IMG/VR virus record: IMGVR_UViG_3300009156_000033
Coordinates: 1 to 56,658 of that record
Reading direction: 5' to 3' (one strand)
DNA length: 56,658 nt
Source of the DNA: a virus
Numbering within the stretch: position 1 is the stretch's first letter; each line of letters opens with the position of its first letter. A model generated the notes under the pieces. The model saw only the letters and a list, made by a program, of their open reading frames with translations. It had not been told where the DNA came from and did not search any database. The translations under genes and the position numbers were made by a program. Below are positions 1 through 56,658 of the stretch, in pieces.

Positions 1-814
1 CGTCGTAGCTGATGCCGAAGTTACCGACCGCCGTGCTCATGCCGTACTTGAACAGTTCGCCGCCGCGGACGAAGTCGGTGAAGCGATACTTCTCCGTCAG
101 CGCCGGGTTGCCCTGCTCAAGCTGCCACGCCACGATCGGGTCGGTGATGAGCTTCATCATGCCCGCAGGCACGAACTTCGAGCGGAAGTAACCGTTGTAC
201 TGGAGCGGCGCCCACTGCCGTTGCAGGTAGGGGATCGTCAACTGGCTCGTCGGCACGTTGTCCGCCGATCCGAGGTCGATCTCGGTGCAATCCACGTTGA
301 ACGTGTCGCCGTCGATGGCCACGCTCGCGTTCGCGTCGCCCGCGATGTAGATGAAGTCCGCCTTCTGGAGCGAGTTGCGCCGAAAGAAGTCGCTCTTGTA
401 CATCTTCACGATGTCCTTGAGCCCTTCGACGATGCTCGACACCTGCTGCTCCGCGAGCGCCCGCGTGTTAATCTGGTCGAAGCACAGCGGCATCGTCTTG
501 ATGCGCTGCCTGCTGTAGGTGTAGCTCTTGCGGGTCGAACCCCAGCTCACAACCTTGCTCGCCGGATCGCACGCGTTATCCACGCACGTCTCGTCCTCGA
601 AGTTCACTTCCTCCCAGCACCCGGTCAGGTCCGGTGCGCCGACGTGCACCCGGTCCCATGTGTGCGACGTGCCGGTGCGCGGTTCCCATTGTTCCATCGT
701 CAACTGGCCAACCCACGCGTCGTCGGTGGGATACCAGTCCCGCTCAACGCGGGCATCCCAATGTGGCGTCCTATCAAACAAATAGTCATAAAAAGCTGCG
801 CAGTTCCAAGCCAT
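1..814 (-). CDS. Major capsid protein, N-terminal part (cut by window edge)
   Basis: Reading leftwards from the ATG at 812-814 gives 271 residues beginning MAWNCAAFYDYLFDRTPHWD and running off the window still open. A GAGG ribosome binding site lies about 5 nt upstream. The sequence is soluble, mixed alpha/beta, with no signal peptide or repeats. It lies a few genes downstream of a scaffold-like gene, the usual place for a capsid gene. The last readable residues are GNFGISYD; the minus strand at the right window end opens with LRVFPYVNAAATIG in a compatible frame, so the two pieces are probably one gene of about 425 residues. The capsid call rests on size and context, not on a motif. It could be another abundant virion protein. 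Confidence 0.6.
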   Translation of the reverse strand, partial: MAWNCAAFYDYLFDRTPHWDARVERDWYPTDDAWVGQLTMEQWEPRTGTSHTWDRVHVGAPDLTGCWEEVNFEDETCVDNACDPASKVVSWGSTRKSYTYSRQRIKTMPLCFDQINTRALAEQQVSSIVEGLKDIVKMYKSDFFRRNSLQKADFIYIAGDANASVAIDGDTFNVDCTEIDLGSADNVPTSQLTIPYLQRQWAPLQYNGYFRSKFVPAGMMKLITDPIVAWQLEQGNPALTEKYRFTDFVRGGELFKYGMSTAVGNFGISYD

Positions 815-1001
815 ATTGCCTCAAGCGGTTACGCGTGTGACGCGAACGTGTCGCGAAGTCACGCAAGGTATCGTTTGTGGGATGCCGTCTCCGCACCGTT
901 CGGTGCTTTAGCGGCTCAGGAAGAACCGCAGGCTTGGAAGTGTATCGGCGTTCCGTCCGTCTCGCCGACCGGGAGAGCTGCTTGGTCGGGCTTGCCGCCG
1001 C

Positions 1002-1682
1002 TTACGGCGACGGGGCTAAGGAAGCACCGTCTTGAGTAGAAGTCAAACGCTGACGCAGGCAACGCGCTTTGGCGGCGATGCTCATACGCCGGCGTACCTC
1101 GTCGGGTTTGGGGCGACCCGTAAGCGCTGCCGCTATTTTGGCCTTGTGCGCTGCGCTGAACTTCTTGCCGAGTTTCGCCGCGCGGCACTTAGCGATGTGC
1201 TCAGGTGACAGCTTCGTGCCTTTAAGATGCTTGCCTGCGGAAGCGCTCATTCGGGCGCGGGTTTCCGCTGACTTCTGCACGCCTTTGTGCAGACGGCTGA
1301 TTGCAGCGCGTCGCTCATCGGTGTAGCTCGCTTTAAGCGATGCGGACAGCTTTGCTCTCGCTTCCGGGGGCCACTCTTGCGCTCCGCCATCGCCTCCAGC
1401 GGTCGCGTTAACGACCTTCCACCCGAGGGCACGGTACCAGCGGATATACTCGCGCTCCCAGTACTCCCACTCGTCGAAGGGCACTTCCTTGAGCACTTCG
1501 AGCGCGGGTTCCATGCCCAGCTCGGCAAGCTGCCGCCACCAATGCGCCTTGTAATTGCGCTCACGCGGGAGCTTTCGCCGGTGCTCCCACAGGCGCGTGG
1601 GCGGGTCGTCCGCCTTACCGATGTACACGTGCGTGTCGCCGGGGCGCGGGTCGGTGAGGGCGTAGATGAAGGTCGTGGCGAT
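1002..1682 (-). CDS. GIY-YIG homing endonuclease with NUMOD3-type repeats, no canonical start
   Basis: The frame encodes a GIY-YIG nuclease domain: FIYALTDPRPGDTHVYIGKA at the front, then TRLWEH (conserved Arg) and EYWEREYI (catalytic-type Glu). After it come NUMOD3-like repeats of the type SAETRARMSASAGKHLKG, SPEHIAKCRAAKLGKKF and SAAHKAKIAAALTGR, which bind DNA in phage homing enzymes. No ATG, GTG or TTG lies in frame between the preceding gene's stop (1714) and the domain. 1682 is the ATC codon just before it, used here only as a boundary. Translation may need a non-standard start, a +1 shift at the end of the upstream gene, or may not occur. It sits directly upstream of the capsid gene, a typical homing target. 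Confidence 0.75.
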   Translation of the reverse strand: MATTFIYALTDPRPGDTHVYIGKADDPPTRLWEHRRKLPRERNYKAHWWRQLAELGMEPALEVLKEVPFDEWEYWEREYIRWYRALGWKVVNATAGGDGGAQEWPPEARAKLSASLKASYTDERRAAISRLHKGVQKSAETRARMSASAGKHLKGTKLSPEHIAKCRAAKLGKKFSAAHKAKIAAALTGRPKPDEVRRRMSIAAKARCLRQRLTSTQDGASLAPSP

Positions 1683-1713
1683 GCGCTGATTGAAGCAGAA
1701 CGGCGCGAGGAAA

Positions 1714-2433
1714 TCAAGCCTGCACCGGCTTGGCGAACACGGTTTGCGTCTTGACGTATTCGTTGATGATGGACGGGTGCGGGGCGCGGAGGAAGGGCCA
1801 CTTGAGAGCTTCGGCGTTGAGCTTCTCGTCGCCGTCCTGGCGGGTCGTGGTGATGGCCGGCCATGCGTTCCACCAGCGCCCCTTGTAGATGACGTCGAAC
1901 TCCTCCTCGATCCAGAGTGGGTCGGGTTCGTCGTCCTCGACGAGGTTGGCGCGTTTGCGCTGGTGCAGGAAGCGGGCGGCACCGGCGCGTTTCCACGCGA
2001 GCGGCATACCCATGTGCCCGCCCCATGCGGAGCCGACGAGTTCTTCGGGCCGGGCAAGGAACTCGCGCAGGATAGCGTCAAAGTCCACGTTGCCGACCAG
2101 CACGTCGGTGTCGAGCGTGACGAGCAGGTCCCACGCGCCGTCGTTAAGGGCGTAAGCCATCGCGGCCGTAAGCGAGCAGGCGGCGTAGGCCCAGCGCCGC
2201 GCTTCGTAGGGCTTGGTGTAGGCCACGCCGCTGTTAACGATCGGGACGCGTAAGGGCAACGGCGACCACTTCGGCTCCGACCACGTGCCGCACGCGAGGA
2301 AGTAGCGTTCGGGACGGAAGTAGTATTCGACGCGGTCCATCGTCGCTTGGAGCGTCGGCCCGCGCTCGGTCGCCTCCTGCTCGGTGTTCCAGCAGGTCAT
2401 CGTGAAGGCCCAGATGCGTAGCGGCTCAGGCAT
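1714..2433 (-). CDS. Putative GT-A-fold glycosyltransferase
   Basis: A 239-residue protein (MPEPLRIWAFTMTCWN...) whose central segment WDLLVTLDTDVLVGN has the hydrophobic-strand-then-DxD pattern of metal-dependent GT-A glycosyltransferases. The DTD would bind the nucleotide-sugar diphosphate. It begins inside the tail of the GT9-like gene region: that gene's stop is at 2426-2428 and this ATG at 2431-2433, so the two are translationally linked. There is no membrane anchor or signal peptide, so it would act in the cytoplasm. A substrate cannot be inferred. A role in decorating virions, DNA or host surface sugar is possible. The fold call rests on one motif. Confidence 0.5.
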   Translation of the reverse strand: MPEPLRIWAFTMTCWNTEQEATERGPTLQATMDRVEYYFRPERYFLACGTWSEPKWSPLPLRVPIVNSGVAYTKPYEARRWAYAACSLTAAMAYALNDGAWDLLVTLDTDVLVGNVDFDAILREFLARPEELVGSAWGGHMGMPLAWKRAGAARFLHQRKRANLVEDDEPDPLWIEEEFDVIYKGRWWNAWPAITTTRQDGDEKLNAEALKWPFLRAPHPSIINEYVKTQTVFAKPVQA

Positions 2434-3295
2434 GGACGAGTTGATGGATGGTGAGCAGGTCGCGAAACGTCTGCTCGATCTCGGGCAGGCGGTCGAGCAC
2501 TTCGGAGTAGCCGATGGACAGGACGCAGTTGCCCTTGGGCACGCTGCCGCTTTGGCCGTCGTCGCGAACGAGCGCCACGTAGGGCATCGTGCTCGCGGCG
2601 GCAAGGTGCAGCGGCATCGTGTCGCAGGTAATCATGCCCGCAGCGATGTCCATGAGGGCGAGCTGGTCATGGGCACGCTCCGCACGCGCCTTGTTGAGGT
2701 TGACGACTTCGGCGGCGAACACGTCGAGCAGTTCGGTGATGAGACGGCGAACACGGTTGCGCACCGGGCTCGTCCACGAGTCGAGGTTGACGAGGAGGAG
2801 CGGACGACGACCGCGAACGTAACGGCGCAGGAGGGTCGCCTCACGCTTCGCGCTCCGATTGTCGAACGTGAGCGGCAACGTTGCGTAGTGACGCAGGAAC
2901 CCGGTGCGCTGCCACATGGTCAGCGAGTAGCTCGCGAGCGAGTCGGGATGCGGCGGCGACCAGCCATGGCCGTGTAACTGCGTCACGACAACGAAGGGGG
3001 ACAGCTTACTGGCGATGGCGGCGGCCTCGCGCACGCTGCGCCAGTCAATGTCCAAGAGGGTCGGCGCGATGTAGCTGGCACCTTCGAGGACGGTGCCGAA
3101 CTCGCGCGTGCTGACGACCTTGGTGGGCGTGCCGGTGTACTCGGCCCACGCCTGCCACGCGGGCATCAGGAGGATGAGGTCGCCGGTCCGGCCAAGCTGC
3201 ACGAACGCAGGCGGGTCGTTGAGGAGGTCGAGGTTCGACGGGACGCCGCTCGCGCCTTGAATCCACATCTCGTCCGGTTGCGGGACGCAAAGCAC
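2426..3295 (-). CDS. Heptosyltransferase-like (GT9 family) glycosyltransferase
   Basis: A 289-residue protein from a GTG start just downstream of the scaffold stop. Near the N-terminus, VQLGRTGDLILLMPAWQAW resembles the GxxGD(I/V)xxxxP loop of GT-B ADP-heptose transferases. Near the C-terminus, LMDIAAGMITCDTMPLHLAA matches the family's donor-binding segment (usually ...xxxxDTGPxHxAAA). Its place between capsid-assembly genes and a second glycosyltransferase suggests a two-gene sugar-transfer cassette expressed late. It may change host LPS, to block superinfection or aid release, or glycosylate a virion protein. Cytoplasmic location is expected. Confidence 0.6.
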   Translation of the reverse strand: MLCVPQPDEMWIQGASGVPSNLDLLNDPPAFVQLGRTGDLILLMPAWQAWAEYTGTPTKVVSTREFGTVLEGASYIAPTLLDIDWRSVREAAAIASKLSPFVVVTQLHGHGWSPPHPDSLASYSLTMWQRTGFLRHYATLPLTFDNRSAKREATLLRRYVRGRRPLLLVNLDSWTSPVRNRVRRLITELLDVFAAEVVNLNKARAERAHDQLALMDIAAGMITCDTMPLHLAAASTMPYVALVRDDGQSGSVPKGNCVLSIGYSEVLDRLPEIEQTFRDLLTIHQLVHA

Positions 3296-3298
3296 GCC

Positions 3299-4585
3299 TT
3301 ACGTCTCCATCTGGTAAGCGGCCATGTCGTCAGCGAGCGACGTGGGCTCGCCCACGGGTGCGGCGTCGGCCTTGGGCTTGGGCTTGCCCGGCGCGGAACC
3401 GCGAAGCTCCTCGATCTCGGCGTGTGCTTCCTTCAGTTCGGCCTGCGCCGCGAGCAGTTGCTTGCGCGTGATGCCGAATAGCGCGGCACGCTGCCGGACG
3501 CTGGCCTGCAAGCCGACCTTCTCGGCCATCGTCATGTTGCCGTTGGCGGCGAACATCCGGTCCACCGTGGCGTAGCTCTTGGTTAGCACGTCGCGCGTCT
3601 CGGCGTCGTCGGCGTCGATGCCCAGTTCCTTGAAGTACTTCGCCTGAAGGTCTTGGTTCGCACCGCGCCACATGCGCTCGCCTGCTTCGCGTTCCTGCGC
3701 CGTTCGAGCCTGCGTCTCCTTCTCCTGCTCGGCGCCGCGGGTGCGGTAGTCGGCGATGGCCTCGCGCATGTCGTCCTGCGCGGTGTGCAGCGCGTGGTAG
3801 TGGTTCATCACGAGCTGGGCGGAGTCGCCGAACCAGCGTTTCGCCGCCGCGTACGCCTTGCCCGTGGGCAGGTTGTAGAGCTCGATGAAGTCGTTCTCCG
3901 TGGCAGGGCGCACGCGGGTCTCGCCCGTCTCGTCCACGCCTTCGATGTATTCGAGCTGTTTGACGTCGTTGAAGGCGCGGGCTTCGGAGCGCTTGAACGG
4001 CGCGAGGTGCTTCGTCTTGAACTCGTCGCTCTCCTCGTAGGCTTTGAGGCGCAGGCGTCCTTCGTATTCGTCGATGCGCTTCTGCGCAGCGGCAAGCTGT
4101 TCGGCGAGCGGGCCGGTGTCCTTGCGTGCCGTCGAGGCGACGCCGTCCAGTTCGGCGACACGCGCCTCAAGCTCCGCGGCCCGCGCCTGCTCAGCCTTGA
4201 GCGTCTTCTTGTTCGCCTCGTAGGCGTGCTTGAGTTCGCGGTTCGTGCGGAACACGGGCTCGGGCGGGGCGTCGGCGGGTGCGGGCGTAGGCTTGTCCTT
4301 GTCCGCAGGCGCGGGTGGGGCATCGTCGGCCTTCGCGCTTGCCTTGTCCTTGGCCGGGGGCACGCCGGGCGGCTGCTTGTCAGGAACCTCCGGCGCGTTC
4401 TCCACGGCGTCAGGAATGCGGTCCTCATCCTCGAAGAAGTTGCTGCGTTCGCCGGCGCGTGGCGGCACCGCTGCCGGGGCAGGCGTGGGAGTAGCGCCCG
4501 CCGCCGGCTTTGGCGCGGGTGTCGGCGGTGCTGCGGGAGAAGGCTTGGGTGCTGCGGTTGGCGGTGCTGGCGGTGCTGCGGGCAT
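3299..4585 (-). CDS. Probable capsid scaffolding protein
   Basis: A 428-residue protein. The first 110 residues are almost pure Pro/Ala/Lys linker. From about residue 110 to 180 there is a charged heptad-rich helix (LKAEQARAAELEARVAELDG), a middle helical domain follows, and another coiled coil occupies 370-400. It ends in MAAYQMET. A disordered acidic N-terminus, coiled coils and a position upstream of the capsid gene fit a phage internal scaffold that guides procapsid assembly and is then lost. The middle domain lacks a motif I recognise. It is separated by only 3 nt from the preceding small gene. Confidence 0.55.
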   Translation of the reverse strand: MPAAPPAPPTAAPKPSPAAPPTPAPKPAAGATPTPAPAAVPPRAGERSNFFEDEDRIPDAVENAPEVPDKQPPGVPPAKDKASAKADDAPPAPADKDKPTPAPADAPPEPVFRTNRELKHAYEANKKTLKAEQARAAELEARVAELDGVASTARKDTGPLAEQLAAAQKRIDEYEGRLRLKAYEESDEFKTKHLAPFKRSEARAFNDVKQLEYIEGVDETGETRVRPATENDFIELYNLPTGKAYAAAKRWFGDSAQLVMNHYHALHTAQDDMREAIADYRTRGAEQEKETQARTAQEREAGERMWRGANQDLQAKYFKELGIDADDAETRDVLTKSYATVDRMFAANGNMTMAEKVGLQASVRQRAALFGITRKQLLAAQAELKEAHAEIEELRGSAPGKPKPKADAAPVGEPTSLADDMAAYQMET

Positions 4586-4588
4586 AGG

Positions 4589-4873
4589 TCAGTCTTTCTT
4601 CGCGTTACGAGCCGCCACCTTGGCCTCGACGTTGTAGTCGAGCTGCGGCGGTCGCGACACGTTTATCGCTTCGACGGGTTCGGCGCAATTCATAAACGTC
4701 TGCAAGAACTTCTTCGCGCCCGCGAGCTGCTCGGCGGTGGCACCGTCCAGCGCCATCTTCGCGAAGCTGTACGCGGCCGCTTCGTGGAAGTTACGCTGCC
4801 GGACCTCGTCGCGCCATGTCCGCGCAAGTGCCTCGTCCTGGCGGAATAGCTCGGTGGGTTGCAGGGCGAGCAT
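4589..4873 (-). CDS. Small conserved-looking protein, function unknown
   Basis: A 94-residue soluble, mostly helical protein starting MLALQPTELFRQDEALARTW and ending NAKKD. No domain is recognised. Its ATG begins 1 nt after the stop of the 49-residue gene upstream (stop at 4875-4877) and its own stop is 3 nt before the scaffold start, so it is part of the head-assembly run. It could be a scaffold partner or head completion factor, but nothing in the sequence decides. Confidence 0.7.
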   Translation of the reverse strand: MLALQPTELFRQDEALARTWRDEVRQRNFHEAAAYSFAKMALDGATAEQLAGAKKFLQTFMNCAEPVEAINVSRPPQLDYNVEAKVAARNAKKD

Positions 4874-4874
4874 G

Positions 4875-5024
4875 TCAGTACTTCGCGTTGCGCTTAGCGC
4901 GGCGTGCGTCGGCGCGGGCGAACTCGCGGCTGACGTTGGCGGGCGGGCATTTCTTGCGCATCTTCGACGGGTTGTGAGCGCATCCGGCCATGTAGCCGGC
5001 CATCTTTTTACTTGTGCTGGGCAT
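4875..5024 (-). CDS. Tiny basic protein (49 aa)
   Basis: MPSTSKKMAGYMAGCAHNPS is followed by a very basic tail rich in Arg, Lys and Ala, ending RRAKRNAKY. It starts 5 nt after the stop of the giant gene and ends 1 nt before the next ATG, so spacing argues that it is a real gene despite its size. Two Cys (CAHNPSKMRKKC) might bind a metal. The basic character suggests nucleic-acid contact inside the head; this is inference. Confidence 0.65.
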   Translation of the reverse strand: MPSTSKKMAGYMAGCAHNPSKMRKKCPPANVSREFARADARRAKRNAKY

Positions 5025-5029
5025 AAGCG

Positions 5030-8000
5030 TTATGGGGCTGGGGGTTGCGACAGGCGCTCAGCTTCCTGCACGCGCACGCTCTTGAGCAGGCGCCGGCGCA
5101 GGCGCTCGTCGGGTTCGCGAATCCGCTGCTTGGCTGCGTTCTTGATCGTGTCCGAGTCGATGCCGTATTGAGCGGCGTCCTGCATGAGCTTGTCAAGCGT
5201 CACGCCGTCGCCCTTTTCGAGCGCGTCGAGTATCTGATTGACGAGGCGGGTGCGGTTCTTCTTCGCGATCTCGTTCACACGGCTCAGGAAGGCGCGGTCC
5301 ACTTCGCCGACCGCCATCGCGAGCGGCTTCGCGCCCAAAGCGAGCTTGGCCTTGTCCGCCGCCGTTGGCTTGTAGAGCGGGCGTCCCTGGTCGTCGGTCA
5401 TCCAGCCTTCGCGATTGCCGATGGCTTCGAGCATCTTGCCCCAGTAGGCGGCGGTCGGCGCGAGCTTCGCACCCCACTTGGCGACGTCGTTCAGGTCGCG
5501 GTCCTCGCCCTGCATCGCCGGACCGATGACGGTGTCCCACAACTTCCACGCATCGGACAGCGCCGGGCCCATCCAGTCGGACGCCGTCTTGGGCAGTTGC
5601 GGCGTCACGGCCGGGCCAACATCGACGCCGGCGTAGCCGGGCAGGCCGCGCGACGCCCTCGGCGCCTTGCGATTGAGCCAGTCCTCCAGCGCCCACAGTG
5701 CGCCGATGGCGCCGAGGAACGGCAACGAGCGCAGGAAGTAGATGAAGGCGCGCGGACCGCCCATCGCGAGGAACGCCGTGAGATAACGCACCCACTCGGT
5801 GCCGCGCAGCGATGCGACGAACTCCATCTCCTTGACGAGGTACGCCTTGAACTGGCCGATGAGCCGACCCGGCGGCGTGCGCAGGATGCGGGGCAGCGAC
5901 GCGAGCGTGTAGGTGAATTGGCCGGCGCGAACCGCGTTGCGTGCGAAGGCTTCGGCCTCCTCGCCGCGCAGGGCAAGCTCGCCCTCGGCGTAGCGATAGA
6001 ACGCCGCGAACGCCTCGGGCCGGTTCAGGCGCTCGGCGAACTGGAACATGGCGAGCGGGTGGTACCATGGCACTTCGCTGTGCCCGGCTTCGAGGAACGC
6101 CTGCGCGGTCGCTCCGACGAGGTCGGCGTTGCGGTGCCAGATGTCGCGGAACTCGGGCGAGTGCGCGAACCGTTTGCCCGCGATCCAGTAGCGTGCCCCG
6201 GTCTTCGTCCATGTATGTTGGATGCCGCCGAGCCGGTTGATGAGCGCCGTCGTCGGGCGCCAACCGAGCTTGAGCATCGCTATAATGGTGCGGACGTTGC
6301 CCACGCCGCGGCTGAAGGCGAAGGGCTTCGTGCCGAACGGCGCGAGGATGTAGTCAGCGATCTGGTCGGAGAGCGAGTAGCGCCCGCGCACGTCGTCGAT
6401 GAGCGCTTCGACCTGCTTCTGCGTGTTCGGTGCCAAGTTGGCAAGGTCGATGCGGGCCTGCTTCAGCACCGGGTCGAGCGCGAGCTTCTTGCGCACGCTG
6501 TAGGCGTAGGCGGGCAGCGCGTCGAAGATGTCGTCCTCGCCCTTGAGGATGTTGCGCCGGTGCTGCATCGGTCCGGCGAACTTCGACGCTGGCTTGATGA
6601 CGACCACGGGCGAGCCTTCGGCGCGGAGCATACGCTGGATTTCGCGCACGTCGGTCCCGAGCGCTGCGGCGGCTCGCTGCGCCATGCGGAAGTATTGACC
6701 GCGCGTGAGCTTCGTCGGGAAAGCGGCGCTGGACGCGAACTCGTCGGTGATGGTGAGGCGCGTGACGCTCGGGTTCTCGCGGGCGTAGCGGAGCGCCTTC
6801 TCCTTCGCGGCGACGCGGGTTTCGGCGATGGCGACTGTCGTGCCGTCCGGCGTCACGACCCGGTAGGAGCCGCGCTCGATGTTCGTGATGTAATCGTCGA
6901 TGCCCCAGTGCTCAAGCTCCTCAAGCTCGCGCAAGGCTTGGCGGACGGCGTCCTGTCCCGGTCCGCGCAGGCGGTGGGCGCGGAACGCGTCGGCCTCGTC
7001 CATGCCGCCGAGGATGTCGTGCACCGCTGCGGCGCGTGCCTCGGGCAACGACTCGATGAGGTCGCGCTGCTTGGCGTCGATAATGGCGCGGCGCACCTCG
7101 TCGAAGTAACGACGTATCTCCTGCGCAACGGCGCGCTCGTGCTCAGGCAGTGCATTGAGCGCCGAGTCGTCCCCCGCCATGTTGGCGCGGAGCGCCGTCG
7201 TGATGCGCACGCGTGCTTCGCGGTTAAGCCCACGGCGCAGCGTTCGGAAGTGGTCGGTGTCGCGCGTCACCTGCCCTTGGTAAGCAAGCTCGGCTTCGAC
7301 GAGGCGCGTCACAAGCGGCCCGGCGACGGGGTCGTTGCGGAACTCGAACTCGGGCGACGCGATCCAGTCGCGACCCGGCATCACGTCCTGGCGGCGTATA
7401 GCATCGACGATGTCCGCTTCGCCGCCGAGTTCGACGTCGGCTTCAGGCGGACCGCCGGGCGGTGGCGTGGGCACATCGGGCGACGGCGGGACGGGGGTGC
7501 CTTCGCGGTTCAGGCGACGCTGACGGCGCACGTCCTCGACGGTGGGCATCTCCGATTGTTCGCCCAAGCCCTGCGCTTCAGACCGGCGCGAGAAGAACGA
7601 ACGCACCCCGCTCGGTCCGCCACCCGTCGCACCTTGGTTGGCGTCCGACACCTTCTGGACGGTGTTCGGGTCGCTGACGCCGCGTCGCGGCACGGCACGG
7701 AACCGAGCCTGTAGCAACTCCTGCATACGCTCGGCGGCGGCCTGCACCTGCGAGGCGTCGAACCGCGCCACCATGCGGTTGCCGGTCTTGACGAACTCTC
7801 CGACGATGTTGCGCAGGTCGCGGTCCAGAAACACGCGCCCGCCCGTCGAACGCGCCGCCGGGACGCTGATGATGTAGCCCTGCTGACCGCGTCCCATGCG
7901 GTGAATGCCCTTGGCCTCGACGACGTAGTCGCTGCCGTGCGAGGCGAGGAAGCTCGCCACGGCGCGCCCGCTGACGAGGTCGAAGCGCGGGTCGTGGGCG

Positions 8001-11000
8001 AGATTGGCCGGCGTCCAGTTGCGAGGCATGAGCAGGCCTGTGACGACGTCGCCGGACTGCGACTTGAACCGGACCATCTTGCCTTGGCCGCCAGTCGCGG
8101 TGAAGCCTTGGATGGGGTTGCCCGTGACGAAGTAGCGATTGGCGCGCTGGCCGGCGCGACCCGCGGTCAGGTCGGCGGGGCCCTTGTCGCTGTAATCGAG
8201 CGCCCATTTGCCATGCGCGAGGTCGGCGCCGGTGAGGTGAATTGTGCCCTCGGGCGCATTGACGCCGAAGCGCAGGCGGAACGCGGACGGCGCGACGTTC
8301 ATGCCTTTGGGGAACGTGACGTCGGTCAGCATCCCCTCGTAGGAGTCGCCGGTCTCGGTGTTGGACAGTTCGACGACGTCGCCGGTGCGCGAAAGGATGT
8401 CGGCGAGGCGATCTTGGGTGCCGTGCCAGCGGGCGCGCATCTCACGCAGGCTCATGCGCTGGAGTTCGAGCTTGGTGCGGTCTGCGTCCGTCGCCTTCGA
8501 CAACTTGTCGGCGAGGTCCGCCTCGCGCTTGTCGAAGGACGCTTCGGTGCGCTCCACGAACTTGCGCCAATCCTCGTTCACCTTCGCCTTCGACCCAAGC
8601 CGCCGCTTGAAGTCCGCCTCGATCTCTGCGCCCGTTGGCACGTGCCGGTTGTCGGCGATCTCCCATTGCTGCACGCGCAGGCCAGCGGTGAAGATGTTCG
8701 ACGGGTCGGTGCCTGCGGCGAGTTCCTCGTCGCTCCGTAGCTGCGCGTTCCAATCATCGTGCACGACGATCTCAAGGTCGTAGTCGCCGGTGCTCTTAAG
8801 CTGCTCGATAAGCTGGCGGTAGGCGGGCAGGATTTCGGCGTAGGCGGCCGCCTGATCGGCGTCGGGCAGGAGCGCTTGGCGCCCAGTGAACTTGCGCGCG
8901 ATGTCCTGCTTGACCTCAATGGAGCCGTCCGGGTTGTAGTCGATGCCGAGCCCGAGCAGGCGTTGCACTTCGGGGTTGGCGCCGAGGTACTCGCTCACGA
9001 CGAGGTCGCCGTAGCGGTTGTAGATGTCCTCGGCGTCGATCTTCACGGTGCCGGCGGCTTCGGCGGTCGTGTTCGCGTTGAGCGACTTCATCTTGCGCGA
9101 CGCCATCGCGGCGGGACGCAGCTCGGCCTGCAACGGCAGCACCATGTAGGTGTACTTGGCGCCGTACTTCGAGCCGTCCGGGTTGGTGCCCTCGGACACC
9201 ATGCCGGTGCGTTTGATGCGCCCGAGCGTTTGGACGAAGACGTTGATATCAGCGGCGGCTTGCCCGATTTGCATGTGTCGCGGGCGCTTGTCGCGGAACT
9301 TCACGCTCGCGTGCGCCGACAAGCCCGTCGAGCCGCTCGCGTTGAGCAGCATTCCCTCCACGTCGCCATTGTTAAACCCGTTGACGACGCGGTTCTTGTT
9401 CGCGCGCGGGAACACTCGGTAGATGCCCTCGCCGGTCTCGAAGTTGCGGTACTCGATGCCGCTGGTGCGACCCGTCAGCTCCGACATGCGCACGCCGGCC
9501 TTGGCGAGCTTCTGCACGATGTAGTCGATCGGGCTGATGGGGAAGCGCGACTCGACGGCGTCGGCGAGCGACTGTATCTGGCGGTAGTAGTCGCCCAAGC
9601 CGAACTCGTCCGGGTCAACCTTGTAGATGCGCGTGTCGCCGTTGGGCAGCTTCTCCGTGACGCGCAGGGTGCGTTCGAGGGCGAACTTGAGCAGTTCGTT
9701 CCACCGTAGCTTGATCTCCTGCCCGGGCCGTATGCCATTGTCGGCGACGTAGTGGTCGAGAAACGACTCCATCGTGTTGCTGACCGAGACGAGCGGCTTC
9801 TCGCCCTTCTTCACTGCGGCGATGGCGTCGGCGACGATGTGGTCGGCCTTCGCGGCGAGCAAGAGCTGGCTGATTTGGTTGTGCACGACGGAGGCGAAGT
9901 CCGTCATGTCGATCTGTGTCTGCGTCTGCGCCGTGGAGCCTTGCACGCGCGTCTTCATCGCGGCGCTGAACCGCACGATTTCGCCGAGCACGTCCGTCAC
10001 CGCGTCAATGTCCTCAACGAGCTTGGCCGGGTCGGCGATGGGCGGTTGCTTGACCTCGAAGCTGACGCCGGTGAAGTCGCGTTCGCGCCGGATGTACTGA
10101 CCTGCCTTGGCGAGCGCTTCGCTAACGGCCTGCTGGAGAGCGACGCCGCCGCGCTTCATCGCATCGACGACCTGCGCGAAGGATTGCGCCGACCGCCCAA
10201 GCGCAGTGCGGAAGTACACGGGCATGTTCTCCGGGCGCTTCGCGAACGTGGCGCTCATGTAAAGGACGCCGCCTTGACCGGGGAGCGTGCCCGCGCGTCG
10301 CAGGAGGCCGGGCACGGCGATGGTCGTGCGGTTCGCGCCACTCCCACGCTGCACCTGTCCGCCGCTGATGAACGCTGCCTGCATGGAGTCGGTCGCGTTC
10401 CCGGCCGCTTCGTGCGCCTCGTCTAAGATGACGATGGTCGGGTTGGCTTCGGCGATCCGCTCAAGGAACTCCTGCCGCGCATTGCGCATGTTGACCTGCG
10501 AGTAGGTCGCGAAGATGGCGTTGTAACCTGCGGCGGCGAGACCGCGCTCAGTCACCTCCTGCATGGCGCGGGCTTGGACGCCCGGACCGGGCGCTCGGTG
10601 CACGACGCGCCCCTGCGCATCGACGATGCTCGCCTTGCCCGGGTCGCCGAAGATGAGCGGGCGCACCTCCGTGTGGATGTCGAGCAGGTCGCCGTACATG
10701 TCCGTGAACAGCTTCGGGTCCTTCGTGAAGAACACGGGCACCTTGCCGTTGAGGATGGCGTAGCGAATGAGCGCCGCACCCTGCCGCCCTTTGCCGATGC
10801 CGGTTTCGTCGCCGATGATGAGCGCTTCGCCGCCGGTCTCGATCTGGTCGATAGCGAGCGCGACGCCGTCGATCTGTTCGGCTGCCATGACGTTGCGCAG
10901 CTCGTCCACCTCCATGTTGAGGCGATCGGCGACGAACTCGTCGATGGGACCGACGCGGGCGACGAGCTTGTCGAGCGCAGCGTGCACGCCGCCAGCGATG

Positions 11001-13699
11001 TTCTTGGGGATGAGCGTCCCGAACGGCGGCGCGTCGGATCGCGGGACGTAGGGGACTTGGAACTCCGTGCCCGCTACAGCAGGCGGCTTAGGTACGCTTC
11101 CAGGCTGAGCTGCTCCGCCAGCGCCCGCGCCTCCGGTTGGGGCAGCAGCGGGGGGTTGCGCAGGTGGGACCACGCCACCTTCCACTGGTGCAGCGGGCTT
11201 CCCTCCACCGCTGGGTTGAGGAGCAGCAATTTCGGCGTTCGTGGGTTCGTCAGAAGGTCGCTCGGGAGGAAATTGAGCGCTTCCTGGGGCAGGTCGCGGT
11301 CCAGGCGCAGGTTGGCGTGGGCCACCTCCCCCTCCGACGACTCCGCCACCAGCCGCTCCAGCAGGTCGGCTTGCAGGCGCAGGAAGTCCTCCTGCTTGGA
11401 CGGCGGGCGCTGGCCTTGGCGCAGCAGGGTCAGGAAGTCCGGGCTCTCTTGCACCGGGCACCACACTTGATCGGCGTCGGTCAATCTCACTGCGTATCCT
11501 TTCGGCTTCCCGCCAAACGTCGCTCCACGAATCGTAACGCGCAACCTCTTTCGGGGCGAGTTCGCCGCCGATGGGAAGCTGTCGGCGACCTGCGACCACG
11601 ATAACACGGACCGGCCACTTCGCGCCCTGCTTGGCGTAGAGGTCGCCGGCCACCTCGAAGTTGGCGACGACGTTGTAGTGACCGTAAACGTAGTTCTCGA
11701 ACACCCACTGTGCGCCCTTGCCACCCGGGCCTTCTTCGCGGCGAGCGCCCATGATGATGGAGCCAACGCCGTCGTCCTGCAACGCGTCGAGGGCGCGGAG
11801 CGCGATGATGTGTTCGAGGCGCGTGATGCCGTAGCCGCCGAAGTTGACGTTCGGGATCGAGCCGAACGGCGGGTTGAGCTGGACGAACGGGTAAGACGTG
11901 CCGGGCGTGTAGGTAGTGGCGTCGTGCGGCGTGACGGTGCCGACGCCGAAGCGTTGGAGGGACGCTTGGCGCTTCGGGTCGAGTTCGTTGCCGTGGCCGC
12001 CGGCGACGTTCGAGCCGATGAGCAACATGCCATTGCCGGCGGTGGCGTCGTAAACCGGCGCGTCAGGCGTGATGCCGGCGGCGTAGGAGAGCGCGTAACT
12101 AAGCGGCGCAGGCGTCGAGTAGGCTTGGAGTTCGACGCTGGTGCTGGTGCGGGCGCTGAGCGTCGGCTGACGATTGTAGAGGTCGATGAGCTGCGTGAAC
12201 TTGCCGAGCGGGGCGAGTGCCGGGTTGACGGCGATGGCGTGGGCTTGGGCGACGACCTCGGACTCGACGGCCTCCTGCACGTCCTTGATAGGGCGGCCCT
12301 GGTCGGCGGCCAGCTTGCGCAGGGCGGCGGACTTGGCCTGCGGAGTGTCGGCGGAGGCGATGATGTCGGCGATGGGCGACTGTGCGGCGGGCGGCACTGA
12401 AGCGGGTGCCGCCGGAGCGGTTGGCGGATCGTGCCGATACATCGGCTTGCCCGACAGTGGGTCGTCGCGATAATGCTTGAATCCAAGGCGCTCGTAGAAG
12501 CGGTTCAGCGCGGGCTGCATCGCAGGCGACTCCGCAACAGCGGTCAGGAACACAGGCTTACCGGCAGCGTTCGCCTGTTCGATTACTTCGCGCATCTTAG
12601 CCGTGCCAATACCACGACCTCGCGCTTCTGGCGGCACACTCAAGCCAGACACCTTGAAACCGTCGGGGTGCTCGGTGACGACGATGCGAGCTTCGGGCGC
12701 AGGCGCAGCGGGCGGCGCCGGCGCGGGCGCGCCGGGTTGCTCGACGGGCGGCGCGGGCACAGGAGCAGGCGGCACAGGCGCGGGCGGGGCGGACAAGAGC
12801 GCCGTTGGCCCTCGCGGCGCAGGCGGACGCGGTCTCGGGCGAGGTTCAAGCACGGTTGGCTCGGGCGACGGCGGTGTTGGGCCACGGTCCGTCAACTGCG
12901 CCGGTGGCTCAGGCGTGATGTCGCGGGCGGCGTTGAAGCGGGCTTCGGCACGTGCGGCGACCGACTCGCGCCACGCGTCTAACAGGCTCGGCACGCGCCC
13001 AGTAGCCCGCGCGGTTCCCGCGAGCACGCCGCCGGTCTGCAAAGCATCACCAACCGCGTTGTAGTACGCCAGCGGGTCGGGTTCGCTACCAAAGCGGGAA
13101 TGCTTTACCACGTTCTCAACAACATCAGGCACCTGCGGCAGCGTCGTGGCGAAGATAGCAGGCAGCGCAACTTCCGGCGCTACCGTAGCCGCCCCCGCAA
13201 TCGCCGCACCCGCAGGCGACGTGAGCGCATTAACGCCGCGCACCGCACTTTCTCGCAATCCGATGCTGACCGGCGCCTGCGCACGCTGGACGCTCTCAAG
13301 CAAACGTGGGCGCGCGGCGTTGGCTTCCCACTGTGCTAATTGCTCCGGCGTCATGTCGTTCGTGACGGTGGGTGGACCCAACGGTCCAAGGGCGAACAAG
13401 CGATTGAAGCGATCAAGCAAACCGGGACCGGGCGGCGGACCGCCAGAGAGCTGCTCGGCGGTGATGGGCGGGAGCGGTGGCAGACCCGGCTCCTCGGCAA
13501 CGGTGGTACCAGGCAGCGGTAGCGCCGGGTGCGACACGTACTCGTCTTGGTACCGGGCGGGGACGTCGGCAACGGAGCGCGAAGGGCGTGGGGACGGTAG
13601 CGGAATCAGCGGTTCGACCGCCGACCGCATCTCGGCTTCGGTCGCGTCATCGGGGAACTCGACGGGGCCGACGCCGTCCACTTGGATGAGCTTGGGCAT
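5030..13699 (-). CDS. Giant polyvalent virion protein: GNAT + adenine methylase + strawberry-notch-type SF2 helicase + PLxRFG-like tail
   Basis: A 2,889-residue protein starting MPKLIQVDGVGPVEFPDD at 13699 (upstream stop TGA, one base, then ATG). Approximate order: proline-rich linkers 1-335; a GNAT acetyltransferase (RGRGIGTAKM, about 360); an N6-adenine-methylase-like domain with LNPPFGS (about 610); a Pro/Ala/Gly linker; an SF2 helicase with GDETGIGKGRQ (about 968), ILDEAHE (about 1090), MSATFAKRP and FVQTLGRIKRTG (about 1493), the strawberry-notch pattern; a long helical region; and a C-terminal part with APFGTKPFAF (about 2450), IGQFKAYLVKEMEF and a hydrophobic stretch (about 2640-2675). 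Such polyvalent proteins are thought to be injected with the DNA, like P1 DarB, to protect it from host restriction. The methylase lacks a confirmed SAM loop, so activity is unproven. Confidence 0.85.
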   Translation of the reverse strand: MPKLIQVDGVGPVEFPDDATEAEMRSAVEPLIPLPSPRPSRSVADVPARYQDEYVSHPALPLPGTTVAEEPGLPPLPPITAEQLSGGPPPGPGLLDRFNRLFALGPLGPPTVTNDMTPEQLAQWEANAARPRLLESVQRAQAPVSIGLRESAVRGVNALTSPAGAAIAGAATVAPEVALPAIFATTLPQVPDVVENVVKHSRFGSEPDPLAYYNAVGDALQTGGVLAGTARATGRVPSLLDAWRESVAARAEARFNAARDITPEPPAQLTDRGPTPPSPEPTVLEPRPRPRPPAPRGPTALLSAPPAPVPPAPVPAPPVEQPGAPAPAPPAAPAPEARIVVTEHPDGFKVSGLSVPPEARGRGIGTAKMREVIEQANAAGKPVFLTAVAESPAMQPALNRFYERLGFKHYRDDPLSGKPMYRHDPPTAPAAPASVPPAAQSPIADIIASADTPQAKSAALRKLAADQGRPIKDVQEAVESEVVAQAHAIAVNPALAPLGKFTQLIDLYNRQPTLSARTSTSVELQAYSTPAPLSYALSYAAGITPDAPVYDATAGNGMLLIGSNVAGGHGNELDPKRQASLQRFGVGTVTPHDATTYTPGTSYPFVQLNPPFGSIPNVNFGGYGITRLEHIIALRALDALQDDGVGSIIMGARREEGPGGKGAQWVFENYVYGHYNVVANFEVAGDLYAKQGAKWPVRVIVVAGRRQLPIGGELAPKEVARYDSWSDVWREAERIRSEIDRRRSSVVPGAREPGLPDPAAPRPAPAVQAGGLPAPASRPAGAAGGGVVGGGGGPRQPAPGPRPAPGSAQFPPERPSDEPTNAEIAAPQPSGGGKPAAPVEGGVVPPAQPPAAAPTGGAGAGGAAQPGSVPKPPAVAGTEFQVPYVPRSDAPPFGTLIPKNIAGGVHAALDKLVARVGPIDEFVADRLNMEVDELRNVMAAEQIDGVALAIDQIETGGEALIIGDETGIGKGRQGAALIRYAILNGKVPVFFTKDPKLFTDMYGDLLDIHTEVRPLIFGDPGKASIVDAQGRVVHRAPGPGVQARAMQEVTERGLAAAGYNAIFATYSQVNMRNARQEFLERIAEANPTIVILDEAHEAAGNATDSMQAAFISGGQVQRGSGANRTTIAVPGLLRRAGTLPGQGGVLYMSATFAKRPENMPVYFRTALGRSAQSFAQVVDAMKRGGVALQQAVSEALAKAGQYIRRERDFTGVSFEVKQPPIADPAKLVEDIDAVTDVLGEIVRFSAAMKTRVQGSTAQTQTQIDMTDFASVVHNQISQLLLAAKADHIVADAIAAVKKGEKPLVSVSNTMESFLDHYVADNGIRPGQEIKLRWNELLKFALERTLRVTEKLPNGDTRIYKVDPDEFGLGDYYRQIQSLADAVESRFPISPIDYIVQKLAKAGVRMSELTGRTSGIEYRNFETGEGIYRVFPRANKNRVVNGFNNGDVEGMLLNASGSTGLSAHASVKFRDKRPRHMQIGQAAADINVFVQTLGRIKRTGMVSEGTNPDGSKYGAKYTYMVLPLQAELRPAAMASRKMKSLNANTTAEAAGTVKIDAEDIYNRYGDLVVSEYLGANPEVQRLLGLGIDYNPDGSIEVKQDIARKFTGRQALLPDADQAAAYAEILPAYRQLIEQLKSTGDYDLEIVVHDDWNAQLRSDEELAAGTDPSNIFTAGLRVQQWEIADNRHVPTGAEIEADFKRRLGSKAKVNEDWRKFVERTEASFDKREADLADKLSKATDADRTKLELQRMSLREMRARWHGTQDRLADILSRTGDVVELSNTETGDSYEGMLTDVTFPKGMNVAPSAFRLRFGVNAPEGTIHLTGADLAHGKWALDYSDKGPADLTAGRAGQRANRYFVTGNPIQGFTATGGQGKMVRFKSQSGDVVTGLLMPRNWTPANLAHDPRFDLVSGRAVASFLASHGSDYVVEAKGIHRMGRGQQGYIISVPAARSTGGRVFLDRDLRNIVGEFVKTGNRMVARFDASQVQAAAERMQELLQARFRAVPRRGVSDPNTVQKVSDANQGATGGGPSGVRSFFSRRSEAQGLGEQSEMPTVEDVRRQRRLNREGTPVPPSPDVPTPPPGGPPEADVELGGEADIVDAIRRQDVMPGRDWIASPEFEFRNDPVAGPLVTRLVEAELAYQGQVTRDTDHFRTLRRGLNREARVRITTALRANMAGDDSALNALPEHERAVAQEIRRYFDEVRRAIIDAKQRDLIESLPEARAAAVHDILGGMDEADAFRAHRLRGPGQDAVRQALRELEELEHWGIDDYITNIERGSYRVVTPDGTTVAIAETRVAAKEKALRYARENPSVTRLTITDEFASSAAFPTKLTRGQYFRMAQRAAAALGTDVREIQRMLRAEGSPVVVIKPASKFAGPMQHRRNILKGEDDIFDALPAYAYSVRKKLALDPVLKQARIDLANLAPNTQKQVEALIDDVRGRYSLSDQIADYILAPFGTKPFAFSRGVGNVRTIIAMLKLGWRPTTALINRLGGIQHTWTKTGARYWIAGKRFAHSPEFRDIWHRNADLVGATAQAFLEAGHSEVPWYHPLAMFQFAERLNRPEAFAAFYRYAEGELALRGEEAEAFARNAVRAGQFTYTLASLPRILRTPPGRLIGQFKAYLVKEMEFVASLRGTEWVRYLTAFLAMGGPRAFIYFLRSLPFLGAIGALWALEDWLNRKAPRASRGLPGYAGVDVGPAVTPQLPKTASDWMGPALSDAWKLWDTVIGPAMQGEDRDLNDVAKWGAKLAPTAAYWGKMLEAIGNREGWMTDDQGRPLYKPTAADKAKLALGAKPLAMAVGEVDRAFLSRVNEIAKKNRTRLVNQILDALEKGDGVTLDKLMQDAAQYGIDSDTIKNAAKQRIREPDERLRRRLLKSVRVQEAERLSQPPAP
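11074..11490 (-). CDS. Candidate overprinted gene (138 aa) inside the giant gene
   Basis: A second frame on the same strand is open over the Pro/Ala/Gly linker of the giant protein. It has a GTG start at 11490 with GAAAGGAT about 5-7 nt upstream, and reads MRLTDADQVWCPVQESPDF at the N-terminus and SLEAYLSRLL at the C-terminus. It is leucine-rich and looks like a globular helical protein, not low-complexity sequence. In the giant frame, third positions here are only about one-third G/C in a 52-codon sample, while other Pro/Ala linkers of the same protein stay GC3-rich. High GC3 in the second frame is partly automatic for GCN/CCN/GGN codons, so this is suggestive, not proof. No family is recognised. 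Confidence 0.35.
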   Translation of the reverse strand: MRLTDADQVWCPVQESPDFLTLLRQGQRPPSKQEDFLRLQADLLERLVAESSEGEVAHANLRLDRDLPQEALNFLPSDLLTNPRTPKLLLLNPAVEGSPLHQWKVAWSHLRNPPLLPQPEARALAEQLSLEAYLSRLL

Positions 13700-13700
13700 G

Positions 13701-14516
13701 TCATTTGGCCGACGGCGTCCACTTGAGGTTGCCGTCCGCGTCGCGGCTGAAGCGACCGACGATGGCGTTGGTGTTCGCGGGCGCGTTCGTCGAGACGGTC
13801 GGCGCAGGCACCAAGGCGCGGTCGCCCATGAGCGTGCTGCGACCACGCCGCACTGCTTCGAGCTGCTGGAGCAGTTCACCGTAACGGGCGTGCTTCGGAT
13901 GGTTCGGGTTGCGGGCAGCGGCGAGCATGTCGATGCTGTCGAGTTCGGCAAGGATGCCCCGCTCCATCGCATTGTAGCCCGGCATACGCTGTGCCTCGGT
14001 GAGCGGCTTCTCGACGTAGTCGGGGATGTAGTGCTGCGTCTTGGGGCCGGAGCGCCCGAACAGGCCGACGCGCTGCTTGGTCGCCGGGTCGATGGCTTCG
14101 ACGAGGGTCGTGTCCAAAGCTGACATGGGCGCCGCGAACTCCTTCTCGGCGAGCGCCGCGCGGCGGTTCTCAACGGCGATTCGCGCCTTGTCGTAATCGA
14201 GCAGGCGCGACTCCTGCGCCGTTTGGTTGGCTTCCTGCGCCGTCTGATGCGCGACCTGCTGCTGGAACTGGGCGGCCTGCTGCCCGAGCCGCTGAAGGTC
14301 GAGCAAGCGCGACTGCTCAAACTGGCGCTGGCGCTCCGCCTGCTCAGCTTCGCGTTGCGCCAACTGCGCCTGTCGCTCGAACCGGGCTTCGGCGAGTGCT
14401 GCGGCGCGCTGGTTCTGGTCGGCGACGGCGATACCAGCGCGTGCGCCCGCTTCGAGCGCCTGCGTGAAGAACGCCGGACTCACGTTGAGCCAAGGAGGGA
14501 TGTCGCCAAGGGCCAT
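13701..14516 (-). CDS. Coiled-coil virion protein
   Basis: A 271-residue protein. Residues 25-130 form a continuous Gln/Ala/Glu/Arg-rich helix (AALAEARFERQAQLAQREAE), followed by a smaller C-terminal domain. It lies directly upstream of the giant polyvalent gene (stop and next ATG one base apart) in the tail/internal-protein run. By size, helicity and position it resembles small internal or ejection proteins of short-tailed phages, but no family was identified. Confidence 0.65.
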   Translation of the reverse strand: MALGDIPPWLNVSPAFFTQALEAGARAGIAVADQNQRAAALAEARFERQAQLAQREAEQAERQRQFEQSRLLDLQRLGQQAAQFQQQVAHQTAQEANQTAQESRLLDYDKARIAVENRRAALAEKEFAAPMSALDTTLVEAIDPATKQRVGLFGRSGPKTQHYIPDYVEKPLTEAQRMPGYNAMERGILAELDSIDMLAAARNPNHPKHARYGELLQQLEAVRRGRSTLMGDRALVPAPTVSTNAPANTNAIVGRFSRDADGNLKWTPSAK

Positions 14517-14519
14517 GCG

Positions 14520-15422
14520 TCAAAAGTCCCATTCGGGGAAGTCGGGGTACTGCGGCGGTGCGTCGTTAAACCCAACGCCTGCGCCGACACCTCCAACGGT
14601 GCCCGCGCCAGGGTTCCAGTCGAACCAGTCGTTCCAGTAGTCGGTCTCGATCTGGCCGGCGCCGCCCAAGAGCGGGCCTTGATCGCCCCACAACCCAAGC
14701 TCCGGGCCTTGCGGCGACCACAGATCGCGAGGGCTGGCTCCGGGCGTCGTGCCCCACGTGATGTTGTTGCCCGTAAACGGCGGGACGTAAGGCTGACCGC
14801 CCCGCACGGCCTCGGGCTGGAACGGCGCCCAAGGCGAGTCGAACAAGCCGGTGCCCGGCGCGTTGAAGTTGCGCGGCGCACCTCCGCCGCCGCCCCCGCC
14901 AAACTGCATCCCGCCGCCGGTGCGCCCCGACAACCGCGCCATGTAAAGGTCGAACAAGCGTTGGGCTTCGCGTGCCGCGAGCGTCGGGTCAGGCGCTGCG
15001 CCAAGGGTCGCGTTGCGGTTGGCCACTTCGAGCTGCGTCTCGGGCTGCACCGTCAACGTGCGCGACAGGGTCGGCAAGGCGCTCAGGAGCGTGCTCGCGC
15101 CCTGCCTGCGCTGTGCTTCGGCGGTGAGACCGAGCTGGCGCAAGCCCTGCGCCCCGCTGAACGGCGACAGCGGCACGCCATGCCCGATGCCGAACTGCGC
15201 CGCCGTGTTCTGGAGCATCGCGATAGTTTGCGGGTCGAGTTCGCCCGCGAGGTCGCTCGCGATGTTCTGCGACAACGCGCCGACGTTGCCGCTCAAGCCC
15301 GGGAACACGCCTGCGACGTCGTTGTACACGGGAGGCAGGCCAATCGCGCCGGGCACAAGGCCGTAGATGCCCTGTCCGGTGCGCCCGGGCGCGTTCAGGT
15401 TGAAAGGTGGCGTGGTTGGCAT
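14520..15422 (-). CDS. Glycine-rich structural protein
   Basis: A 300-residue protein starting MPTTPPFNLNAPGRTGQGIY. An N-terminal helical part (residues 50-150) precedes a Gly-rich stretch (GGGMQFGGGGGGGAP, about 180-195) and an aromatic, Trp-rich C-terminus ending PQYPDFPEWDF. There is no membrane segment or signal. It is 3 nt from the next gene in the same late run, so a virion or ejection role is likely. No homologous family is recognised. Confidence 0.6.
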   Translation of the reverse strand: MPTTPPFNLNAPGRTGQGIYGLVPGAIGLPPVYNDVAGVFPGLSGNVGALSQNIASDLAGELDPQTIAMLQNTAAQFGIGHGVPLSPFSGAQGLRQLGLTAEAQRRQGASTLLSALPTLSRTLTVQPETQLEVANRNATLGAAPDPTLAAREAQRLFDLYMARLSGRTGGGMQFGGGGGGGAPRNFNAPGTGLFDSPWAPFQPEAVRGGQPYVPPFTGNNITWGTTPGASPRDLWSPQGPELGLWGDQGPLLGGAGQIETDYWNDWFDWNPGAGTVGGVGAGVGFNDAPPQYPDFPEWDF

Positions 15423-15427
15423 AGGCG

Positions 15428-16429
15428 TTAGACGACGCAGCCGACGCCGAGGCGACGTGGGGTCGCGGTGCCGAACGGCTCGATGCTCACCGGGATGAGG
15501 TCCTCGGGCAGGTGCAGGCGCAGTTCGCGGTTGAGCTCGCGCACGGCCTTGGCCTGGAGCACCTCGGCGTTGGTGTCGTCGCCTGCGTCCTCGGCGCGTA
15601 TGGCGAGCATCATTTGCTTGAGCGCGACCCAGTTGTCGATGAGCACCTCGTCCTCGTCGAGTTCGACGGCGACGAAGCGGAGCTTGACGAGCGCCTCGAC
15701 GCTGGTGAGGCCATTGCAGGCGCCGGCGGTCCGCATCCCGCGCAGCCCCTTGATGGTCGAGTGCAGGAAGGACGGCGACCGCTCGCTCGGCTGATAGTAG
15801 GCCATGTCCTCCATGACGTCGTTGGTCGCGTCGTAGGCATAGAGGCGCACCGGACCCATCGTGGCGTCCTTGAGAACGCGCGTTACCTCGCGGACGAGGA
15901 ACGGCGTGCCGACGTAGGGCTTAGCGAGCGTGAGCACGACGCCGGGGAGCCACGTGCCGTCGCTGCGCTTGGTGAAGATTTCCTGCCCGTTGGCGTCGAT
16001 GCCGAAAATGGTGACGGTCTTGCCCACGTCGGCGTTGTAGGCGAGGAAGGCGCGAATGTAGCGCGGCTCGCCGCACTTGAGGTTCGCCTGCACAGGTACT
16101 TGGCCGTCGTGAACGATCATAACATTGCCGCAACGCGACGCCGCACATCGGTAATCAGGCCCGCTCATAGGTAGCCACTGCGCCCAGTACCCAGTGTTGA
16201 CGATTTGGCGACCGCAGAAGTTCGTTGCGAGCACCTGCTCCACCGCACGCTGCCACACGATCGAGCTACACCGGACACAGGTACGCAGCTTCTTAACCGT
16301 GTTCCAAAAGCCGCCGCGAACCATCAGCCGCTCCGTCGCCTCGTTCACCAGCGCGAGGAACTCGGGCTTATCGACGCAGACGCCGACGACCTCGTTGGCG
16401 CGCTTCAATTTCAACTCGCCCAGTGTCAT
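15428..16429 (-). CDS. Head-tail or tail structural protein (333 aa)
   Basis: The start is the ATG at 16429, whose ATGA overlaps the stop of the preceding gene; an upstream alternative in the same frame would run into that gene. The N-terminus MTLGELKLKRANEVVGVCVD then FLALVNEATERLMVRGGFWN resembles a family of short-tailed phage proteins that begin with a helical LxxLNxAxxRLxxRGxW segment and continue as beta-rich domains. It carries several cysteines (CVRCSS, CAASRCG). Position next to tail genes suggests a connector or tail-tube-like part. Exact role unknown. Confidence 0.6.
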   Translation of the reverse strand: MTLGELKLKRANEVVGVCVDKPEFLALVNEATERLMVRGGFWNTVKKLRTCVRCSSIVWQRAVEQVLATNFCGRQIVNTGYWAQWLPMSGPDYRCAASRCGNVMIVHDGQVPVQANLKCGEPRYIRAFLAYNADVGKTVTIFGIDANGQEIFTKRSDGTWLPGVVLTLAKPYVGTPFLVREVTRVLKDATMGPVRLYAYDATNDVMEDMAYYQPSERSPSFLHSTIKGLRGMRTAGACNGLTSVEALVKLRFVAVELDEDEVLIDNWVALKQMMLAIRAEDAGDDTNAEVLQAKAVRELNRELRLHLPEDLIPVSIEPFGTATPRRLGVGCVV

Positions 16430-16977
16430 ACGGCAACGTCCCAAATGCGAGCCGTAGGTTTCACGATATACACGCCGATTGCGTCAGGCGCACCAGGCAC
16501 GGCGTCGTCGAACACGGACAGCGTGCCGAGTGGTGCGGCGATGGTCGTTCCGACGCCCAGCGGCCACTTGTCGCTGAAGGCGGTGTCGCGCTCCCAGAAC
16601 GGGCCTGTGGATTGCGAGACGGTGCCCGCTTCACCGCCGTCGTAGGTTTCGAGCTGGGTGAGCGTGCCGACGAAGATGCGGCGTTCGTAGGTCGGCGTGC
16701 CGTTCGGCCAGTGTTCCTTCGTCCATTGGCCCACGACGATGTTCCACTCGAAGTAACCGAGCGACTGTCCGGTGGACGCGTCGGTCTTGTTCCACGTCAT
16801 CGTGCGCTGCTCGACGGTGGGTTGGTTCGGCGACTTGATCGTGAGCGAGAACTCACCGGGGAAGAACACTTCGAGCGCGGCGGCGATGTCGTCGGCGAAC
16901 TGCTGCTGTGACGCGGGGCAGTAGCCCGGAGGGAACGGCGATACCTCGGTGCGCAGGATGATGTCGTCTGTGGCCAC
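16426..16977 (-). CDS. Virion structural protein (183 aa, start uncertain)
   Basis: Starting at the GTG at 16977 the protein reads MATDDIILRTEVSPFPPGYC and is predicted beta-rich, ending ARIWDVAV. A TTG at 17013 would add 12 residues; neither start has an obvious ribosome binding site. The 3' end overlaps the next gene by ATGA. No family is recognised, but beta-rich composition and location between an Ig-domain gene and a connector-like gene indicate a structural part. Confidence 0.6.
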   Translation of the reverse strand: MATDDIILRTEVSPFPPGYCPASQQQFADDIAAALEVFFPGEFSLTIKSPNQPTVEQRTMTWNKTDASTGQSLGYFEWNIVVGQWTKEHWPNGTPTYERRIFVGTLTQLETYDGGEAGTVSQSTGPFWERDTAFSDKWPLGVGTTIAAPLGTLSVFDDAVPGAPDAIGVYIVKPTARIWDVAV

Positions 16978-17254
16978 GTAAGCACTTGTCGCACCGTCGC
17001 ACCGCGACAGCAAGCGCTAACTTGACGCGACGTGTCCCCCCGCCGCGAATCTTGTGTCCCGACTTCGTCGGGCCACCGCGCGGCGGAACGAGCACACCGG
17101 ACTCGCGAACTCGCAATGAACCATGAGGCGGTTCGCGCTTGACGGGGTCGCGTGGCGCGTGCGAGAAGGGGGAGCACACCGGACGAAGCACTCAGCAATG
17201 AGGCGCGTTCGCTACGGCGCCGCAGGTTTAGCGATGAGCCTGCGGCGTTTTGCT
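16978..17254 (-). repeat. Intergenic gap with a direct repeat and hairpins
   Basis: This 277-base gap, unusual in this packed unit, holds two imperfect copies (17089-17136 and 17172-17212) of a roughly 40-base unit containing AGCACACCGGAC, GCAATGA and a TTCGC end. It also has a hairpin CCCGAC/GTCGGG with a 3-base loop at 17058-17072, and a 9-bp stem CGCCGCAGG/CCTGCGGCG at 17218-17247 just after the upstream gene's stop. The latter has a T-run only in plus orientation. These could be regulatory or the remnant of a mobile element. Confidence 0.45.
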
Positions 17255-18262
17255 TTAGGGCGGCGTGTACGCCTCAAGCTCGAAGGACGCCGGCCCGATG
17301 CAGGTCGGATCGCTGGACACGTCGAAGGTGTAAACGCCGACGGGCGACGTGCCTTGTGGGCCAGCGGGGCCGTTAGCGAGGTAAACGGACAAGTCGGGGC
17401 ACAGGATGTTGAAGCGCCACTTGGCGAGGCCGACGCTGTATTGGATGCCGGCGCTGTCGCCGTCGTGGTAGCCGACGCAGGGGAGTCCGGGCGGGATGGC
17501 GGCGCTGAACTCGTCGAGGTTGCCGTCCCACACGTAGGTCCAGTCGGCTTGGTTGAAATCTTTGACGCGAAGGCGGCAGTCCATCGGGTCGTTGCACCAA
17601 TCGGCGGTGTCGCAGGAGGTGACTGTGAGGGTGAACAGCTTGACGCAGGTCGTGCTGGTGGACGGGGATGTGGCGCGAACGACGAAGCCGAAGCTGGCGG
17701 AGACGGTGGGCGTGCCGGAGATGACGCCGCCACTGGACAAGTGCAGGCCGTCGGGCAGCGAGCCGGAGATGCGCGTCCAAGTGACGGGAGCGGTTGCGCC
17801 GGTCTGCGTCAGGACGACGGAGTAGGGGACGCCGACGGTGCCTTCGGGCAACGGCGAGGGGTTCGCGATAGTGCAGGCGGGACGACGGGCGTGAAGCTGG
17901 TTGTATTGGTCGCCTATACAACCAGCGAGCTTAACGGCGGCGGCGTCGGCGATGCTCTGCGCTGCGGCGTTGAACTGCGCCTGCGTGAAGCCGTCGGGCA
18001 GGTAGCGGACCTCGATCGAGCCGTCGCAGCAGGTGAACCGGAGCGGGGAGATGCCGGGTGGCGGCGCGAACGGGATCGCGCCCTCGGGCACTACCACCGG
18101 GAAAGGATAGCTGCCTTGGTCACAGGAAAATCCGCTCGGGCACTGTAGCAAGAACCCGGTTTGAGCGCTCAAAAACGTCACGCCTTGTCCATAAAACGGC
18201 GGCGACGGAACCGCACAACAATCTGGAGACGGTTCGCATGTCACAGCTTGGGGCAAGCTCAT
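17255..18262 (-). CDS. Ig-like-domain virion protein
   Basis: A 335-residue protein with a Cys-rich N-terminus (CEPSPDCCAVPSP, FTCCDG). At about residues 110-200, PLPEGTVGVPYSVVLTQTG, LPDGLHLSSGGVISGTP and FVVRATS form the signature of He_PIG/putative-Ig domains (GxxGxxYs..L..sG..P..sw....G.LP.GL.ls..tG.isGTPt). Such domains sit on virion surfaces and bind carbohydrate or protein weakly. It starts with ATGA overlapping the HNH gene stop. A surface or tail decoration role is inferred. Confidence 0.65.
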   Translation of the reverse strand: MSLPQAVTCEPSPDCCAVPSPPFYGQGVTFLSAQTGFLLQCPSGFSCDQGSYPFPVVVPEGAIPFAPPPGISPLRFTCCDGSIEVRYLPDGFTQAQFNAAAQSIADAAAVKLAGCIGDQYNQLHARRPACTIANPSPLPEGTVGVPYSVVLTQTGATAPVTWTRISGSLPDGLHLSSGGVISGTPTVSASFGFVVRATSPSTSTTCVKLFTLTVTSCDTADWCNDPMDCRLRVKDFNQADWTYVWDGNLDEFSAAIPPGLPCVGYHDGDSAGIQYSVGLAKWRFNILCPDLSVYLANGPAGPQGTSPVGVYTFDVSSDPTCIGPASFELEAYTPP

Positions 18263-18789
18263 GGTCGTCTTCTCAATTTACGTTGCGTGCGCTCGCACGA
18301 TTTGCATTCGCTTCGTGCGCCATCCCACACCTGTGGACGCTTATTAAACTCGCTCAACGCCTTCACTATCCCGCAACGACCACAACGACGCAATTGCAAA
18401 GAGCCTGTGTCGCGTAATCGTCGTTGCTTATGATGTAGCAGGACGTGCTCCGCATGGTTTTCGAGGATCACCAAATTGCTCGTCGCGTTGTTGCTTTCGT
18501 CGCCGTCGATGTGATGGACGATGGCTGCGGGCGGGAGCGATCTCCCAAGTACGCGTTCCGCAATCTTACGATGCTCTAAAACGGTCGTCTTCACGCCTGT
18601 GTAAAGCTGCACGTAACCCTCGCTCGTCAATCTACGCCCGCCCTTCCAGTTGACGGTATTAGGGCCGTGTGCCCGCTTCCGATAATTACGGCTTGCGCAG
18701 GCGCGACAACAAAACTTGGGGTTTTCGTGTTGCGACGTGGCTGTCTTACCACAGTTCTCGCATACAAACGGTCGGGGTATCCTCGCCAT
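18259..18789 (-). CDS. HNH homing endonuclease
   Basis: A 176-residue protein; the ATG at 18789 has a strong GGAGG site 5-6 nt upstream and beats a TTG at 18801. Residues 6-35 are a zinc-ribbon-like element (CENCGKTATSQH...CCRACAS), followed by an NxxWKGGR segment. The catalytic core is VHHIDGDESNNATSNLVILE then HAEHVLLHH (His-His plus Asn), as in phage HNH_3 enzymes. A second CxxC pair lies near the C-terminus (CGRCG, CKSC). It is free-standing between two virion genes and coupled to the downstream one, typical of a mobile endonuclease spreading in late operons. Confidence 0.85.
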   Translation of the reverse strand: MARIPRPFVCENCGKTATSQHENPKFCCRACASRNYRKRAHGPNTVNWKGGRRLTSEGYVQLYTGVKTTVLEHRKIAERVLGRSLPPAAIVHHIDGDESNNATSNLVILENHAEHVLLHHKQRRLRDTGSLQLRRCGRCGIVKALSEFNKRPQVWDGARSECKSCERTQRKLRRRP

Positions 18790-18923
18790 AGTCGCCTCCA
18801 AAAACCGACCCTCGCAACGCGGGCTTTAGGGGATTCGTGACATCGCCGAAACCGTTGTCGCGAAGGTCGGAAAGTTGGAACGACGATGTCACGCAGACAT
18901 CGAACCACGCTGCGAGGCGAACG

Positions 18924-20951
18924 TCAAACGGTTTCGAGGAGCGAACACGCAGGCTTCGCAAACTTCGGCATGGGCACGACGGAGGCGAGCAGGTTCGCGC
19001 CGAAGAAGCGGGCGTGGCCGGTGAACACGAAGCGGAGCTGGAATCGCTTGCCGTCGCGCAGCGGGCGATCGTTGATGCCGTCGCAGTCGCCACCGGAGGG
19101 CTTGCCGAAGCCGAGCGGGTCGCGAATCTGCGGCGGGACGGTGCGTACTCGCGAACAGCCGGTGATGGGATCGACGGAGCACGCGACACGGTCGGCGCAG
19201 ACGGCGAAGCGTGTCCAGCGCGTCCAGCATGGGTACTCGTCGGAGCGATAGAGGACTTCCACGTCCACGCGGCCACGCACATCGTAGAGGAACATCTCGC
19301 CGTCTTCGAGGCGTTTGACGATGGGTTTGCGCGGGTCGGAATCGTGGAAGTCGAGCGCGGCGGTCTCCAGCGACCACGTTATTGGGGTCGTATCGTCGTC
19401 GTCGATGGCCGCGCCGTTGTCCGTTGCGGAGGACGGCAGCACTTCCCACAACTCGATGCGCTCGCCGCCGTAGAGGACGAAGGCGAAGGCGCGTTCGACG
19501 CCGTTGAAGTTGCCCTTGACGAACTGGAGGACCTCGATGGCGCTGTTGACGCTGTCCCACACGGACGGGAGCTTGCCGCGAATCGAGCTGAGGACGTCGA
19601 AGTCGAGCGCTGCCCAACCGCGATGCCCAACGCCGTGCTGGGTGAAGAAGGGCGACAGCGACATGAGCAGGCGATTGTCGAACACGACGGCGGTGGAGTA
19701 GCCGAGCAGGGCCGGGTCGTCGAGGGGCATGGTCGCGTTGAGCTCGCGCGACAGTGGCACGTTGCCCCAGGTGGCAAACTCGCGCCGGCCGAGGATGAGG
19801 GACCGGACGCCGTCGCGGGAGCGATAGAAGACGTCGCCGTTCGCCAGCACCGTCGAATACTGCGACAAGCCGCCGGACTCGACCTGCGACACGGTGAGGA
19901 TCGGGTTCGTCACCGTCGCCCAATCCGCCGTCAGCGTCGGCGCGTTACAGGAGAAGATGACCTGCGGCGTGAAGATTTGGACCGGGCCTTGGCCGAGCGA
20001 CGCGTCGAGGGTCGGCGTGCCGATAATCGCGGTGATGTCGCCGACCGCGCCGGGCACGTAGAAGACCTTGTTCGTGGCGAGGTACGTGTTCTCCGTCACA
20101 TGGAGGACGGCGTCGCGGAATTGGAAGGCGGCGGTGCCGGACGCGCCGCCAACGGCGTCCCCGGCTAGGAAGGTGCGCCCGTCAGGACCGGCCTGCCACA
20201 CGCGCCCGAGCCAGTAGGTGCCCATGCGGGCGATCGGGAGCTCCGGGTTCGGACCGACGAGCACGCTGCGACGCGACGTGGCGCCGTCGAAGAACAACGG
20301 GACGCTCTGGCCGTCGTTGACGATCATCCACTTCTCGGCCTGCCACATCCACGCCTGCGTGCGCGACGCCGGGTTGACGTCCCAAAAGGTGAGGACGGCA
20401 CCGGCGGCGACAAGGTTGCCTGCAACGTCGTCCACGTTCTCGACGGTGAGGACCGTCGGAGAATCCACCGACACAACGACGTAGTTAGCGCTGCCGATTT
20501 TGATTTCATAGCCTGCGGCGATGTTGACCGTGGTGAGGACGGTGATGGTGACGTTCGCGCCTTGGGCGGGGACGGCGAACCCGACCTGCACGATGGTGCT
20601 TTGCGTGATGGTGACTTCGCGAACCGCGACGTTCTTGCCCGCTCCAGGCGTGAACTGGAACAGGCGCCCGCCGATGGAGGCAAGGAGCGACCCGGTGCCC
20701 GCGTCGCTGCGATAGTAACCGGAGCCTTGGAAGCGCCCGCCCTGTTGCCGGGCTTGGAGCACGGCATCGCCGCCCCAGTCGAGCGTCATCTTGCGATTGG
20801 TTTGGCGCGGCGAAGCGAAGCCACCGCGGACCGTCGCGTTCGTGGCATAAGCGAGCGTTGTGCGCGGCAGGAGCGCGGGCAGTGCGCCGCTGTTGAAGCC
20901 GTCGGGGAAGCCGCCGAGCGAGTCGAACAGGTATGGCGGCTTGTCGGCCAT
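18924..20951 (-). CDS. Large beta-rich tail protein, nozzle-like
   Basis: A 675-residue protein beginning MADKPPYLFDSLGGFPDGFN and continuing LAYATNATVRGGFASPRQTN. This beginning is common in phage tail nozzle/beta-propeller proteins (Nxtxrx-Gxxxxrxg near residue 40). The rest is repeated beta strands without a transmembrane helix, consistent with a propeller that closes the tail lumen. It follows the 97-residue gene with 3 nt spacing. The length is close to the T7 gp12 class, but no direct homology can be claimed without a profile search. Confidence 0.5.
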   Translation of the reverse strand: MADKPPYLFDSLGGFPDGFNSGALPALLPRTTLAYATNATVRGGFASPRQTNRKMTLDWGGDAVLQARQQGGRFQGSGYYRSDAGTGSLLASIGGRLFQFTPGAGKNVAVREVTITQSTIVQVGFAVPAQGANVTITVLTTVNIAAGYEIKIGSANYVVVSVDSPTVLTVENVDDVAGNLVAAGAVLTFWDVNPASRTQAWMWQAEKWMIVNDGQSVPLFFDGATSRRSVLVGPNPELPIARMGTYWLGRVWQAGPDGRTFLAGDAVGGASGTAAFQFRDAVLHVTENTYLATNKVFYVPGAVGDITAIIGTPTLDASLGQGPVQIFTPQVIFSCNAPTLTADWATVTNPILTVSQVESGGLSQYSTVLANGDVFYRSRDGVRSLILGRREFATWGNVPLSRELNATMPLDDPALLGYSTAVVFDNRLLMSLSPFFTQHGVGHRGWAALDFDVLSSIRGKLPSVWDSVNSAIEVLQFVKGNFNGVERAFAFVLYGGERIELWEVLPSSATDNGAAIDDDDTTPITWSLETAALDFHDSDPRKPIVKRLEDGEMFLYDVRGRVDVEVLYRSDEYPCWTRWTRFAVCADRVACSVDPITGCSRVRTVPPQIRDPLGFGKPSGGDCDGINDRPLRDGKRFQLRFVFTGHARFFGANLLASVVPMPKFAKPACSLLETV

Positions 20952-20954
20952 GAG

Positions 20955-21248
20955 TTAGACGAGCGTGTCCATCACCTCAAGGGTCCGCAGCCACGCCGCT
21001 CGCGTCTTGAAGTAAATCTCCATCGTGGTGCTGCCGCCGCGTGCGTCGACGAGGTAGATGTCCATGCCGTAGAGCGACGTGTCGTCCTTGTAGGCGTACA
21101 GGCCGCGAAAGTCGAGCTGGTTGAAGCAGAAGAACAGCACGCCGGAGATGTAGATGCGCACGCGCCCGTTGTAGATGCGGGCCGTGTACTCCTGCGGGAC
21201 GGGCGTGCCGTTGCGCGCCGTCGCGAGGCTGGGAGCGGTGCGTGTCAT
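20955..21248 (-). CDS. Small structural protein (97 aa)
   Basis: It starts MTRTAPSLATARNGTPVPQE at the ATG at 21248, which overlaps the upstream stop (ATGA). The sequence is beta-rich (ARIYNGRVRIYISGVLFFCF) and ends TLEVMDTLV. No family is recognised. Coupled on both sides to large structural genes, it is probably a minor virion component or chaperone. Confidence 0.65.
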   Translation of the reverse strand: MTRTAPSLATARNGTPVPQEYTARIYNGRVRIYISGVLFFCFNQLDFRGLYAYKDDTSLYGMDIYLVDARGGSTTMEIYFKTRAAWLRTLEVMDTLV

Positions 21249-22078
21249 GCGTGGAGATACACTGCGACGATTTCCGCCTCGGCGATGTCGATTGAGCCCG
21301 CGGTGGGCTCCACGTCGATCTGCGCCATCATTTCGATGATGTCGGTCGCGACGGCGGTGACGTACTGGACGGGCGGGAAGGTGACGAAGTGCGCCGTGTA
21401 GGTCTTGGTTGTGATGATGTCCGTCGAGAAGCCCGCCGTCGAGTTGGTGACGTCCGCCGGCGCGTTGTTCTGCCGGTGGAGCTTGAGGTTGACGGCGCGA
21501 ACGGCGGCGAACGTGGCACCCGTATAATCGACGCGGGCGCGGGCGTAGAGCATCCATGTGCCGGCGGTCGTCAGCGTGATTTGCTGTGCGCCGGACGTCG
21601 CGAACGTGACGAGCGCGTAGCCAGCGTCCTGAATCTGGTAATTGCCGCCGGCCGCGTTGGCGTACTTGGAGATGGCGTCGATGGCGGGCAGGGATGGTGC
21701 GGCGGGCTGCCAGCCGCTCGGCGTCACGATTGCGCCCGCGGCGATGATGTTGCCGGCGTTGACGTTCGCCTCCCAAGCCGGGTAAACGACCTGCACATGG
21801 GTCGAATCGACGATGGCGCTGACGAGGAAGAACAGGCCGCCCGGGATGAACAACGGCTCGCCCACGGCCATCCACGACGTATCGGCGACCTCGACGGTGA
21901 CGGGCGTGGCGCCGTCGGCGGGCGGGATGGTGAAGTCGTCAGTCGTGACGGTGAAGGCGCTGACGCCGTTGGTACCGTCGGTGCCGTCGGTGCCAGCGGG
22001 CCCTTCGACGCCCGGGACGTTGACGGTCTCGGTCTCGGGACACGGACACGGCGAGCAGCAGTCGGTCAAGCCAATCAT
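21245..22078 (-). CDS. Collagen-like virion protein, first gene of the late minus unit
   Basis: A 277-residue protein with a Cys-rich tip (MIGLTDCCSPCPCPETE), a short collagen-like Gly-x-x stretch (GPAGTDGTDGTNG, about 28-40) and a beta-rich body, as in short phage fibres or collar proteins. A GAAAGG ribosome binding site lies 6 nt upstream. A sigma70-like promoter at 22149-22121 on this strand would give an approximately 36-nt leader. It is the first gene of the long late transcript. Confidence 0.6.
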   Translation of the reverse strand: MIGLTDCCSPCPCPETETVNVPGVEGPAGTDGTDGTNGVSAFTVTTDDFTIPPADGATPVTVEVADTSWMAVGEPLFIPGGLFFLVSAIVDSTHVQVVYPAWEANVNAGNIIAAGAIVTPSGWQPAAPSLPAIDAISKYANAAGGNYQIQDAGYALVTFATSGAQQITLTTAGTWMLYARARVDYTGATFAAVRAVNLKLHRQNNAPADVTNSTAGFSTDIITTKTYTAHFVTFPPVQYVTAVATDIIEMMAQIDVEPTAGSIDIAEAEIVAVYLHA

Positions 22079-22111
22079 AGGGCGCCTTTCGTTGGCCCGG
22101 ACGTTCCGGGG

Positions 22112-22149
22112 TTGTCACACTCAATAAGCCCTTGGTAGGTTCGCGTCAA
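22112..22149 (+). promoter_or_regulatory. Leaderless promoter of the terminase gene
   Basis: TTGTCA (22112-22117), 18 nt, TAGGTT (22136-22141), 7 nt, then the ATG at 22149. The -35 begins exactly 37 nt before the ATG, as at 34204 and 36067. The predicted transcript starts at or next to the ATG, and no ribosome binding site is present. Confidence 0.55.
22121..22149 (-). promoter_or_regulatory. Minus-strand promoter for the late unit
   Basis: On the minus strand TTGACG (22149-22144), 17 nt, then TATTGA (22126-22121). It lies about 43 nt upstream of the first late minus-strand gene and overlaps completely the terminase promoter on the other strand. Confidence 0.45.
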
Positions 22150-23924
22150 TGGCTCAAGCGCAATCGTTCGAGAAGTACGGCCTGCACTGGAAGCGCGGCA
22201 CGCCGTTGTGGGACTTGGAGCGTTACATGATAAAGCAGGGGCGCGACCTGTTCACGCACTACCGGGAGCTGCACCGGGCGCTGTGGCCGGATCACAGCGA
22301 GCACAAGTGGACGGAGCTTGTGCTGCGCGAGTTCACCGACTGCATCGAGAAGCGCGGGCGCGGGATGGTGGGGTTGATCGGACCGGCGAGCACGGGCAAG
22401 ACCTACAACGCGGCGAAGTTCGCGCTGGCGCACTACTACGTGTATCCCGAGGAGACGACGGTGCTGCTGACGACGACGACGGTGCAGAAGCTGGACCTGA
22501 ACATATTCGCGGAAGTGAAGTCGATGCACGCGGCGGCGAAGGAGCGGCACCCGGAGCTGCCGGGGCGGGTGCTGGACTACAAGCGGAGCATCACGACGGA
22601 GGGCGAGGAGGGCGAGGGGCGCGACTTCCGCAACGGCATCATCGGCATCGCGTGCTACAAGGGGACGCAGTGGATCGGGATTGGACCGTTCGTGGGCATC
22701 AAGAACAAGTGGGTGTTCCTGATCGCGGACGAGGCGAGCCTGTGCGACATCAGCTATCTGCGTGCGACCTCGAACTTGGACAAGAACGAGCGGTTCTTCT
22801 TCGTGCCCATCGGCAACCCGGTCAACGGCGAGCATACGCCGCTGGGGCAGTCGTGCGAGCCGGTCGCCGGGTGGGCGAGCGTGAAGGACATCACGGCGAC
22901 GACGGTATGGGACACGAAGTATCCGAAGGGCCGGTGCATCAACTTCGTCGGGACGGACTCGCCGAACTTCAACGACGAGGGCGTGCGGTACCCGTTCCTG
23001 ATCGACCAGGAGCGCATCGACTCGACGCTCAAGTTCTACGGGCCGCACAGCGAGGAGTTCGCGGCCATGTGCATAGGGGTGATGCGCCCCGGCGAAGACT
23101 CGCAGCGCGTGCTCACCAAGCAACTGTGCGACATCCACAAGGCGTTCGAGAAAGCGCGTTGGAAGGGCGTAGCGCGGACGAAGGTGTATGCGATCGACGC
23201 GGCGTACGGGGGCGATCGCTGCGTAGGAGGGTGGATCGAGTTTGGCGAGGACGACGACGGACGGCAGATTGTGCGGGTCGATACGCCGCACGTCATCAAG
23301 GTCGGCATGAAACGGGGCGCGGAGCCCGAGGACGAGATCGCGGTGCATGTTCGGGACGAGTGCCTCGAACTTGGCATCCCGGTCGAGAACGTGTTCTACG
23401 ACTCGACGGGGCGCGGGACGCTTGGGGCGGCGTTCGCGCGGGTGTATGGCGCGACGATTCCGGTGCCGGTCGAGTTCGGCGGTCGGCCGACGCAGCGCCC
23501 GGTGCGCCTCGACCTCTACGTTGTGGACAGGAACGGCGAACGGCGGCTCAAGCGCTGCGACGAGGAGTACGGCAAGCGGGTGAGCGAGTTCTGGTTCGCG
23601 GTCCGGTGGCTCGTCGAGAGCGAGCAGCTTCGCGAACTGCCTGAGAGCGTCGCACGCGAGTTCTTTATGAGGGAGTGGGGGTTCGTGGCCGGCAACAAGC
23701 GCGACGTCGAGCCGAAGGACAAGACGAAGCAGCGCATCGGCAGGTCGCCGGACGAGGCGGACTGGCTCGCAACGGCCGTGGAAGGCGCACGGCAGCGCGG
23801 GCTTCAGATCGCCAAGCTGGGCGCCGACAAGTTCGTCGAGGGCGGCGGAAAGAGCTGGCTCAGCGACCTGAACGAGCGCCACAGGAAGCTGATCCAATCC
23901 ATGCGCTTGAAGACTGCAGCTTGA
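22149..23924 (+). CDS. terL: Terminase large subunit
   Basis: A 591-residue ATPase-nuclease motor that packages DNA into the procapsid through the portal. Walker A GPASTGKT is at residues 78-85; Walker B VFLIADEAS is near 193-198; a coupling-type LTTTTVQKLD follows the first strand. The RNase-H-like nuclease begins near 345 with YAIDAAYGGD (first metal Asp), then VFYDSTGRG, and ends with GRSPDEADWLA, the third acidic cluster. The length is typical. No small terminase was recognised nearby. It starts a plus-strand unit divergent from the other head genes. Confidence 0.92.
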   Translation: MAQAQSFEKYGLHWKRGTPLWDLERYMIKQGRDLFTHYRELHRALWPDHSEHKWTELVLREFTDCIEKRGRGMVGLIGPASTGKTYNAAKFALAHYYVYPEETTVLLTTTTVQKLDLNIFAEVKSMHAAAKERHPELPGRVLDYKRSITTEGEEGEGRDFRNGIIGIACYKGTQWIGIGPFVGIKNKWVFLIADEASLCDISYLRATSNLDKNERFFFVPIGNPVNGEHTPLGQSCEPVAGWASVKDITATTVWDTKYPKGRCINFVGTDSPNFNDEGVRYPFLIDQERIDSTLKFYGPHSEEFAAMCIGVMRPGEDSQRVLTKQLCDIHKAFEKARWKGVARTKVYAIDAAYGGDRCVGGWIEFGEDDDGRQIVRVDTPHVIKVGMKRGAEPEDEIAVHVRDECLELGIPVENVFYDSTGRGTLGAAFARVYGATIPVPVEFGGRPTQRPVRLDLYVVDRNGERRLKRCDEEYGKRVSEFWFAVRWLVESEQLRELPESVAREFFMREWGFVAGNKRDVEPKDKTKQRIGRSPDEADWLATAVEGARQRGLQIAKLGADKFVEGGGKSWLSDLNERHRKLIQSMRLKTAA

Positions 23925-24062
23925 CCTTGGTGGGCGAACGCGCATACTCGCATCACGCTTGCGTGTAGCGTGAAGAACAAACCTCTTTGCCCGTCGCTGT
24001 GTGATTGCGGCCTTCTCCCGGTTGGCCGACACGACTTTTGCACGACGGCGGGCTTCCTACTT

Positions 24063-24599
24063 ATGTCCATGCGCTCTTACACCATCGAAAGCACAATCAC
24101 ACAATTCTGGTCGTGCCGTGTCGTCGTCCAACGAAACTATGAAACGCCTTGTTGGGAGTGGACAAAAAGCCGGAACCGCTGTGGTTACGGTCGCGTCTGT
24201 CGGCAATGCGTTCCGGGATTCAACTTAGTTCATCGCCTTGCGTGGAGATTAGCCTATGGCGACTTCGACCCAGCGCTAAAAATCCTGCACCGCTGCGACA
24301 ACCCGCCTTGCTTCCGCCCATCGCACTTGTTTAAGGGGACGCAGGAAGACAACGGAATCGACGCGGCTGCGAAGGGGAGAGCGGCGTTCGCTAAGATCGC
24401 TCCACAAGACGTTCTGGAAGTGCGCAGGCTCTACCAACTCGGCGAAATTACCCAACGCGAGCTTGGTTTACTGTTCGATTTGGCAGAGACGCAGGTGTGG
24501 GCGATTGTCAACGGGCGCTGCTGGAAAGGGCTTCTTACGGCCTACGACAAGCGTTGCATCGAGGCTCGCAAAGGAAAGCACTGGAAGACGGCTGCTTGA
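24063..24599 (+). CDS. HNH homing endonuclease
   Basis: A 178-residue protein. Residues about 8-80 form an HNH_3 core: CWEWTKSRNRCGYGRV, then LVHRLAWRLAYGDFDP, then ILHRCDNPPCFRPSHL (catalytic His and Asn). The C-terminus, DVLEVRRLYQLGEITQREL, is a small helix-turn-helix-like DNA-recognition module common in these enzymes. The ATG at 24063 fits the domain boundary but has no ribosome binding site; an upstream GTG at 23970 would add an unlikely Cys-rich leader. It lies directly behind the terminase gene. Confidence 0.82.
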   Translation: MSMRSYTIESTITQFWSCRVVVQRNYETPCWEWTKSRNRCGYGRVCRQCVPGFNLVHRLAWRLAYGDFDPALKILHRCDNPPCFRPSHLFKGTQEDNGIDAAAKGRAAFAKIAPQDVLEVRRLYQLGEITQRELGLLFDLAETQVWAIVNGRCWKGLLTAYDKRCIEARKGKHWKTAA

Positions 24600-24629
24600 C
24601 TCCGTCCGCGAAAGGGGCGACAAGGCGAC

Positions 24630-25286
24630 ATGGCACTTCGCACTCTGACGACGGTACCGCCCGGTGGGTGGCGCTTGGAGCAGACGCTTCCCGACGGCAC
24701 CGTTAAGAAGTGGCAGAGCATGGGCCTCGTGTGGGAGTTCGCCGAAGGCATCGCGGACTTTCGCAAGGGCAACGGTCTGCCGAATGCGACGGCGAAGGAG
24801 GTTGTGTATGAAATCGAGGAGCAGACGTGTGCACGGCTGCACGACGACCCGAACTGGTGCATAAAAAAAAAGACCAGCGAACTGCGTCCAGCCGCCCGCC
24901 TGTTCGCAAGTGCAAGAGCTGCGGCGGGAGACGGGCGTAGAATCCTCATCGACTGGCTTGGAGCAGGCGCAGTCCCGGTCCCCATCGCCGTGGCGCAGGC
25001 TCGTGCGAACGTGTGCTTCACTTGTCCGCAGAATCGCGAAGGCCATCGGTGGCTCAGGCTGACGGCGGACGCGGTGCGGGCGATTGCGGAGCAGATGAAC
25101 GCGAAGGATGAGCTCAAGCTGCGCGTGGAGGGCGAGGAGAAGCTGCACGCGTGCGCGGTGTGCGCCTGTCCGCTGCCGCTCAAGGTGCACGTGCCGCTGG
25201 CGACGATACTGGCGCACACGGACGCGGACACGCTCGCCGCATTCCCCAGCTACTGCTGGTTAACGACGGAACGACAACAACTATGA
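24630..25286 (+). CDS. Cys-rich protein of unknown function with an A9 run
   Basis: A 218-residue protein starting MALRTLTTVPPGGWRLEQTL with an AAGG site upstream. The C-terminal half has CFTCPQN (about 131) and CAVCACP (about 175), which could form one zinc ribbon. A run of nine A (about 24863-24871, codons ATA AAA AAA AAG) lies mid-gene, an unusual slippage-prone string for this genome. The stop overlaps the next ATG. Placed between the terminase and the GT-A-like gene, its role is unknown. Confidence 0.6.
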   Translation: MALRTLTTVPPGGWRLEQTLPDGTVKKWQSMGLVWEFAEGIADFRKGNGLPNATAKEVVYEIEEQTCARLHDDPNWCIKKKTSELRPAARLFASARAAAGDGRRILIDWLGAGAVPVPIAVAQARANVCFTCPQNREGHRWLRLTADAVRAIAEQMNAKDELKLRVEGEEKLHACAVCACPLPLKVHVPLATILAHTDADTLAAFPSYCWLTTERQQL

Positions 25287-26317
25287 CGACACCCTTACTC
25301 GTGGTGCTGCCGGTGCACGGCGGCGACGTGGACAACGCCGAAGCGTTGCTGCGCTGGATTGCGGAACTGGGCAACGTGCAGACGCACTCGCTGCTGGTCG
25401 CGGCGGACAACGCGCTGCCCGTCGATAGGGCGAAGGCGCTGGGGGACATGGGCAGGCCGCACTTCCACAGCGTCACCATCATCAGCGTGCCGACGGGCGC
25501 GAAGGGGTGGCCGCTCGCCGCCAATTTGATGTTCAGAGCGGTGGCGCGGCAGATCATGGCGAGCTTCAAGCTGCCGTTCCTGTGGTGCGAGGCGGACGCC
25601 GTGCCGCTCAAGGCGAGCTGGCTCGATGACATCGCCGAAGCCTATCGGCTGTGTCCGAAGCCGTTCATGGGCGCGTTGCTCGACAACGACGTGGCGCTGG
25701 AGAATTTGCCGAGGCGGTACATGGCAGGGGTCGGCGTCTATCCGCAGGACACGTTCGGCGTGCTGAACGACCTGTGGAAGGACGCGAAGTTCACCGGACC
25801 GAGCAAGCCGGGCATGCACCCGAACGCCGTGACGTCGGGGGTCGGCGCATGGGACATGACCGGGGCGCACATTGTCGTGCCGCGAGCGAAGAACACGCCG
25901 CTCATTTCGCACTTCTGGGGGACGAGCTACTCGGGCGGCGGCGTCCCCATCTATCGTGCGTCGCGCACCGAGGCCGACCCGCCGAACACGGTGTTGCTCG
26001 ACGCGATACCCAAGGACGCGGTGCTGCGGCACCGGATCAAGGACGTGGCCGGGTTCGTGGATATGTGGCGCGTGCGCCTGGAGGCGGCGAAGCCGGAGCT
26101 GGCGACGCCGGGCGGCGTGGTGCCGCTCGCGGGGCACCTGCCCGAGACGCAACCTGGCCCTGCCAATGCGAACTGGCGCGGCGGAAGCAGCCCGGAAGCG
26201 GACAAGGAACGGCGTCGCGCAAAGGCGGAGGAATCCAAGGCGTACCTCGCCGAGTCCAGGCGCATCGCGGCGGAGCGACGCTCCGGCGCAAAGCAGGCTG
26301 AACCTGCCAGCGTATGA
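25283..26317 (+). CDS. GT-A-like glycosyltransferase
   Basis: A 344-residue protein whose ATG overlaps the previous stop. The N-terminus MTTPLLVVLPVHGGDVDNAE is a Rossmann-type first strand of GT-A enzymes. PFLWCEADAVPLKASWLDDI holds a DxD-like EAD motif after a hydrophobic strand, and AVTSGVGAWDMTGAHI fits an acceptor-side loop. The last 60 residues are a charged helix. It is a third sugar-transferase-like gene in the phage. It could modify virion proteins, DNA or host glycans; no donor can be assigned. Confidence 0.55.
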   Translation: MTTPLLVVLPVHGGDVDNAEALLRWIAELGNVQTHSLLVAADNALPVDRAKALGDMGRPHFHSVTIISVPTGAKGWPLAANLMFRAVARQIMASFKLPFLWCEADAVPLKASWLDDIAEAYRLCPKPFMGALLDNDVALENLPRRYMAGVGVYPQDTFGVLNDLWKDAKFTGPSKPGMHPNAVTSGVGAWDMTGAHIVVPRAKNTPLISHFWGTSYSGGGVPIYRASRTEADPPNTVLLDAIPKDAVLRHRIKDVAGFVDMWRVRLEAAKPELATPGGVVPLAGHLPETQPGPANANWRGGSSPEADKERRRAKAEESKAYLAESRRIAAERRSGAKQAEPASV

Positions 26318-27024
26318 GCAGGAACGTTAAACGTTCGGCGCACGAGCGAGCGCTTCACCTAGCTAGCTATCATCGGTGCATGGCTGCCATGACGCCGGAG
26401 CAACGAGCTGCGGACAAGGCGAAGAAGTACGCCTACCAACGAGCCTATGTGGAACGCAATCGCGAGATGGTTCGCAAGAAGTACAAGGACAACTATGCAA
26501 GACAACGCGAGCTTAAGAAGGCGAAGGCTGCGGAGGCTCGGCAACGGATGCGAGACAATCCTGAGTTGCGAGCGCGTTACAACGCCGCTGTAAAAGCTCG
26601 CCTCAGTGCCAACGGAGGGGCCAAACGCCGAGCCGCAAGCCTTCAACAACGCCTATGGCGAGCGAAGAACGCAGAGCGCGTGAAGGCGAAGCAAGCAGCA
26701 TACTACAGGAAGCACCGCGAGCGTTACTACGTTGCGGTACGTGCGCGGAAAGCGTTAAAGAAAGCCGCCGCTGTCAACCTGCGGGGGATGCGTGCCTTCG
26801 TCAAAGCTATCAAATCGAAGCCGTTTGCGACTTGCTACTATTGCCAAGCACGAACGCCCACTGCAGACGTTCATTTCGATCACATCGTGGCGTTGTCGAA
26901 AGGCGGGGCACACTCAGTTGAGAACCTATGCGTGTCATGCTCAGCGTGCAACTTAAGCAAGGGCGCAAAGCCACTCGCTGAATGGACCCGCGAAGCCGTC
27001 ACGCAACAGTTGCTACCTCTATGA
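26314..27024 (+). CDS. HNH endonuclease with a long basic N-terminal helix
   Basis: A 236-residue protein; ATGA overlaps on both sides. Residues 20-160 are extremely Lys/Arg/Ala-rich helix (RAADKAKKYAYQRAY). The C-terminal HNH domain reads CYYCQARTPTADVHFDHIVA, LSKGGAHSVENLCVSCSACN and LSKGAKP, the classic CxxC...HxDHIxxLxxGGxxxxxNLxxxCxxCNxxKG pattern. The long basic arm would bind DNA non-specifically. It sits immediately before the portal gene. Confidence 0.9.
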   Translation: MSRNVKRSAHERALHLASYHRCMAAMTPEQRAADKAKKYAYQRAYVERNREMVRKKYKDNYARQRELKKAKAAEARQRMRDNPELRARYNAAVKARLSANGGAKRRAASLQQRLWRAKNAERVKAKQAAYYRKHRERYYVAVRARKALKKAAAVNLRGMRAFVKAIKSKPFATCYYCQARTPTADVHFDHIVALSKGGAHSVENLCVSCSACNLSKGAKPLAEWTREAVTQQLLPL

Positions 27025-29342
27025 GCGCTACGCCCCTGAAGGTCATGGAAATAATCGAGGACCTCAAACTCGCCGACGAACTGCGAGCGCCCAATCGCGC
27101 GCTGATTCTGCGACAGATGAACGGAGAGGCTCCGTTTACCTCCGCACAGATGGCCGAGAACAAAATTGACGTGTCGTTCAATACCAAAACCGGCACCAAC
27201 CTGCTCGCTCAGGCCAATCGCCAGTGGTCCAACGCGTTTCTAAAAACGGCGCACTACTTCCATGTGGACCTCGAAGATGCGCCCGTGGACAGGGCGCTGG
27301 ACTGGGAGCAAATCGTCACGAAGGAAGCAAACCGCCCGTTGAAGCGGAGCCGCGCCTACTATCAACTCGTACGCGAAACCGGAGCGGGCGTCATGCTTAC
27401 CGGCGTCGGCTCAAAGATGTGGGCTCCGTTCGACGATTCGTGGTGCCCGTACTTTGTGCCCATCGAGGATTTGCTCATACCCACGGATACGACGGTGTCG
27501 ATGGACATGAGCCACTTCGCGGTACGTCGAAGCATGAGTTACTGGGAGCTGTACTCGAAGACGTTCGCGAAGAAGGACAACATCGACCCTGGGTGGAACA
27601 AAAAAGTCGTGCGCGACATGCTGGCGTCGATCAAGGACAAAACGCAAAGCGACGTGCACTGGGATTGGCAAAATGCGCCAGAGAAAATGGCAGAGCTGTT
27701 CAAGCAGGACGCAACGTACTGGCAGTCGGACGCCGTGCCCAAGATTCGCTTGTGGGATTTTTATTCGCAGGACAACACCAGCGGCAAGTGGAACATGCAA
27801 ATCGTGCCTGACTCGAATTGGACGGCGACGTACGGGACGACGAGTGAGCCGGTCAGCTTCGTTTACGATAGCAAGAAGCCAGTCGCCGACGAGCTATCGA
27901 AGTTGATGCACATCCAGTTCGGCGACGGCAACGTTAAGAGTCCCTTCTTCTATCACAGCGTGCGGTCGCTGGCGTGGCTCCTATTCGACCTGTGCCAGGT
28001 GCAGGACATGACGTTGTGCAGGTTCATCGGGAAGGTGTTCGAGGACATGATGCTGCTCATGCGGGTGCAGGACCCGGCGGACAAGGCGACCGTGGACAAG
28101 GTGCACTTCGGGCTGCGGTACGGGCTGCTGCCCGAGGGCATCGGGTTCGTGACGCGCGAGCAGCGTTACCAGTTCGACCCGGCGCTGACGCAGATGCTCC
28201 TGTCGCAGTTGCGGCAGCACATGGGCGAGAGCGCGTCGAGCTACACGCAGGACATTGATAGCGGGACGGAGAAGGAACGGACGAAGTTCGAGGTGCAGGC
28301 GCTCTTGGCGCAGACGTCGGCGCTGCTCAGTTCGCTGCTCAACAACGCCTACATACAGGCGGAGTTCGAGTATCGCGAGATTGCGCGCCGGCTGTGCGAT
28401 CCCAAGAGCCGCAACAAGGACGCGAAGGCGTTCCGCAAGCGCTGCCTTGAGCAGGGCGTGCCCGAGAAGTGGCTCGACGTCGAGCGCTGGGAGATACACG
28501 CGGAGCAGGTGCTCGGCGGCGGCAGCAAGCAGCTTGAGATTGCGACCAGCGAGAAGCTCATGGGCGCTCGCCAGTTCATGGAGCCGTCGGCGCAGACGCG
28601 GGTGTTGCATAACTACGTGCTGGCGCTGACGGACGACGCGGGCATGGCAACGGCGCTGGCACCCATCAAGCCGACGAAGGTGACGGACACGGTGTTTGAC
28701 GCGGCGCTGGCGTGGGGGACGCTGATGACCGGCGTGCCGATGCCGGTGAAGGAGGGCGACTCGCACCGCGAAGTCGTCGAGACGCTCCTGCGCATGATGG
28801 CGATGAAGGTGCAGCAGATCATGCAGTCGGGCGGGGTCGGCACGCCGCAGGACGTGATCGGACTGATGAACGCGGCGCAGTATGTGTCGCAGCACATCGC
28901 GTTGCTCGCTCAGGACGAGAGCGAGAAGCAGCGGGTGAAGCAGTACGGCGACGTGCTCGGCAAGCTCGGCAACGAGGTCAAGGCGATGGCGCAGCGCCAG
29001 GCCGAAGCAGCGGCGCAACAAAACGGGCATCAGGACCCGGAGACGCAGGCGAAGGTCGCGGCGATCGCCATGACGACGCAGGCCAAGGTGCAGGCGAAGC
29101 AGATGACCGACTCGCAGAAGCTCGCGCACAAGGAGCAAGCGTTCCGGCAGAAGCAACAGCATGAGATGGAGAAGACGCGCGCCGACATGTTCGTGACGGG
29201 CATGGAAGGCGTGACGGAGGCCGGCGCGGAGGCGAGTCGGTCGCGGGCCGAGGTGCGCGCGATCGAGAAGAAGGCCGACGCCGAAGCCGAAGCGGTCAAG
29301 AAGAAGGCCGCGGCAGCGCCGAAGAAGTCGGGCGGCGACTGA
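27021..29342 (+). CDS. Portal protein
   Basis: A 773-residue protein from an ATG that overlaps the HNH stop. Size, a mixed N-terminal region (MSATPLKVMEIIEDLKLADE), a long central core with FFYHSVRSLAWLLFDLCQVQ, a Gln/Ala-rich helical region around 640-740 and a Lys/Ala tail all fit the large dodecameric portals of short-tailed phages. The C-terminal coiled coil would form the barrel inside the head. The call relies on length, architecture and linkage to the terminase; there is no short diagnostic motif. Confidence 0.75.
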   Translation: MSATPLKVMEIIEDLKLADELRAPNRALILRQMNGEAPFTSAQMAENKIDVSFNTKTGTNLLAQANRQWSNAFLKTAHYFHVDLEDAPVDRALDWEQIVTKEANRPLKRSRAYYQLVRETGAGVMLTGVGSKMWAPFDDSWCPYFVPIEDLLIPTDTTVSMDMSHFAVRRSMSYWELYSKTFAKKDNIDPGWNKKVVRDMLASIKDKTQSDVHWDWQNAPEKMAELFKQDATYWQSDAVPKIRLWDFYSQDNTSGKWNMQIVPDSNWTATYGTTSEPVSFVYDSKKPVADELSKLMHIQFGDGNVKSPFFYHSVRSLAWLLFDLCQVQDMTLCRFIGKVFEDMMLLMRVQDPADKATVDKVHFGLRYGLLPEGIGFVTREQRYQFDPALTQMLLSQLRQHMGESASSYTQDIDSGTEKERTKFEVQALLAQTSALLSSLLNNAYIQAEFEYREIARRLCDPKSRNKDAKAFRKRCLEQGVPEKWLDVERWEIHAEQVLGGGSKQLEIATSEKLMGARQFMEPSAQTRVLHNYVLALTDDAGMATALAPIKPTKVTDTVFDAALAWGTLMTGVPMPVKEGDSHREVVETLLRMMAMKVQQIMQSGGVGTPQDVIGLMNAAQYVSQHIALLAQDESEKQRVKQYGDVLGKLGNEVKAMAQRQAEAAAQQNGHQDPETQAKVAAIAMTTQAKVQAKQMTDSQKLAHKEQAFRQKQQHEMEKTRADMFVTGMEGVTEAGAEASRSRAEVRAIEKKADAEAEAVKKKAAAAPKKSGGD

Positions 29343-29402
29343 CAAAGGCGCACCGCTCGCGAATCCACAGCTCGTCGCACGGCCCGCGCCCGCGCTCCGA
29401 GC

Positions 29403-29431
29403 TTGACGGTAAGATTGCGGCGTGCCATTGT
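29403..29431 (+). promoter_or_regulatory. Possible promoter downstream of the portal
   Basis: TTGACG, 17 nt, CATTGT in the 147-base gap after the portal gene. The -10 match is weak. The gap also holds a palindrome, GGAGCG CTTA CGCTCC (29449-29464), before the next gene's GAAAGG site. Confidence 0.3.
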
Positions 29432-29489
29432 CGCGCCCGAACCTGTTTGGAGCGCTTACGCTCCGGCATACAACGACGAAAGGCACCCA

Positions 29490-29759
29490 ATGGCAAAGAA
29501 GCAAGGCGAACTCCCCGGCGTGGAGCGCAAGGTAATCAAGGCGGTCGAGAACGCAGCGGACGACTACGTGGACGTGCGCGACAAGCGAATGACACTGACG
29601 ACGAAGGAAGTTGAGAAGCGAGCGGTGCTCATCGCCGCGATGGAGGAGCACGGCATCACCAGCTACCGTTACGACGACCGCGTCATCACCCTTGAGGCGA
29701 AGGCGAAGGTCAGCGTCAAGAACGCCCACGACGGCGATGGGGAAAATGACAATGAATGA
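29490..29759 (+). CDS. Small phage protein, function unknown (89 aa)
   Basis: It starts MAKKQGELPGVERKVIKAVE with GAAAGG 7 nt upstream. The body (VRDKRMTLTTKEVEKRAVLI then MEEHGITSYRYDDRVITLEA) matches a common arrangement in small phage proteins: a helix with RxxRMxLxxxE, then a short strand pair. They are often encoded beside portal or structural genes. The acidic tail ends DGDGENDNE. Function unknown. Confidence 0.75.
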   Translation: MAKKQGELPGVERKVIKAVENAADDYVDVRDKRMTLTTKEVEKRAVLIAAMEEHGITSYRYDDRVITLEAKAKVSVKNAHDGDGENDNE

Positions 29760-30342
29760 CGCCCACGACCCGCCCGGCGTGCCCACCCACGCCGACCCAT
29801 TCAGCGTCGAGCAAATCGAACTCGTCACCCGCGAGTGGCGTGCCAAGTGTGCCCGCCTCGCTTCGGAACGCGACGCGTTCCGGGACGCCCTCTGCAACAT
29901 TCGCGAGTGCGCCCCGAACCATTGGTCCCTCCCGTTCGAGGACGCCCCTATGCCGCTCACCGAGTACATCGACCTTATGCTCGACGCCGCCTACCCGCCC
30001 GACGCTCGTCGCACCGAACTCGCCAAGCACGCCCGCTCTGGCGTGCTTGGCACGCCGACGCCCAGCGCCGACCAACTCGCCCGCATCGCCGCTGACATCG
30101 AAACCGCCAACCGCGAGTGGCACGCCGCTGCTTCGGAGCGCGAGACGCTCCGGACCGCCGTCCAGCGCCTTCGCGGCGCCCTCTACTCCGTCCGCTCCGC
30201 CGCCGACATGCGCCGTTACGTCGTCATCGACTCCGTCGTCGCCCAGGCCCTCCGCGACACAGCCCACCTCCGCGTCCACACCGACGCCTCGGAGCCCAAC
30301 GCTCCCGTTCGCGGCGCCTCCGCCGAGGAGCCCACGCCATGA
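29752..30342 (+). CDS. Hypothetical helical protein (196 aa)
   Basis: It starts MNDAHDPPGVPTHADPFSVE at an ATG overlapping the previous stop; an ATG six bases earlier in frame is an alternative. It contains two similar segments, LASERDAFRDALCNIRE and AASERETLRTAVQRLRG, each encoded over a palindrome (29864-29882 and 30134-30152), suggesting internal duplication. The end is rich in Ala and Pro (RGASAEEPTP). No family recognised. Confidence 0.6.
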   Translation: MNDAHDPPGVPTHADPFSVEQIELVTREWRAKCARLASERDAFRDALCNIRECAPNHWSLPFEDAPMPLTEYIDLMLDAAYPPDARRTELAKHARSGVLGTPTPSADQLARIAADIETANREWHAAASERETLRTAVQRLRGALYSVRSAADMRRYVVIDSVVAQALRDTAHLRVHTDASEPNAPVRGASAEEPTP

Positions 30343-30833
30343 TCCACATAACCAAGTCCCCAACCGCCGACACACGCACCTGCGACTTCGCCAACACGAC
30401 CAAGGAAACGCTGCTGGAGTCGTCACGCCAGCACATCGGCGACATCGTCAAGGCGCTCGCGTTCTTTCAAAGCTACATAACGCAGGCCGCAGGCGAGCAC
30501 GACTACGACAAGCTCACCGCGATTGACTGGTTCCACGCCGACTTCATCACTGGGTTCAAGCAGACGGGGTGGTACGACAACCATCGCCGAATCCACCGGC
30601 ACCACATTGACAAGCCTGATGGCGTGCCGAAGGACGTGAACTTGCTCGACGTGTTGGAGCACATTGCGGACTGCGTCATGGCAGGCATGGGTCGGAGCGG
30701 AAGCGTTTACGAACTCAAGTTGCCGGACGAACTCCTCCAGCGAGCGTTTCGCAACACTGTCGAGTTGCTCAAATCTCAAGTCGTCGTCGCCGATACGCTT
30801 CGCGGCGCCTCCGCCCACGACCCCGCTCCTTGA
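30339..30833 (+). CDS. DUF5662-like protein
   Basis: A 164-residue protein. IDKPDGVPKDVNLLDVLEHI followed by ADCVMAGMGRSG, VYELKLPDELLQ and RAFRNTVELL matches the conserved core of the DUF5662 phage family as I recall it, with an N-terminal helical part carrying YDKLTAIDWFHADFITGF. Its biochemical role is unknown. It is the last gene of the terminase/portal unit and ends 118 bases before a candidate terminator. The tail RGASAHDPAP echoes the end of the upstream gene. Confidence 0.7.
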   Translation: MIHITKSPTADTRTCDFANTTKETLLESSRQHIGDIVKALAFFQSYITQAAGEHDYDKLTAIDWFHADFITGFKQTGWYDNHRRIHRHHIDKPDGVPKDVNLLDVLEHIADCVMAGMGRSGSVYELKLPDELLQRAFRNTVELLKSQVVVADTLRGASAHDPAP

Positions 30834-30950
30834 CTCGCACCGGAGCGCCCCCCTAACCCCGTCCCAGCGCAGAACCGCCGTCTATTACGAGAGGCTCCTG
30901 ACGGGCAGGCGGCGGCGTGGGGGGTGACGGTGCGGTGACGGTCGGCGAGC

Positions 30951-30975
30951 AAAAAAGAATCCGGAATCCTTTTTT
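30951..30975. terminator. Candidate bidirectional terminator between convergent units
   Basis: AAAAAAG ... CTTTTTT flanks a near-palindromic GAATCCGGAATCC core, so either strand shows a weak hairpin followed by six T. It lies between the plus unit ending at 30833 and the minus unit ending at 31123. Confidence 0.4.
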
Positions 30976-31077
30976 CGCGGTCGTGGCAGGAGGGCGCGAC
31001 GGGCGGCGCGACGGCGGCCCTAGTCGTAGGCCAGGTCGTAGGCGCGACGGGTCGGACCGCGACGCAGACAGCAAAGA

Positions 31078-31103
31078 GCCCGGCGAGCGTGAGCTGGCCG
31101 GGC
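31078..31103 (-). terminator. Terminator of the tiny-gene minus operon
   Basis: A perfect 7-bp stem GCCCGGC/GCCGGGC with a 12-base loop, followed on the minus strand by TCTTTG. It starts 20 bases after the stop of the last gene of the operon. Confidence 0.5.
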
Positions 31104-31122
31104 GTGTTAGGTAGTAGGTGCG

Positions 31123-31359
31123 CTAGTCGCGGGGCGGATCACAGAGCGCGTCGTTGAGCGCGTCGCGTACTTGGCGAGTAGTTTGCGCGATAGCGTCGGA
31201 CGACCAATTAGGCCACCCGCTTAAGGTACGCTCCGCTCGATACAACGCAGCGCGTAGCTTGTCGCGCTCGGCGCGCAGGGCGTCGCGCTCGGCGATCAAG
31301 CGATTGCACTCTGCGTAAAGCGCCGTTGCTGGCGTGTGCTTCGCGTCAGTCGGTTTCAT
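31123..31359 (-). CDS. Small coiled-coil protein (78 aa)
   Basis: The start MKPTDAKHTPATALYAECNR at 31359 has GGAGG about 7 nt upstream and overlaps the previous stop (ATGA). The middle is a heptad helix (LIAERDALRAERDKLRAALY). It is the last gene of the minus-strand run of tiny genes. Its partner and function are unknown. Confidence 0.65.
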   Translation of the reverse strand: MKPTDAKHTPATALYAECNRLIAERDALRAERDKLRAALYRAERTLSGWPNWSSDAIAQTTRQVRDALNDALCDPPRD

Positions 31360-31568
31360 CGGGCACCTCCGTTGTAGTCGCGCCAGCATCCCACCGAGCA
31401 GAACGGTTTCGCGTCAACGTAGCGCCGTCGCTGAACCGAGTCGCCTTCCCAGTAGTAGCGAAACTTCGCGGTCTGCCCGCACCAAGCGCACTCGCATTTG
31501 TCCGTGACGCGCTCGCGCATGAGTGATGCGCGGCCAAACGGATCGCGGTTGATTGACACAGCGTTCAC
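31356..31568 (-). CDS. Small zinc-finger-like protein (70 aa)
   Basis: A GTG start overlaps the upstream stop (GTGA), with GGAGG upstream. CECAWCGQTAKFRYYWEG followed by KPFCSVGCWRDYN gives two Cys pairs, spaced like a treble-clef or FCS-type zinc finger. It may bind nucleic acid or protein; target unknown. Confidence 0.65.
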   Translation of the reverse strand: MNAVSINRDPFGRASLMRERVTDKCECAWCGQTAKFRYYWEGDSVQRRRYVDAKPFCSVGCWRDYNGGAR

Positions 31569-31849
31569 TTCGCACCTCCGCCGTTGACGGTTGCGGTTGC
31601 GGTCGGCACGCGGATGAACAGCGTGCGCTCGTAGCTTTGTTCACGCCGAAACGGATCGGACAAGTCGCCCTCGTCACTGTGAACAAGCACGCGATTGTCA
31701 CCGCGATACCGGCAGAACAGCGGATTGAAATTGCCGATTTGTTCGCCGCGCAACGTGCGCTTGATAGTTTCGCGTACTGTATAGGGCGCACTACTGTCAA
31801 ACAGCGAATGCCCTGCCGCGACTTCGCGGACTTCGATTGTGTATTTCAT
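31565..31849 (-). CDS. Hypothetical protein (94 aa)
   Basis: It starts MKYTIEVREVAAGHSLFDSS, reads as a small alpha/beta domain, and ends in a Thr/Ala/Gly tail whose last codons contain the GGAGG used by the next gene. It is coupled by ATGA to the upstream gene. No family recognised. Confidence 0.65.
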   Translation of the reverse strand: MKYTIEVREVAAGHSLFDSSAPYTVRETIKRTLRGEQIGNFNPLFCRYRGDNRVLVHSDEGDLSDPFRREQSYERTLFIRVPTATATVNGGGAK

Positions 31850-32103
31850 ACGCGCGTGTCGTTAGGGGTTGCGGTTGCGCTCGGCGCTGCGAGATGCGGG
31901 CAGAGTATCGCGCCTACGCTCGGCTCAGGGTGCGACCCGCGAAACAAGTTTGCCCGCACTCGCGTTTCGTTCCCACACACAGCGCACTTGTACACATATA
32001 CAGTACGGTACGGCGATTGAGAGTCGCGGACACGTTCGCTTCGTAGCGGGCGTCGTAGGTCAATAGTAGCACCGCACAGTTGCGGCGCGTTGTTAGTGTT
32101 CAT
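31846..32103 (-). CDS. Zinc-ribbon-like small protein (85 aa)
   Basis: The ATG at 32103 has GGAGG 5 nt upstream. After MNTNNAPQLCGATIDLRRPL comes YKCAVCGNETRVRANLF and then ILCPHL, giving a Cys4-like site. A promoter at 32252-32224 lies about 114 nt upstream; the frame is also open upstream to GTG codons at 32223 and 32217, so a longer leaderless form is possible. Confidence 0.6.
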   Translation of the reverse strand: MNTNNAPQLCGATIDLRRPLRSERVRDSQSPYRTVYVYKCAVCGNETRVRANLFRGSHPEPSVGAILCPHLAAPSATATPNDTRV

Positions 32104-32223
32104 ACTGTCCTCCGAACGGCGCAACGCATCGCGCTGAACACGACTCGCTGTGATGCGAGCCGACACGATGCGCGCGCCGAAATGTTTGTCGTGAGTTGCG
32201 TGAGTGTTCAGGTTCACGCGCAC

Positions 32224-32252
32224 AATCTAGCACACGTCGAGCGTAGCGTCAA
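32224..32252 (-). promoter_or_regulatory. Internal minus-strand promoter in the tiny-gene operon
   Basis: Minus strand TTGACG (32252-32247), 17 nt, TAGATT (32229-32224). The -35 overlaps the stop codon of the upstream gene. It lies in the only large gap of this operon. Confidence 0.5.
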
Positions 32253-32566
32253 GCGCCGTTCGTTGGCGCTATCGGGCTCGCCGCACTCGCCTTACTTCGC
32301 CGCGTCGCGTTCCTCGCCTCTACTGGCTTCGGCTTCCCTTGTCCGCGTATCGCCATGCCTATCTCTTGGAGGTCCGCCCAAGCACGCATGAGTGCGGCTT
32401 GAACGTGAACCGGCGTTTCCTTGTCAGTGGCGGCGGCGTAAGCGCGATCCTGAAGGTCAAGGGTCTGAGTTAGGCGAGAAAGGCGGTGTTTACCGGCGCG
32501 AGGGCCGTTGGGCTTATCGCTCCGATAGCGGGCGGGAGAGGCTACGCACTCGGCAGTTGCGCTCAT
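32249..32566 (-). CDS. Hypothetical basic helical protein (105 aa)
   Basis: It starts MSATAECVASPARYRSDKPN; the middle (LTQTLDLQDRAYAAATDKET, then QAALMRAWADLQEIGMAIRG) is helical and the C-terminus is Arg/Lys/Ala-rich. It sits between the two small membrane genes and the internal promoter. No family recognised. Confidence 0.6.
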   Translation of the reverse strand: MSATAECVASPARYRSDKPNGPRAGKHRLSRLTQTLDLQDRAYAAATDKETPVHVQAALMRAWADLQEIGMAIRGQGKPKPVEARNATRRSKASAASPIAPTNGA

Positions 32567-32599
32567 GGGCGAGACGGTAAGCCAGTGGCGCGAGGGGCG

Positions 32600-32770
32600 T
32601 CAAGGGCGCTTGCTGGGCCGGCGTTGTTTGGCGGCGAGGACGGCCCAGCGCAAGGGGGCAGTGAGGACGGCGAGGAGGGCACCCAAGAGCCACAAGGCGA
32701 GGAGGAAGGCGGCGAACAGGGCGAACAGGCAGGCGACGGCGCCGATGATGAGGAGGGCGAGGTGGAACAT
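32600..32770 (-). CDS. Tiny membrane protein (56 aa)
   Basis: From the ATG at 32770: MFHLALLIIGAVACLFALFA, then a second hydrophobic stretch to about residue 40 and a basic end (KQRRPSKRP). One long or two short membrane spans with a positively charged C-terminus, the pattern of small phage inner-membrane proteins. It starts 12 bases after the stop of the other small membrane gene. Possibly holin-like or a host-takeover factor. Confidence 0.55.
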   Translation of the reverse strand: MFHLALLIIGAVACLFALFAAFLLALWLLGALLAVLTAPLRWAVLAAKQRRPSKRP

Positions 32771-32782
32771 GGCGCGGCGTGT

Positions 32783-32926
32783 TCAGCCAGGCAGACCGAG
32801 CCAAAGCCAGATGTAGATGGGGACGATGGACAGGACGAGGCCGCCGACGATGTAGAGGAGGCCGAAGCCGATGACGTAGGCGAAGGCGCCGACGAAGGCG
32901 CGGGCGGTGTAGGAGATGGGTTTCAT
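32783..32926 (-). CDS. Tiny membrane protein (47 aa)
   Basis: MKPISYTARAFVGAFAYVIG followed by FGLLYIVGGLVLSIVPIYIW makes up nearly the whole protein: two hydrophobic segments after a short basic N-terminus. The ATG (32926) overlaps the stop of the upstream gene (ATGA). Function unknown; it could act with the neighbouring 56-residue membrane protein. Confidence 0.55.
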   Translation of the reverse strand: MKPISYTARAFVGAFAYVIGFGLLYIVGGLVLSIVPIYIWLWLGLPG

Positions 32927-33255
32927 GGCGATGGGTTGGTAGCGCGGGCGATGGCGGCGCGGGCGGCGTTGTAAGCGGCCTGCTGGTGATCTGTGCGTCC
33001 TTTGCCCTTGTCGGGGAAGCCGGCAGGCGTGACGCAGTGCCGCAGCACTGCAACCAAGGCGGCGAGCAAGTCAGGGGCAGCGGCGCAGAGGCGGGCGTTA
33101 GCATCGCGTTCGCAGGGGCTTGTACGATGTTCGTTGCGGTCCATGAGGGCGATGCGGACCGCGGTCTCGTCGTTGAGGGCGTCGAGCGATGCACCTTGGT
33201 AAACGGAGCCGTAGGCGAACACCCAAGGGCCCGGCGTTGGTTGGATGTCGTTCAC
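32923..33255 (-). CDS. Conserved-type small phage protein (110 aa)
   Basis: A GTG start overlaps the upstream stop (GTGA). It opens MNDIQPTPGPWVFAYGSVYQ and carries CERDANARLCAAAPDLLAAL, the NARLiAaAPeLLeAL signature shared by many small proteins of unknown function in phages and prophages. A helical C-terminus follows. The reading frame is supported by a strong GGGGG site embedded in the previous gene. Confidence 0.75.
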   Translation of the reverse strand: MNDIQPTPGPWVFAYGSVYQGASLDALNDETAVRIALMDRNEHRTSPCERDANARLCAAAPDLLAALVAVLRHCVTPAGFPDKGKGRTDHQQAAYNAARAAIARATNPSP

Positions 33256-33286
33256 AGCGCCCCCTTTCGGCGTGTGGAGCACGCCG
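33252..33286 (-). repeat. Hairpin-RBS-GTGA cassette, copy 1
   Basis: Minus strand: stem CGGCGTG/CACGCCG (5-base loop), then AAAGGGGGCGCTGTGAA, which contains the last codons of one gene, the ribosome site and the GTG of the next. Copy 2 is at 33488-33524. Confidence 0.6.
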
Positions 33287-33491
33287 GGGCGGGAGCGGGA
33301 TCGTCACTGAGGACGGTGATCTGGCCCACGCGGTTGCCGTTCGCGTCCATGAGCGGGAACACGGTGCCCGCGTCGTTGGCGTTGATGGTTTCGATATTGA
33401 CGAGGCGACGGCGCAAGATGCGGGCGGCTTCCCAGCCCGGATTGCCCTCGAACGCAGCGTTGTCCATGTCCATCTCGATGAGCAGCTTCAC
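33252..33491 (-). CDS. Small phage protein (79 aa)
   Basis: A GTG start gives MKLLIEMDMDNAAFEGNPGW, a beginning I recognise from many short phage proteins of unknown function, then ILRRRLVNIETINANDAGTV. The last codons AAG GGG GCG CTG TGA carry the ribosome site of the next gene and lie behind a 7-bp hairpin that is duplicated in the neighbouring gene. Confidence 0.75.
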   Translation of the reverse strand: MKLLIEMDMDNAAFEGNPGWEAARILRRRLVNIETINANDAGTVFPLMDANGNRVGQITVLSDDPAPAPACSTRRKGAL

Positions 33492-33524
33492 AGCGCCCCC
33501 TTGTCCGGCGTGCTGGGGCACGCC
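33488..33524 (-). repeat. Hairpin-RBS-GTGA cassette, copy 2
   Basis: Minus strand: stem GGCGTGC/GCACGCC (4-base loop), then CAAGGGGGCGCTGTGAA. The stem core and the following 13 bases are the same as in copy 1, though the genes differ otherwise. Confidence 0.6.
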
Positions 33525-33757
33525 AAGGCGTTCGCTTCGCTGGACGGTCCTAGGACGAGCCGGTAAGACTGGACGGCGATTGGGGAGCCGTTGGCGTGTC
33601 TGACGCGTCCTAGGGCAACGTAGGCGGTTTGCGGGCTATTCCCGGCGACGATTGAGGGCGTGATGGCCTGGATAATGGCGCTTTCGGCATCAGGGGCGTC
33701 GAAGGAGCGCCAGCCTTGCGGGTCGGTGGCGTCGATTTGGACGAGGTAAGTGTTCAC
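33488..33757 (-). CDS. Hypothetical protein (89 aa)
   Basis: A GTG start overlaps the upstream stop. MNTYLVQIDATDPQGWRSFD and SAIIQAITPSIVAGNSPQTA suggest a small alpha/beta domain. It ends CPSTPDKGAL, the same KGAL tail as the next gene, produced by the shared hairpin-plus-RBS element. Function unknown. Confidence 0.65.
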   Translation of the reverse strand: MNTYLVQIDATDPQGWRSFDAPDAESAIIQAITPSIVAGNSPQTAYVALGRVRHANGSPIAVQSYRLVLGPSSEANALACPSTPDKGAL

Positions 33758-34044
33758 GGCGCCACCTCCTTCGCCGGGGCGGGCGTTGCGTCTTGCATCG
33801 CCTTTCGGATGAGCATGGCGACGCCTGCCAGCAGTTGTGCTTGGCGTTCAACCCAGCGGGGAGGATCATCGGCGCACAAGTCGGCGGCAATTGTGTCGCA
33901 GTCGTTTTGTGCGATTTCGAGCGCCTCAAGCAACTTATCCCGTTGGTCAAGGGCGGTGTGGATTTGCTCGGCTGGCGATTCGCCTGGCGCGATGCGTTCA
34001 AGGTCGGCGTATAAGCCGGGACCGATTTCGACGTGTATGTTCAT
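33754..34044 (-). CDS. First gene of the tiny-gene operon (96 aa)
   Basis: It starts MNIHVEIGPGLYADLERIAP; a helical middle (QIHTALDQRDKLLEALEIAQ) and an Ala/Pro tail follow. The final codons contain GGAGGTGGCG, the ribosome site of the next gene. It is preceded by an approximately 116-nt structured leader and a sigma70-like promoter. No family recognised. Confidence 0.65.
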   Translation of the reverse strand: MNIHVEIGPGLYADLERIAPGESPAEQIHTALDQRDKLLEALEIAQNDCDTIAADLCADDPPRWVERQAQLLAGVAMLIRKAMQDATPAPAKEVAP

Positions 34045-34062
34045 ATCGTTGCGTCAGTTAGC

Positions 34063-34123
34063 GCCGCCGTCCCCCACGTGTAGAGACCGAAGCAAGGCGC
34101 TCCGGCACGCAAAGGACGGCGGC
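34063..34123 (-). promoter_or_regulatory. Structured 5' leader of the tiny-gene operon
   Basis: A perfect 10-bp stem (GGACGGCGGC with GCCGCCGTCC) encloses a 41-base loop with smaller pairings. It ends 18 bases before the ATG at 34044 and lies wholly inside the predicted leader, so it could control translation or termination. Confidence 0.45.
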
Positions 34124-34166
34124 AAAGGGTGTTGTTTCGTTGATGCGTCTCTAATCGCATGTCCGC

Positions 34167-34195
34167 ATCATAAGCGTAGCGTCACGCTTTTGCAA
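34167..34195 (-). promoter_or_regulatory. Promoter of the tiny-gene minus operon
   Basis: Minus strand TTGCAA (34195-34190), 17 nt, TATGAT (34172-34167), a close match to the sigma70 consensus. Its -35 box is 8 bases from the -35 box of the divergent plus promoter. Confidence 0.65.
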
Positions 34196-34203
34196 GCGAA
34201 ATC

Positions 34204-34241
34204 TTGACGCCACGCTCGCTGGTGTCGTAACGTGTGCGCCA
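34204..34241 (+). promoter_or_regulatory. Leaderless promoter of the small basic gene
   Basis: TTGACG (34204-34209), 18 nt, TAACGT (34228-34233), 7 nt, ATG at 34241. The -35 start lies 37 nt before the ATG, as at 22112 and 36067. Confidence 0.55.
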
Positions 34242-34414
34242 TGAAGAAGAACCAAGCAGCGGCGGCGTTAGGCAAGCTGGGCGGTCGAGCACGAGCCAAG
34301 GCGCTCGGAAAGGACGGTTGCCGCGAGGCGGCCCGGAGAGCGGGCATGGTTCGCGGCGCCCAAATGCGAGCTGAAGCTGCGCAGCGGCGAGCCGCAGCAC
34401 AGGATAGGCGTTAA
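34241..34414 (+). CDS. Small basic protein (57 aa)
   Basis: MKKNQAAAALGKLGGRARAK is followed by an Arg/Ala-rich helix ending RRAAAQDRR. Highly positive charge and repeated AxxLGxxGGxARAK-type spacing are seen in small phage and plasmid proteins of unknown function. It lies directly behind a leaderless promoter in the divergent control region. It could bind DNA; unproven. Confidence 0.6.
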   Translation: MKKNQAAAALGKLGGRARAKALGKDGCREAARRAGMVRGAQMRAEAAQRRAAAQDRR

Positions 34415-34562
34415 ACTCCGGGCGCTGTGACGCGTTTTGACCCCCTGTCCGCTGTCCTGACCCTCGCCAGCGCCCAAACGCGCCTCCTCATGGGTAACGG
34501 ACAGCGAAAAAGGGCATTCCAACGCGCGGTCAGACTGGCCCGCAATCGCTCCACGTTGCGAT

Positions 34563-34739
34563 ATGAGCGACTTTCCCCCCTTGCCGGTGCCCAAGTGCGT
34601 GCTACCCTCCCGCCGTATGAGGCTGAGCCTTCCAGCGAACGCCCACGGTCGGCGCCAGGATTCCACATGGAACCCGGCGGCGCTTGTGGTGTGGCTCATC
34701 GTCGAGAACGACCGGCTCCGTGGCTGGGTGCGTGCGTAA
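34563..34739 (+). CDS. Possible small protein (58 aa)
   Basis: MSDFPPLPVPKCVLPSRRMR then LSLPANAHGRRQDSTWNPAA and LVVWLIVENDRLRGWVRA* read like a genuine small protein with an amphipathic C-terminal helix. No ribosome site or clear promoter lies before the ATG, and another frame is open across it, so it is tentative. The remaining 34415-34562 stretch shows nothing convincing. Confidence 0.4.
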   Translation: MSDFPPLPVPKCVLPSRRMRLSLPANAHGRRQDSTWNPAALVVWLIVENDRLRGWVRA

Positions 34740-34825
34740 GTGGGACGCGACGATTACGCCCATGTCGCAACCGTGCATTCTCCTCCTCCAACTCGGGACA
34801 TTGATTCATCCCCGTCGTCTTGCGC

Positions 34826-34920
34826 CTTGCATCTCTCTATAGATGCAATGCAAGGTGCAAGAGAACGCGACTTTTTGCACGCCACTTGCACGAAAAAGCG
34901 TGCAATGCAAGGTGCAAGAG
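34826..34920. repeat. Iteron-like repeat cluster, possible origin
   Basis: A 20-base sequence (TGCAATGCAAGGTGCAAGAG) occurs exactly at 34844-34863 and 34901-34920, with further TTGCA/TGCAA words between and before them and an inverted repeat TTGCATC/GATGCAA. It is near a RepA-like helicase gene end, so it may be a replication origin. A half-copy recurs at 40768-40780. Confidence 0.45.
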
Positions 34921-34935
34921 CAGCGTCGGTGCGCT

Positions 34936-36030
34936 TTACACTTCGTCGTCGCGACGCGTGAAAACATTGGCCTTTTTGTCGAACTTGAGCGCACGCTGCT
35001 TCTTGGCCCGCTCGATGGAACGGTAGATAGTGACCTCGTTGACAGATGTGCCCACTTTTGCTTTCACGGCGACGAACAGGTCGTTGAGGCTCATTTTGTA
35101 GCCGTCGCAGGCGTCGGCGATGAGCGTATTGGGTATCTTCACGTTCTGCCCCTTGTTGCTCTTGACCTGCTTGACCCACTCCTCGATGTCGAAGTCGTCG
35201 TCGCGCTCGTAAATGTGGGTGTCCTCGTCGAATTTGAGCGCAAAGGCGTCGAATTCTTTGCCGTCAGAACACTTGCCGCAGGCGAGAATGATCGTCTCAT
35301 AGCTGTTCGGCGATGCGACGGCGACGTTGATCTGGCTACGGGCCCAAGCGGTTATGGCCTTTGAGTTGCGCGAATAGCTGCCCTTTTCCATGCCGAGGAG
35401 CTTCACGGCGCCGGCGCGGCCTGTGAGCGCGTGGTGGATGACGAGAGGGATCGACTGGGTATTGCCTCGCTTGGTTAGCATCGACAGCTCATGGAGCGAT
35501 TTGAACATGTCTGCGTCCTTGTTCAGGTCGCCGACGGAGTAATTTTGGAGACTGTCCCACACGACGACGTTCCACGGGCGCGTCTTGATAGCGTCGGCCA
35601 CGAAGTCCCGGTTGGTGGCGTTGTCGAGGAATACGAGTCCGTCGCCGTCGTGTTCAAGGGTGTGCACGACACATTGATCGACGACCTTTTGCCACAGCGC
35701 CTCATCGCCTACCCACCTGCGGAAGTACTCGAGGTCGGTTTGCAGGCGCCGGTTGCTGTTCTCGACCTGCATGAACAGCCAAGTGAGGTTGGTCCCTTGC
35801 ATGGGCAGGCCGACGAAATCCCGGCCGACGATACCGGTGATCGCCATTTGCATTATGAGCCGCGTCTTGCCGGCGCCTGGCGGACCAACGAAACACGTGT
35901 TCTGACCCTTGGCGAGTACGTGGTCGCCGAGGATGTTATCGGACGCGTCGAAGCGCATCCCGAGGATTTCGTCGAAGTGCCTTAGCGAAAGTGGGGCGCG
36001 GGGCGTCGGTGCATCGGCCATGGGCGGCAT
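34936..36030 (-). CDS. RepA-like RecA-fold helicase/ATPase
   Basis: A 364-residue protein (MPPMADAP..., or MADAPTPRAPLSL from 36021). Walker A is in CFVGPPGAGKTRLIMQM (about residue 50), Walker B in NVVVWDSLQNYSVGD (about 160), and a following IPLVIHHALTG fits the H-motif of AAA_25/RepA hexameric helicases. The C-terminus (NEVTIYRSIERAKKQRAL) is a small winged-helix-like segment. It is transcribed away from the HTH gene and ends beside the repeat cluster. No primase domain was found. Likely the replicative helicase or loader. No ribosome site is evident. Confidence 0.72.
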   Translation of the reverse strand: MPPMADAPTPRAPLSLRHFDEILGMRFDASDNILGDHVLAKGQNTCFVGPPGAGKTRLIMQMAITGIVGRDFVGLPMQGTNLTWLFMQVENSNRRLQTDLEYFRRWVGDEALWQKVVDQCVVHTLEHDGDGLVFLDNATNRDFVADAIKTRPWNVVVWDSLQNYSVGDLNKDADMFKSLHELSMLTKRGNTQSIPLVIHHALTGRAGAVKLLGMEKGSYSRNSKAITAWARSQINVAVASPNSYETIILACGKCSDGKEFDAFALKFDEDTHIYERDDDFDIEEWVKQVKSNKGQNVKIPNTLIADACDGYKMSLNDLFVAVKAKVGTSVNEVTIYRSIERAKKQRALKFDKKANVFTRRDDEV

Positions 36031-36066
36031 TCTGCGCTCGTTACGAACGCCGTCAATAAAAAATTG

Positions 36067-36104
36067 TTGACACGTTTTTGCGCCGGGCGTAGTGTCGCGC
36101 AACA
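36067..36104 (+). promoter_or_regulatory. Leaderless promoter of the HTH gene
   Basis: TTGACA (36067-36072), 17 nt, TAGTGT (36090-36095), 8 nt, ATG at 36104; again 37 nt from -35 to ATG. The adjacent AT-rich stretch (36056-36068) separates it from the divergent helicase gene and could hold an operator. Confidence 0.6.
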
Positions 36105-36340
36105 TGAACGTTCGTCCCTCCGAAAAGTTCGTGCTGCTTGTCGAACGCGTGCACGGTTCCGTGAACGCCGCAGCCGAAGCATGGAAGATCAATCCCACGA
36201 TACTTTACCGCTTCCTGTCCAAGAAGGACAATGGCGGCCTGAGCCTCGACACTGCGGCGCAAATATCGCACAAGAGCGGCTTGTCGCTCGACGAGTTGTT
36301 CGTGATTGAGCCTGAGGTAGAGAAAGCGGGCAAGCGATGA
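36104..36340 (+). CDS. Small HTH regulator-like protein
   Basis: A 78-residue protein. SVNAAAEAWKINPTILYRFL then GGLSLDTAAQISHKSGLSLD has the helix-turn-helix layout of Cro/C1-type regulators (AAxxxxIxxxxLxrfl...lsldtAxxIaxxxGlsldel). It starts a plus-strand unit leading into recombination and replication genes and is divergent from the helicase gene, the position of an early-switch regulator. The next gene overlaps it by ATGA. Confidence 0.65.
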   Translation: MNVRPSEKFVLLVERVHGSVNAAAEAWKINPTILYRFLSKKDNGGLSLDTAAQISHKSGLSLDELFVIEPEVEKAGKR

Positions 36341-36780
36341 GCGACACCGACACCCGCTCCAAATTGGAGCACCTGTTCAAGCGGCTCGTCGACCCGACCG
36401 TGCCCGACCTCGACGCGCTCGCCGACTTTGTCTGGTTCCGCAAACTTGCGCTGGGAGCTGAGGACGTGGCTGGAGCGCTAGGGATGCCGGCGCCTGCGAC
36501 GCCTGCGCCCACAAAGGACGGCCCACGGATGCCGTTCGGCGAGCACAAGGGCAAGCTGCTGGCCGAGGTGCCAGCGACGTACTTCGCGTGGCTTGTGACG
36601 CGGGAGCTGCGTGAGCCGTTGTTCGGACACGTTAAGACCGAAGCAGCGCGGCGCGGTGTGAAGATGCCCGCTGGCGCAACGGCGGCAAAGCCGAACCGCA
36701 ACGCCGGCCACCTGCGGCAGGAGGCGAAAGCGCACGACGCCACGGCCGCCGAGACGAACCAAGAGCAGCCGCCCTTTTGA
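36337..36780 (+). CDS. DUF3820-domain protein
   Basis: A 147-residue protein. Residues about 65-105, RMPFGEHKGKLLAEVPATYF then AWLVTRELREPLFGHV, match the DUF3820 (putative quorum-sensing-regulated virulence factor) motif mPFGkyKGkpLadvPasYL.WL. This domain is frequent beside phage exonucleases and recombinases. The N-terminal part is helical and the C-terminal part a basic/acidic linker. Function unknown. Confidence 0.75.
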   Translation: MSDTDTRSKLEHLFKRLVDPTVPDLDALADFVWFRKLALGAEDVAGALGMPAPATPAPTKDGPRMPFGEHKGKLLAEVPATYFAWLVTRELREPLFGHVKTEAARRGVKMPAGATAAKPNRNAGHLRQEAKAHDATAAETNQEQPPF

Positions 36781-36783
36781 CCT

Positions 36784-37068
36784 ATGACGGAGACCGAAAA
36801 GCTGAAGCACTGCGCTGGTTGCCACGGACGACTTTTACAATTACGGCGGCAATTCCGGGTCGGCGACGGGGCGTTGCTGGTCGTTGCCGGACATGAAGCT
36901 CATCATGCGCAAGGAAGTGTCCATTGACCAGCGGCCGCCGTGGACGCAGAAGGCGCGCGAGTTTCCGCAGTGCTACCACCGTCCGCGCTTCGTTTACGTG
37001 AAGCCGGATCAAACCTACACTCCGCGACCGCAGTTCAGAGATCGAGCCGCTGGGAGGACATGCCATGA
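36784..37068 (+). pseudogene. Zinc-binding-type phage gene with apparent frameshift(s)
   Basis: From the ATG at 36784, MTETEKLKHCAGCHG opens a CxxC-type protein. About 46 bases in, the plausible frame switches by +1 and reads DDFYNYGGNSGSATGRCWSL, MKLIMRKEVSID, then WTQKAREFPQCYHRPRFVYV. The C...C...fYN...RCWSL...C layout is a known small phage protein type. A return to the first frame near the end would stop in ATGA at 37065-37068, the coupling used throughout this genome. Either two compensating indels (or sequencing errors) or recoding are needed. Confidence 0.5.
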
Positions 37069-37304
37069 CCCCGCTCACCATCAACGAGCTTGTCGCTATC
37101 GAGCGTGCTCGCGTCGCCGTTCAGCGCATCGTCGCGGAGGTGCCGGAATCCCTCGAAGGCGCCCATCTCGTGCACTCGCTTTGCTGCCTGCTGCAAGTCT
37201 TCGCGGACGAGCGGACGGGGCAACTGGGCGCCGTAGGCATCGCAGCCGCAGCGATCGCCGAACTCGTCGAGCGTGAGCGGGGGGAGAGGAGCGTCGTCGC
37301 TTGA
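37065..37304 (+). CDS. Hypothetical helical protein (79 aa)
   Basis: It starts MTPLTINELVAIERARVAVQ; an all-helical small protein ending ERGERSVVA. The ATG has GGGAGGA upstream and the end overlaps the next gene by TTGA. It is coupled directly to the exonuclease gene, so it may be an accessory factor. No family recognised. Confidence 0.65.
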   Translation: MTPLTINELVAIERARVAVQRIVAEVPESLEGAHLVHSLCCLLQVFADERTGQLGAVGIAAAAIAELVERERGERSVVA

Positions 37305-38284
37305 GCACGCCCACAATCATTCGCCTGTCGCCGAACTCGCTCGGCCACTACAACGTGTGTCGGCGCTTCCACTGGTACTACAAAATACGGGACCGGCGCC
37401 TCGTCCGTACCTCGCCGGGTCGCGCCAACGGCACTGCGATGCACGCTGGGATGCTGGCGCTGAACCAGGGCAAGAGCGTCGCCGAGCAGGAAGCAGCGAT
37501 CGACGCGGCGTTCGCGGCATCGCCCACGCCCGTTGACGACTACCGTCAGGCGAGCTTCGCGAAGGACGGGCTCGCGGCGTTCCGCGCTGAGTTCGGCTCG
37601 ACGTTCGCCGACTGGACGATTGAGGAGACTGAGGCGCAAGGCGAGGTGGAGCTGGGGCGCATTCACTGGGGGGTGTACTCGCCGCGCAATCCGGCGTCTG
37701 ATTTCCTGTTCGTGAAGCGCAGCGTCGCCGAACCTGAGCACGAAGCCGTAGTCATGTTTGAGTTCCGCCGCGACCTCGTCGCCGTGTCGCCCGAGGGCCA
37801 GCGCTTCGTGTTCGACTACAAGACGGCATCGCGCAACGAGCAGGTCGAGTACGAAGCCGCGAAGGTGTCCGGTGCGCTCAAAGCCTACGCCCGCACCTAC
37901 CAGATGCAGCACGGCAAGCCCGTCCACGGCGCGTACCTTATCCGGCTCATTATGCGCAAGCCGAGCCGCACCGGGGTCGCGTTCGAGTTCCCCAAGGACG
38001 GGCCCATTTATTTCAGCGACGCGGTCCTCGACGAGTGGCAGCGGCAGACGCTCCGCATCGCCCGGGAGATACTTGAGCGCGACCCGAACGACCCGGACGA
38101 CTGGCCGCTGTCGAGTACGGACAAGGGCGCGTGTCGGTTCCAGTGGGGCGCGTGCGACTACCTGGGCGTGTGCCAGCTACCACCAGCGGACCGCTTGCTG
38201 AAGCTGAGCACGGACGAGTTTGAAGACGCGGAGGCGGCGAAACAACGTGAACGCGCCGGCGATGGCGCAACGCAGGAAACATGA
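37301..38284 (+). CDS. Cas4/RecB-like PD-(D/E)xK exonuclease with a likely Fe-S cluster
   Basis: A 327-residue protein from a TTG start overlapping the previous stop, with GGAGAGGAG upstream. SPNSLGHYNVCRRFHWYYKI opens like Cas4/PDDEXK_1 nucleases (SxSxlxxYxxCpxxfxxxY). FVFDYKTAS supplies the D...K catalytic strand, and CRFQWGACDYLGVC near residues 278-291, with the early Cys, would hold a 4Fe-4S cluster. It lies next to a Sak4-like ATPase, so a role in end resection for phage recombination or replication is likely. Confidence 0.8.
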   Translation: MSTPTIIRLSPNSLGHYNVCRRFHWYYKIRDRRLVRTSPGRANGTAMHAGMLALNQGKSVAEQEAAIDAAFAASPTPVDDYRQASFAKDGLAAFRAEFGSTFADWTIEETEAQGEVELGRIHWGVYSPRNPASDFLFVKRSVAEPEHEAVVMFEFRRDLVAVSPEGQRFVFDYKTASRNEQVEYEAAKVSGALKAYARTYQMQHGKPVHGAYLIRLIMRKPSRTGVAFEFPKDGPIYFSDAVLDEWQRQTLRIAREILERDPNDPDDWPLSSTDKGACRFQWGACDYLGVCQLPPADRLLKLSTDEFEDAEAAKQRERAGDGATQET

Positions 38285-38658
38285 CGACGACGATCGAGGA
38301 AGCGACGCAACGGCTAATCGACACCGCTACAAGCTCGGCGAAAGCAGCGAACGACCTGCTCACGAAGGCGCTCGACAAGGTGGACGCCCTGACGCAGGAC
38401 CGCGACCAGCTCATGCGCACGCTGCACGAGACTGCGGCCCACGCGACCGTGCTCATGCGCCAGCGCGACGAACTCGCGGCGTGCCTGCGGGAGGTGCTAA
38501 ACGCGATGGGGACGGGCACAATCGTCATCGCGCCAGGCAAGCTGCTCGGCAATGCGTTCCAGTACATGACGCTGGCGAACCGCTGCCAAGCCGCCCTGCT
38601 CCGCCTCGAAGTGCGCGAGCGCCTCGACGACAAGCTCCAAGCGGAGGCGAAGCCGTGA
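38281..38658 (+). CDS. Coiled-coil protein (125 aa)
   Basis: MTTTIEEATQRLIDTATSSA and KALDKVDALTQDRDQLMRTL form an extended helix over two-thirds of the protein, then a short C-terminal helical part. It overlaps the exonuclease gene (ATGA) and the ATPase gene (GTGA) and may be a partner of either. No family recognised. Confidence 0.65.
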   Translation: MTTTIEEATQRLIDTATSSAKAANDLLTKALDKVDALTQDRDQLMRTLHETAAHATVLMRQRDELAACLREVLNAMGTGTIVIAPGKLLGNAFQYMTLANRCQAALLRLEVRERLDDKLQAEAKP

Positions 38659-39449
38659 GCGATCCCGTCGCCATCCCGACCGGGCTCGTCCCGCCGTCCC
38701 GTCGCAATCCGCAGATGGCGCTGTTCTACTCGGCGCCGAAGGTGGGCAAGACGACGGCCGCGGCGGCGTTGCCCGACTCGCTCATCCTTGAGCTTGAGCC
38801 TAGTGGCGCGGACTTTGTCGCCGCGCGCAAGCTCGACGTCTCCAGCATGGGCCAGCTCGTCGCGGTGCTCGCGAAGCTCACCGCATTGCGCGAAGCCGGC
38901 ACGCCAGCCTGTCGCCGCCTCGTTGTGGACACCGTGGATGCTCTCGAACAACTGTGCAAAACGTCGGCGCTCGCCAAGTACAAGGCCAGCGTGCTCGGCA
39001 AGAACTTCCAGGGCACTGACCTGTTCGAGCTCGACCAAGGCGGCGGCTACGGTCGGCTGCGCGACGAGATGGGCGAAGTGCTTTGGCTGCTCGTCAAAGC
39101 GAGCGAGGAGGTCATCCTGCTCGCCCATGTCCGCGACAAGTACATCGAGCGCAAGGGCGCCATAGACGTCTCGACGCAGGACGTGGACCTGACGGGCAAG
39201 GTCCGCGCCATCGTGTGCGGGCGCTGTTCGACCATTGGCTACATGCGCCGCGACTTTACCGACACGCTCTATGTAAACTTTCGGACGGGCGACAGCGTCA
39301 ACTGCGGCTCGCGCTGCGCTCACCTGACGGGTAAAGAGATCGTGCTCGGCGAACGGGTCAACGGCGAGCTTGTGTTCCGGTGGGAACGTATTTACTTACC
39401 CGACGACGCCAACCCTTTGCCTGCGCCGAAGCAGGCACCGCAGCCATGA
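38655..39449 (+). CDS. Sak4-like RecA-fold ATPase (AAA_24), single-strand annealing type
   Basis: A 264-residue protein from a GTG start. Walker A FYSAPKVGKTTAAAA is at about 24-38; RRLVVDTVDALEQLC is Walker B; EEVILLAHVRDKY is the sensor strand; CGRCSTIGYMRR forms a small Cys element. This arrangement is the AAA_24/Sak4 family of phage recombination ATPases that work with a single-strand-binding protein. Its exonuclease and DHH neighbours support that. Confidence 0.75.
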   Translation: MSDPVAIPTGLVPPSRRNPQMALFYSAPKVGKTTAAAALPDSLILELEPSGADFVAARKLDVSSMGQLVAVLAKLTALREAGTPACRRLVVDTVDALEQLCKTSALAKYKASVLGKNFQGTDLFELDQGGGYGRLRDEMGEVLWLLVKASEEVILLAHVRDKYIERKGAIDVSTQDVDLTGKVRAIVCGRCSTIGYMRRDFTDTLYVNFRTGDSVNCGSRCAHLTGKEIVLGERVNGELVFRWERIYLPDDANPLPAPKQAPQP

Positions 39450-39700
39450 GCGACTTCGCCACCAAAATCTTTCGTTCGTTGATGGCGCCTGACGCGCTCG
39501 CACGCTTTGAGGGCAACGAGAAGAACTACGCCGAAGACTGCGCCAAGTTCGCGGCGATGACGGACGAGCAACTCGCTGAGACCGTCATGCAATACCTGCA
39601 CCATTGCTCGCCGCCGAAGTGGTCGCGTGGCGAACCCGTTTACGACGCCGTCATTTGGCACAACCTGATTCCCGAGATGGTCCGCCGATTGCGCGACTAG
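39446..39700 (+). CDS. Hypothetical protein (84 aa)
   Basis: It starts MSDFATKIFRSLMAPDALAR, overlapping the ATPase stop by ATGA. It is helical, with LHHCSPPKWSRGEPVYDAVI near the end. No family recognised; membership of the recombination run is the only clue to its role. Confidence 0.65.
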   Translation: MSDFATKIFRSLMAPDALARFEGNEKNYAEDCAKFAAMTDEQLAETVMQYLHHCSPPKWSRGEPVYDAVIWHNLIPEMVRRLRD

Positions 39701-39774
39701 CTCGGCTCCGACAACCGGCGCACAGCGCCACAACCGCCCGGCGACGGGCACAACCAAAGAAAGCACGACGACCT

Positions 39775-40236
39775 ATGGGCATGTTATCGAACAAATACTG
39801 GACGAACGCCGAAGTGAACAAGCGCGTGATTGCGAAGTCGATCAAGCGCTGCGAACTGGGCGATGTTCGTGAAATGGACCGCACCGCAGACGCCAACGGC
39901 GAACCAGCCAAAGGGCCAAAGAGCAAGGTGCTGGTGAACCTGACGCTCGCCGAAGCTGCGAAGACAACCGACGGCGACGATCTCCGCGCCGGGTTCCCCA
40001 CCGTCATCACCATCAACGAGTGGGAAGGGCGCGAGGACGAGGCGAAGGCGAAGATCAAGGAACTGGCCATCGCCGTCCTGGGCATGGACCGCAAGACGAA
40101 GGACAACGTCGCTGCGGCCGTGGACAACGCCGGCGGCTGGGCAGCGCTCAAGGGGCGCCCGCTCCTCGTCGAGTTCGACGTTAAGAACGGCTATCAGGAG
40201 ACCCGTTCGTTCAACCGCATCCCGGCGACCACTTGA
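39775..40236 (+). CDS. Possible single-strand-binding or recombination-associated protein (153 aa)
   Basis: MGMLSNKYWTNAEVNKRVIA begins an alpha/beta protein ending TRSFNRIPATT. It contains no clear OB-fold motif, but its location directly behind a Sak4-like ATPase is where such phages usually encode an SSB or the like. The VNLTLAEAA and RPLLVEFDVKNGYQETRSF strands fit a beta-barrel. The 74-base gap before it has no strong ribosome site. Confidence 0.4.
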   Translation: MGMLSNKYWTNAEVNKRVIAKSIKRCELGDVREMDRTADANGEPAKGPKSKVLVNLTLAEAAKTTDGDDLRAGFPTVITINEWEGREDEAKAKIKELAIAVLGMDRKTKDNVAAAVDNAGGWAALKGRPLLVEFDVKNGYQETRSFNRIPATT

Positions 40237-40239
40237 CCT

Positions 40240-40530
40240 ATGAGCATCCAACATTACAGCAGCCCGGAGGAGGAGGCCGCCCAACGTCGTATGCTTGACG
40301 AGTTCCTCGGCAAAGCCGAACGGCAATGGCCGCAGGGTCGTGTAGCAGGCGACGATGACGGAGAGACGGCGTTTGCAATCGCCGCCGACCCAATTCACAA
40401 GTTCGTGCGCGTACAGTTCACGAAGCCGATGGCGTGGATTGGACTCGACGTAAAGTCAGCGCGTCACATGGCTGATTTGCTCACGAAGAAAGCCGACGAA
40501 CTGGAGCATATCGTTTCAAACCCCGCTTGA
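40240..40530 (+). CDS. Hypothetical protein (96 aa)
   Basis: It starts MSIQHYSSPEEEAAQRRMLD, 3 nt after the previous stop (TGACCTATG). The second half FVRVQFTKPMAWIGLDVKSA then RHMADLLTKKADEL resembles small phage proteins that pair a beta strand set with an A-L-x-K-A helix. Function unknown. Confidence 0.65.
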   Translation: MSIQHYSSPEEEAAQRRMLDEFLGKAERQWPQGRVAGDDDGETAFAIAADPIHKFVRVQFTKPMAWIGLDVKSARHMADLLTKKADELEHIVSNPA

Positions 40531-40533
40531 TCT

Positions 40534-40782
40534 ATGCCACGCACAAGTAAAGCGCTCGCCGTCCTCGACGACGAAGTGAGCGCCCTCAAAGCCAAGCACG
40601 CCGCGCTCATTGCCGAGCAAGCGGCTGTCGAAGACGCCATCGAACGCGTCAAGCGTATGCGCGTTGCGATGCAAACGCTGCCCAAGCGCAGCGGCCGCGC
40701 CAAGGGCAAGCGCCCAGCGACCGACGAACAGGCAACGACCCCCGAACTGCTCGCGAAGGCGCGAGCGATGCAAGGTGCATGA
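40534..40782 (+). CDS. Coiled-coil protein (82 aa)
   Basis: MPRTSKALAVLDDEVSALKA then LIAEQAAVEDAIERVKRMRV form a coiled coil, followed by a basic linker. The end runs over a TGCAAGGTGCA word like the repeat cluster and overlaps the DHH gene (ATGA). No family recognised. Confidence 0.6.
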   Translation: MPRTSKALAVLDDEVSALKAKHAALIAEQAAVEDAIERVKRMRVAMQTLPKRSGRAKGKRPATDEQATTPELLAKARAMQGA

Positions 40783-41675
40783 GCACGACCGTCATCTATC
40801 ACCGCGCCGACTTCGACGGCATCTTTTGTCGCGAGATCGCCCGCAAGTTCCTGCCCGGCGCAACGCTGGTCGGGTGGGACTACGGCGACCCGGTTCCGCC
40901 GATGCCCCCGGCGGGCGACGGCGAAGTTGCGCTCTACATGCTCGACATCAGCGTGGACGGACTCATGGACTACCCTGGCCTAACGTGGATCGACCACCAC
41001 AAGAGCGCGATGGAGAAGTTCCCGGGGAGCATCGCGGGCTACCGTATCGACGGCGTTGCGGCGTGCAGGCTCGCGTGGCAGTGGTTCAGCGGCTTCGTGA
41101 ACAAGTTCGGTAACGACACACCAACGAAGGAAGACTACGTAGAGCGTCGCGTTACCGAACCGTGGGCCGTCCGCCTCGCTGGCGAGTACGACATTTGGGA
41201 CAAGCGCGATCTGAACGCTGAACTGTTCCAGCACGGACTGCGGAGCGAGGAACTATTCTCGCCGATGTGGGACCAGTTGTTGAGCGACCACGGCGACGGC
41301 ACAGTCACACGTCTGCTCAACCAAGGTCGCGCCTTGCAATACGCCAAGACGCAGGAGAACGCGTCCATCATCAAGTCGAGCGGCTTCACCGTCGATTTCG
41401 AGGGCCTGTGCTTCCTCGCTTGCAACGCCGCCCGCTACAACTCGCACTTGTTCACTGCGGGCATCCTGCCTGAACACGACGCGTTGCTCGGCTTCAACTA
41501 CGATGGCAAAGGCCGTTGGCGCGTGTCGCTCTACCATGCGCCGGGCAAGGAGCATCACGACCTGTCGCTGATCGCGGTAAAGCATGGTGGTGGCGGGCAC
41601 CGGGGCGCTTGTGGCTTTCGTGCCACGTCGCTGCCTTTCCTAACCACGCCGCCCGCAACGGCGCCCGCCGCATGA
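40779..41675 (+). CDS. DHH-family phosphoesterase
   Basis: A 298-residue protein. YHRADFDGIFCREIA (first metal Asp in DFDG), MLDISVDG, TWIDHHKSAMEKF (DHH motif) and C-terminal HGGGGHRGACGFRA (DHHA1 GGGH signature) are all present in order. These enzymes are manganese-dependent phosphoesterases such as RecJ-type 5'-3' exonucleases and nanoRNases. Here it may finish nucleic-acid degradation or recycle nucleotides during replication. Its length is close to NrnA-type members. Confidence 0.88.
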   Translation: MSTTVIYHRADFDGIFCREIARKFLPGATLVGWDYGDPVPPMPPAGDGEVALYMLDISVDGLMDYPGLTWIDHHKSAMEKFPGSIAGYRIDGVAACRLAWQWFSGFVNKFGNDTPTKEDYVERRVTEPWAVRLAGEYDIWDKRDLNAELFQHGLRSEELFSPMWDQLLSDHGDGTVTRLLNQGRALQYAKTQENASIIKSSGFTVDFEGLCFLACNAARYNSHLFTAGILPEHDALLGFNYDGKGRWRVSLYHAPGKEHHDLSLIAVKHGGGGHRGACGFRATSLPFLTTPPATAPAA

Positions 41676-41682
41676 ACTTGAC

Positions 41683-41770
41683 GAGCGCGCGGCGCAACGA
41701 AGCGCACTTGGGCCGAACCGTTACGGGTTACGCTAGCCCAAGGTCGGTGGTACGATCCACCGCCGCGCTC
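41683..41770 (+). ncRNA. Intergenic cloverleaf-like structured element
   Basis: In the 212-base gap after the DHH gene, an 88-base segment folds on paper into four stems: GAGCGCG/CGCGCTC closing the ends; GCGC/GCGC; CTTGGGC/GCCCAAG (41707-41742) with an inner AACC/GGTT; and CGGTGG/CCACCG (41745-41762). It resembles a tRNA in size and layout but lacks the D-loop GG and a proper T-loop, so it is not called a tRNA. It could be a regulatory RNA, tRNA mimic or recombination site. The rest of the gap shows nothing clear. Confidence 0.3.
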
Positions 41771-41887
41771 ACTCATTCCCCCGCCCCTATCAACCGGCGA
41801 GCGTCAGCGTCGGAAAAGTCGCGTTGCGCAGGCGAGGCGGGGCCTCGGACTCATTAATCGCCTAAACGCGGCGGCTGACGCGCTTCT

Positions 41888-42091
41888 ATGAAGACCGGCC
41901 AACAACGCAAGGGCGACCCGGACAACCCGCCGTGCTGGTGCGGAGTAAAAAATCCGTACTACGAACCCCTGCCTCGTCGCTGTGGCGGTTCTGGCGTCAT
42001 CGAATGCCTGTGCGGTGGCGACTTCTGCGTTTGCCATTGGCACGGCGAAGCTGAGTGCCTTGGTTGCCCTGACTGCGAAGACGATGACTGA
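41888..42091 (+). CDS. Cys-rich zinc-binding-type protein (67 aa)
   Basis: MKTGQQRKGDPDNPPCWCGV then RRCGGSGVIECLCGGDFCVC and CLGCPDCEDDD: eleven cysteines in 67 residues, with DnaJ-like CxxGxG character. Probably two small zinc knuckles. It overlaps the SEC-C gene. Function unknown. Confidence 0.7.
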   Translation: MKTGQQRKGDPDNPPCWCGVKNPYYEPLPRRCGGSGVIECLCGGDFCVCHWHGEAECLGCPDCEDDD

Positions 42092-42278
42092 CTTTATGGA
42101 CACACGAACTGGAATGATCCTGCCACTGGAGCATGTGCCAGCGGGCCAGAAACAACACTTCGTCGAAGTGAAGCGCGACCTAACCTTGCGCGAGAAAGCC
42201 GAGGCGCAGATTCGGCTATACGCGCCTTGTGCTTGCGGGAGCGGTAAGAAGTTCAAGTTCTGCTGTCGTCGGCCATGA
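42084..42278 (+). CDS. SEC-C motif protein (64 aa)
   Basis: The N-terminus MTDFMDTRTGMILPLEHVPA is unremarkable; the C-terminus YAPCACGSGKKFKFCCRRP is a textbook SEC-C zinc motif (CxCxSGxKxKxCC), as at the end of SecA and many small proteins. The motif usually mediates protein binding. It overlaps genes on both sides. Confidence 0.8.
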   Translation: MTDFMDTRTGMILPLEHVPAGQKQHFVEVKRDLTLREKAEAQIRLYAPCACGSGKKFKFCCRRP

Positions 42279-42490
42279 ACGCGCCACGCAACCAACAGTG
42301 GGTGCAGGAGATGTGCGAGCTTGTGAAGAACAAGATGCCCGAGGGTTATTGCTTCGTCGTGTTTGGCTTCCCGGTGGATCGCGACGGACGCTGCTACTAC
42401 GCTTCCGACGCGACTCGCGAAAGCGCTATCAACGCGCTCCGAATATGGCTGGCGCACGCTGACGGCCAGTTCCTTAAGCACATGCCATGA
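42275..42490 (+). CDS. Hypothetical protein (71 aa)
   Basis: MNAPRNQQWVQEMCELVKNK then YCFVVFGFPVDRDGRCYYAS and a C-terminal helix (ESAINALRIWLAHADG). A small alpha/beta fold; the pattern of a strand with DRDG then ATRESAINAL recurs in short phage proteins of unknown role. ATGA overlaps at both ends. Confidence 0.65.
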   Translation: MNAPRNQQWVQEMCELVKNKMPEGYCFVVFGFPVDRDGRCYYASDATRESAINALRIWLAHADGQFLKHMP

Positions 42491-42693
42491 GCCTCCCCGA
42501 CCGCCGTCCCCGCCTCACCTGCTACCACTGGGAATGCGGCAACGCCACGTTTACGACCGTCGCGCACGACATGGACGAAGCCTTCGAGCGTGCGAGTCGC
42601 GAAGCTGAGGCGCTCGGTCTCGGCGACTGCCCGCTCAAGTGCACAGACTACTACGAACACGACCCGGCGGGAGGCGATGGGCCGGAAGACTGA
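42487..42693 (+). CDS. Hypothetical protein (68 aa)
   Basis: MSLPDRRPRLTCYHWECGNA then ATFTTVAHDMDEAFERASRE and CPLKCTDYYEHDP. The CYHWECGN / CPLKC spacing could bind one zinc. The gene following it starts inside its last 17 bases. Confidence 0.6.
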   Translation: MSLPDRRPRLTCYHWECGNATFTTVAHDMDEAFERASREAEALGLGDCPLKCTDYYEHDPAGGDGPED

Positions 42694-42901
42694 ACGTGTG
42701 GCGTGCCCGAACGCAATTCGAGAACCGTGGGTTGGTCGCCGATTTATGAGCCGTTACGCTAATCGCGGCAAGTGGGAGTGGGAGGTGCTCACGGAGCCTA
42801 CCTTGAGCCAGAACGTCGAGTTCTTGTGGGCGCGTCCTGTTCGTCGTGTGCCCTCGAGTACGCGTCCGTGGCGTGTTGCCCGCGGCTCAAAAAACGATTG
42901 A
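42677..42901 (+). CDS. Hypothetical protein (74 aa)
   Basis: MGRKTERVACPNAIREPWVG is followed by GKWEWEVLTEPTLSQNVEFL and a basic tail. It starts within the previous gene behind GGGAGG (spacing 2-3 nt), an overlap longer than usual here. No family recognised. Confidence 0.5.
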   Translation: MGRKTERVACPNAIREPWVGRRFMSRYANRGKWEWEVLTEPTLSQNVEFLWARPVRRVPSSTRPWRVARGSKND

Positions 42902-42930
42902 TGTGTGATTGACGCAATCGAAAGGAAACG

Positions 42931-43176
42931 ATGAAATCCAAAGCAAAGCCTGTGCGTAAAGAGCGGGGCGGCAGTTCGCGTGGAGCGCGTGGTTCTGCGG
43001 CGCTTGGATGGTCATACAGCCACTACCGCGCATCGCTCTACCTCGATGGTGAAAGGTTCGCAATCGTGACACCTGACGGACGCAATGCGCTCTCAAAGAA
43101 GGACGCCGCGCTCCTGCTCGAAGCCCTGAACCGGAAGCCGCAGAACGACAAAGCTGAGAGATCGGCGCGCAAATAA
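42931..43176 (+). CDS. Small basic protein (81 aa)
   Basis: MKSKAKPVRKERGGSSRGAR then HYRASLYLDGERFAIVTPDG and KKDAALLLEALNRKPQNDKA: a basic disordered head, a strand pair and a helix. GAAAGGAA lies 5 nt before the ATG, a stronger start signal than most genes here. Function unknown. Confidence 0.65.
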   Translation: MKSKAKPVRKERGGSSRGARGSAALGWSYSHYRASLYLDGERFAIVTPDGRNALSKKDAALLLEALNRKPQNDKAERSARK

Positions 43177-43180
43177 TCCA

Positions 43181-43759
43181 ATGACTTTCGCCACGCAAAC
43201 GAGCACTGGAACTGAGACGGCCCGCGCCGATTCTCTCCAGCGTCTTGTTCGGCGTCCCATCCGCTTCACAGTCGAGGACGCAAATAACTGCGGCTGGTGC
43301 TTCAACTGTGGGCCAGGCGCGCTGTGCGCGGTGCTCAATCTGACCCCCGCTGAAATCCGGCCACTGATGGGCGACTTCGAGACCAAGGGATACACGAACC
43401 CGACGCTGATGCTCGAAGTGCTGAACCGCGCTGGCGCGAAATATCGGCAAGTGTATAGGAGCGACGACCCGAAAGGGCGGATTCCGAAAATCCAACACGG
43501 CCTGATGCGCGTGCAATGGGGCGGCCCGTGGACGAAACCCGGCGTGCCGATGCGTGTGCGATACCGGCACACACACTGGGTCGCGCTGCGAAACGACAAC
43601 ACGGAAGTCTTCGACGTGAACGCCACCTGCGTCGGTGGCTGGATGGAAGCGACGGAGTGGGAATGGCAACTCATACCGTGGCTCATCAAGGAGGGCGTGC
43701 CGAAAGGTGACGGAACTTGGTGGCCGACGCATGCGCTCGAAGTGACGCCGAACGACTGA
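43181..43759 (+). CDS. Papain-fold (C39-like) cysteine protease-type protein
   Basis: A 192-residue protein. NNCGWCFNCGPGALCAVLNL (about 36-55) provides a catalytic-type Cys before a helix, RYRHTHWVALRND (about 128-140) the His, and EVFDVNATC the Asp/Asn, in the order of C39/papain-like peptidases. It could process a phage protein, cleave a host target, or act as a cell-wall peptidase; there is no signal peptide or wall-binding domain. No other lysin was recognised in the window. Confidence 0.55.
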   Translation: MTFATQTSTGTETARADSLQRLVRRPIRFTVEDANNCGWCFNCGPGALCAVLNLTPAEIRPLMGDFETKGYTNPTLMLEVLNRAGAKYRQVYRSDDPKGRIPKIQHGLMRVQWGGPWTKPGVPMRVRYRHTHWVALRNDNTEVFDVNATCVGGWMEATEWEWQLIPWLIKEGVPKGDGTWWPTHALEVTPND

Positions 43760-43780
43760 GATCAGAGACGGAGGCGAACA

Positions 43781-44050
43781 ATGTATAACCCTCAAAAGAC
43801 TGTCTGTTTCAAGTGTCACAAGAATCCGTGCGAGTGCCCGGCCAAGAGAGAGCCTACGTTCTCTGCATCGAATGGTTCGGCGGATACGTTGCTTGTTATC
43901 CAGACCTGTGATGGTCACAGTTATAGAGGAAAATCGACGCGCGAGGTAGCACTGAGGATTGCACAATTCATTTTGGCTGCGCCAGAGAAAGCGACTAATC
44001 AACGCCCCAGCGATGAGGAGGAAAACACCGCGGCGGTTGGTTGGGGTTGA
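43781..44050 (+). CDS. Cys-motif protein (89 aa)
   Basis: MYNPQKTVCFKCHKNPCECP carries CFKCHKNPCEC, a compact zinc knuckle; the rest (TLLVIQTCDGHSYRGKSTRE, VALRIAQFILAAPEKA) is a strand-helix unit. GGAGGCGA lies 5 nt before the ATG. Local base use is less GC-rich than neighbours. Function unknown. Confidence 0.65.
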   Translation: MYNPQKTVCFKCHKNPCECPAKREPTFSASNGSADTLLVIQTCDGHSYRGKSTREVALRIAQFILAAPEKATNQRPSDEEENTAAVGWG

Positions 44051-44135
44051 TTTCCCGGCTGAAAACCGTGTCAAGCAGCATCATCGCGCAGCCTGATCCG
44101 CCCAACGAAAAGCTGACCGACAGCCGCGAATAACC

Positions 44136-44297
44136 ATGACGCCAGTATTTCACAGCGAGCTTCCGACAACAAGCCTTCGCGGTGCGGGTTGGCGTGTTGT
44201 AGGCGAGCGTGGTGGCGGTTCATGGAGCCGCGAGAGCCGCCCGCGAGTGGACACGCACCCGCTTCAGACAAAGATGTTGTGGGAGGTGACGACGTGA
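44136..44297 (+). CDS. Small protein upstream of the polymerase genes (53 aa)
   Basis: MTPVFHSELPTTSLRGAGWR then basic and Ser/Arg-rich sequence ending KMLWEVTT. It ends in GTGA at 44294-44297, whose GTG is the start of the glycosylase-exonuclease gene, and carries that gene's GGGAGG site in its own last codons. This supports both starts. Function unknown. Confidence 0.55.
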   Translation: MTPVFHSELPTTSLRGAGWRVVGERGGGSWSRESRPRVDTHPLQTKMLWEVTT

Positions 44298-45760
44298 ACG
44301 CGGACGCCGTAGTACCCAACCACCCGCCGTCCATTGACCCCGGCGCGATCCGTCTCGCCGTCGTAGCTGAAGCCCCGGCCGTCGAGGAATGCTCGTGGCG
44401 TATCTGCTCCCAAGGCCACGGTTACGGTGGCGAGCACTGGGAGAACCGCCAGATCGTCACGCGCGATCGCTGCCCTGCCTGCGGCTCGACCCAGTGGACC
44501 GAGCGCCCGACGCCCTTGGTCGGCCAGAGCGGACGCCTCCTGAACGACCTCCTCAAGGACGCCGGTCTGCCGCGTGAGCGCGTCTGGGTCGGCAACGTCT
44601 CGCGTCGTCCGCTTGCCGAAGCCGAAAAGACGCTCGACCAGAACCGCGGCGGCTTGGCCCGCCTCGCCTACGACCTGTCGCAGTTTAAGCCCAACTGCGT
44701 CCTCGCGCTGGGTGGCCTTGCGCTCAAGGCGTTCTTGGGCGACCACCGCTTCGGCGACTCCATCACCAACTGGCGCGGCAGCGTGTTTGAGGGCGTACTC
44801 GATGGCGTCACCTACAAGGTCGTTGGGGCAATGCACCCAGCGGCCATCTTGCGCGAGCCGAGCCAGCTTGCCCTTCTGCGCTTCGACGTTGCCCGGAGCG
44901 TGGCCGAGGCGGCTTCCAGCACGCTGGACACCCCCCGGCGCGTTGTGGACGCGCCAAACGACGCCTACGCGGTTGTGGAGGCCCTCCAGCGGATCCGGGC
45001 ACGCCGCGAACCCGTTGGCTTCGATATTGAGGGAGGGTGCGAAACGGGCGTCACCGTCCTGTCGTTCGCCGACACCCCACTGCACGCCTTGAGCGTGCCG
45101 TTTCGGCGCATGGATTGGTCGCGGGTGTGGGGCGACCAGGGCGAGGACACCATCTGGTACGCCGTCCGCCTCCTGTGCGAGGACGAGGCGGTGCCCAAGG
45201 TTATGCACAACGCTGGGTACGAGACGTTCGCCCTGCGCTGGCTGCACGGCATCCGGATCCAAGGCGTCGAGGACTCGATGCTGGCTTTCCACGCCGTTTG
45301 GCCCGAGCTGGACAAGGCCCTGGACGTGGTCGCGTCGCTGCTCACCCGTCAGCCGTACTGGGGTACGACGAAGGACTGGCGCACCGACGAGGACCGCGAC
45401 ACCTACAACGCCATCGACTCCTGCGTCTGCCTCGAAGCGTTCCAAGCTATCCAACGCCTTGAGGAGTGGACGCCCGCCGTGGCGGCATACTACCGGCACT
45501 GCCGCGACCTGCTCGAGCCGTGCGGCGAGATGTCCTTCGCCGGCATCCCCTACGACGCTGCGGCGCGCGACACCCTCGTTGCCAAGCTCAAGGCCGAGGT
45601 GTATGCGTTGACCGGCGAACTGGACACGCTCGCGGGCATCGCACCGCCGACGTTCGCCGAGGTTGCCGAAGCCGTCTGCATGAAGATACGCCTGCCAAAG
45701 GTCGGGGACTGGGCCGACATCCTGACGTATGCCCGCCCAACGATGCGCGAGACGCTATGA
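44294..45760 (+). CDS. Uracil-DNA glycosylase-like domain fused to a 3'-5' exonuclease
   Basis: A 488-residue protein from the GTG at 44294 (GGAGG 7 nt upstream). Residues about 15-215 are a family 4/5-type UDG fold: VVAEAPA (first loop, usually GxxPg), PLVGQSGRLLNDLLKDAGL, VWVGNVSRRPL and VVGAMHPAAILREP (the HPxxxL loop). A Cys insertion (RDRCPACGSTQW) resembles a zinc ribbon. Residues about 235-420 are a DnaQ-like exonuclease, PVGFDIEGG onward, the proofreading part normally fused to family A polymerases. SPO1-group phages are recalled to fuse a UDG-like domain to their polymerase. It overlaps the polymerase gene by ATGA. Confidence 0.75.
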   Translation: MNADAVVPNHPPSIDPGAIRLAVVAEAPAVEECSWRICSQGHGYGGEHWENRQIVTRDRCPACGSTQWTERPTPLVGQSGRLLNDLLKDAGLPRERVWVGNVSRRPLAEAEKTLDQNRGGLARLAYDLSQFKPNCVLALGGLALKAFLGDHRFGDSITNWRGSVFEGVLDGVTYKVVGAMHPAAILREPSQLALLRFDVARSVAEAASSTLDTPRRVVDAPNDAYAVVEALQRIRARREPVGFDIEGGCETGVTVLSFADTPLHALSVPFRRMDWSRVWGDQGEDTIWYAVRLLCEDEAVPKVMHNAGYETFALRWLHGIRIQGVEDSMLAFHAVWPELDKALDVVASLLTRQPYWGTTKDWRTDEDRDTYNAIDSCVCLEAFQAIQRLEEWTPAVAAYYRHCRDLLEPCGEMSFAGIPYDAAARDTLVAKLKAEVYALTGELDTLAGIAPPTFAEVAEAVCMKIRLPKVGDWADILTYARPTMRETL

Positions 45761-47292
45761 AGCAGCCCACCCTCAATTTCGACGAGTCGCCCAGCCCGGT
45801 GGCCCGGGAGCGATGTGAGCGGGAGCCCGTGCAAGGACGCTCATCGGCGCATGGTTCCGCCGGCACAAACGCCTTGCACAGCGGCGACTCGTCGATTGAC
45901 CCGGACTGGGAGGTGCAGGATGACGACGACCCGGACGACGGCGATCCGGCGCCCGAACCGAGCGACCCGACGGACGACTCCGCGAAGCCCAAGCGCACCA
46001 AGAAAGCGCCCAAGCCCCCGCCCGACCCCGCCGGCCCCCGCTCCATCGCCGCCCGCATCGTCTCGCTCGCGCAACAAGGTATCCTCACCGACACCGAACG
46101 CGGCGAACTCGATACCCTCCTCGATCGCCACATCAACAGCGGCTCGACCAAGCAGCTCCGCGAGTGGCTTTACGAACGCTGGGCCCTGCCGAAGCGCTAC
46201 ATCAAGGAGGGCTCGCGCAACACGACCAAGCTCTCCGTCGCCGTAGACGCCCTGCTTGCCACGTACCGCCAAACCCGCGATCGCCGCCTTGAGCTCCTGC
46301 TGCAACTCAGCGATCGCAAGACGCAGCTCGAATCGCTCGGCTGCAAGCTCGACAAGGACGGGCGCATACGCTTCTCCCTGAACATCGCCGGCACCAAGGT
46401 CGGGCGCATGGCCTGCAACGCCTCGCAAACCGGCTCCGGATTCAACCTACAAACCGTCACCCGCGCCCACCGCCACCTGTTCGGCGCCGACCCGGGCCAC
46501 GACTTCTACCAGATTGATCTCAAGACGGCCGACGGCTGGACCATTGGCGCGGAGTGCGCCGCCCTCGGCGATACCCGGATGCTCGACGACATGCGCGCCG
46601 GCTTCAAGCCTGCCAACGCCGTCGTCCTATTGCTCGAGCACGGCGTAGCGGTCAATTCTTGGCCCATGGAGCGCTGTCTTGAGGCCCAGCGCGGCATCGA
46701 CAAGGGTGCGTGGCAATACCTCGCCTGCAAAAAGGGCATCTGGGGCACGGCTTACGGCCTCGGCGACGTCGCACTGAGCGAGAAGATCCTTGAGGAAGCG
46801 TGGAAGGAGGCCGGCGAGCTGGTCCGCGTCACGGCCGCCGACTGCAAGCGCCTACAGGCCGCCGTCCACGCCCGCTATCCCGGCATCAAGCGGCGCTGGG
46901 AACGCATTAAGATGCTGCTTGCCCGAGACGGCAAGCTGGAGGCGTGCGGCGGCCAAGTCCGCGACTTCTTCGGCCCAAAAACCGACCACGGCACGCACAA
47001 GGAAGCCTATGCCTACTCGCCTGCGGCCAACACCGCATGGGCCAATGGCCTCGCCCTGCTCGCCATCTGGCGCGACCCGGCCAACATCGCCCCGGACGGC
47101 ACACGCATCTTCCGCCCGCTCCTCCAGGTTCACGACAGCGTCCTCGGCCAAGCCCCGGTCGAGCGCCGTGCGTGGGTGGAGGAACGCATACCGACGTGGT
47201 ACGCGAACCCGCTGACGGTCGCCGGCACGACCTTCGTCATCCCCTACGAAGCGTGCCGCGGGACGAACTGGGGCGACGTGAAGGCGATATGA
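45757..47292 (+). CDS. Family A DNA polymerase (catalytic part)
   Basis: A 511-residue protein. The first 100 residues are an acidic/proline linker. Motif A is DFYQIDLKTADG (about 248, catalytic Asp at its start); motif B lies around CKKGIWGTAYGLG (about 325); motif C is QVHDSVLGQ (about 458), with HDSV instead of the usual HDEV. An upstream SGFNLQTVTRAHRHLF gives the template/dNTP-binding region. The proofreading domain is on the separate overlapping upstream gene, so a two-polypeptide enzyme is predicted. The downstream gene overlaps by ATGA. Confidence 0.88.
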   Translation: MKQPTLNFDESPSPVARERCEREPVQGRSSAHGSAGTNALHSGDSSIDPDWEVQDDDDPDDGDPAPEPSDPTDDSAKPKRTKKAPKPPPDPAGPRSIAARIVSLAQQGILTDTERGELDTLLDRHINSGSTKQLREWLYERWALPKRYIKEGSRNTTKLSVAVDALLATYRQTRDRRLELLLQLSDRKTQLESLGCKLDKDGRIRFSLNIAGTKVGRMACNASQTGSGFNLQTVTRAHRHLFGADPGHDFYQIDLKTADGWTIGAECAALGDTRMLDDMRAGFKPANAVVLLLEHGVAVNSWPMERCLEAQRGIDKGAWQYLACKKGIWGTAYGLGDVALSEKILEEAWKEAGELVRVTAADCKRLQAAVHARYPGIKRRWERIKMLLARDGKLEACGGQVRDFFGPKTDHGTHKEAYAYSPAANTAWANGLALLAIWRDPANIAPDGTRIFRPLLQVHDSVLGQAPVERRAWVEERIPTWYANPLTVAGTTFVIPYEACRGTNWGDVKAI

Positions 47293-47483
47293 CCAACGAA
47301 CAATGGGCGAACGACCCAGACGCACAACTCGACGCGTGGTACGAAGCGCAAGGCGCAAGCGTCCCGCTTGAGGAGGACCACTGCGCCGACTGCGGCCTGC
47401 TGTTCCGCCCGACGCGCCCCACGACCCTGTGCCCGGAGTGCGCGGCGCGGCGTGCCGAGGAGTGGGAGAACTGGGCATCGTGA
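47289..47483 (+). CDS. Zinc-ribbon protein (64 aa)
   Basis: MTNEQWANDPDAQLDAWYEA then CADCGLLFRPTRPTTLCPEC gives a clean CxxC-x13-CxxC ribbon. It overlaps the polymerase stop (ATGA) and the next start (GTGA). Possibly a polymerase accessory or small DNA-binding factor; unproven. Confidence 0.7.
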   Translation: MTNEQWANDPDAQLDAWYEAQGASVPLEEDHCADCGLLFRPTRPTTLCPECAARRAEEWENWAS

Positions 47484-47686
47484 ACGCCATCTCCATCACC
47501 TCCAGTTGGCGCGTCTTTCCCGGTTACGTGCGCCGCCCCGACGGCACCTATGCCCGCACCGTTGAGATCGTCAATCATCACGGCGGACGCTCGCGCAGCC
47601 ACGAAACGCTCGTGCGCGACGCCAAGGGCAGGCTGCTGCGGGTCGAGCACAGCGCACGCGCTCGCACGAAGCGCAAGGAAGCATGA
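47480..47686 (+). CDS. Small protein with a repeated C-terminal tail (68 aa)
   Basis: A GTG start; MNAISITSSWRVFPGYVRRP then basic sequence ending LLRVEHSARARTKRKEA. The last part is nearly repeated in the 29-residue gene at 48423-48512 (LRVEHSRRARTK), suggesting a copied tail segment. Function unknown. Confidence 0.6.
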   Translation: MNAISITSSWRVFPGYVRRPDGTYARTVEIVNHHGGRSRSHETLVRDAKGRLLRVEHSARARTKRKEA

Positions 47687-48426
47687 GTGACCCCGTCCAC
47701 ATCATCAGCCTTGGCGCAGGTGTGCAGTCCTCAACGATGGCGCTCATGGCCGCTGCGGGCGAGATAATGCCGATGCCAGTGGCGGCGGTGTTTGCGGACA
47801 CGGGCGATGAGCCGGACGAGGTTTACGTGTGGCTTGCGAAGCTGGAGAAACTGCTGCCCTTCCCGACGCACCGCGTCATGTCGCATCACGGCACGCTGCT
47901 GGCGAACCTGTTCAAGGGCGACCACTCGCAAATACCCGCGTTCCGACCCGGCGAGATTGGCAAGCGCCAATGCACCGAACACTGGAAGCGCCGCCCGATT
48001 CGCCGCGAGATGAAGCGCATCGCGAACGGCACGCCGGTCGTCCAATGGATCGGCATAAGTGTGGACGAGATCAGCCGCGCTAAAGACAGTGACGTGCAGT
48101 GGCTCGTTAACCGGCACCCACTCCTAGAAGCGCGAATGCACCGCCGTAACTGCGTTGCGTGGCTTCGCCGTCGCGGTCTGCACGCGCCCAAGTCCGCGTG
48201 CTTTTACTGCCCCTACCACACCGACGCACAGTGGCGTGGCTTCAAGAGCGACGGGCAATCCGCCACGTGGAGGCGCATCATCGCCGTGGACAAGCTCCTC
48301 AACGCTCGTGGCGAGTACCTCCACTCGTCCTGTCAACATATTGCCGACGTGGACTTCTCCACCGAGGAAGAACGCGGCCAGCTCAACATGTTCAACAACG
48401 AGTGCGAAGGCATGTGCGGCGTATGA
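47683..48426 (+). CDS. PAPS reductase-like / adenine nucleotide alpha-hydrolase protein
   Basis: A 247-residue protein. HIISLGAGVQSSTMALMAAA has the SGGxxS-type PP-loop that binds ATP; VFADTGDEPDEVYVWL matches the second conserved strand (DTGxExp); CTEHWKRRPIRREM and CFYCPYHTDAQW add the Cys elements of the PAPS-reductase/DndC group. Such phage proteins may activate sulfur for DNA or tRNA modification. It is next to a DNA methyltransferase but lacks other dnd-like partners in the window. Confidence 0.75.
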   Translation: MSDPVHIISLGAGVQSSTMALMAAAGEIMPMPVAAVFADTGDEPDEVYVWLAKLEKLLPFPTHRVMSHHGTLLANLFKGDHSQIPAFRPGEIGKRQCTEHWKRRPIRREMKRIANGTPVVQWIGISVDEISRAKDSDVQWLVNRHPLLEARMHRRNCVAWLRRRGLHAPKSACFYCPYHTDAQWRGFKSDGQSATWRRIIAVDKLLNARGEYLHSSCQHIADVDFSTEEERGQLNMFNNECEGMCGV

Positions 48427-48512
48427 CAACAAGCCTGCGCGTCGAGCACAGCAGGCGGGCGCGCACGAAGCTCACGGCGGCGACGGCCCCAAGTCCAGCA
48501 CCCGCGCCATGA
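48423..48512 (+). CDS. Micro-gene (29 aa) sharing a tail with the 47480 gene
   Basis: MTTSLRVEHSRRARTKLTAA ending SPAPAP. Both ends are ATGA overlaps with full-sized genes, so spacing supports translation. It equals the C-terminal tail of the gene two positions upstream with a new end, so it may be a duplicated remnant that keeps translational coupling. Confidence 0.45.
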   Translation: MTTSLRVEHSRRARTKLTAATAPSPAPAP

Positions 48513-49228
48513 CGCCATACTACCGCGACGCGCAATGCACCATTTACCATGGTGACGCTCGCGAAGTCGTGCCGCGATTGCCGTACTGCGAAGCCGTCGT
48601 CACCGACCCGGTGTGGCCCAACTGCGTCGTGCCGCTTTATGGCTCCGACGACCCGTTCGCGATGTTCAGCATCACGTTGCACGTCCTGCCGCAATTACCC
48701 AAGCGACTCGCAGTCCACTTGGGCTGCGACTCCGACCCGCGCTTCCTGATGGCGGTACCCAAGACGCTACCGTTCTTCCGCGTCGTGTGGTTGCGCCTCG
48801 CCGTGCCGGGCTTCAAGGGACGCCTATTGCAAGGCTCCGACGTGGCGTACCTGTTCGGTGAGCCGCCTGTGTCGCGTAAGGGTGCGCATCTTATCGGCGG
48901 CGAATGCACCGACTCCTTCGGGCTTGGGCGCGAGTCCGACCATCCGTGCCCGCGCAAACTCAAGCACGCCAGCTGGCTTGTGACGCGCTGGACTGATGAC
49001 GGCGACACAATTCTCGACCCGTTCATGGGCAGCGGCACGACGCTAGTTGCGGCGAAGCTGTGCAACCGCAAGTGCGTTGGCGTCGAAGTCGAGGAGCAAT
49101 TCTGCGAGATGGCCGCGTTACGTCTGCGGCAGGAAGTGCTCGACCTACGTCAAGGCGACGGCCCAACATCCACGACACGCGGCCACAGCGCCCCTCCCGC
49201 CACGCACGGGTCGATGTTGAAGCTGTAG
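48509..49228 (+). CDS. DNA N4/N6-methyltransferase
   Basis: A 239-residue protein. DPVWPN (33-38) is the catalytic [DNS]PPW-like motif IV and DPFMGSGTTLVAAKL (about 168) is the SAM-binding FxGxGT loop, in the beta-class order. YRDAQCTIYHGDAREVVPRL is the typical start. It is compact, with a short target domain. It could mark phage DNA against restriction. Its 3' end overlaps the minus-strand gene at 49150-49500 by 79 bases. Confidence 0.82.
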   Translation: MTPYYRDAQCTIYHGDAREVVPRLPYCEAVVTDPVWPNCVVPLYGSDDPFAMFSITLHVLPQLPKRLAVHLGCDSDPRFLMAVPKTLPFFRVVWLRLAVPGFKGRLLQGSDVAYLFGEPPVSRKGAHLIGGECTDSFGLGRESDHPCPRKLKHASWLVTRWTDDGDTILDPFMGSGTTLVAAKLCNRKCVGVEVEEQFCEMAALRLRQEVLDLRQGDGPTSTTRGHSAPPATHGSMLKL

Positions 49229-49500
49229 TACTCGTCGTGCAGCGCGCCACGCGTTGACTTCCGCCAGGGAGCGCTCCAGTTCACGCCGTCGCTCGTCACC
49301 TGCACGTCGTACTCACGGTTGGGCTCAAGCTCAAAGCTCACGTACAGCATCAAGCCGCCGCTCGTGGGATGCGGGAAATAAACGAGGCCGTGAAGTGGAT
49401 CGTGCGGCGTGTAGGCGCGTGGCTTCGGCTGCGCCCACAGGCCAAAGGCGATGGCCGCCATTGCGACGGCCACCGCGATGATGGTTGTGGAGCGCTTCAC
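49150..49500 (-). CDS. Secreted FN3/beta-sandwich-like small protein
   Basis: A 116-residue protein with a Sec-type leader MKRSTTIIAVAVAMAAIAFG (cleavage near LWA) and a beta-rich body (LMLYVSFELEPNREYDVQVT, SDGVNWSAP). It is the last gene of the minus late unit. A role on the cell surface or particle is possible. It overlaps the methyltransferase 3' end convergently. Confidence 0.6.
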   Translation of the reverse strand: MKRSTTIIAVAVAMAAIAFGLWAQPKPRAYTPHDPLHGLVYFPHPTSGGLMLYVSFELEPNREYDVQVTSDGVNWSAPWRKSTRGALHDEYYSFNIDPCVAGGALWPRVVDVGPSP

Positions 49501-49805
49501 GGCGTCGGGGCGGGCGCTTCCTCGGTCGCTGCATCCAGCGCCGCCAGTGCGTCCTTGACGCCCAAAATGCGCGTCGAAAGCCCGTTCACGGCCGCCTCCG
49601 ACTTGTCCAGCAACGCCTGGTCTTCCGGCGTCACCGTCCCAGCGCTGTTCTGTAGCTGCTCGATCAACGCCTTCAATCGCGACACGTCGCCGGACACGCC
49701 GGCCACGCTCGTCACGATTGAATCTACACTGCTGCCGATGGCGACAAACGCCGCATCGACCTTCGCTTCATAGTCACTGATTGCACTCATGCACTTCGCT
49801 TTCAT
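49497..49805 (-). CDS. Coiled-coil protein (102 aa)
   Basis: MKAKCMSAISDYEAKVDAAF then DVSRLKALIEQLQNSAGTVT and PEDQALLDKSEAAVNGL form a helical rod; AGGG lies 4 nt before the ATG at 49805 (49790 is a second choice). Similar small coiled-coil proteins with LTPEDQxLLD occur widely in phages without a known role. ATGA overlap with the next gene. Confidence 0.65.
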   Translation of the reverse strand: MKAKCMSAISDYEAKVDAAFVAIGSSVDSIVTSVAGVSGDVSRLKALIEQLQNSAGTVTPEDQALLDKSEAAVNGLSTRILGVKDALAALDAATEEAPAPTP

Positions 49806-49822
49806 TGAGCCCTTGCGGGCGG

Positions 49823-50038
49823 TTAGGTTTGCGCGTCTAACGCCGCGAGTGCCCGCGCTAGGCGAGCCAGCTGCGACCTCAGAGCGTTCAGTCTGCCGAG
49901 CACGTCGTCACCACGAAGCAGCGCCATCAATTCGACGTGCCGCGCCTCGTTCGAGCGCTCGGTTTGCGCAAGGATTGTCTGCACGCCCTCAAGGAGGTGC
50001 GCCAGCCGGTTATCCTGCGGGTCATGGTCTTTAGCCAT
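49823..50038 (-). CDS. Small coiled-coil protein (71 aa)
   Basis: MAKDHDPQDNRLAHLLEGVQ then LARLARALAALDAQT: helical, Leu/Ala-rich, no motif. It lies between two structural-type or lysis-type genes; role unknown. Confidence 0.6.
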   Translation of the reverse strand: MAKDHDPQDNRLAHLLEGVQTILAQTERSNEARHVELMALLRGDDVLGRLNALRSQLARLARALAALDAQT

Positions 50039-50085
50039 GGCACAACGTAGGGGCAAACACCGTAGCGGGCAATGGGGGATTCGCC

Positions 50086-50295
50086 CTATTTCGCGGCAGC
50101 AAGCGCGTCGAGAATTGCGCGAACATGGTTGCCGGTTGCGCCGCAGTATCCCGCGTACACGTCCGGCACGTTTATGTCCCAACGCTTGATACACTGCCAC
50201 ACCGCCTCGAACTCAGGCGTTTCGAGCATCTCGGGTGTTGGGTCGGGCCACGGACGCTTTACCGTCGGCTCGTGGATGTGCGTAAGCTGCGTCAT
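50086..50295 (-). CDS. Conserved-type small phage protein (69 aa)
   Basis: MTQLTHIHEPTVKRPWPDPT then EFEAVWQCIKRWDINVPDVY and GATGNHVRAILDAL. The W..ik.WDi..p..Y.Gy.GatGnHV..Ild pattern is one I recognise from small phage proteins near lysis and internal virion genes. ATGA overlap with the lipoprotein gene. Function unknown. Confidence 0.7.
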   Translation of the reverse strand: MTQLTHIHEPTVKRPWPDPTPEMLETPEFEAVWQCIKRWDINVPDVYAGYCGATGNHVRAILDALAAAK

Positions 50296-50624
50296 TTCGC
50301 GGCGGCGAGAATCTGCGCCAACAGGTGCAGCATGTAGACGGCGTTGGTGGACGAGGACGATTCGGACAGGCCGGCCAGGGTCATGCCCTGCGTTTTGTCC
50401 GTGGTTGTGGCACGCAACTTGGTGAGATCGGATTGCGCGTCGAACAGCGTATAGACCTTGATGCGTGTCTCGCGCTTCGTGCCGTCCTGCGCCGTCTCGA
50501 CCTGTTGCGAACTGAACATGGCGCACCCGCTGGCGAGCATGATGAGCCACGCCACCAGCGCGGCGGCGAGCAAGTAGATGGCCGTCGTGAGCCAGTAGGC
50601 GAGGCGTTGGCGGGTGGTGAGCAT
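50292..50624 (-). CDS. Probable lipoprotein / membrane-anchored lysis-module protein
   Basis: A 110-residue protein. An N-terminal hydrophobic segment (LAYWLTTAIYLLAAALVAWL) ends in MLASGCAMFSS, a lipobox LASGC whose Cys would be lipidated. The rest is polar and helical (KVYTLFDAQSDLTKLRATTT, SSSSTNAVYMLHLLAQILAA). This looks like an outer spanin-type or envelope lipoprotein of a Gram-negative phage. It overlaps the holin-like gene by TGATG. Confidence 0.55.
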   Translation of the reverse strand: MLTTRQRLAYWLTTAIYLLAAALVAWLIMLASGCAMFSSQQVETAQDGTKRETRIKVYTLFDAQSDLTKLRATTTDKTQGMTLAGLSESSSSTNAVYMLHLLAQILAAAK

Positions 50625-50932
50625 CAGTCGCCGGGGGTAGGCGCGATGCGCTTCGTGACGGTTTGGTTGACGATCTCCCGTATCCCCACGCCTAGCGTCC
50701 CCAACGCCGCGCAGTCCACCCAGCTTAGGTGCAGCCCAACGAGCGCATTCGTGCCAAGCCCAACCAGCAGCCCCACCAGCGGCGCCATGCTCGGCAGCGC
50801 CCACGTCGGCACCTTTGGCACAAGCCAGCGCACCGCCTGGATGATGAGCGGGGTGATGAAGGCGACCGCATACGCCCATAGCTGTGCCTTGGTCTGGGGC
50901 GCCGGGTCGATGATTTGTGCGAGGGTTGTCAT
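50624..50932 (-). CDS. Holin-like membrane protein
   Basis: A 102-residue protein. AYAVAFITPLIIQAVRWLVP and MAPLVGLLVGLGTNALVGLH are two membrane segments joined by a short polar loop, followed by a C-terminal amphipathic part. Size and topology match phage holins (class II/III type), which open the inner membrane at lysis. It lies next to the lipoprotein and two membrane coiled-coil genes. No endolysin is adjacent. Confidence 0.5.
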   Translation of the reverse strand: MTTLAQIIDPAPQTKAQLWAYAVAFITPLIIQAVRWLVPKVPTWALPSMAPLVGLLVGLGTNALVGLHLSWVDCAALGTLGVGIREIVNQTVTKRIAPTPGD

Positions 50933-50963
50933 GGTGTCAGGCTACGCCGTCGCGGCGCAGCGG

Positions 50964-51365
50964 TCAACGCCTAAGCAGCGCCAGCACCAGCGTCACGACG
51001 AGCCCGGACAGCCCCAGCGCCACGACGACCATCTGGCCCACCGTCCAGCGCCTCGACGCCGTCCTGTCGCGCTCCGCCACGTCCAGCCTGTCGCTGAACG
51101 CCTTCACCACGTCCTCCAGCTTCTCGCGATTGACGAACTCACGCGCCTGCGATTCCATCTTGCGCGTCAGGTCATTGTGCGACGTGTTGTACACCCGCTG
51201 TGCCTCCTCCGCCTTCCCGATGGCGCGTTCGTTCGACGTGAACGCCGCCGCCGTCAGCTTCTCCATCGCCTCGAACCGCTCCGCGTAGCGCCGGTCGCGC
51301 TCGTCCATGAGCGCCTCAAAGCTCTTGATCCAGCGCTCGAAGTAGGCTGTCTGCTCGTCGTTCAC
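50964..51365 (-). CDS. Coiled-coil protein with C-terminal membrane anchor (133 aa)
   Basis: GTG start overlapping the upstream stop. MNDEQTAYFERWIKSFEALM and a long charged helix lead to a single C-terminal membrane span (VGQMVVVALGLSGLVVTLVL). Possible inner-membrane spanin or signal-arrest protein of the lysis module; orientation cannot be decided from sequence. Confidence 0.5.
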   Translation of the reverse strand: MNDEQTAYFERWIKSFEALMDERDRRYAERFEAMEKLTAAAFTSNERAIGKAEEAQRVYNTSHNDLTRKMESQAREFVNREKLEDVVKAFSDRLDVAERDRTASRRWTVGQMVVVALGLSGLVVTLVLALLRR

Positions 51366-51628
51366 GGGTGCACTGCCTTGAAGATGACCGGCACGATGAC
51401 CTGCATCGCAATTACGATGCCGATGCCCACGGCGACGTGCTTTTCCAATGCCAGCAGCCTGTCATGGAGGCCGTCGCACTCCTTCTGCCAGTCGTTGTGG
51501 AGGCGTTGGCGCGTTCCTTTCTCGCTCTCGATGTCCGCGATGATGCGCCCAAGCTGAAGGTCGATGCGTGTCTGCTGCTCCGTCACAAGCTTCTCAAGCA
51601 CCGCCACCCGAACCTCGACGTTGTCCAT
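51362..51628 (-). CDS. Coiled-coil/membrane protein (88 aa)
   Basis: The ATG at 51628 has GAAAGGGG upstream. MDNVEVRVAVLEKLVTEQQT then helical sequence to a C-terminal hydrophobic end (VGIGIVIAMQVIVPVIFKAV). The architecture resembles its downstream neighbour, so the two may be paralogous or partners. The 111-base gap before it shows no clear promoter. Confidence 0.55.
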   Translation of the reverse strand: MDNVEVRVAVLEKLVTEQQTRIDLQLGRIIADIESEKGTRQRLHNDWQKECDGLHDRLLALEKHVAVGIGIVIAMQVIVPVIFKAVHP

Positions 51629-51739
51629 GTTCCCCTTTCGTTGAGTGTGACAGCGCTGCGCATGACGCGCTGAAGGTGCGCCACAAAGGGCAAGAACGCA
51701 AGGGATTTGAGGGTGGCTGGCCCGTCGAGCGAGCACTCG

Positions 51740-52852
51740 TTAAGGGCGATACACGATTTCGGACCAACCGCTACATAGCAGTCCGCTCCTGCACGACTTA
51801 ACCCTGTAACGGGTGGTCTTGTTTCTTGCGCGAGTGTCAACCCAGTGCATCGTGCCCGCTGGCACGACGGCCACTTGAGCGAAGGGGTCGCTCTCGATGG
51901 CTTTCTCCACGACGGCGCTTGCCGTCACTTCGGCGTTCCAGCCCAAGTCGCGCCGGTTCCCCTGAAGCTGTTGCAGGCGCAGGTTGGTCGGAGCACTGGG
52001 CGGTTGCGGGGTGGGCGGCGCAGTCACGGCTTGAATGCTGATCCGGTCCAGTTGCACGCCTGCCTCGCGCCCACGAATGACAAGCGTATGCACACCAGCC
52101 GCCAGCGCCCAGCGTTTCACCGGGAACTCCGGGCTGTCGAACGTCCCACCCCCGCGCCACGCCGCCGTGCGGGTCTGGAACCCACTCGTCACCGGCACGT
52201 CCCAGATCATCGCCGGGTCGGTTGGCTCGTCGTCCACGTTGACGAACAGCGAATTGGCGGACTCAGTCGGCGCGTTCAGAAACACGTCCACGGTGCAGCT
52301 TGCGGCGTTGGTGAGCGTGAACTTGTAGGCGGCGCGTCCGCCGTCGGCAACGCCGGTCTGCGCGTCCTGCTGCACCATCGTGCCGTTCACGTAGAACGGC
52401 GCTGTGATCGCCCCGCTCTCAGCCTCGAAGGTGAGCCCGCTCGTCGGCGGCGTGATCGGAGGCGTGTAGGTGATCGTGTTGCTCGCCGGGCCGTCCCCCG
52501 CCGAGTTGTAGGCCGTCACGTAGAATCGCACCGTCGCACTGTTGGTCAGGGTCAGCGTGGTGGTCGTGCCCGTTACGTTCGCCACCAGCGAGAACGGCCC
52601 CGTCAAGGTCGCCTGCCATACCTTGTAGCCCAGCACATTCTCCGCTGCCGGGTTCGCGTCCCACGTCAACAGCACCGTCGCCGCGCTCAGCGTTGAGGGG
52701 AACAAGAGGACGGAAAGCGCCAAAGCCGATAGCCACAGCCGCGCTGATGCGGATGGTGGTCGAGCGCCGGGCTCTACCGGAGCCGGGCGGCCAGAAGAAC
52801 CACACCCAGCTTTCGTCAACGATTGCGATGAGCGGTCGATAGCGTTTGTCAT
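51740..52852 (-). CDS. Secreted adhesin: FN3 - CBM-like - FN3
   Basis: A 370-residue protein. After an unusual 36-residue head comes a Sec-type core (LWLSALALSVLLFPSTLSA). ATVLLTWDANPAAENVLGYK to about residue 130 is a fibronectin-III domain; FEAESGAITAPFYV to about 280 is a CBM6/35-type beta-sandwich (EaEs..., WALAAGVHTLVIRGREAGVQLDRISI); PPSAPTNLRLQQLQGN onward is a second FN3. Carbohydrate-binding phage tail or surface proteins often have these domains. The start is uncertain because another frame is convincing upstream (52892). Confidence 0.6.
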   Translation of the reverse strand: MTNAIDRSSQSLTKAGCGSSGRPAPVEPGARPPSASARLWLSALALSVLLFPSTLSAATVLLTWDANPAAENVLGYKVWQATLTGPFSLVANVTGTTTTLTLTNSATVRFYVTAYNSAGDGPASNTITYTPPITPPTSGLTFEAESGAITAPFYVNGTMVQQDAQTGVADGGRAAYKFTLTNAASCTVDVFLNAPTESANSLFVNVDDEPTDPAMIWDVPVTSGFQTRTAAWRGGGTFDSPEFPVKRWALAAGVHTLVIRGREAGVQLDRISIQAVTAPPTPQPPSAPTNLRLQQLQGNRRDLGWNAEVTASAVVEKAIESDPFAQVAVVPAGTMHWVDTRARNKTTRYRVKSCRSGLLCSGWSEIVYRP

Positions 52853-52892
52853 ATGGCGTGAACAGGTAGGCCAGCAGCCCCGCGCCGGTCAT
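52419..52892 (-). CDS. Overlapping reading frame with convincing N-terminus
   Basis: The ATG at 52892, 6 bases after the upstream stop, reads MTGAGLLAYLFTPYDKRYRP then LIAIVDESWVWFFWPPGSG with normal codon use for about 45 codons; after that the sequence looks like a shadow of the adhesin frame (to 52419). It may be a short gene truncated by a lost stop, a frameshifted start of the adhesin, or coincidence. Confidence 0.3.
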   Translation of the reverse strand: MTGAGLLAYLFTPYDKRYRPLIAIVDESWVWFFWPPGSGRARRSTTIRISAAVAIGFGAFRPLVPLNAERGDGAVDVGREPGSGECAGLQGMAGDLDGAVLAGGERNGHDHHADPDQQCDGAILRDGLQLGGGRPGEQHDHLHASDHAADERAHLRG

Positions 52893-52898
52893 ATCCGC

Positions 52899-53231
52899 CT
52901 AAACCCGTCGCAGAGCGACGCGAACCAGAATCGCGGGCGCTTGATGCTCGATGTTCGAGTGCGCGACACGCACCCAGAGTTCGCAGCCCGTGAGCCGTGA
53001 GGAGAAGCGCACCATGAGGTCGCGCTCGATGCGGTAGATGTTGGCGTCATATTGCGTTCCATTGTGCAGGGTAAAGCGGTACGGACCGACTGTCACGGCG
53101 ACGTTGTAGGCGTAAAGCCGCGTGCGGTCAACGGTAGAAGAAGCGCAGGCACCGCAAACACACCCAGCGTTCGTGACTGTGAACGAGGGAAACGCGCTCG
53201 TCGATCCGGCGCCACTTGTGCAGGCCGACAA
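52899..53231 (-). CDS. Small structural-type protein, start uncertain
   Basis: The C-terminal two-thirds are clear: VTVGPYRFTLHNGTQYDANI then YRIERDLMVRFSSRLTGCEL, beta-rich, ending VRVALRRV. The start could be the TTG at 53231 (LSACTSG..., lipobox-like) or the GTG at 53096. The first part overlaps the 39-residue gene 53128-53247 in another frame. Confidence 0.5.
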   Translation of the reverse strand: MSACTSGAGSTSAFPSFTVTNAGCVCGACASSTVDRTRLYAYNVAVTVGPYRFTLHNGTQYDANIYRIERDLMVRFSSRLTGCELWVRVAHSNIEHQAPAILVRVALRRV

Positions 53232-53247
53232 GGCAAAGAAGGCTCAC
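53128..53247 (-). CDS. Tiny Cys-rich protein, DUF1660-like (39 aa)
   Basis: A GTG start overlaps the upstream stop (GTGA): MSLLCLVGLHKWRRIDERVS then HERWVCLRCLRFFYR. The LCLvGxHKWr...C.RC layout resembles the small prophage DUF1660 family of unknown function. It overlaps the N-terminal part of the next gene in a different frame. Confidence 0.5.
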   Translation of the reverse strand: MSLLCLVGLHKWRRIDERVSLVHSHERWVCLRCLRFFYR

Positions 53248-54101
53248 GGCACCGCCCGACCCACCGCCCGTTGCACGTTCTGGACGGCAATGTTGTACGC
53301 CGACACCTGCGCTGCCGGGATGCTGAACCCGAAGGCGTAGTAGCTGAGCGTCCGAGCCGTGTGCGCCAAGACCGCACCGGAAATGTTGATGGCATGAACC
53401 ATGTTGGCTTCGCCGCCTATCGTGCCGGTGTCATGGACCGCGTCCGTCACGATGACTGCGGCGTTCCGGTACGTGACGGCGTTGTTCGTCGCCGTGCGCG
53501 TGCTCAGGCACATGCCGGTGCCGTTCGAGTCCGCCGCACTGGTGACGTTCGCGCCCATGAACACGTAGGTCTGCCCGCCGTTCGAGATCGCCAAGCCCCA
53601 GGTGCCCGTCACACCCCCTGCGCCCATGATGTCGTTGGCCGCGTTGCTGCCCGTTCGCACATAGGCCGCCTGATGCACGCTGTTGCTGCTGGTGAAGCTG
53701 TTCATCGTGAACCCGGGGCTCTTCGAGCAGCGCAGGTATTTCGTGCTGCCATCGCCAGTCAATCCCGTCGCCTCCGTGTAGTCCGCCGCAGCGAACGCAA
53801 TCAGGTCGTCGTTGATGACGCCGCCACCGGACCAGTCCACGATGATCGGGCACGTCATCGCGTTGGTGTTGTCGCCGAGGTAGAGGTTAGCTCGCCCGAT
53901 GCGCGTCCTTAGCCCCCAGCGCTTGATTGCGTGCATGAACTTCGTGCCGATGAAGTAGCTGCCGCCGCTGATGGTGCCGCCGCTGGTGACGATGTTGGTG
54001 TTCCAGTTGCGGGCCTCCCAGTCCCAGCCGTTGTTGCCCATCATCGCGCCGTGGGCGTGGACGCTCAACAAAGCGAGCAGTGCTGCGAACAGGCGAATCA
54101 T
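53244..54101 (-). CDS. Secreted fibre/adhesin-like protein
   Basis: A 285-residue protein. A Sec-type leader MIRLFAALLALLSVHAHG precedes a beta-rich body with GLTGDGSTKYLRCSKSPGFT then MNSFTSSNSVHQAAYVRTGS, a pattern I associate with lectin-like jelly rolls in phage fibres. It ends PAAQVSAYNIAVQNVQRAVG. ATGA and GTGA overlaps join its neighbours. A Sec leader on a virion protein is unusual; it may act at the host envelope. Confidence 0.55.
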   Translation of the reverse strand: MIRLFAALLALLSVHAHGAMMGNNGWDWEARNWNTNIVTSGGTISGGSYFIGTKFMHAIKRWGLRTRIGRANLYLGDNTNAMTCPIIVDWSGGGVINDDLIAFAAADYTEATGLTGDGSTKYLRCSKSPGFTMNSFTSSNSVHQAAYVRTGSNAANDIMGAGGVTGTWGLAISNGGQTYVFMGANVTSAADSNGTGMCLSTRTATNNAVTYRNAAVIVTDAVHDTGTIGGEANMVHAINISGAVLAHTARTLSYYAFGFSIPAAQVSAYNIAVQNVQRAVGRAVP

Positions 54102-55168
54102 GGGATGAGCTTCGACTTGAGTGATTGCCAGCCGTGGAGCAAACCGTTCGATATTGGGTCGCTGATGAACTGGTAGATCGTCACCGCGCCGTTGTTGGTG
54201 TCGATGATCGGCGCGACCCCCTCGGGGAACTGGTAGAAGCCGTTCGTGAACGTGAGGAAGCATGTGCCCGTGCTCGGCTGCTGCACGACGAGCCACGCCT
54301 TCTTGAAGCTCGTGTTGGCGACGTTCGCCGGTGCGCCGATGTAAGCGTTGTTCGTGAGCTGGAGTTTGAACGTGCCGCCTTGCGTCACGAGCGCGTAGTC
54401 GAGCGACGAAACATTCGTCCCCGTCTGCGTCAGTGTGACGATGTTGGTGCCGGTCGTGTCGCCGCCGCCACTCGCCGAGATGGTCTGCGTCGCCGGGTCC
54501 CAGCTTATGCCCGTGCCGAACTTCGTCGTCGTCACCAGCCCGTTCGCGTCGGTGGCCAGCAGGTTGGTCTTGATGAACTGAAACGTGACTGACTGCGTGA
54601 TGACCAGCGTGTTGCCCTTGCCGCTGATGAAAAACGAATTGGACGCGTAGAAGTTCTGCGTGACGTTCGTCTCCGTGTTGCTCGCAACGGGCACGCCGTC
54701 CAAGAGCAGATTGCCGCCGGCGGAAATGGTCAGCCGGTTCGTGCGCGCCGACAGCCCCAAGCCGCCGCTATGCACCGCTGTTCCGTCAGTGTTAAACGTC
54801 AACGTCGCCCCGCTGTTGATTCCGACCACGAACGGGATGGCATTGCTGCCGCTCACGTTCTCGCGCAGGTAGTACGTCTGCGCTCCAGAGTCCCAGAAGC
54901 CCTCCAAGCGCGAATACGACGCCGCTGGATTGCCGCCGGCATACAGGCGCCAAGCAGGGGTCGCGCCTTCTACGTTCACGCGCGAACCAAACCCGGTGGG
55001 GCCGACCGTCAGTCGGTTATCGCTGAAGCTCCAGCGCAATGATGCGCTGCCCGCCGACACGTTGTTGGAGTTAACGATGACCTGTTGGTCGGTGGAAGTG
55101 TCGGGGAAGTTCGCCGCCCGCACCATCGCGCATAGCAGCACCAGAACGAGCGTTGCAATCAGTCGCAT
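54098..55168 (-). CDS. Fibre-like adhesin with Sec leader
   Basis: A 356-residue protein. MRLIATLVLVLLCAMVRA is a typical cleavable leader. The body is Asn/Thr/Gly-rich beta sequence (SDNRLTVGPTGFGSRVNVEG, NGLVTTTKFGTGISWDPATQ), like the shaft and head of trimeric phage fibres. The C-terminus ends HGWQSLKSKLIP. It is coupled to the next adhesin by ATGA. It could be the receptor-binding fibre or a decoy displayed by the infected cell. Confidence 0.55.
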   Translation of the reverse strand: MRLIATLVLVLLCAMVRAANFPDTSTDQQVIVNSNNVSAGSASLRWSFSDNRLTVGPTGFGSRVNVEGATPAWRLYAGGNPAASYSRLEGFWDSGAQTYYLRENVSGSNAIPFVVGINSGATLTFNTDGTAVHSGGLGLSARTNRLTISAGGNLLLDGVPVASNTETNVTQNFYASNSFFISGKGNTLVITQSVTFQFIKTNLLATDANGLVTTTKFGTGISWDPATQTISASGGGDTTGTNIVTLTQTGTNVSSLDYALVTQGGTFKLQLTNNAYIGAPANVANTSFKKAWLVVQQPSTGTCFLTFTNGFYQFPEGVAPIIDTNNGAVTIYQFISDPISNGLLHGWQSLKSKLIP

Positions 55169-55171
55169 AAG

Positions 55172-55531
55172 CTAGTGCCAAGCGCCGTCGAAGCCTTGGT
55201 AAATGATCTGCGTGTCTTTGTCGATGTAGAGGGCGCAACTGGTGGCGGGTGCTCCCACAGGAGGCCCGTTGCCACACGTCACGCCGCCTCCACCGCCGCC
55301 TCCGCTCGCGATGCTGTCCACCGCGCCAAGTATGAGCAGCGGCAAATCGCCCGGTTGCGTGGCGCACTTCAAGCACGCGATGTCGTCCATGAGTTCTTGT
55401 GCAGTGGGCATAGGGTCTCCATTCCCGACCGCGATTAGTGCGCCTAGCACCGCGTACCACAGGTCGCCCTGCGGCACGCAGCACCAGGGCTGTGCGGCGT
55501 CGATTGCCGTCTGCGGGTCGATGACGGCCAT
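55172..55531 (-). CDS. Structural-type protein with a glycine stretch (119 aa)
   Basis: MAVIDPQTAIDAAQPWCCVP, then CLKCATQPGDLPLLILGAVD and a run of seven to eight Gly, then beta sequence (SCALYIDKDTQIIYQGFDG). It shares CLKC/CLRC spacing and helical layout with its upstream neighbour. It is placed 3 nt upstream of the adhesin; a linker or fibre-attachment role is possible. Confidence 0.55.
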   Translation of the reverse strand: MAVIDPQTAIDAAQPWCCVPQGDLWYAVLGALIAVGNGDPMPTAQELMDDIACLKCATQPGDLPLLILGAVDSIASGGGGGGGVTCGNGPPVGAPATSCALYIDKDTQIIYQGFDGAWH

Positions 55532-55536
55532 GTGGG

Positions 55537-55908
55537 TTACGTGATCTGCGCTGCGTTAATCTCGCATTGCAGGAACAGGAGCGCCCGCCGGAGCGCCTCA
55601 AGCGATTGGCAACGCAGGCACGCGACGATGGCGAGCAACTCGCCCACGTCGGTCGGCGCACCCGCCGTCCCGTCCAGCAAAACCGCCAGTTCCTCGGCGT
55701 TCACGGTGTTGTGGTCGATGATGAGCAGTCCGACGCTGTCCGCAATGAGTGCGTCGAAGTCGCTTGTGTAGTCCGTCCCGCCATCGTCGGCGAGCTGCAA
55801 CGCACGCAGGTAAACCGCAATCGCCATGCGGTCATTCTCGTTGATGCACGGGTTCTGGAAGCAGGCCGCGGCTTCCGCGATGCCGCTCGCTGTGCAGGTG
55901 ATTGCCAT
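55537..55908 (-). CDS. Structural-type helical protein (123 aa)
   Basis: MAITCTASGIAEAAACFQNP then MAIAVYLRALQLADDGGTDY and LLAIVACLRCQSLEALRRAL. Cysteine-containing helical repeats resemble the neighbouring 119-residue protein, so the two may be paralogous. It is close behind the capsid gene. Function unknown. Confidence 0.55.
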   Translation of the reverse strand: MAITCTASGIAEAAACFQNPCINENDRMAIAVYLRALQLADDGGTDYTSDFDALIADSVGLLIIDHNTVNAEELAVLLDGTAGAPTDVGELLAIVACLRCQSLEALRRALLFLQCEINAAQIT

Positions 55909-55911
55909 AGG

Positions 55912-56148
55912 TCAGGTCTCCATCGGGTATGCGTCCATGTCTTCGTTGCCGCCGCCGCCCTCGGCGTACGCCTTGTCGCTCAGCACGACTTCCACGTCGC
56001 CCGTCTCCGGGTCAACGTCCGTCACCGTGAAGGTGAGCTTCTCGCCCGGCTTGCACTGGCGATCGCCAAGAACGCTCTTGGGGACCGTAATGCTATCGGG
56101 CATGGTCGCTTCGCTCGCGGCGACCGGCGCGTCAGTAGGCATAGCCAT
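55912..56148 (-). CDS. Small head-region protein (78 aa)
   Basis: MAMPTDAPVAASEATMPDSI then GEKLTFTVTDVDPETGDVEV and an acidic, Gly-rich end. It reads as a small beta-domain with a disordered acidic tail; position directly after the capsid gene suggests a head decoration or completion protein. An ATG 6 bases later is an alternative start. Confidence 0.5.
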   Translation of the reverse strand: MAMPTDAPVAASEATMPDSITVPKSVLGDRQCKPGEKLTFTVTDVDPETGDVEVVLSDKAYAEGGGGNEDMDAYPMET

Positions 56149-56193
56149 AAGAAGGTGCCGGCGCAGAGCCCGTCGCCCCACGCCGGCGTTGAA

Positions 56194-56658
56194 TTATGTG
56201 ATCTCCTGGCAGAACGCGTTCTGGTCGAAGTTCTGCGGCGCGTACTCAGTCGGGCAAGGCGTGCAGCGCGGGCTGTTCGCGATACACCCGGGTTCGCGCA
56301 GGTGCAGGATGCCGCGGACGATCTCGGGCCGCACGAACTTGATGCCCGCCGACATATCGGTCCACCACAGCCCCTTGTTGCCGGCCGTGTTGTCGATGGT
56401 GCAAACGTCGCCTGTGCTCGGGTCGGTCGCGACGAAGCTGCGGTCGCGGTTGCCGCCAAGGAAGTACCACTTGCCGAACAGGTCGCGGTTGAAGAACGGT
56501 GCCTCGGGCGAGACGCTGCGGAGCGTCGGCACCAGCGCGTGCATCGCTTCGGGATGCCAGACGGGCGAGTACTGGATGCAGGCTTCCTCGTACGCTTGGT
56601 CGAACTGTTTCTTGACGCCGATGGTTGCCGCTGCGTTCACGTACGGGAACACCCGGAG
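56194..56658 (-). CDS. Major capsid protein, C-terminal part (cut by window edge)
   Basis: The frame enters open from the right edge with LRVFPYVNAAATIGVKKQFD, continues as a soluble alpha/beta sequence (GIKFVRPEIVRGILHLREPG) and ends QNAFCQEIT. A GTG six bases inside is not needed as a start: the piece joins the left-edge fragment, whose frame needs 2 more bases (modulo 3) to connect. The next genes downstream are small head or fibre genes. Confidence 0.55.
   Translation of the reverse strand, partial: LRVFPYVNAAATIGVKKQFDQAYEEACIQYSPVWHPEAMHALVPTLRSVSPEAPFFNRDLFGKWYFLGGNRDRSFVATDPSTGDVCTIDNTAGNKGLWWTDMSAGIKFVRPEIVRGILHLREPGCIANSPRCTPCPTEYAPQNFDQNAFCQEIT

Follow-up and report, generated by a model that had tools for sequence, protein, structure and literature searches.

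A small gene lies in a second reading frame within the linker that joins the methyltransferase and helicase domains of a giant phage protein, in a stretch of viral DNA of 56,658 nucleotides (the window). We regard it as almost certain that this overprinted gene is real, and as highly probable that it is a complete +1 gene with its own start in the methyltransferase-helicase linker, although no expression data are available. Comparison with relatives indicates that the gene is equipped with a start codon and a ribosome-binding site of its own and that the encoded protein is under purifying selection, its translation being inferred. We also consider it reasonably likely that the gene represents an unrecognised protein family that has a new fold and serves as obligate partner to methylase-helicases delivered by the virion. 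This family would be almost exclusively overprinted, would have been retained for a very long time in phages from several bacterial phyla as well as in some plasmids of cyanobacteria, and would dictate the low-complexity character of the linker.

Anatomy of the giant gene and of the gene nested in it

The NPPF motif (positions 11864-11875, minus strand) and the match to PF13872 identify the giant protein as an adenine methyltransferase and an SF2 helicase fused in a single ORF (Table 1). The possibility that the two are separate genes was rejected, a single open frame being present in 9/9 family contigs. The true start of the giant ORF is likely the ATG at 13699, which gives a protein of 2889 amino acids. 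The match to PF13871 has a bit score of 26.1, below the Pfam gathering cut-off of 30.5. The PHROGs family matched by the methyltransferase region is one of unknown function.

The small gene extends from a GTG codon (11490-11488) to a TAG codon (11076-11074) on the minus strand, in the +1 register relative to the giant frame, and its product has a computed mass of 15.7 kDa and a pI of 5.2. The original prediction had described an ORF of this length in the second frame, with a GTG start and a GAAAGGAT site, and its coordinates, start and site were all confirmed.

Table 1. Features of the giant gene and of the nested small gene in the window
Feature	Position	Strand	Basis or remark
Giant ORF, TTG start as called	5030..14320	(-)	Pfam and PHROGs matches
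Adenine methyltransferase domain of the giant protein	11606..12142	(-)	phrog_9133, E=3e-6; NPPF motif
Shine-Dalgarno-like GAAAGGAT	11496..11503	(-)	upstream of the GTG of the small gene
Giant-frame Pro/Ala/Gly-rich linker, overlapped by the small gene	11073..11494	(-)	giant-frame reading
Small overprinted gene	11074..11490	(-)	138 codons and TAG; homologues, predicted fold
Strawberry-notch-type helicase, N-terminal NTPase (AAA_34)	10040..10891	(-)	PF13872, E=2e-20
Helicase C-terminal domain (Helicase_C_4)	8768..9484	(-)	PF13871, E=8.6e-6

Distribution of the small gene

Full-length homologues of the small gene, with 36-48% identity, were found in eight other phage contigs at the equivalent place and likewise in the +1 register; all eight start with ATG, and the giant frame is open in all eight. 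Because alignment A1 proved too divergent for pattern scanning, more distant relatives were reached via the helicase profile A2. A test without selection of the second frame was made by searching for +1 runs of at least 90 codons adjoining the helicase in 71 distinct viral helicase loci. Such a run was present in 64 of these loci, compared with 9/71 for the other sense frame (+2). Among the loci with a GC content below 0.5, the +1 run was found in 16/17, while the other sense frame gave 0/17 and the helicase core 1/17.

A total of 81 ORFs at the linker were compared. A single BLAST family unites 53 of them, with no links among shuffled sequences, and 10 more exceed the best shuffled control by profile; the remaining 18 occupy the equivalent position without detectable homology, among them the ORF of the cultured Bacteroides phage BS-TP4 (PQ571277). 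An ORF at this position is also present in a prophage of Desulfovibrio sp. ZJ369 (L103). Plain iteration of the A1 profile stopped at 24 loci, and single linkage with profile comparison went further. Inheritance of the small gene runs parallel to that of the helicase (Mantel r of 0.88, against a permutation maximum of 0.17). The gene is missing from the Acinetobacter phage MD-2021a relative and from chromosomal relatives in Bacteroidota, and therefore the enzyme can exist without it. No free-standing copy away from the giant gene was found in the phages, plasmids and viral contigs searched. We found no annotation or paper describing the small gene, which is unannotated in both annotated relatives having an ORF at the linker.

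Initiation signals of the second frame

A Shine-Dalgarno match of at least four bases precedes 81% of the linker-ORF starts (n=81), compared with 14% of control ATGs (n=2740). These starts bear on the alternative that ribosomes slip into the +1 frame after the methyltransferase, in a programmed frameshift which would append the 138-residue domain to the methyltransferase and yield no free protein. Such a fusion is possible in the window, where the +1 frame stays open upstream as far as 12486. In 46 of the 81 linker ORFs, however, a stop closes the frame no more than 10 codons upstream of the start, in 19 of them directly before it, and the Shine-Dalgarno sequence and the ATG are conserved, which makes frameshifting very unlikely.

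Codon signatures and selection in the two frames

The codon-position composition of the second frame is of the type found in real genes, and that of the giant frame within the overlap is not. GC contents at codon positions 1, 2 and 3 are 0.77, 0.41 and 0.88 in the second frame of the overlap, about 0.66, 0.44 and 0.89 in the real coding regions of the giant gene, and 0.88, 0.77 and 0.41 in the giant frame within the overlap. The other Pro/Ala linkers of the giant protein have third-position GC contents of 0.67-0.79, so that the low value first noted for this linker was confirmed, although it is nearer 0.41 than the one third first given. With a codon model trained on the giant gene minus the overlap segment, the second frame of the overlap scored +0.18 per codon and the giant frame -0.41; other giant segments, used as a control, had a mean of +0.40 in frame, and their +1 frame never scored above -0.50.

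Across the overlap, identity over 36 pairs was 40% in the second frame versus 25% in the giant frame. In six disjoint close pairs, 100 of the 177 changes in the overlap fell in third positions of the small gene, while in the flanking helicase the third positions of the giant frame took 385 of 514. Changes synonymous in the small gene and non-synonymous in the giant one reached 2.0 times expectation, and the converse class 0.67 times. Stop codons in the giant frame numbered 0 against 158 expected, and in the third frame 927 against 903; openness had been a criterion for choosing the second-frame ORFs, which leaves the giant-frame count as the only unbiased one. Tested in this way, both frames avoid stops and, as far as can be judged from sequence, are kept open and under selection.

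An open second frame that is never used, left by chance in GC-rich coding sequence, is practically ruled out, the conserved second-frame protein having already refuted it. Taken by itself, the open +1 frame of the window is only weak support, given the GC-rich genome and the continuation of this frame far upstream; the window has many open frames in the +1 and antisense registers, and shuffles of its sequence alone predict just 0.24 giant-frame stops. The relatives, with eight contigs encoding full-length homologues and a consistent +1 excess among loci with a GC content below 0.5, raise the case above chance, and homology and start conservation across deep divergence, substitutions that follow the register of the small gene and a confidently predicted fold all speak against it.

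The comparison of substitutions in the two frames that the original prediction had proposed also supports the gene, the changes in the overlap lying mainly in third positions of the small gene. A stop-filled second frame beside a conserved linker would have refuted the gene; relatives have the opposite, a conserved and stop-free second frame with drifting linker residues in the giant frame. When synonymous codons were shuffled with the small protein kept, the Pro/Gly/Ala/Ser/Thr content of the linker was 0.68, compared with 0.70 in the window. This shuffling leaves linker composition nearly unchanged, and therefore it is largely the small gene that determines the linker. The proposal of an overprinted gene was accordingly borne out, with the constraint running mostly in the reverse of the direction that "overprinted" implies.

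Predicted structure of the small protein

The fold of the small protein is confidently predicted and, judging from the model, new. The AlphaFold model has a pLDDT of 93.6 and a pTM of 0.88, and a different query from a second branch gave a similar order of elements with a pLDDT of 92.8. The model had no fold match in the PDB or BFVD, and a sequence search against the PDB gave no match below an E value of 0.1. No match to an HNH or other nuclease was obtained in Pfam and PHROGs across nine family members.

An out-of-frame homing element is known from a mycobacteriophage methylase, in which the ShiLan domain is an out-of-frame HNH endonuclease (PMC11855218), and the small gene might similarly hide a homing endonuclease. 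Both are encoded out of frame in a part of a phage DNA methylase gene that contains no stops. ShiLan, however, is a patchily distributed homing endonuclease without a ribosome-binding site, whereas the small gene is co-inherited with the helicase, is nearly constant among viral relatives, has a Shine-Dalgarno sequence, and shows neither nuclease similarity nor a fold match. We consider a homing element highly improbable.

Possible function of the small protein

We tentatively propose, by analogy and without direct evidence for function, that the small protein is a partner and escort of the giant one. Ribosomes would initiate within the mRNA of the giant gene, so that both proteins are made simultaneously from one transcript. 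The giant protein would probably be loaded into the virion, ejected, and act on the incoming DNA like DarB of phage P1; the small acidic protein would most likely bind it or its loading machinery, keeping it soluble or inactive and aiding its packaging or ejection, a role of the kind proposed for Ulx towards DarB in P1. The acidity of the linker-ORF products, 96% of which have a pI below 6, was counted in favour of this role. In relatives, the surroundings of the giant gene include a portal gene, genes for virion structural proteins and one for a DNA ejection protein, with virion or ejection genes nearby in L060, L014, L004 and BS-TP4. Its neighbours in the window match no known virion family, and thus packaging in this phage is supported by analogy only.

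In P1, ulx adjoins darB, and its product, described with the words "Aids DarB localization" (PMC9024508), enters the virion together with DarB (PMC12810830). Like the small protein, Ulx has about 140 residues and is encoded alongside a giant virion methylase-helicase; it differs in being the product of a separate gene downstream of darB, whereas the small gene is nested inside the giant gene. The small-gene family has no sequence similarity to Ulx, and homology was rejected by hhalign profile comparison (probability of 0.04-0.2% with three family profiles). Membership of the P1 DarB helicase in the helicase family of the giant protein was likewise rejected, there being no profile match. A small partner of a DarB-like enzyme had been expected in podoviruses (PMC9144972), and the small protein is a concrete candidate for this missing partner of DarB-like virion enzymes.

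Two other functions were weighed. The small protein could act alone in the host, for example as an acidic protein that travels with the giant one and counters restriction or other defences. The products of the linker ORFs are indeed acidic (median pI 4.6, below 6 in 96%), and antirestriction genes cluster with darB in P1. The window member is just moderately acidic, however, and the lack of free-standing copies in the searched collections favours a function linked to the giant gene; solo action is possible but unlikely. Slightly less likely still is a regulatory role, in which the small protein would control how much of the giant protein is made or how active it is, for example by inhibiting its methyltransferase or helicase inside the cell that produces it. 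The strict position between the two catalytic domains and the co-inheritance would suit a regulator, but related enzymes without the small gene exist, and there is no direct evidence either way.

Comparison with known overlapping genes and polyvalent proteins

The classical nested phage genes, E and K of phiX174 and Rz1 of lambda, are complete within another frame of a longer gene, serve lysis or small accessory functions and occur in narrower groups. The small gene differs from them in encoding what is predicted to be a globular protein, in its occurrence in dozens of distant phages, and in lying on a low-complexity linker whose character it largely determines itself. To our knowledge, nested genes of phages have so far been known singly and mostly from narrow groups; here a nested gene is conserved, as a family with a predicted fold, in dozens of distant phages and in a plasmid of a cyanobacterium. 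It would follow that gene callers miss a whole family and that low-complexity linkers are able to host genes over long periods. The small gene also offers a clean test of the stability of overlapping genes over time.

The DNA methylase-helicase dyad of polyvalent proteins was surveyed by Iyer et al. 2017 (PMC5512222), and the gene hosting the overlap encodes a protein of this kind, with a Strawberry-notch-like helicase. The words "overlap" and "linker" are absent from the main text of that survey, relative to which the nested gene is new.

A small gene nested in the linker of a methyltransferase-helicase gene

The second-frame ORF originally predicted at 11074-11490, with 138 codons, a GTG start and an upstream site, is present as described, in the Pro/Ala/Gly-rich linker between the methyltransferase and the helicase of a giant protein. 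The giant is a member of the methylase-helicase dyad of polyvalent proteins, whose archetype is DarB of phage P1 (PMC5512222). Its true start is likely the ATG at 13699, since codon-position GC upstream of this point misfits the giant frame; when the ORF is called from its TTG, the initial 207 codons (13699-14320, minus strand) are probably noncoding in that frame, and an upstream gene (14516..13701, minus strand) terminates at this ATG.

Features of the giant gene and the small gene nested in it
Feature	Position	Strand	Remarks
Giant ORF	14320 to 5030	minus	56,658-base virus record
GNAT acetyltransferase domain of giant	12476-12658 (giant aa 555-615)	minus	PF13508; ahead of methyltransferase
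Adenine methyltransferase of giant	NPPF motif 11864-11875	minus	motif and phrog_9133 match
Strawberry-notch-type helicase of giant		minus	PF13872, E=2e-20; PF13871
Small gene	11490..11074	minus	138 codons, GTG start, TAG stop, +1 frame, inside giant linker
GAAAGGAT	five bases upstream of small gene's GTG	minus	

Across the small gene, GC at codon positions 1/2/3 is 0.77/0.41/0.88 in the second frame, which is the pattern of real genes in this genome, and 0.88/0.77/0.41 in the giant frame. Under a codon model trained on the remainder of the giant gene, the second frame scored +0.18 per codon in the overlap versus -0.41 for the giant frame, and a +1 score above -0.50 was absent from every other giant segment.

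Elsewhere in the window, two overlapping ORFs (44189-45760 and 45466-47292, plus strand) correspond to successive parts (557-888 and 894-1207) of the DNA polymerase family phrog_17; judged from sequence, the polymerase gene may be split, or the pair may reflect a frameshift.

Distribution of the nested gene

With the small protein as query, a scan of viral contigs recovered nothing beyond one near-identical contig (3300050511_000667), which was not counted as independent evidence. Scans with helicase and methyltransferase queries yielded relatives with 54-66% helicase identity, eight of which (L004, L005, L006, L009, L010, L011, L012 and L013) carry a full-length homologue at the matching place in the +1 frame. 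Stops in the relatives' second frame would have told against the gene; in all eight, the homologue's ATG aligns with the window's GTG and the giant frame is uninterrupted across it. In a wider helicase scan, nearly all viral relatives had an ORF at the linker place.

An unselected test covered the 720 bases around the boundary in 71 distinct viral loci, each of them open for at least 250 codons upstream of the helicase. Runs of at least 90 codons around the boundary were found in the +1 frame at 64 loci and in the +2 frame at nine, and +1 runs within the helicase core at nine; for loci with GC below 0.5, these counts were 16/17, 0/17 and 1/17, respectively. Of the seven exceptions, five (L005, L009, L014, L051 and L068) have an ORF slightly farther upstream, in a longer linker.

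Among genome contigs, the linker gene also occurs in those of cyanobacteria and Desulfovibrio and in a few others. Among the cyanobacterial contigs with the gene nested in a methylase-helicase gene (L099, L102, L115, L140 and L178) is a mobilizable Leptolyngbya plasmid. Chromosomal Bacteroidota relatives, whose upstream parts are short, lack it. A large set of relatives without the gene (L104-L175) comes mostly from Bacteroidota chromosomes; a helicase tree could therefore be used to date when the gene was gained or lost.

Protein family and predicted structure

Of 81 distinct linker ORFs, 53 were linked by BLAST at E<1e-4, a threshold at which shuffled copies gave no links, and a profile of these 53 added 10 that outscored the best shuffled control, including L014, L094 and the Desulfovibrio members. 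For the remaining 18, including that of Bacteroides phage BS-TP4, position is common and homology is not shown. The family signature comprises W-x-P near the N-terminus, a short L-x-V strand, a helix chain and a C-terminal L-x-x-W/F helix. Shorter ORFs of about 90-110 codons near the linker place (L026, L042, L066, L077, L079, L097, L098 and L100), most in +1 with a Shine-Dalgarno (SD) site, may represent either another nested family or truncated forms of this one; of these, only L066 is clearly homologous to the main family by profile.

AlphaFold2, given nine small-protein homologues, predicted a fold with pLDDT 93.6 and pTM 0.88; a second branch, modelled from a different query protein and 21 sequences, reached pLDDT 92.8 and pTM 0.87, and the order of elements is similar by eye. 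Because Foldseek found no match to the model in the PDB (best E 5.0) or BFVD (best E 2.4), and the sequence itself had no match in Pfam, PHROGs or the PDB, the small protein is a new family, and its predicted fold is very likely new within the libraries searched.

Selection and translation

Over the 81 ORFs, no giant-frame stops were observed versus 158 expected from synonymous shuffles that preserved both the residues and the codon usage of the small protein, while third-frame stops numbered 927 versus 903 expected. The proposed check, a comparison of substitutions by frame across relatives, was run on six disjoint close pairs and bore the prediction out: 100 of 177 substitutions fall at third codon positions of the small gene, equivalent to first positions in the giant frame. 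Relative to expectation, substitutions that alter only the giant protein were twice as frequent, and those that alter only the small protein 0.67 times as frequent; of 514 substitutions in the flanking helicase, 385 fall at the giant's third positions. Identity among the nine closest members is 40% in the small frame versus 25% in the giant frame, the latter exceeding the 21.5% expected from the small frame alone in 31 of 36 pairs. From this substitution register and these identities we infer that the small gene is the more constrained frame, the giant frame being mainly kept open. The linker's Pro/Gly/Ala/Ser/Thr fraction (0.70) is 0.68 after synonymous shuffling of the small gene; the codons of the small gene account for the linker's low-complexity composition.

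The 81 ORFs start with ATG (78) or GTG (3), and an SD match of at least 4 bases at proper spacing precedes 81% of starts versus 14% of 2740 control ATGs. The former figure is somewhat inflated, as starts outside the closest family were partly chosen for their SD; the ATG alignment within that family is unaffected. An in-frame stop lies at most 10 codons before the start in 46 of 81, immediately before it in 19. Starts, SD sites and stops together favour free initiation of the small protein over its synthesis as a frameshift fusion, an inference made without expression data.

Proposed role and comparison with known systems

The small protein may escort the giant or take part in loading it. We tentatively consider this the most likely role, because the protein is small and acidic (median pI 4.6 for linker ORF products), is co-inherited with the helicase (Mantel r 0.88) and was never found without a helicase in this analysis. 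Ranked below it are an independent anti-defence protein, which seems unlikely, and a regulator, slightly less likely again.

In relatives, the surroundings of the giant gene include a DNA ejection protein (L060), matches to virion structural and tail-spike proteins (L014), a portal gene (BS-TP4) and sequence resembling a tape measure (L004). In the window, the product of 17258-18262 (minus strand) has a putative Ig domain (PF05345) and is possibly a virion surface protein.

Nested genes are a known kind in phages. No description of this one was found in the literature searched, which did not cover most subscription journals, and it is unannotated in BS-TP4 and in the Leptolyngbya plasmid AP017309, whose gene table is by design incomplete. 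Its nearest published counterpart in layout is the ShiLan insertion, in which an HNH endonuclease is encoded out of frame within a mycobacteriophage methylase (PMC11855218); that insertion is a homing element of patchy occurrence and lacks an SD. A homing endonuclease of this type was rejected, as the nested gene fails both tests for the class (homing nuclease domain and patchy presence).

P1 DarB, a protein of the virion head, protects incoming DNA (PMC5512222). Its small partner Ulx, the 146-residue product of the gene next to darB, 'Aids DarB localization' (PMC9024508) and is incorporated together with DarB (PMC12810830); in DarB-like podoviruses no Ulx homologue was found, although its existence was expected by the authors (PMC9144972). 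The nested protein has the right size for such a partner but no sequence homology to Ulx; at most, it works in a Ulx-like way.
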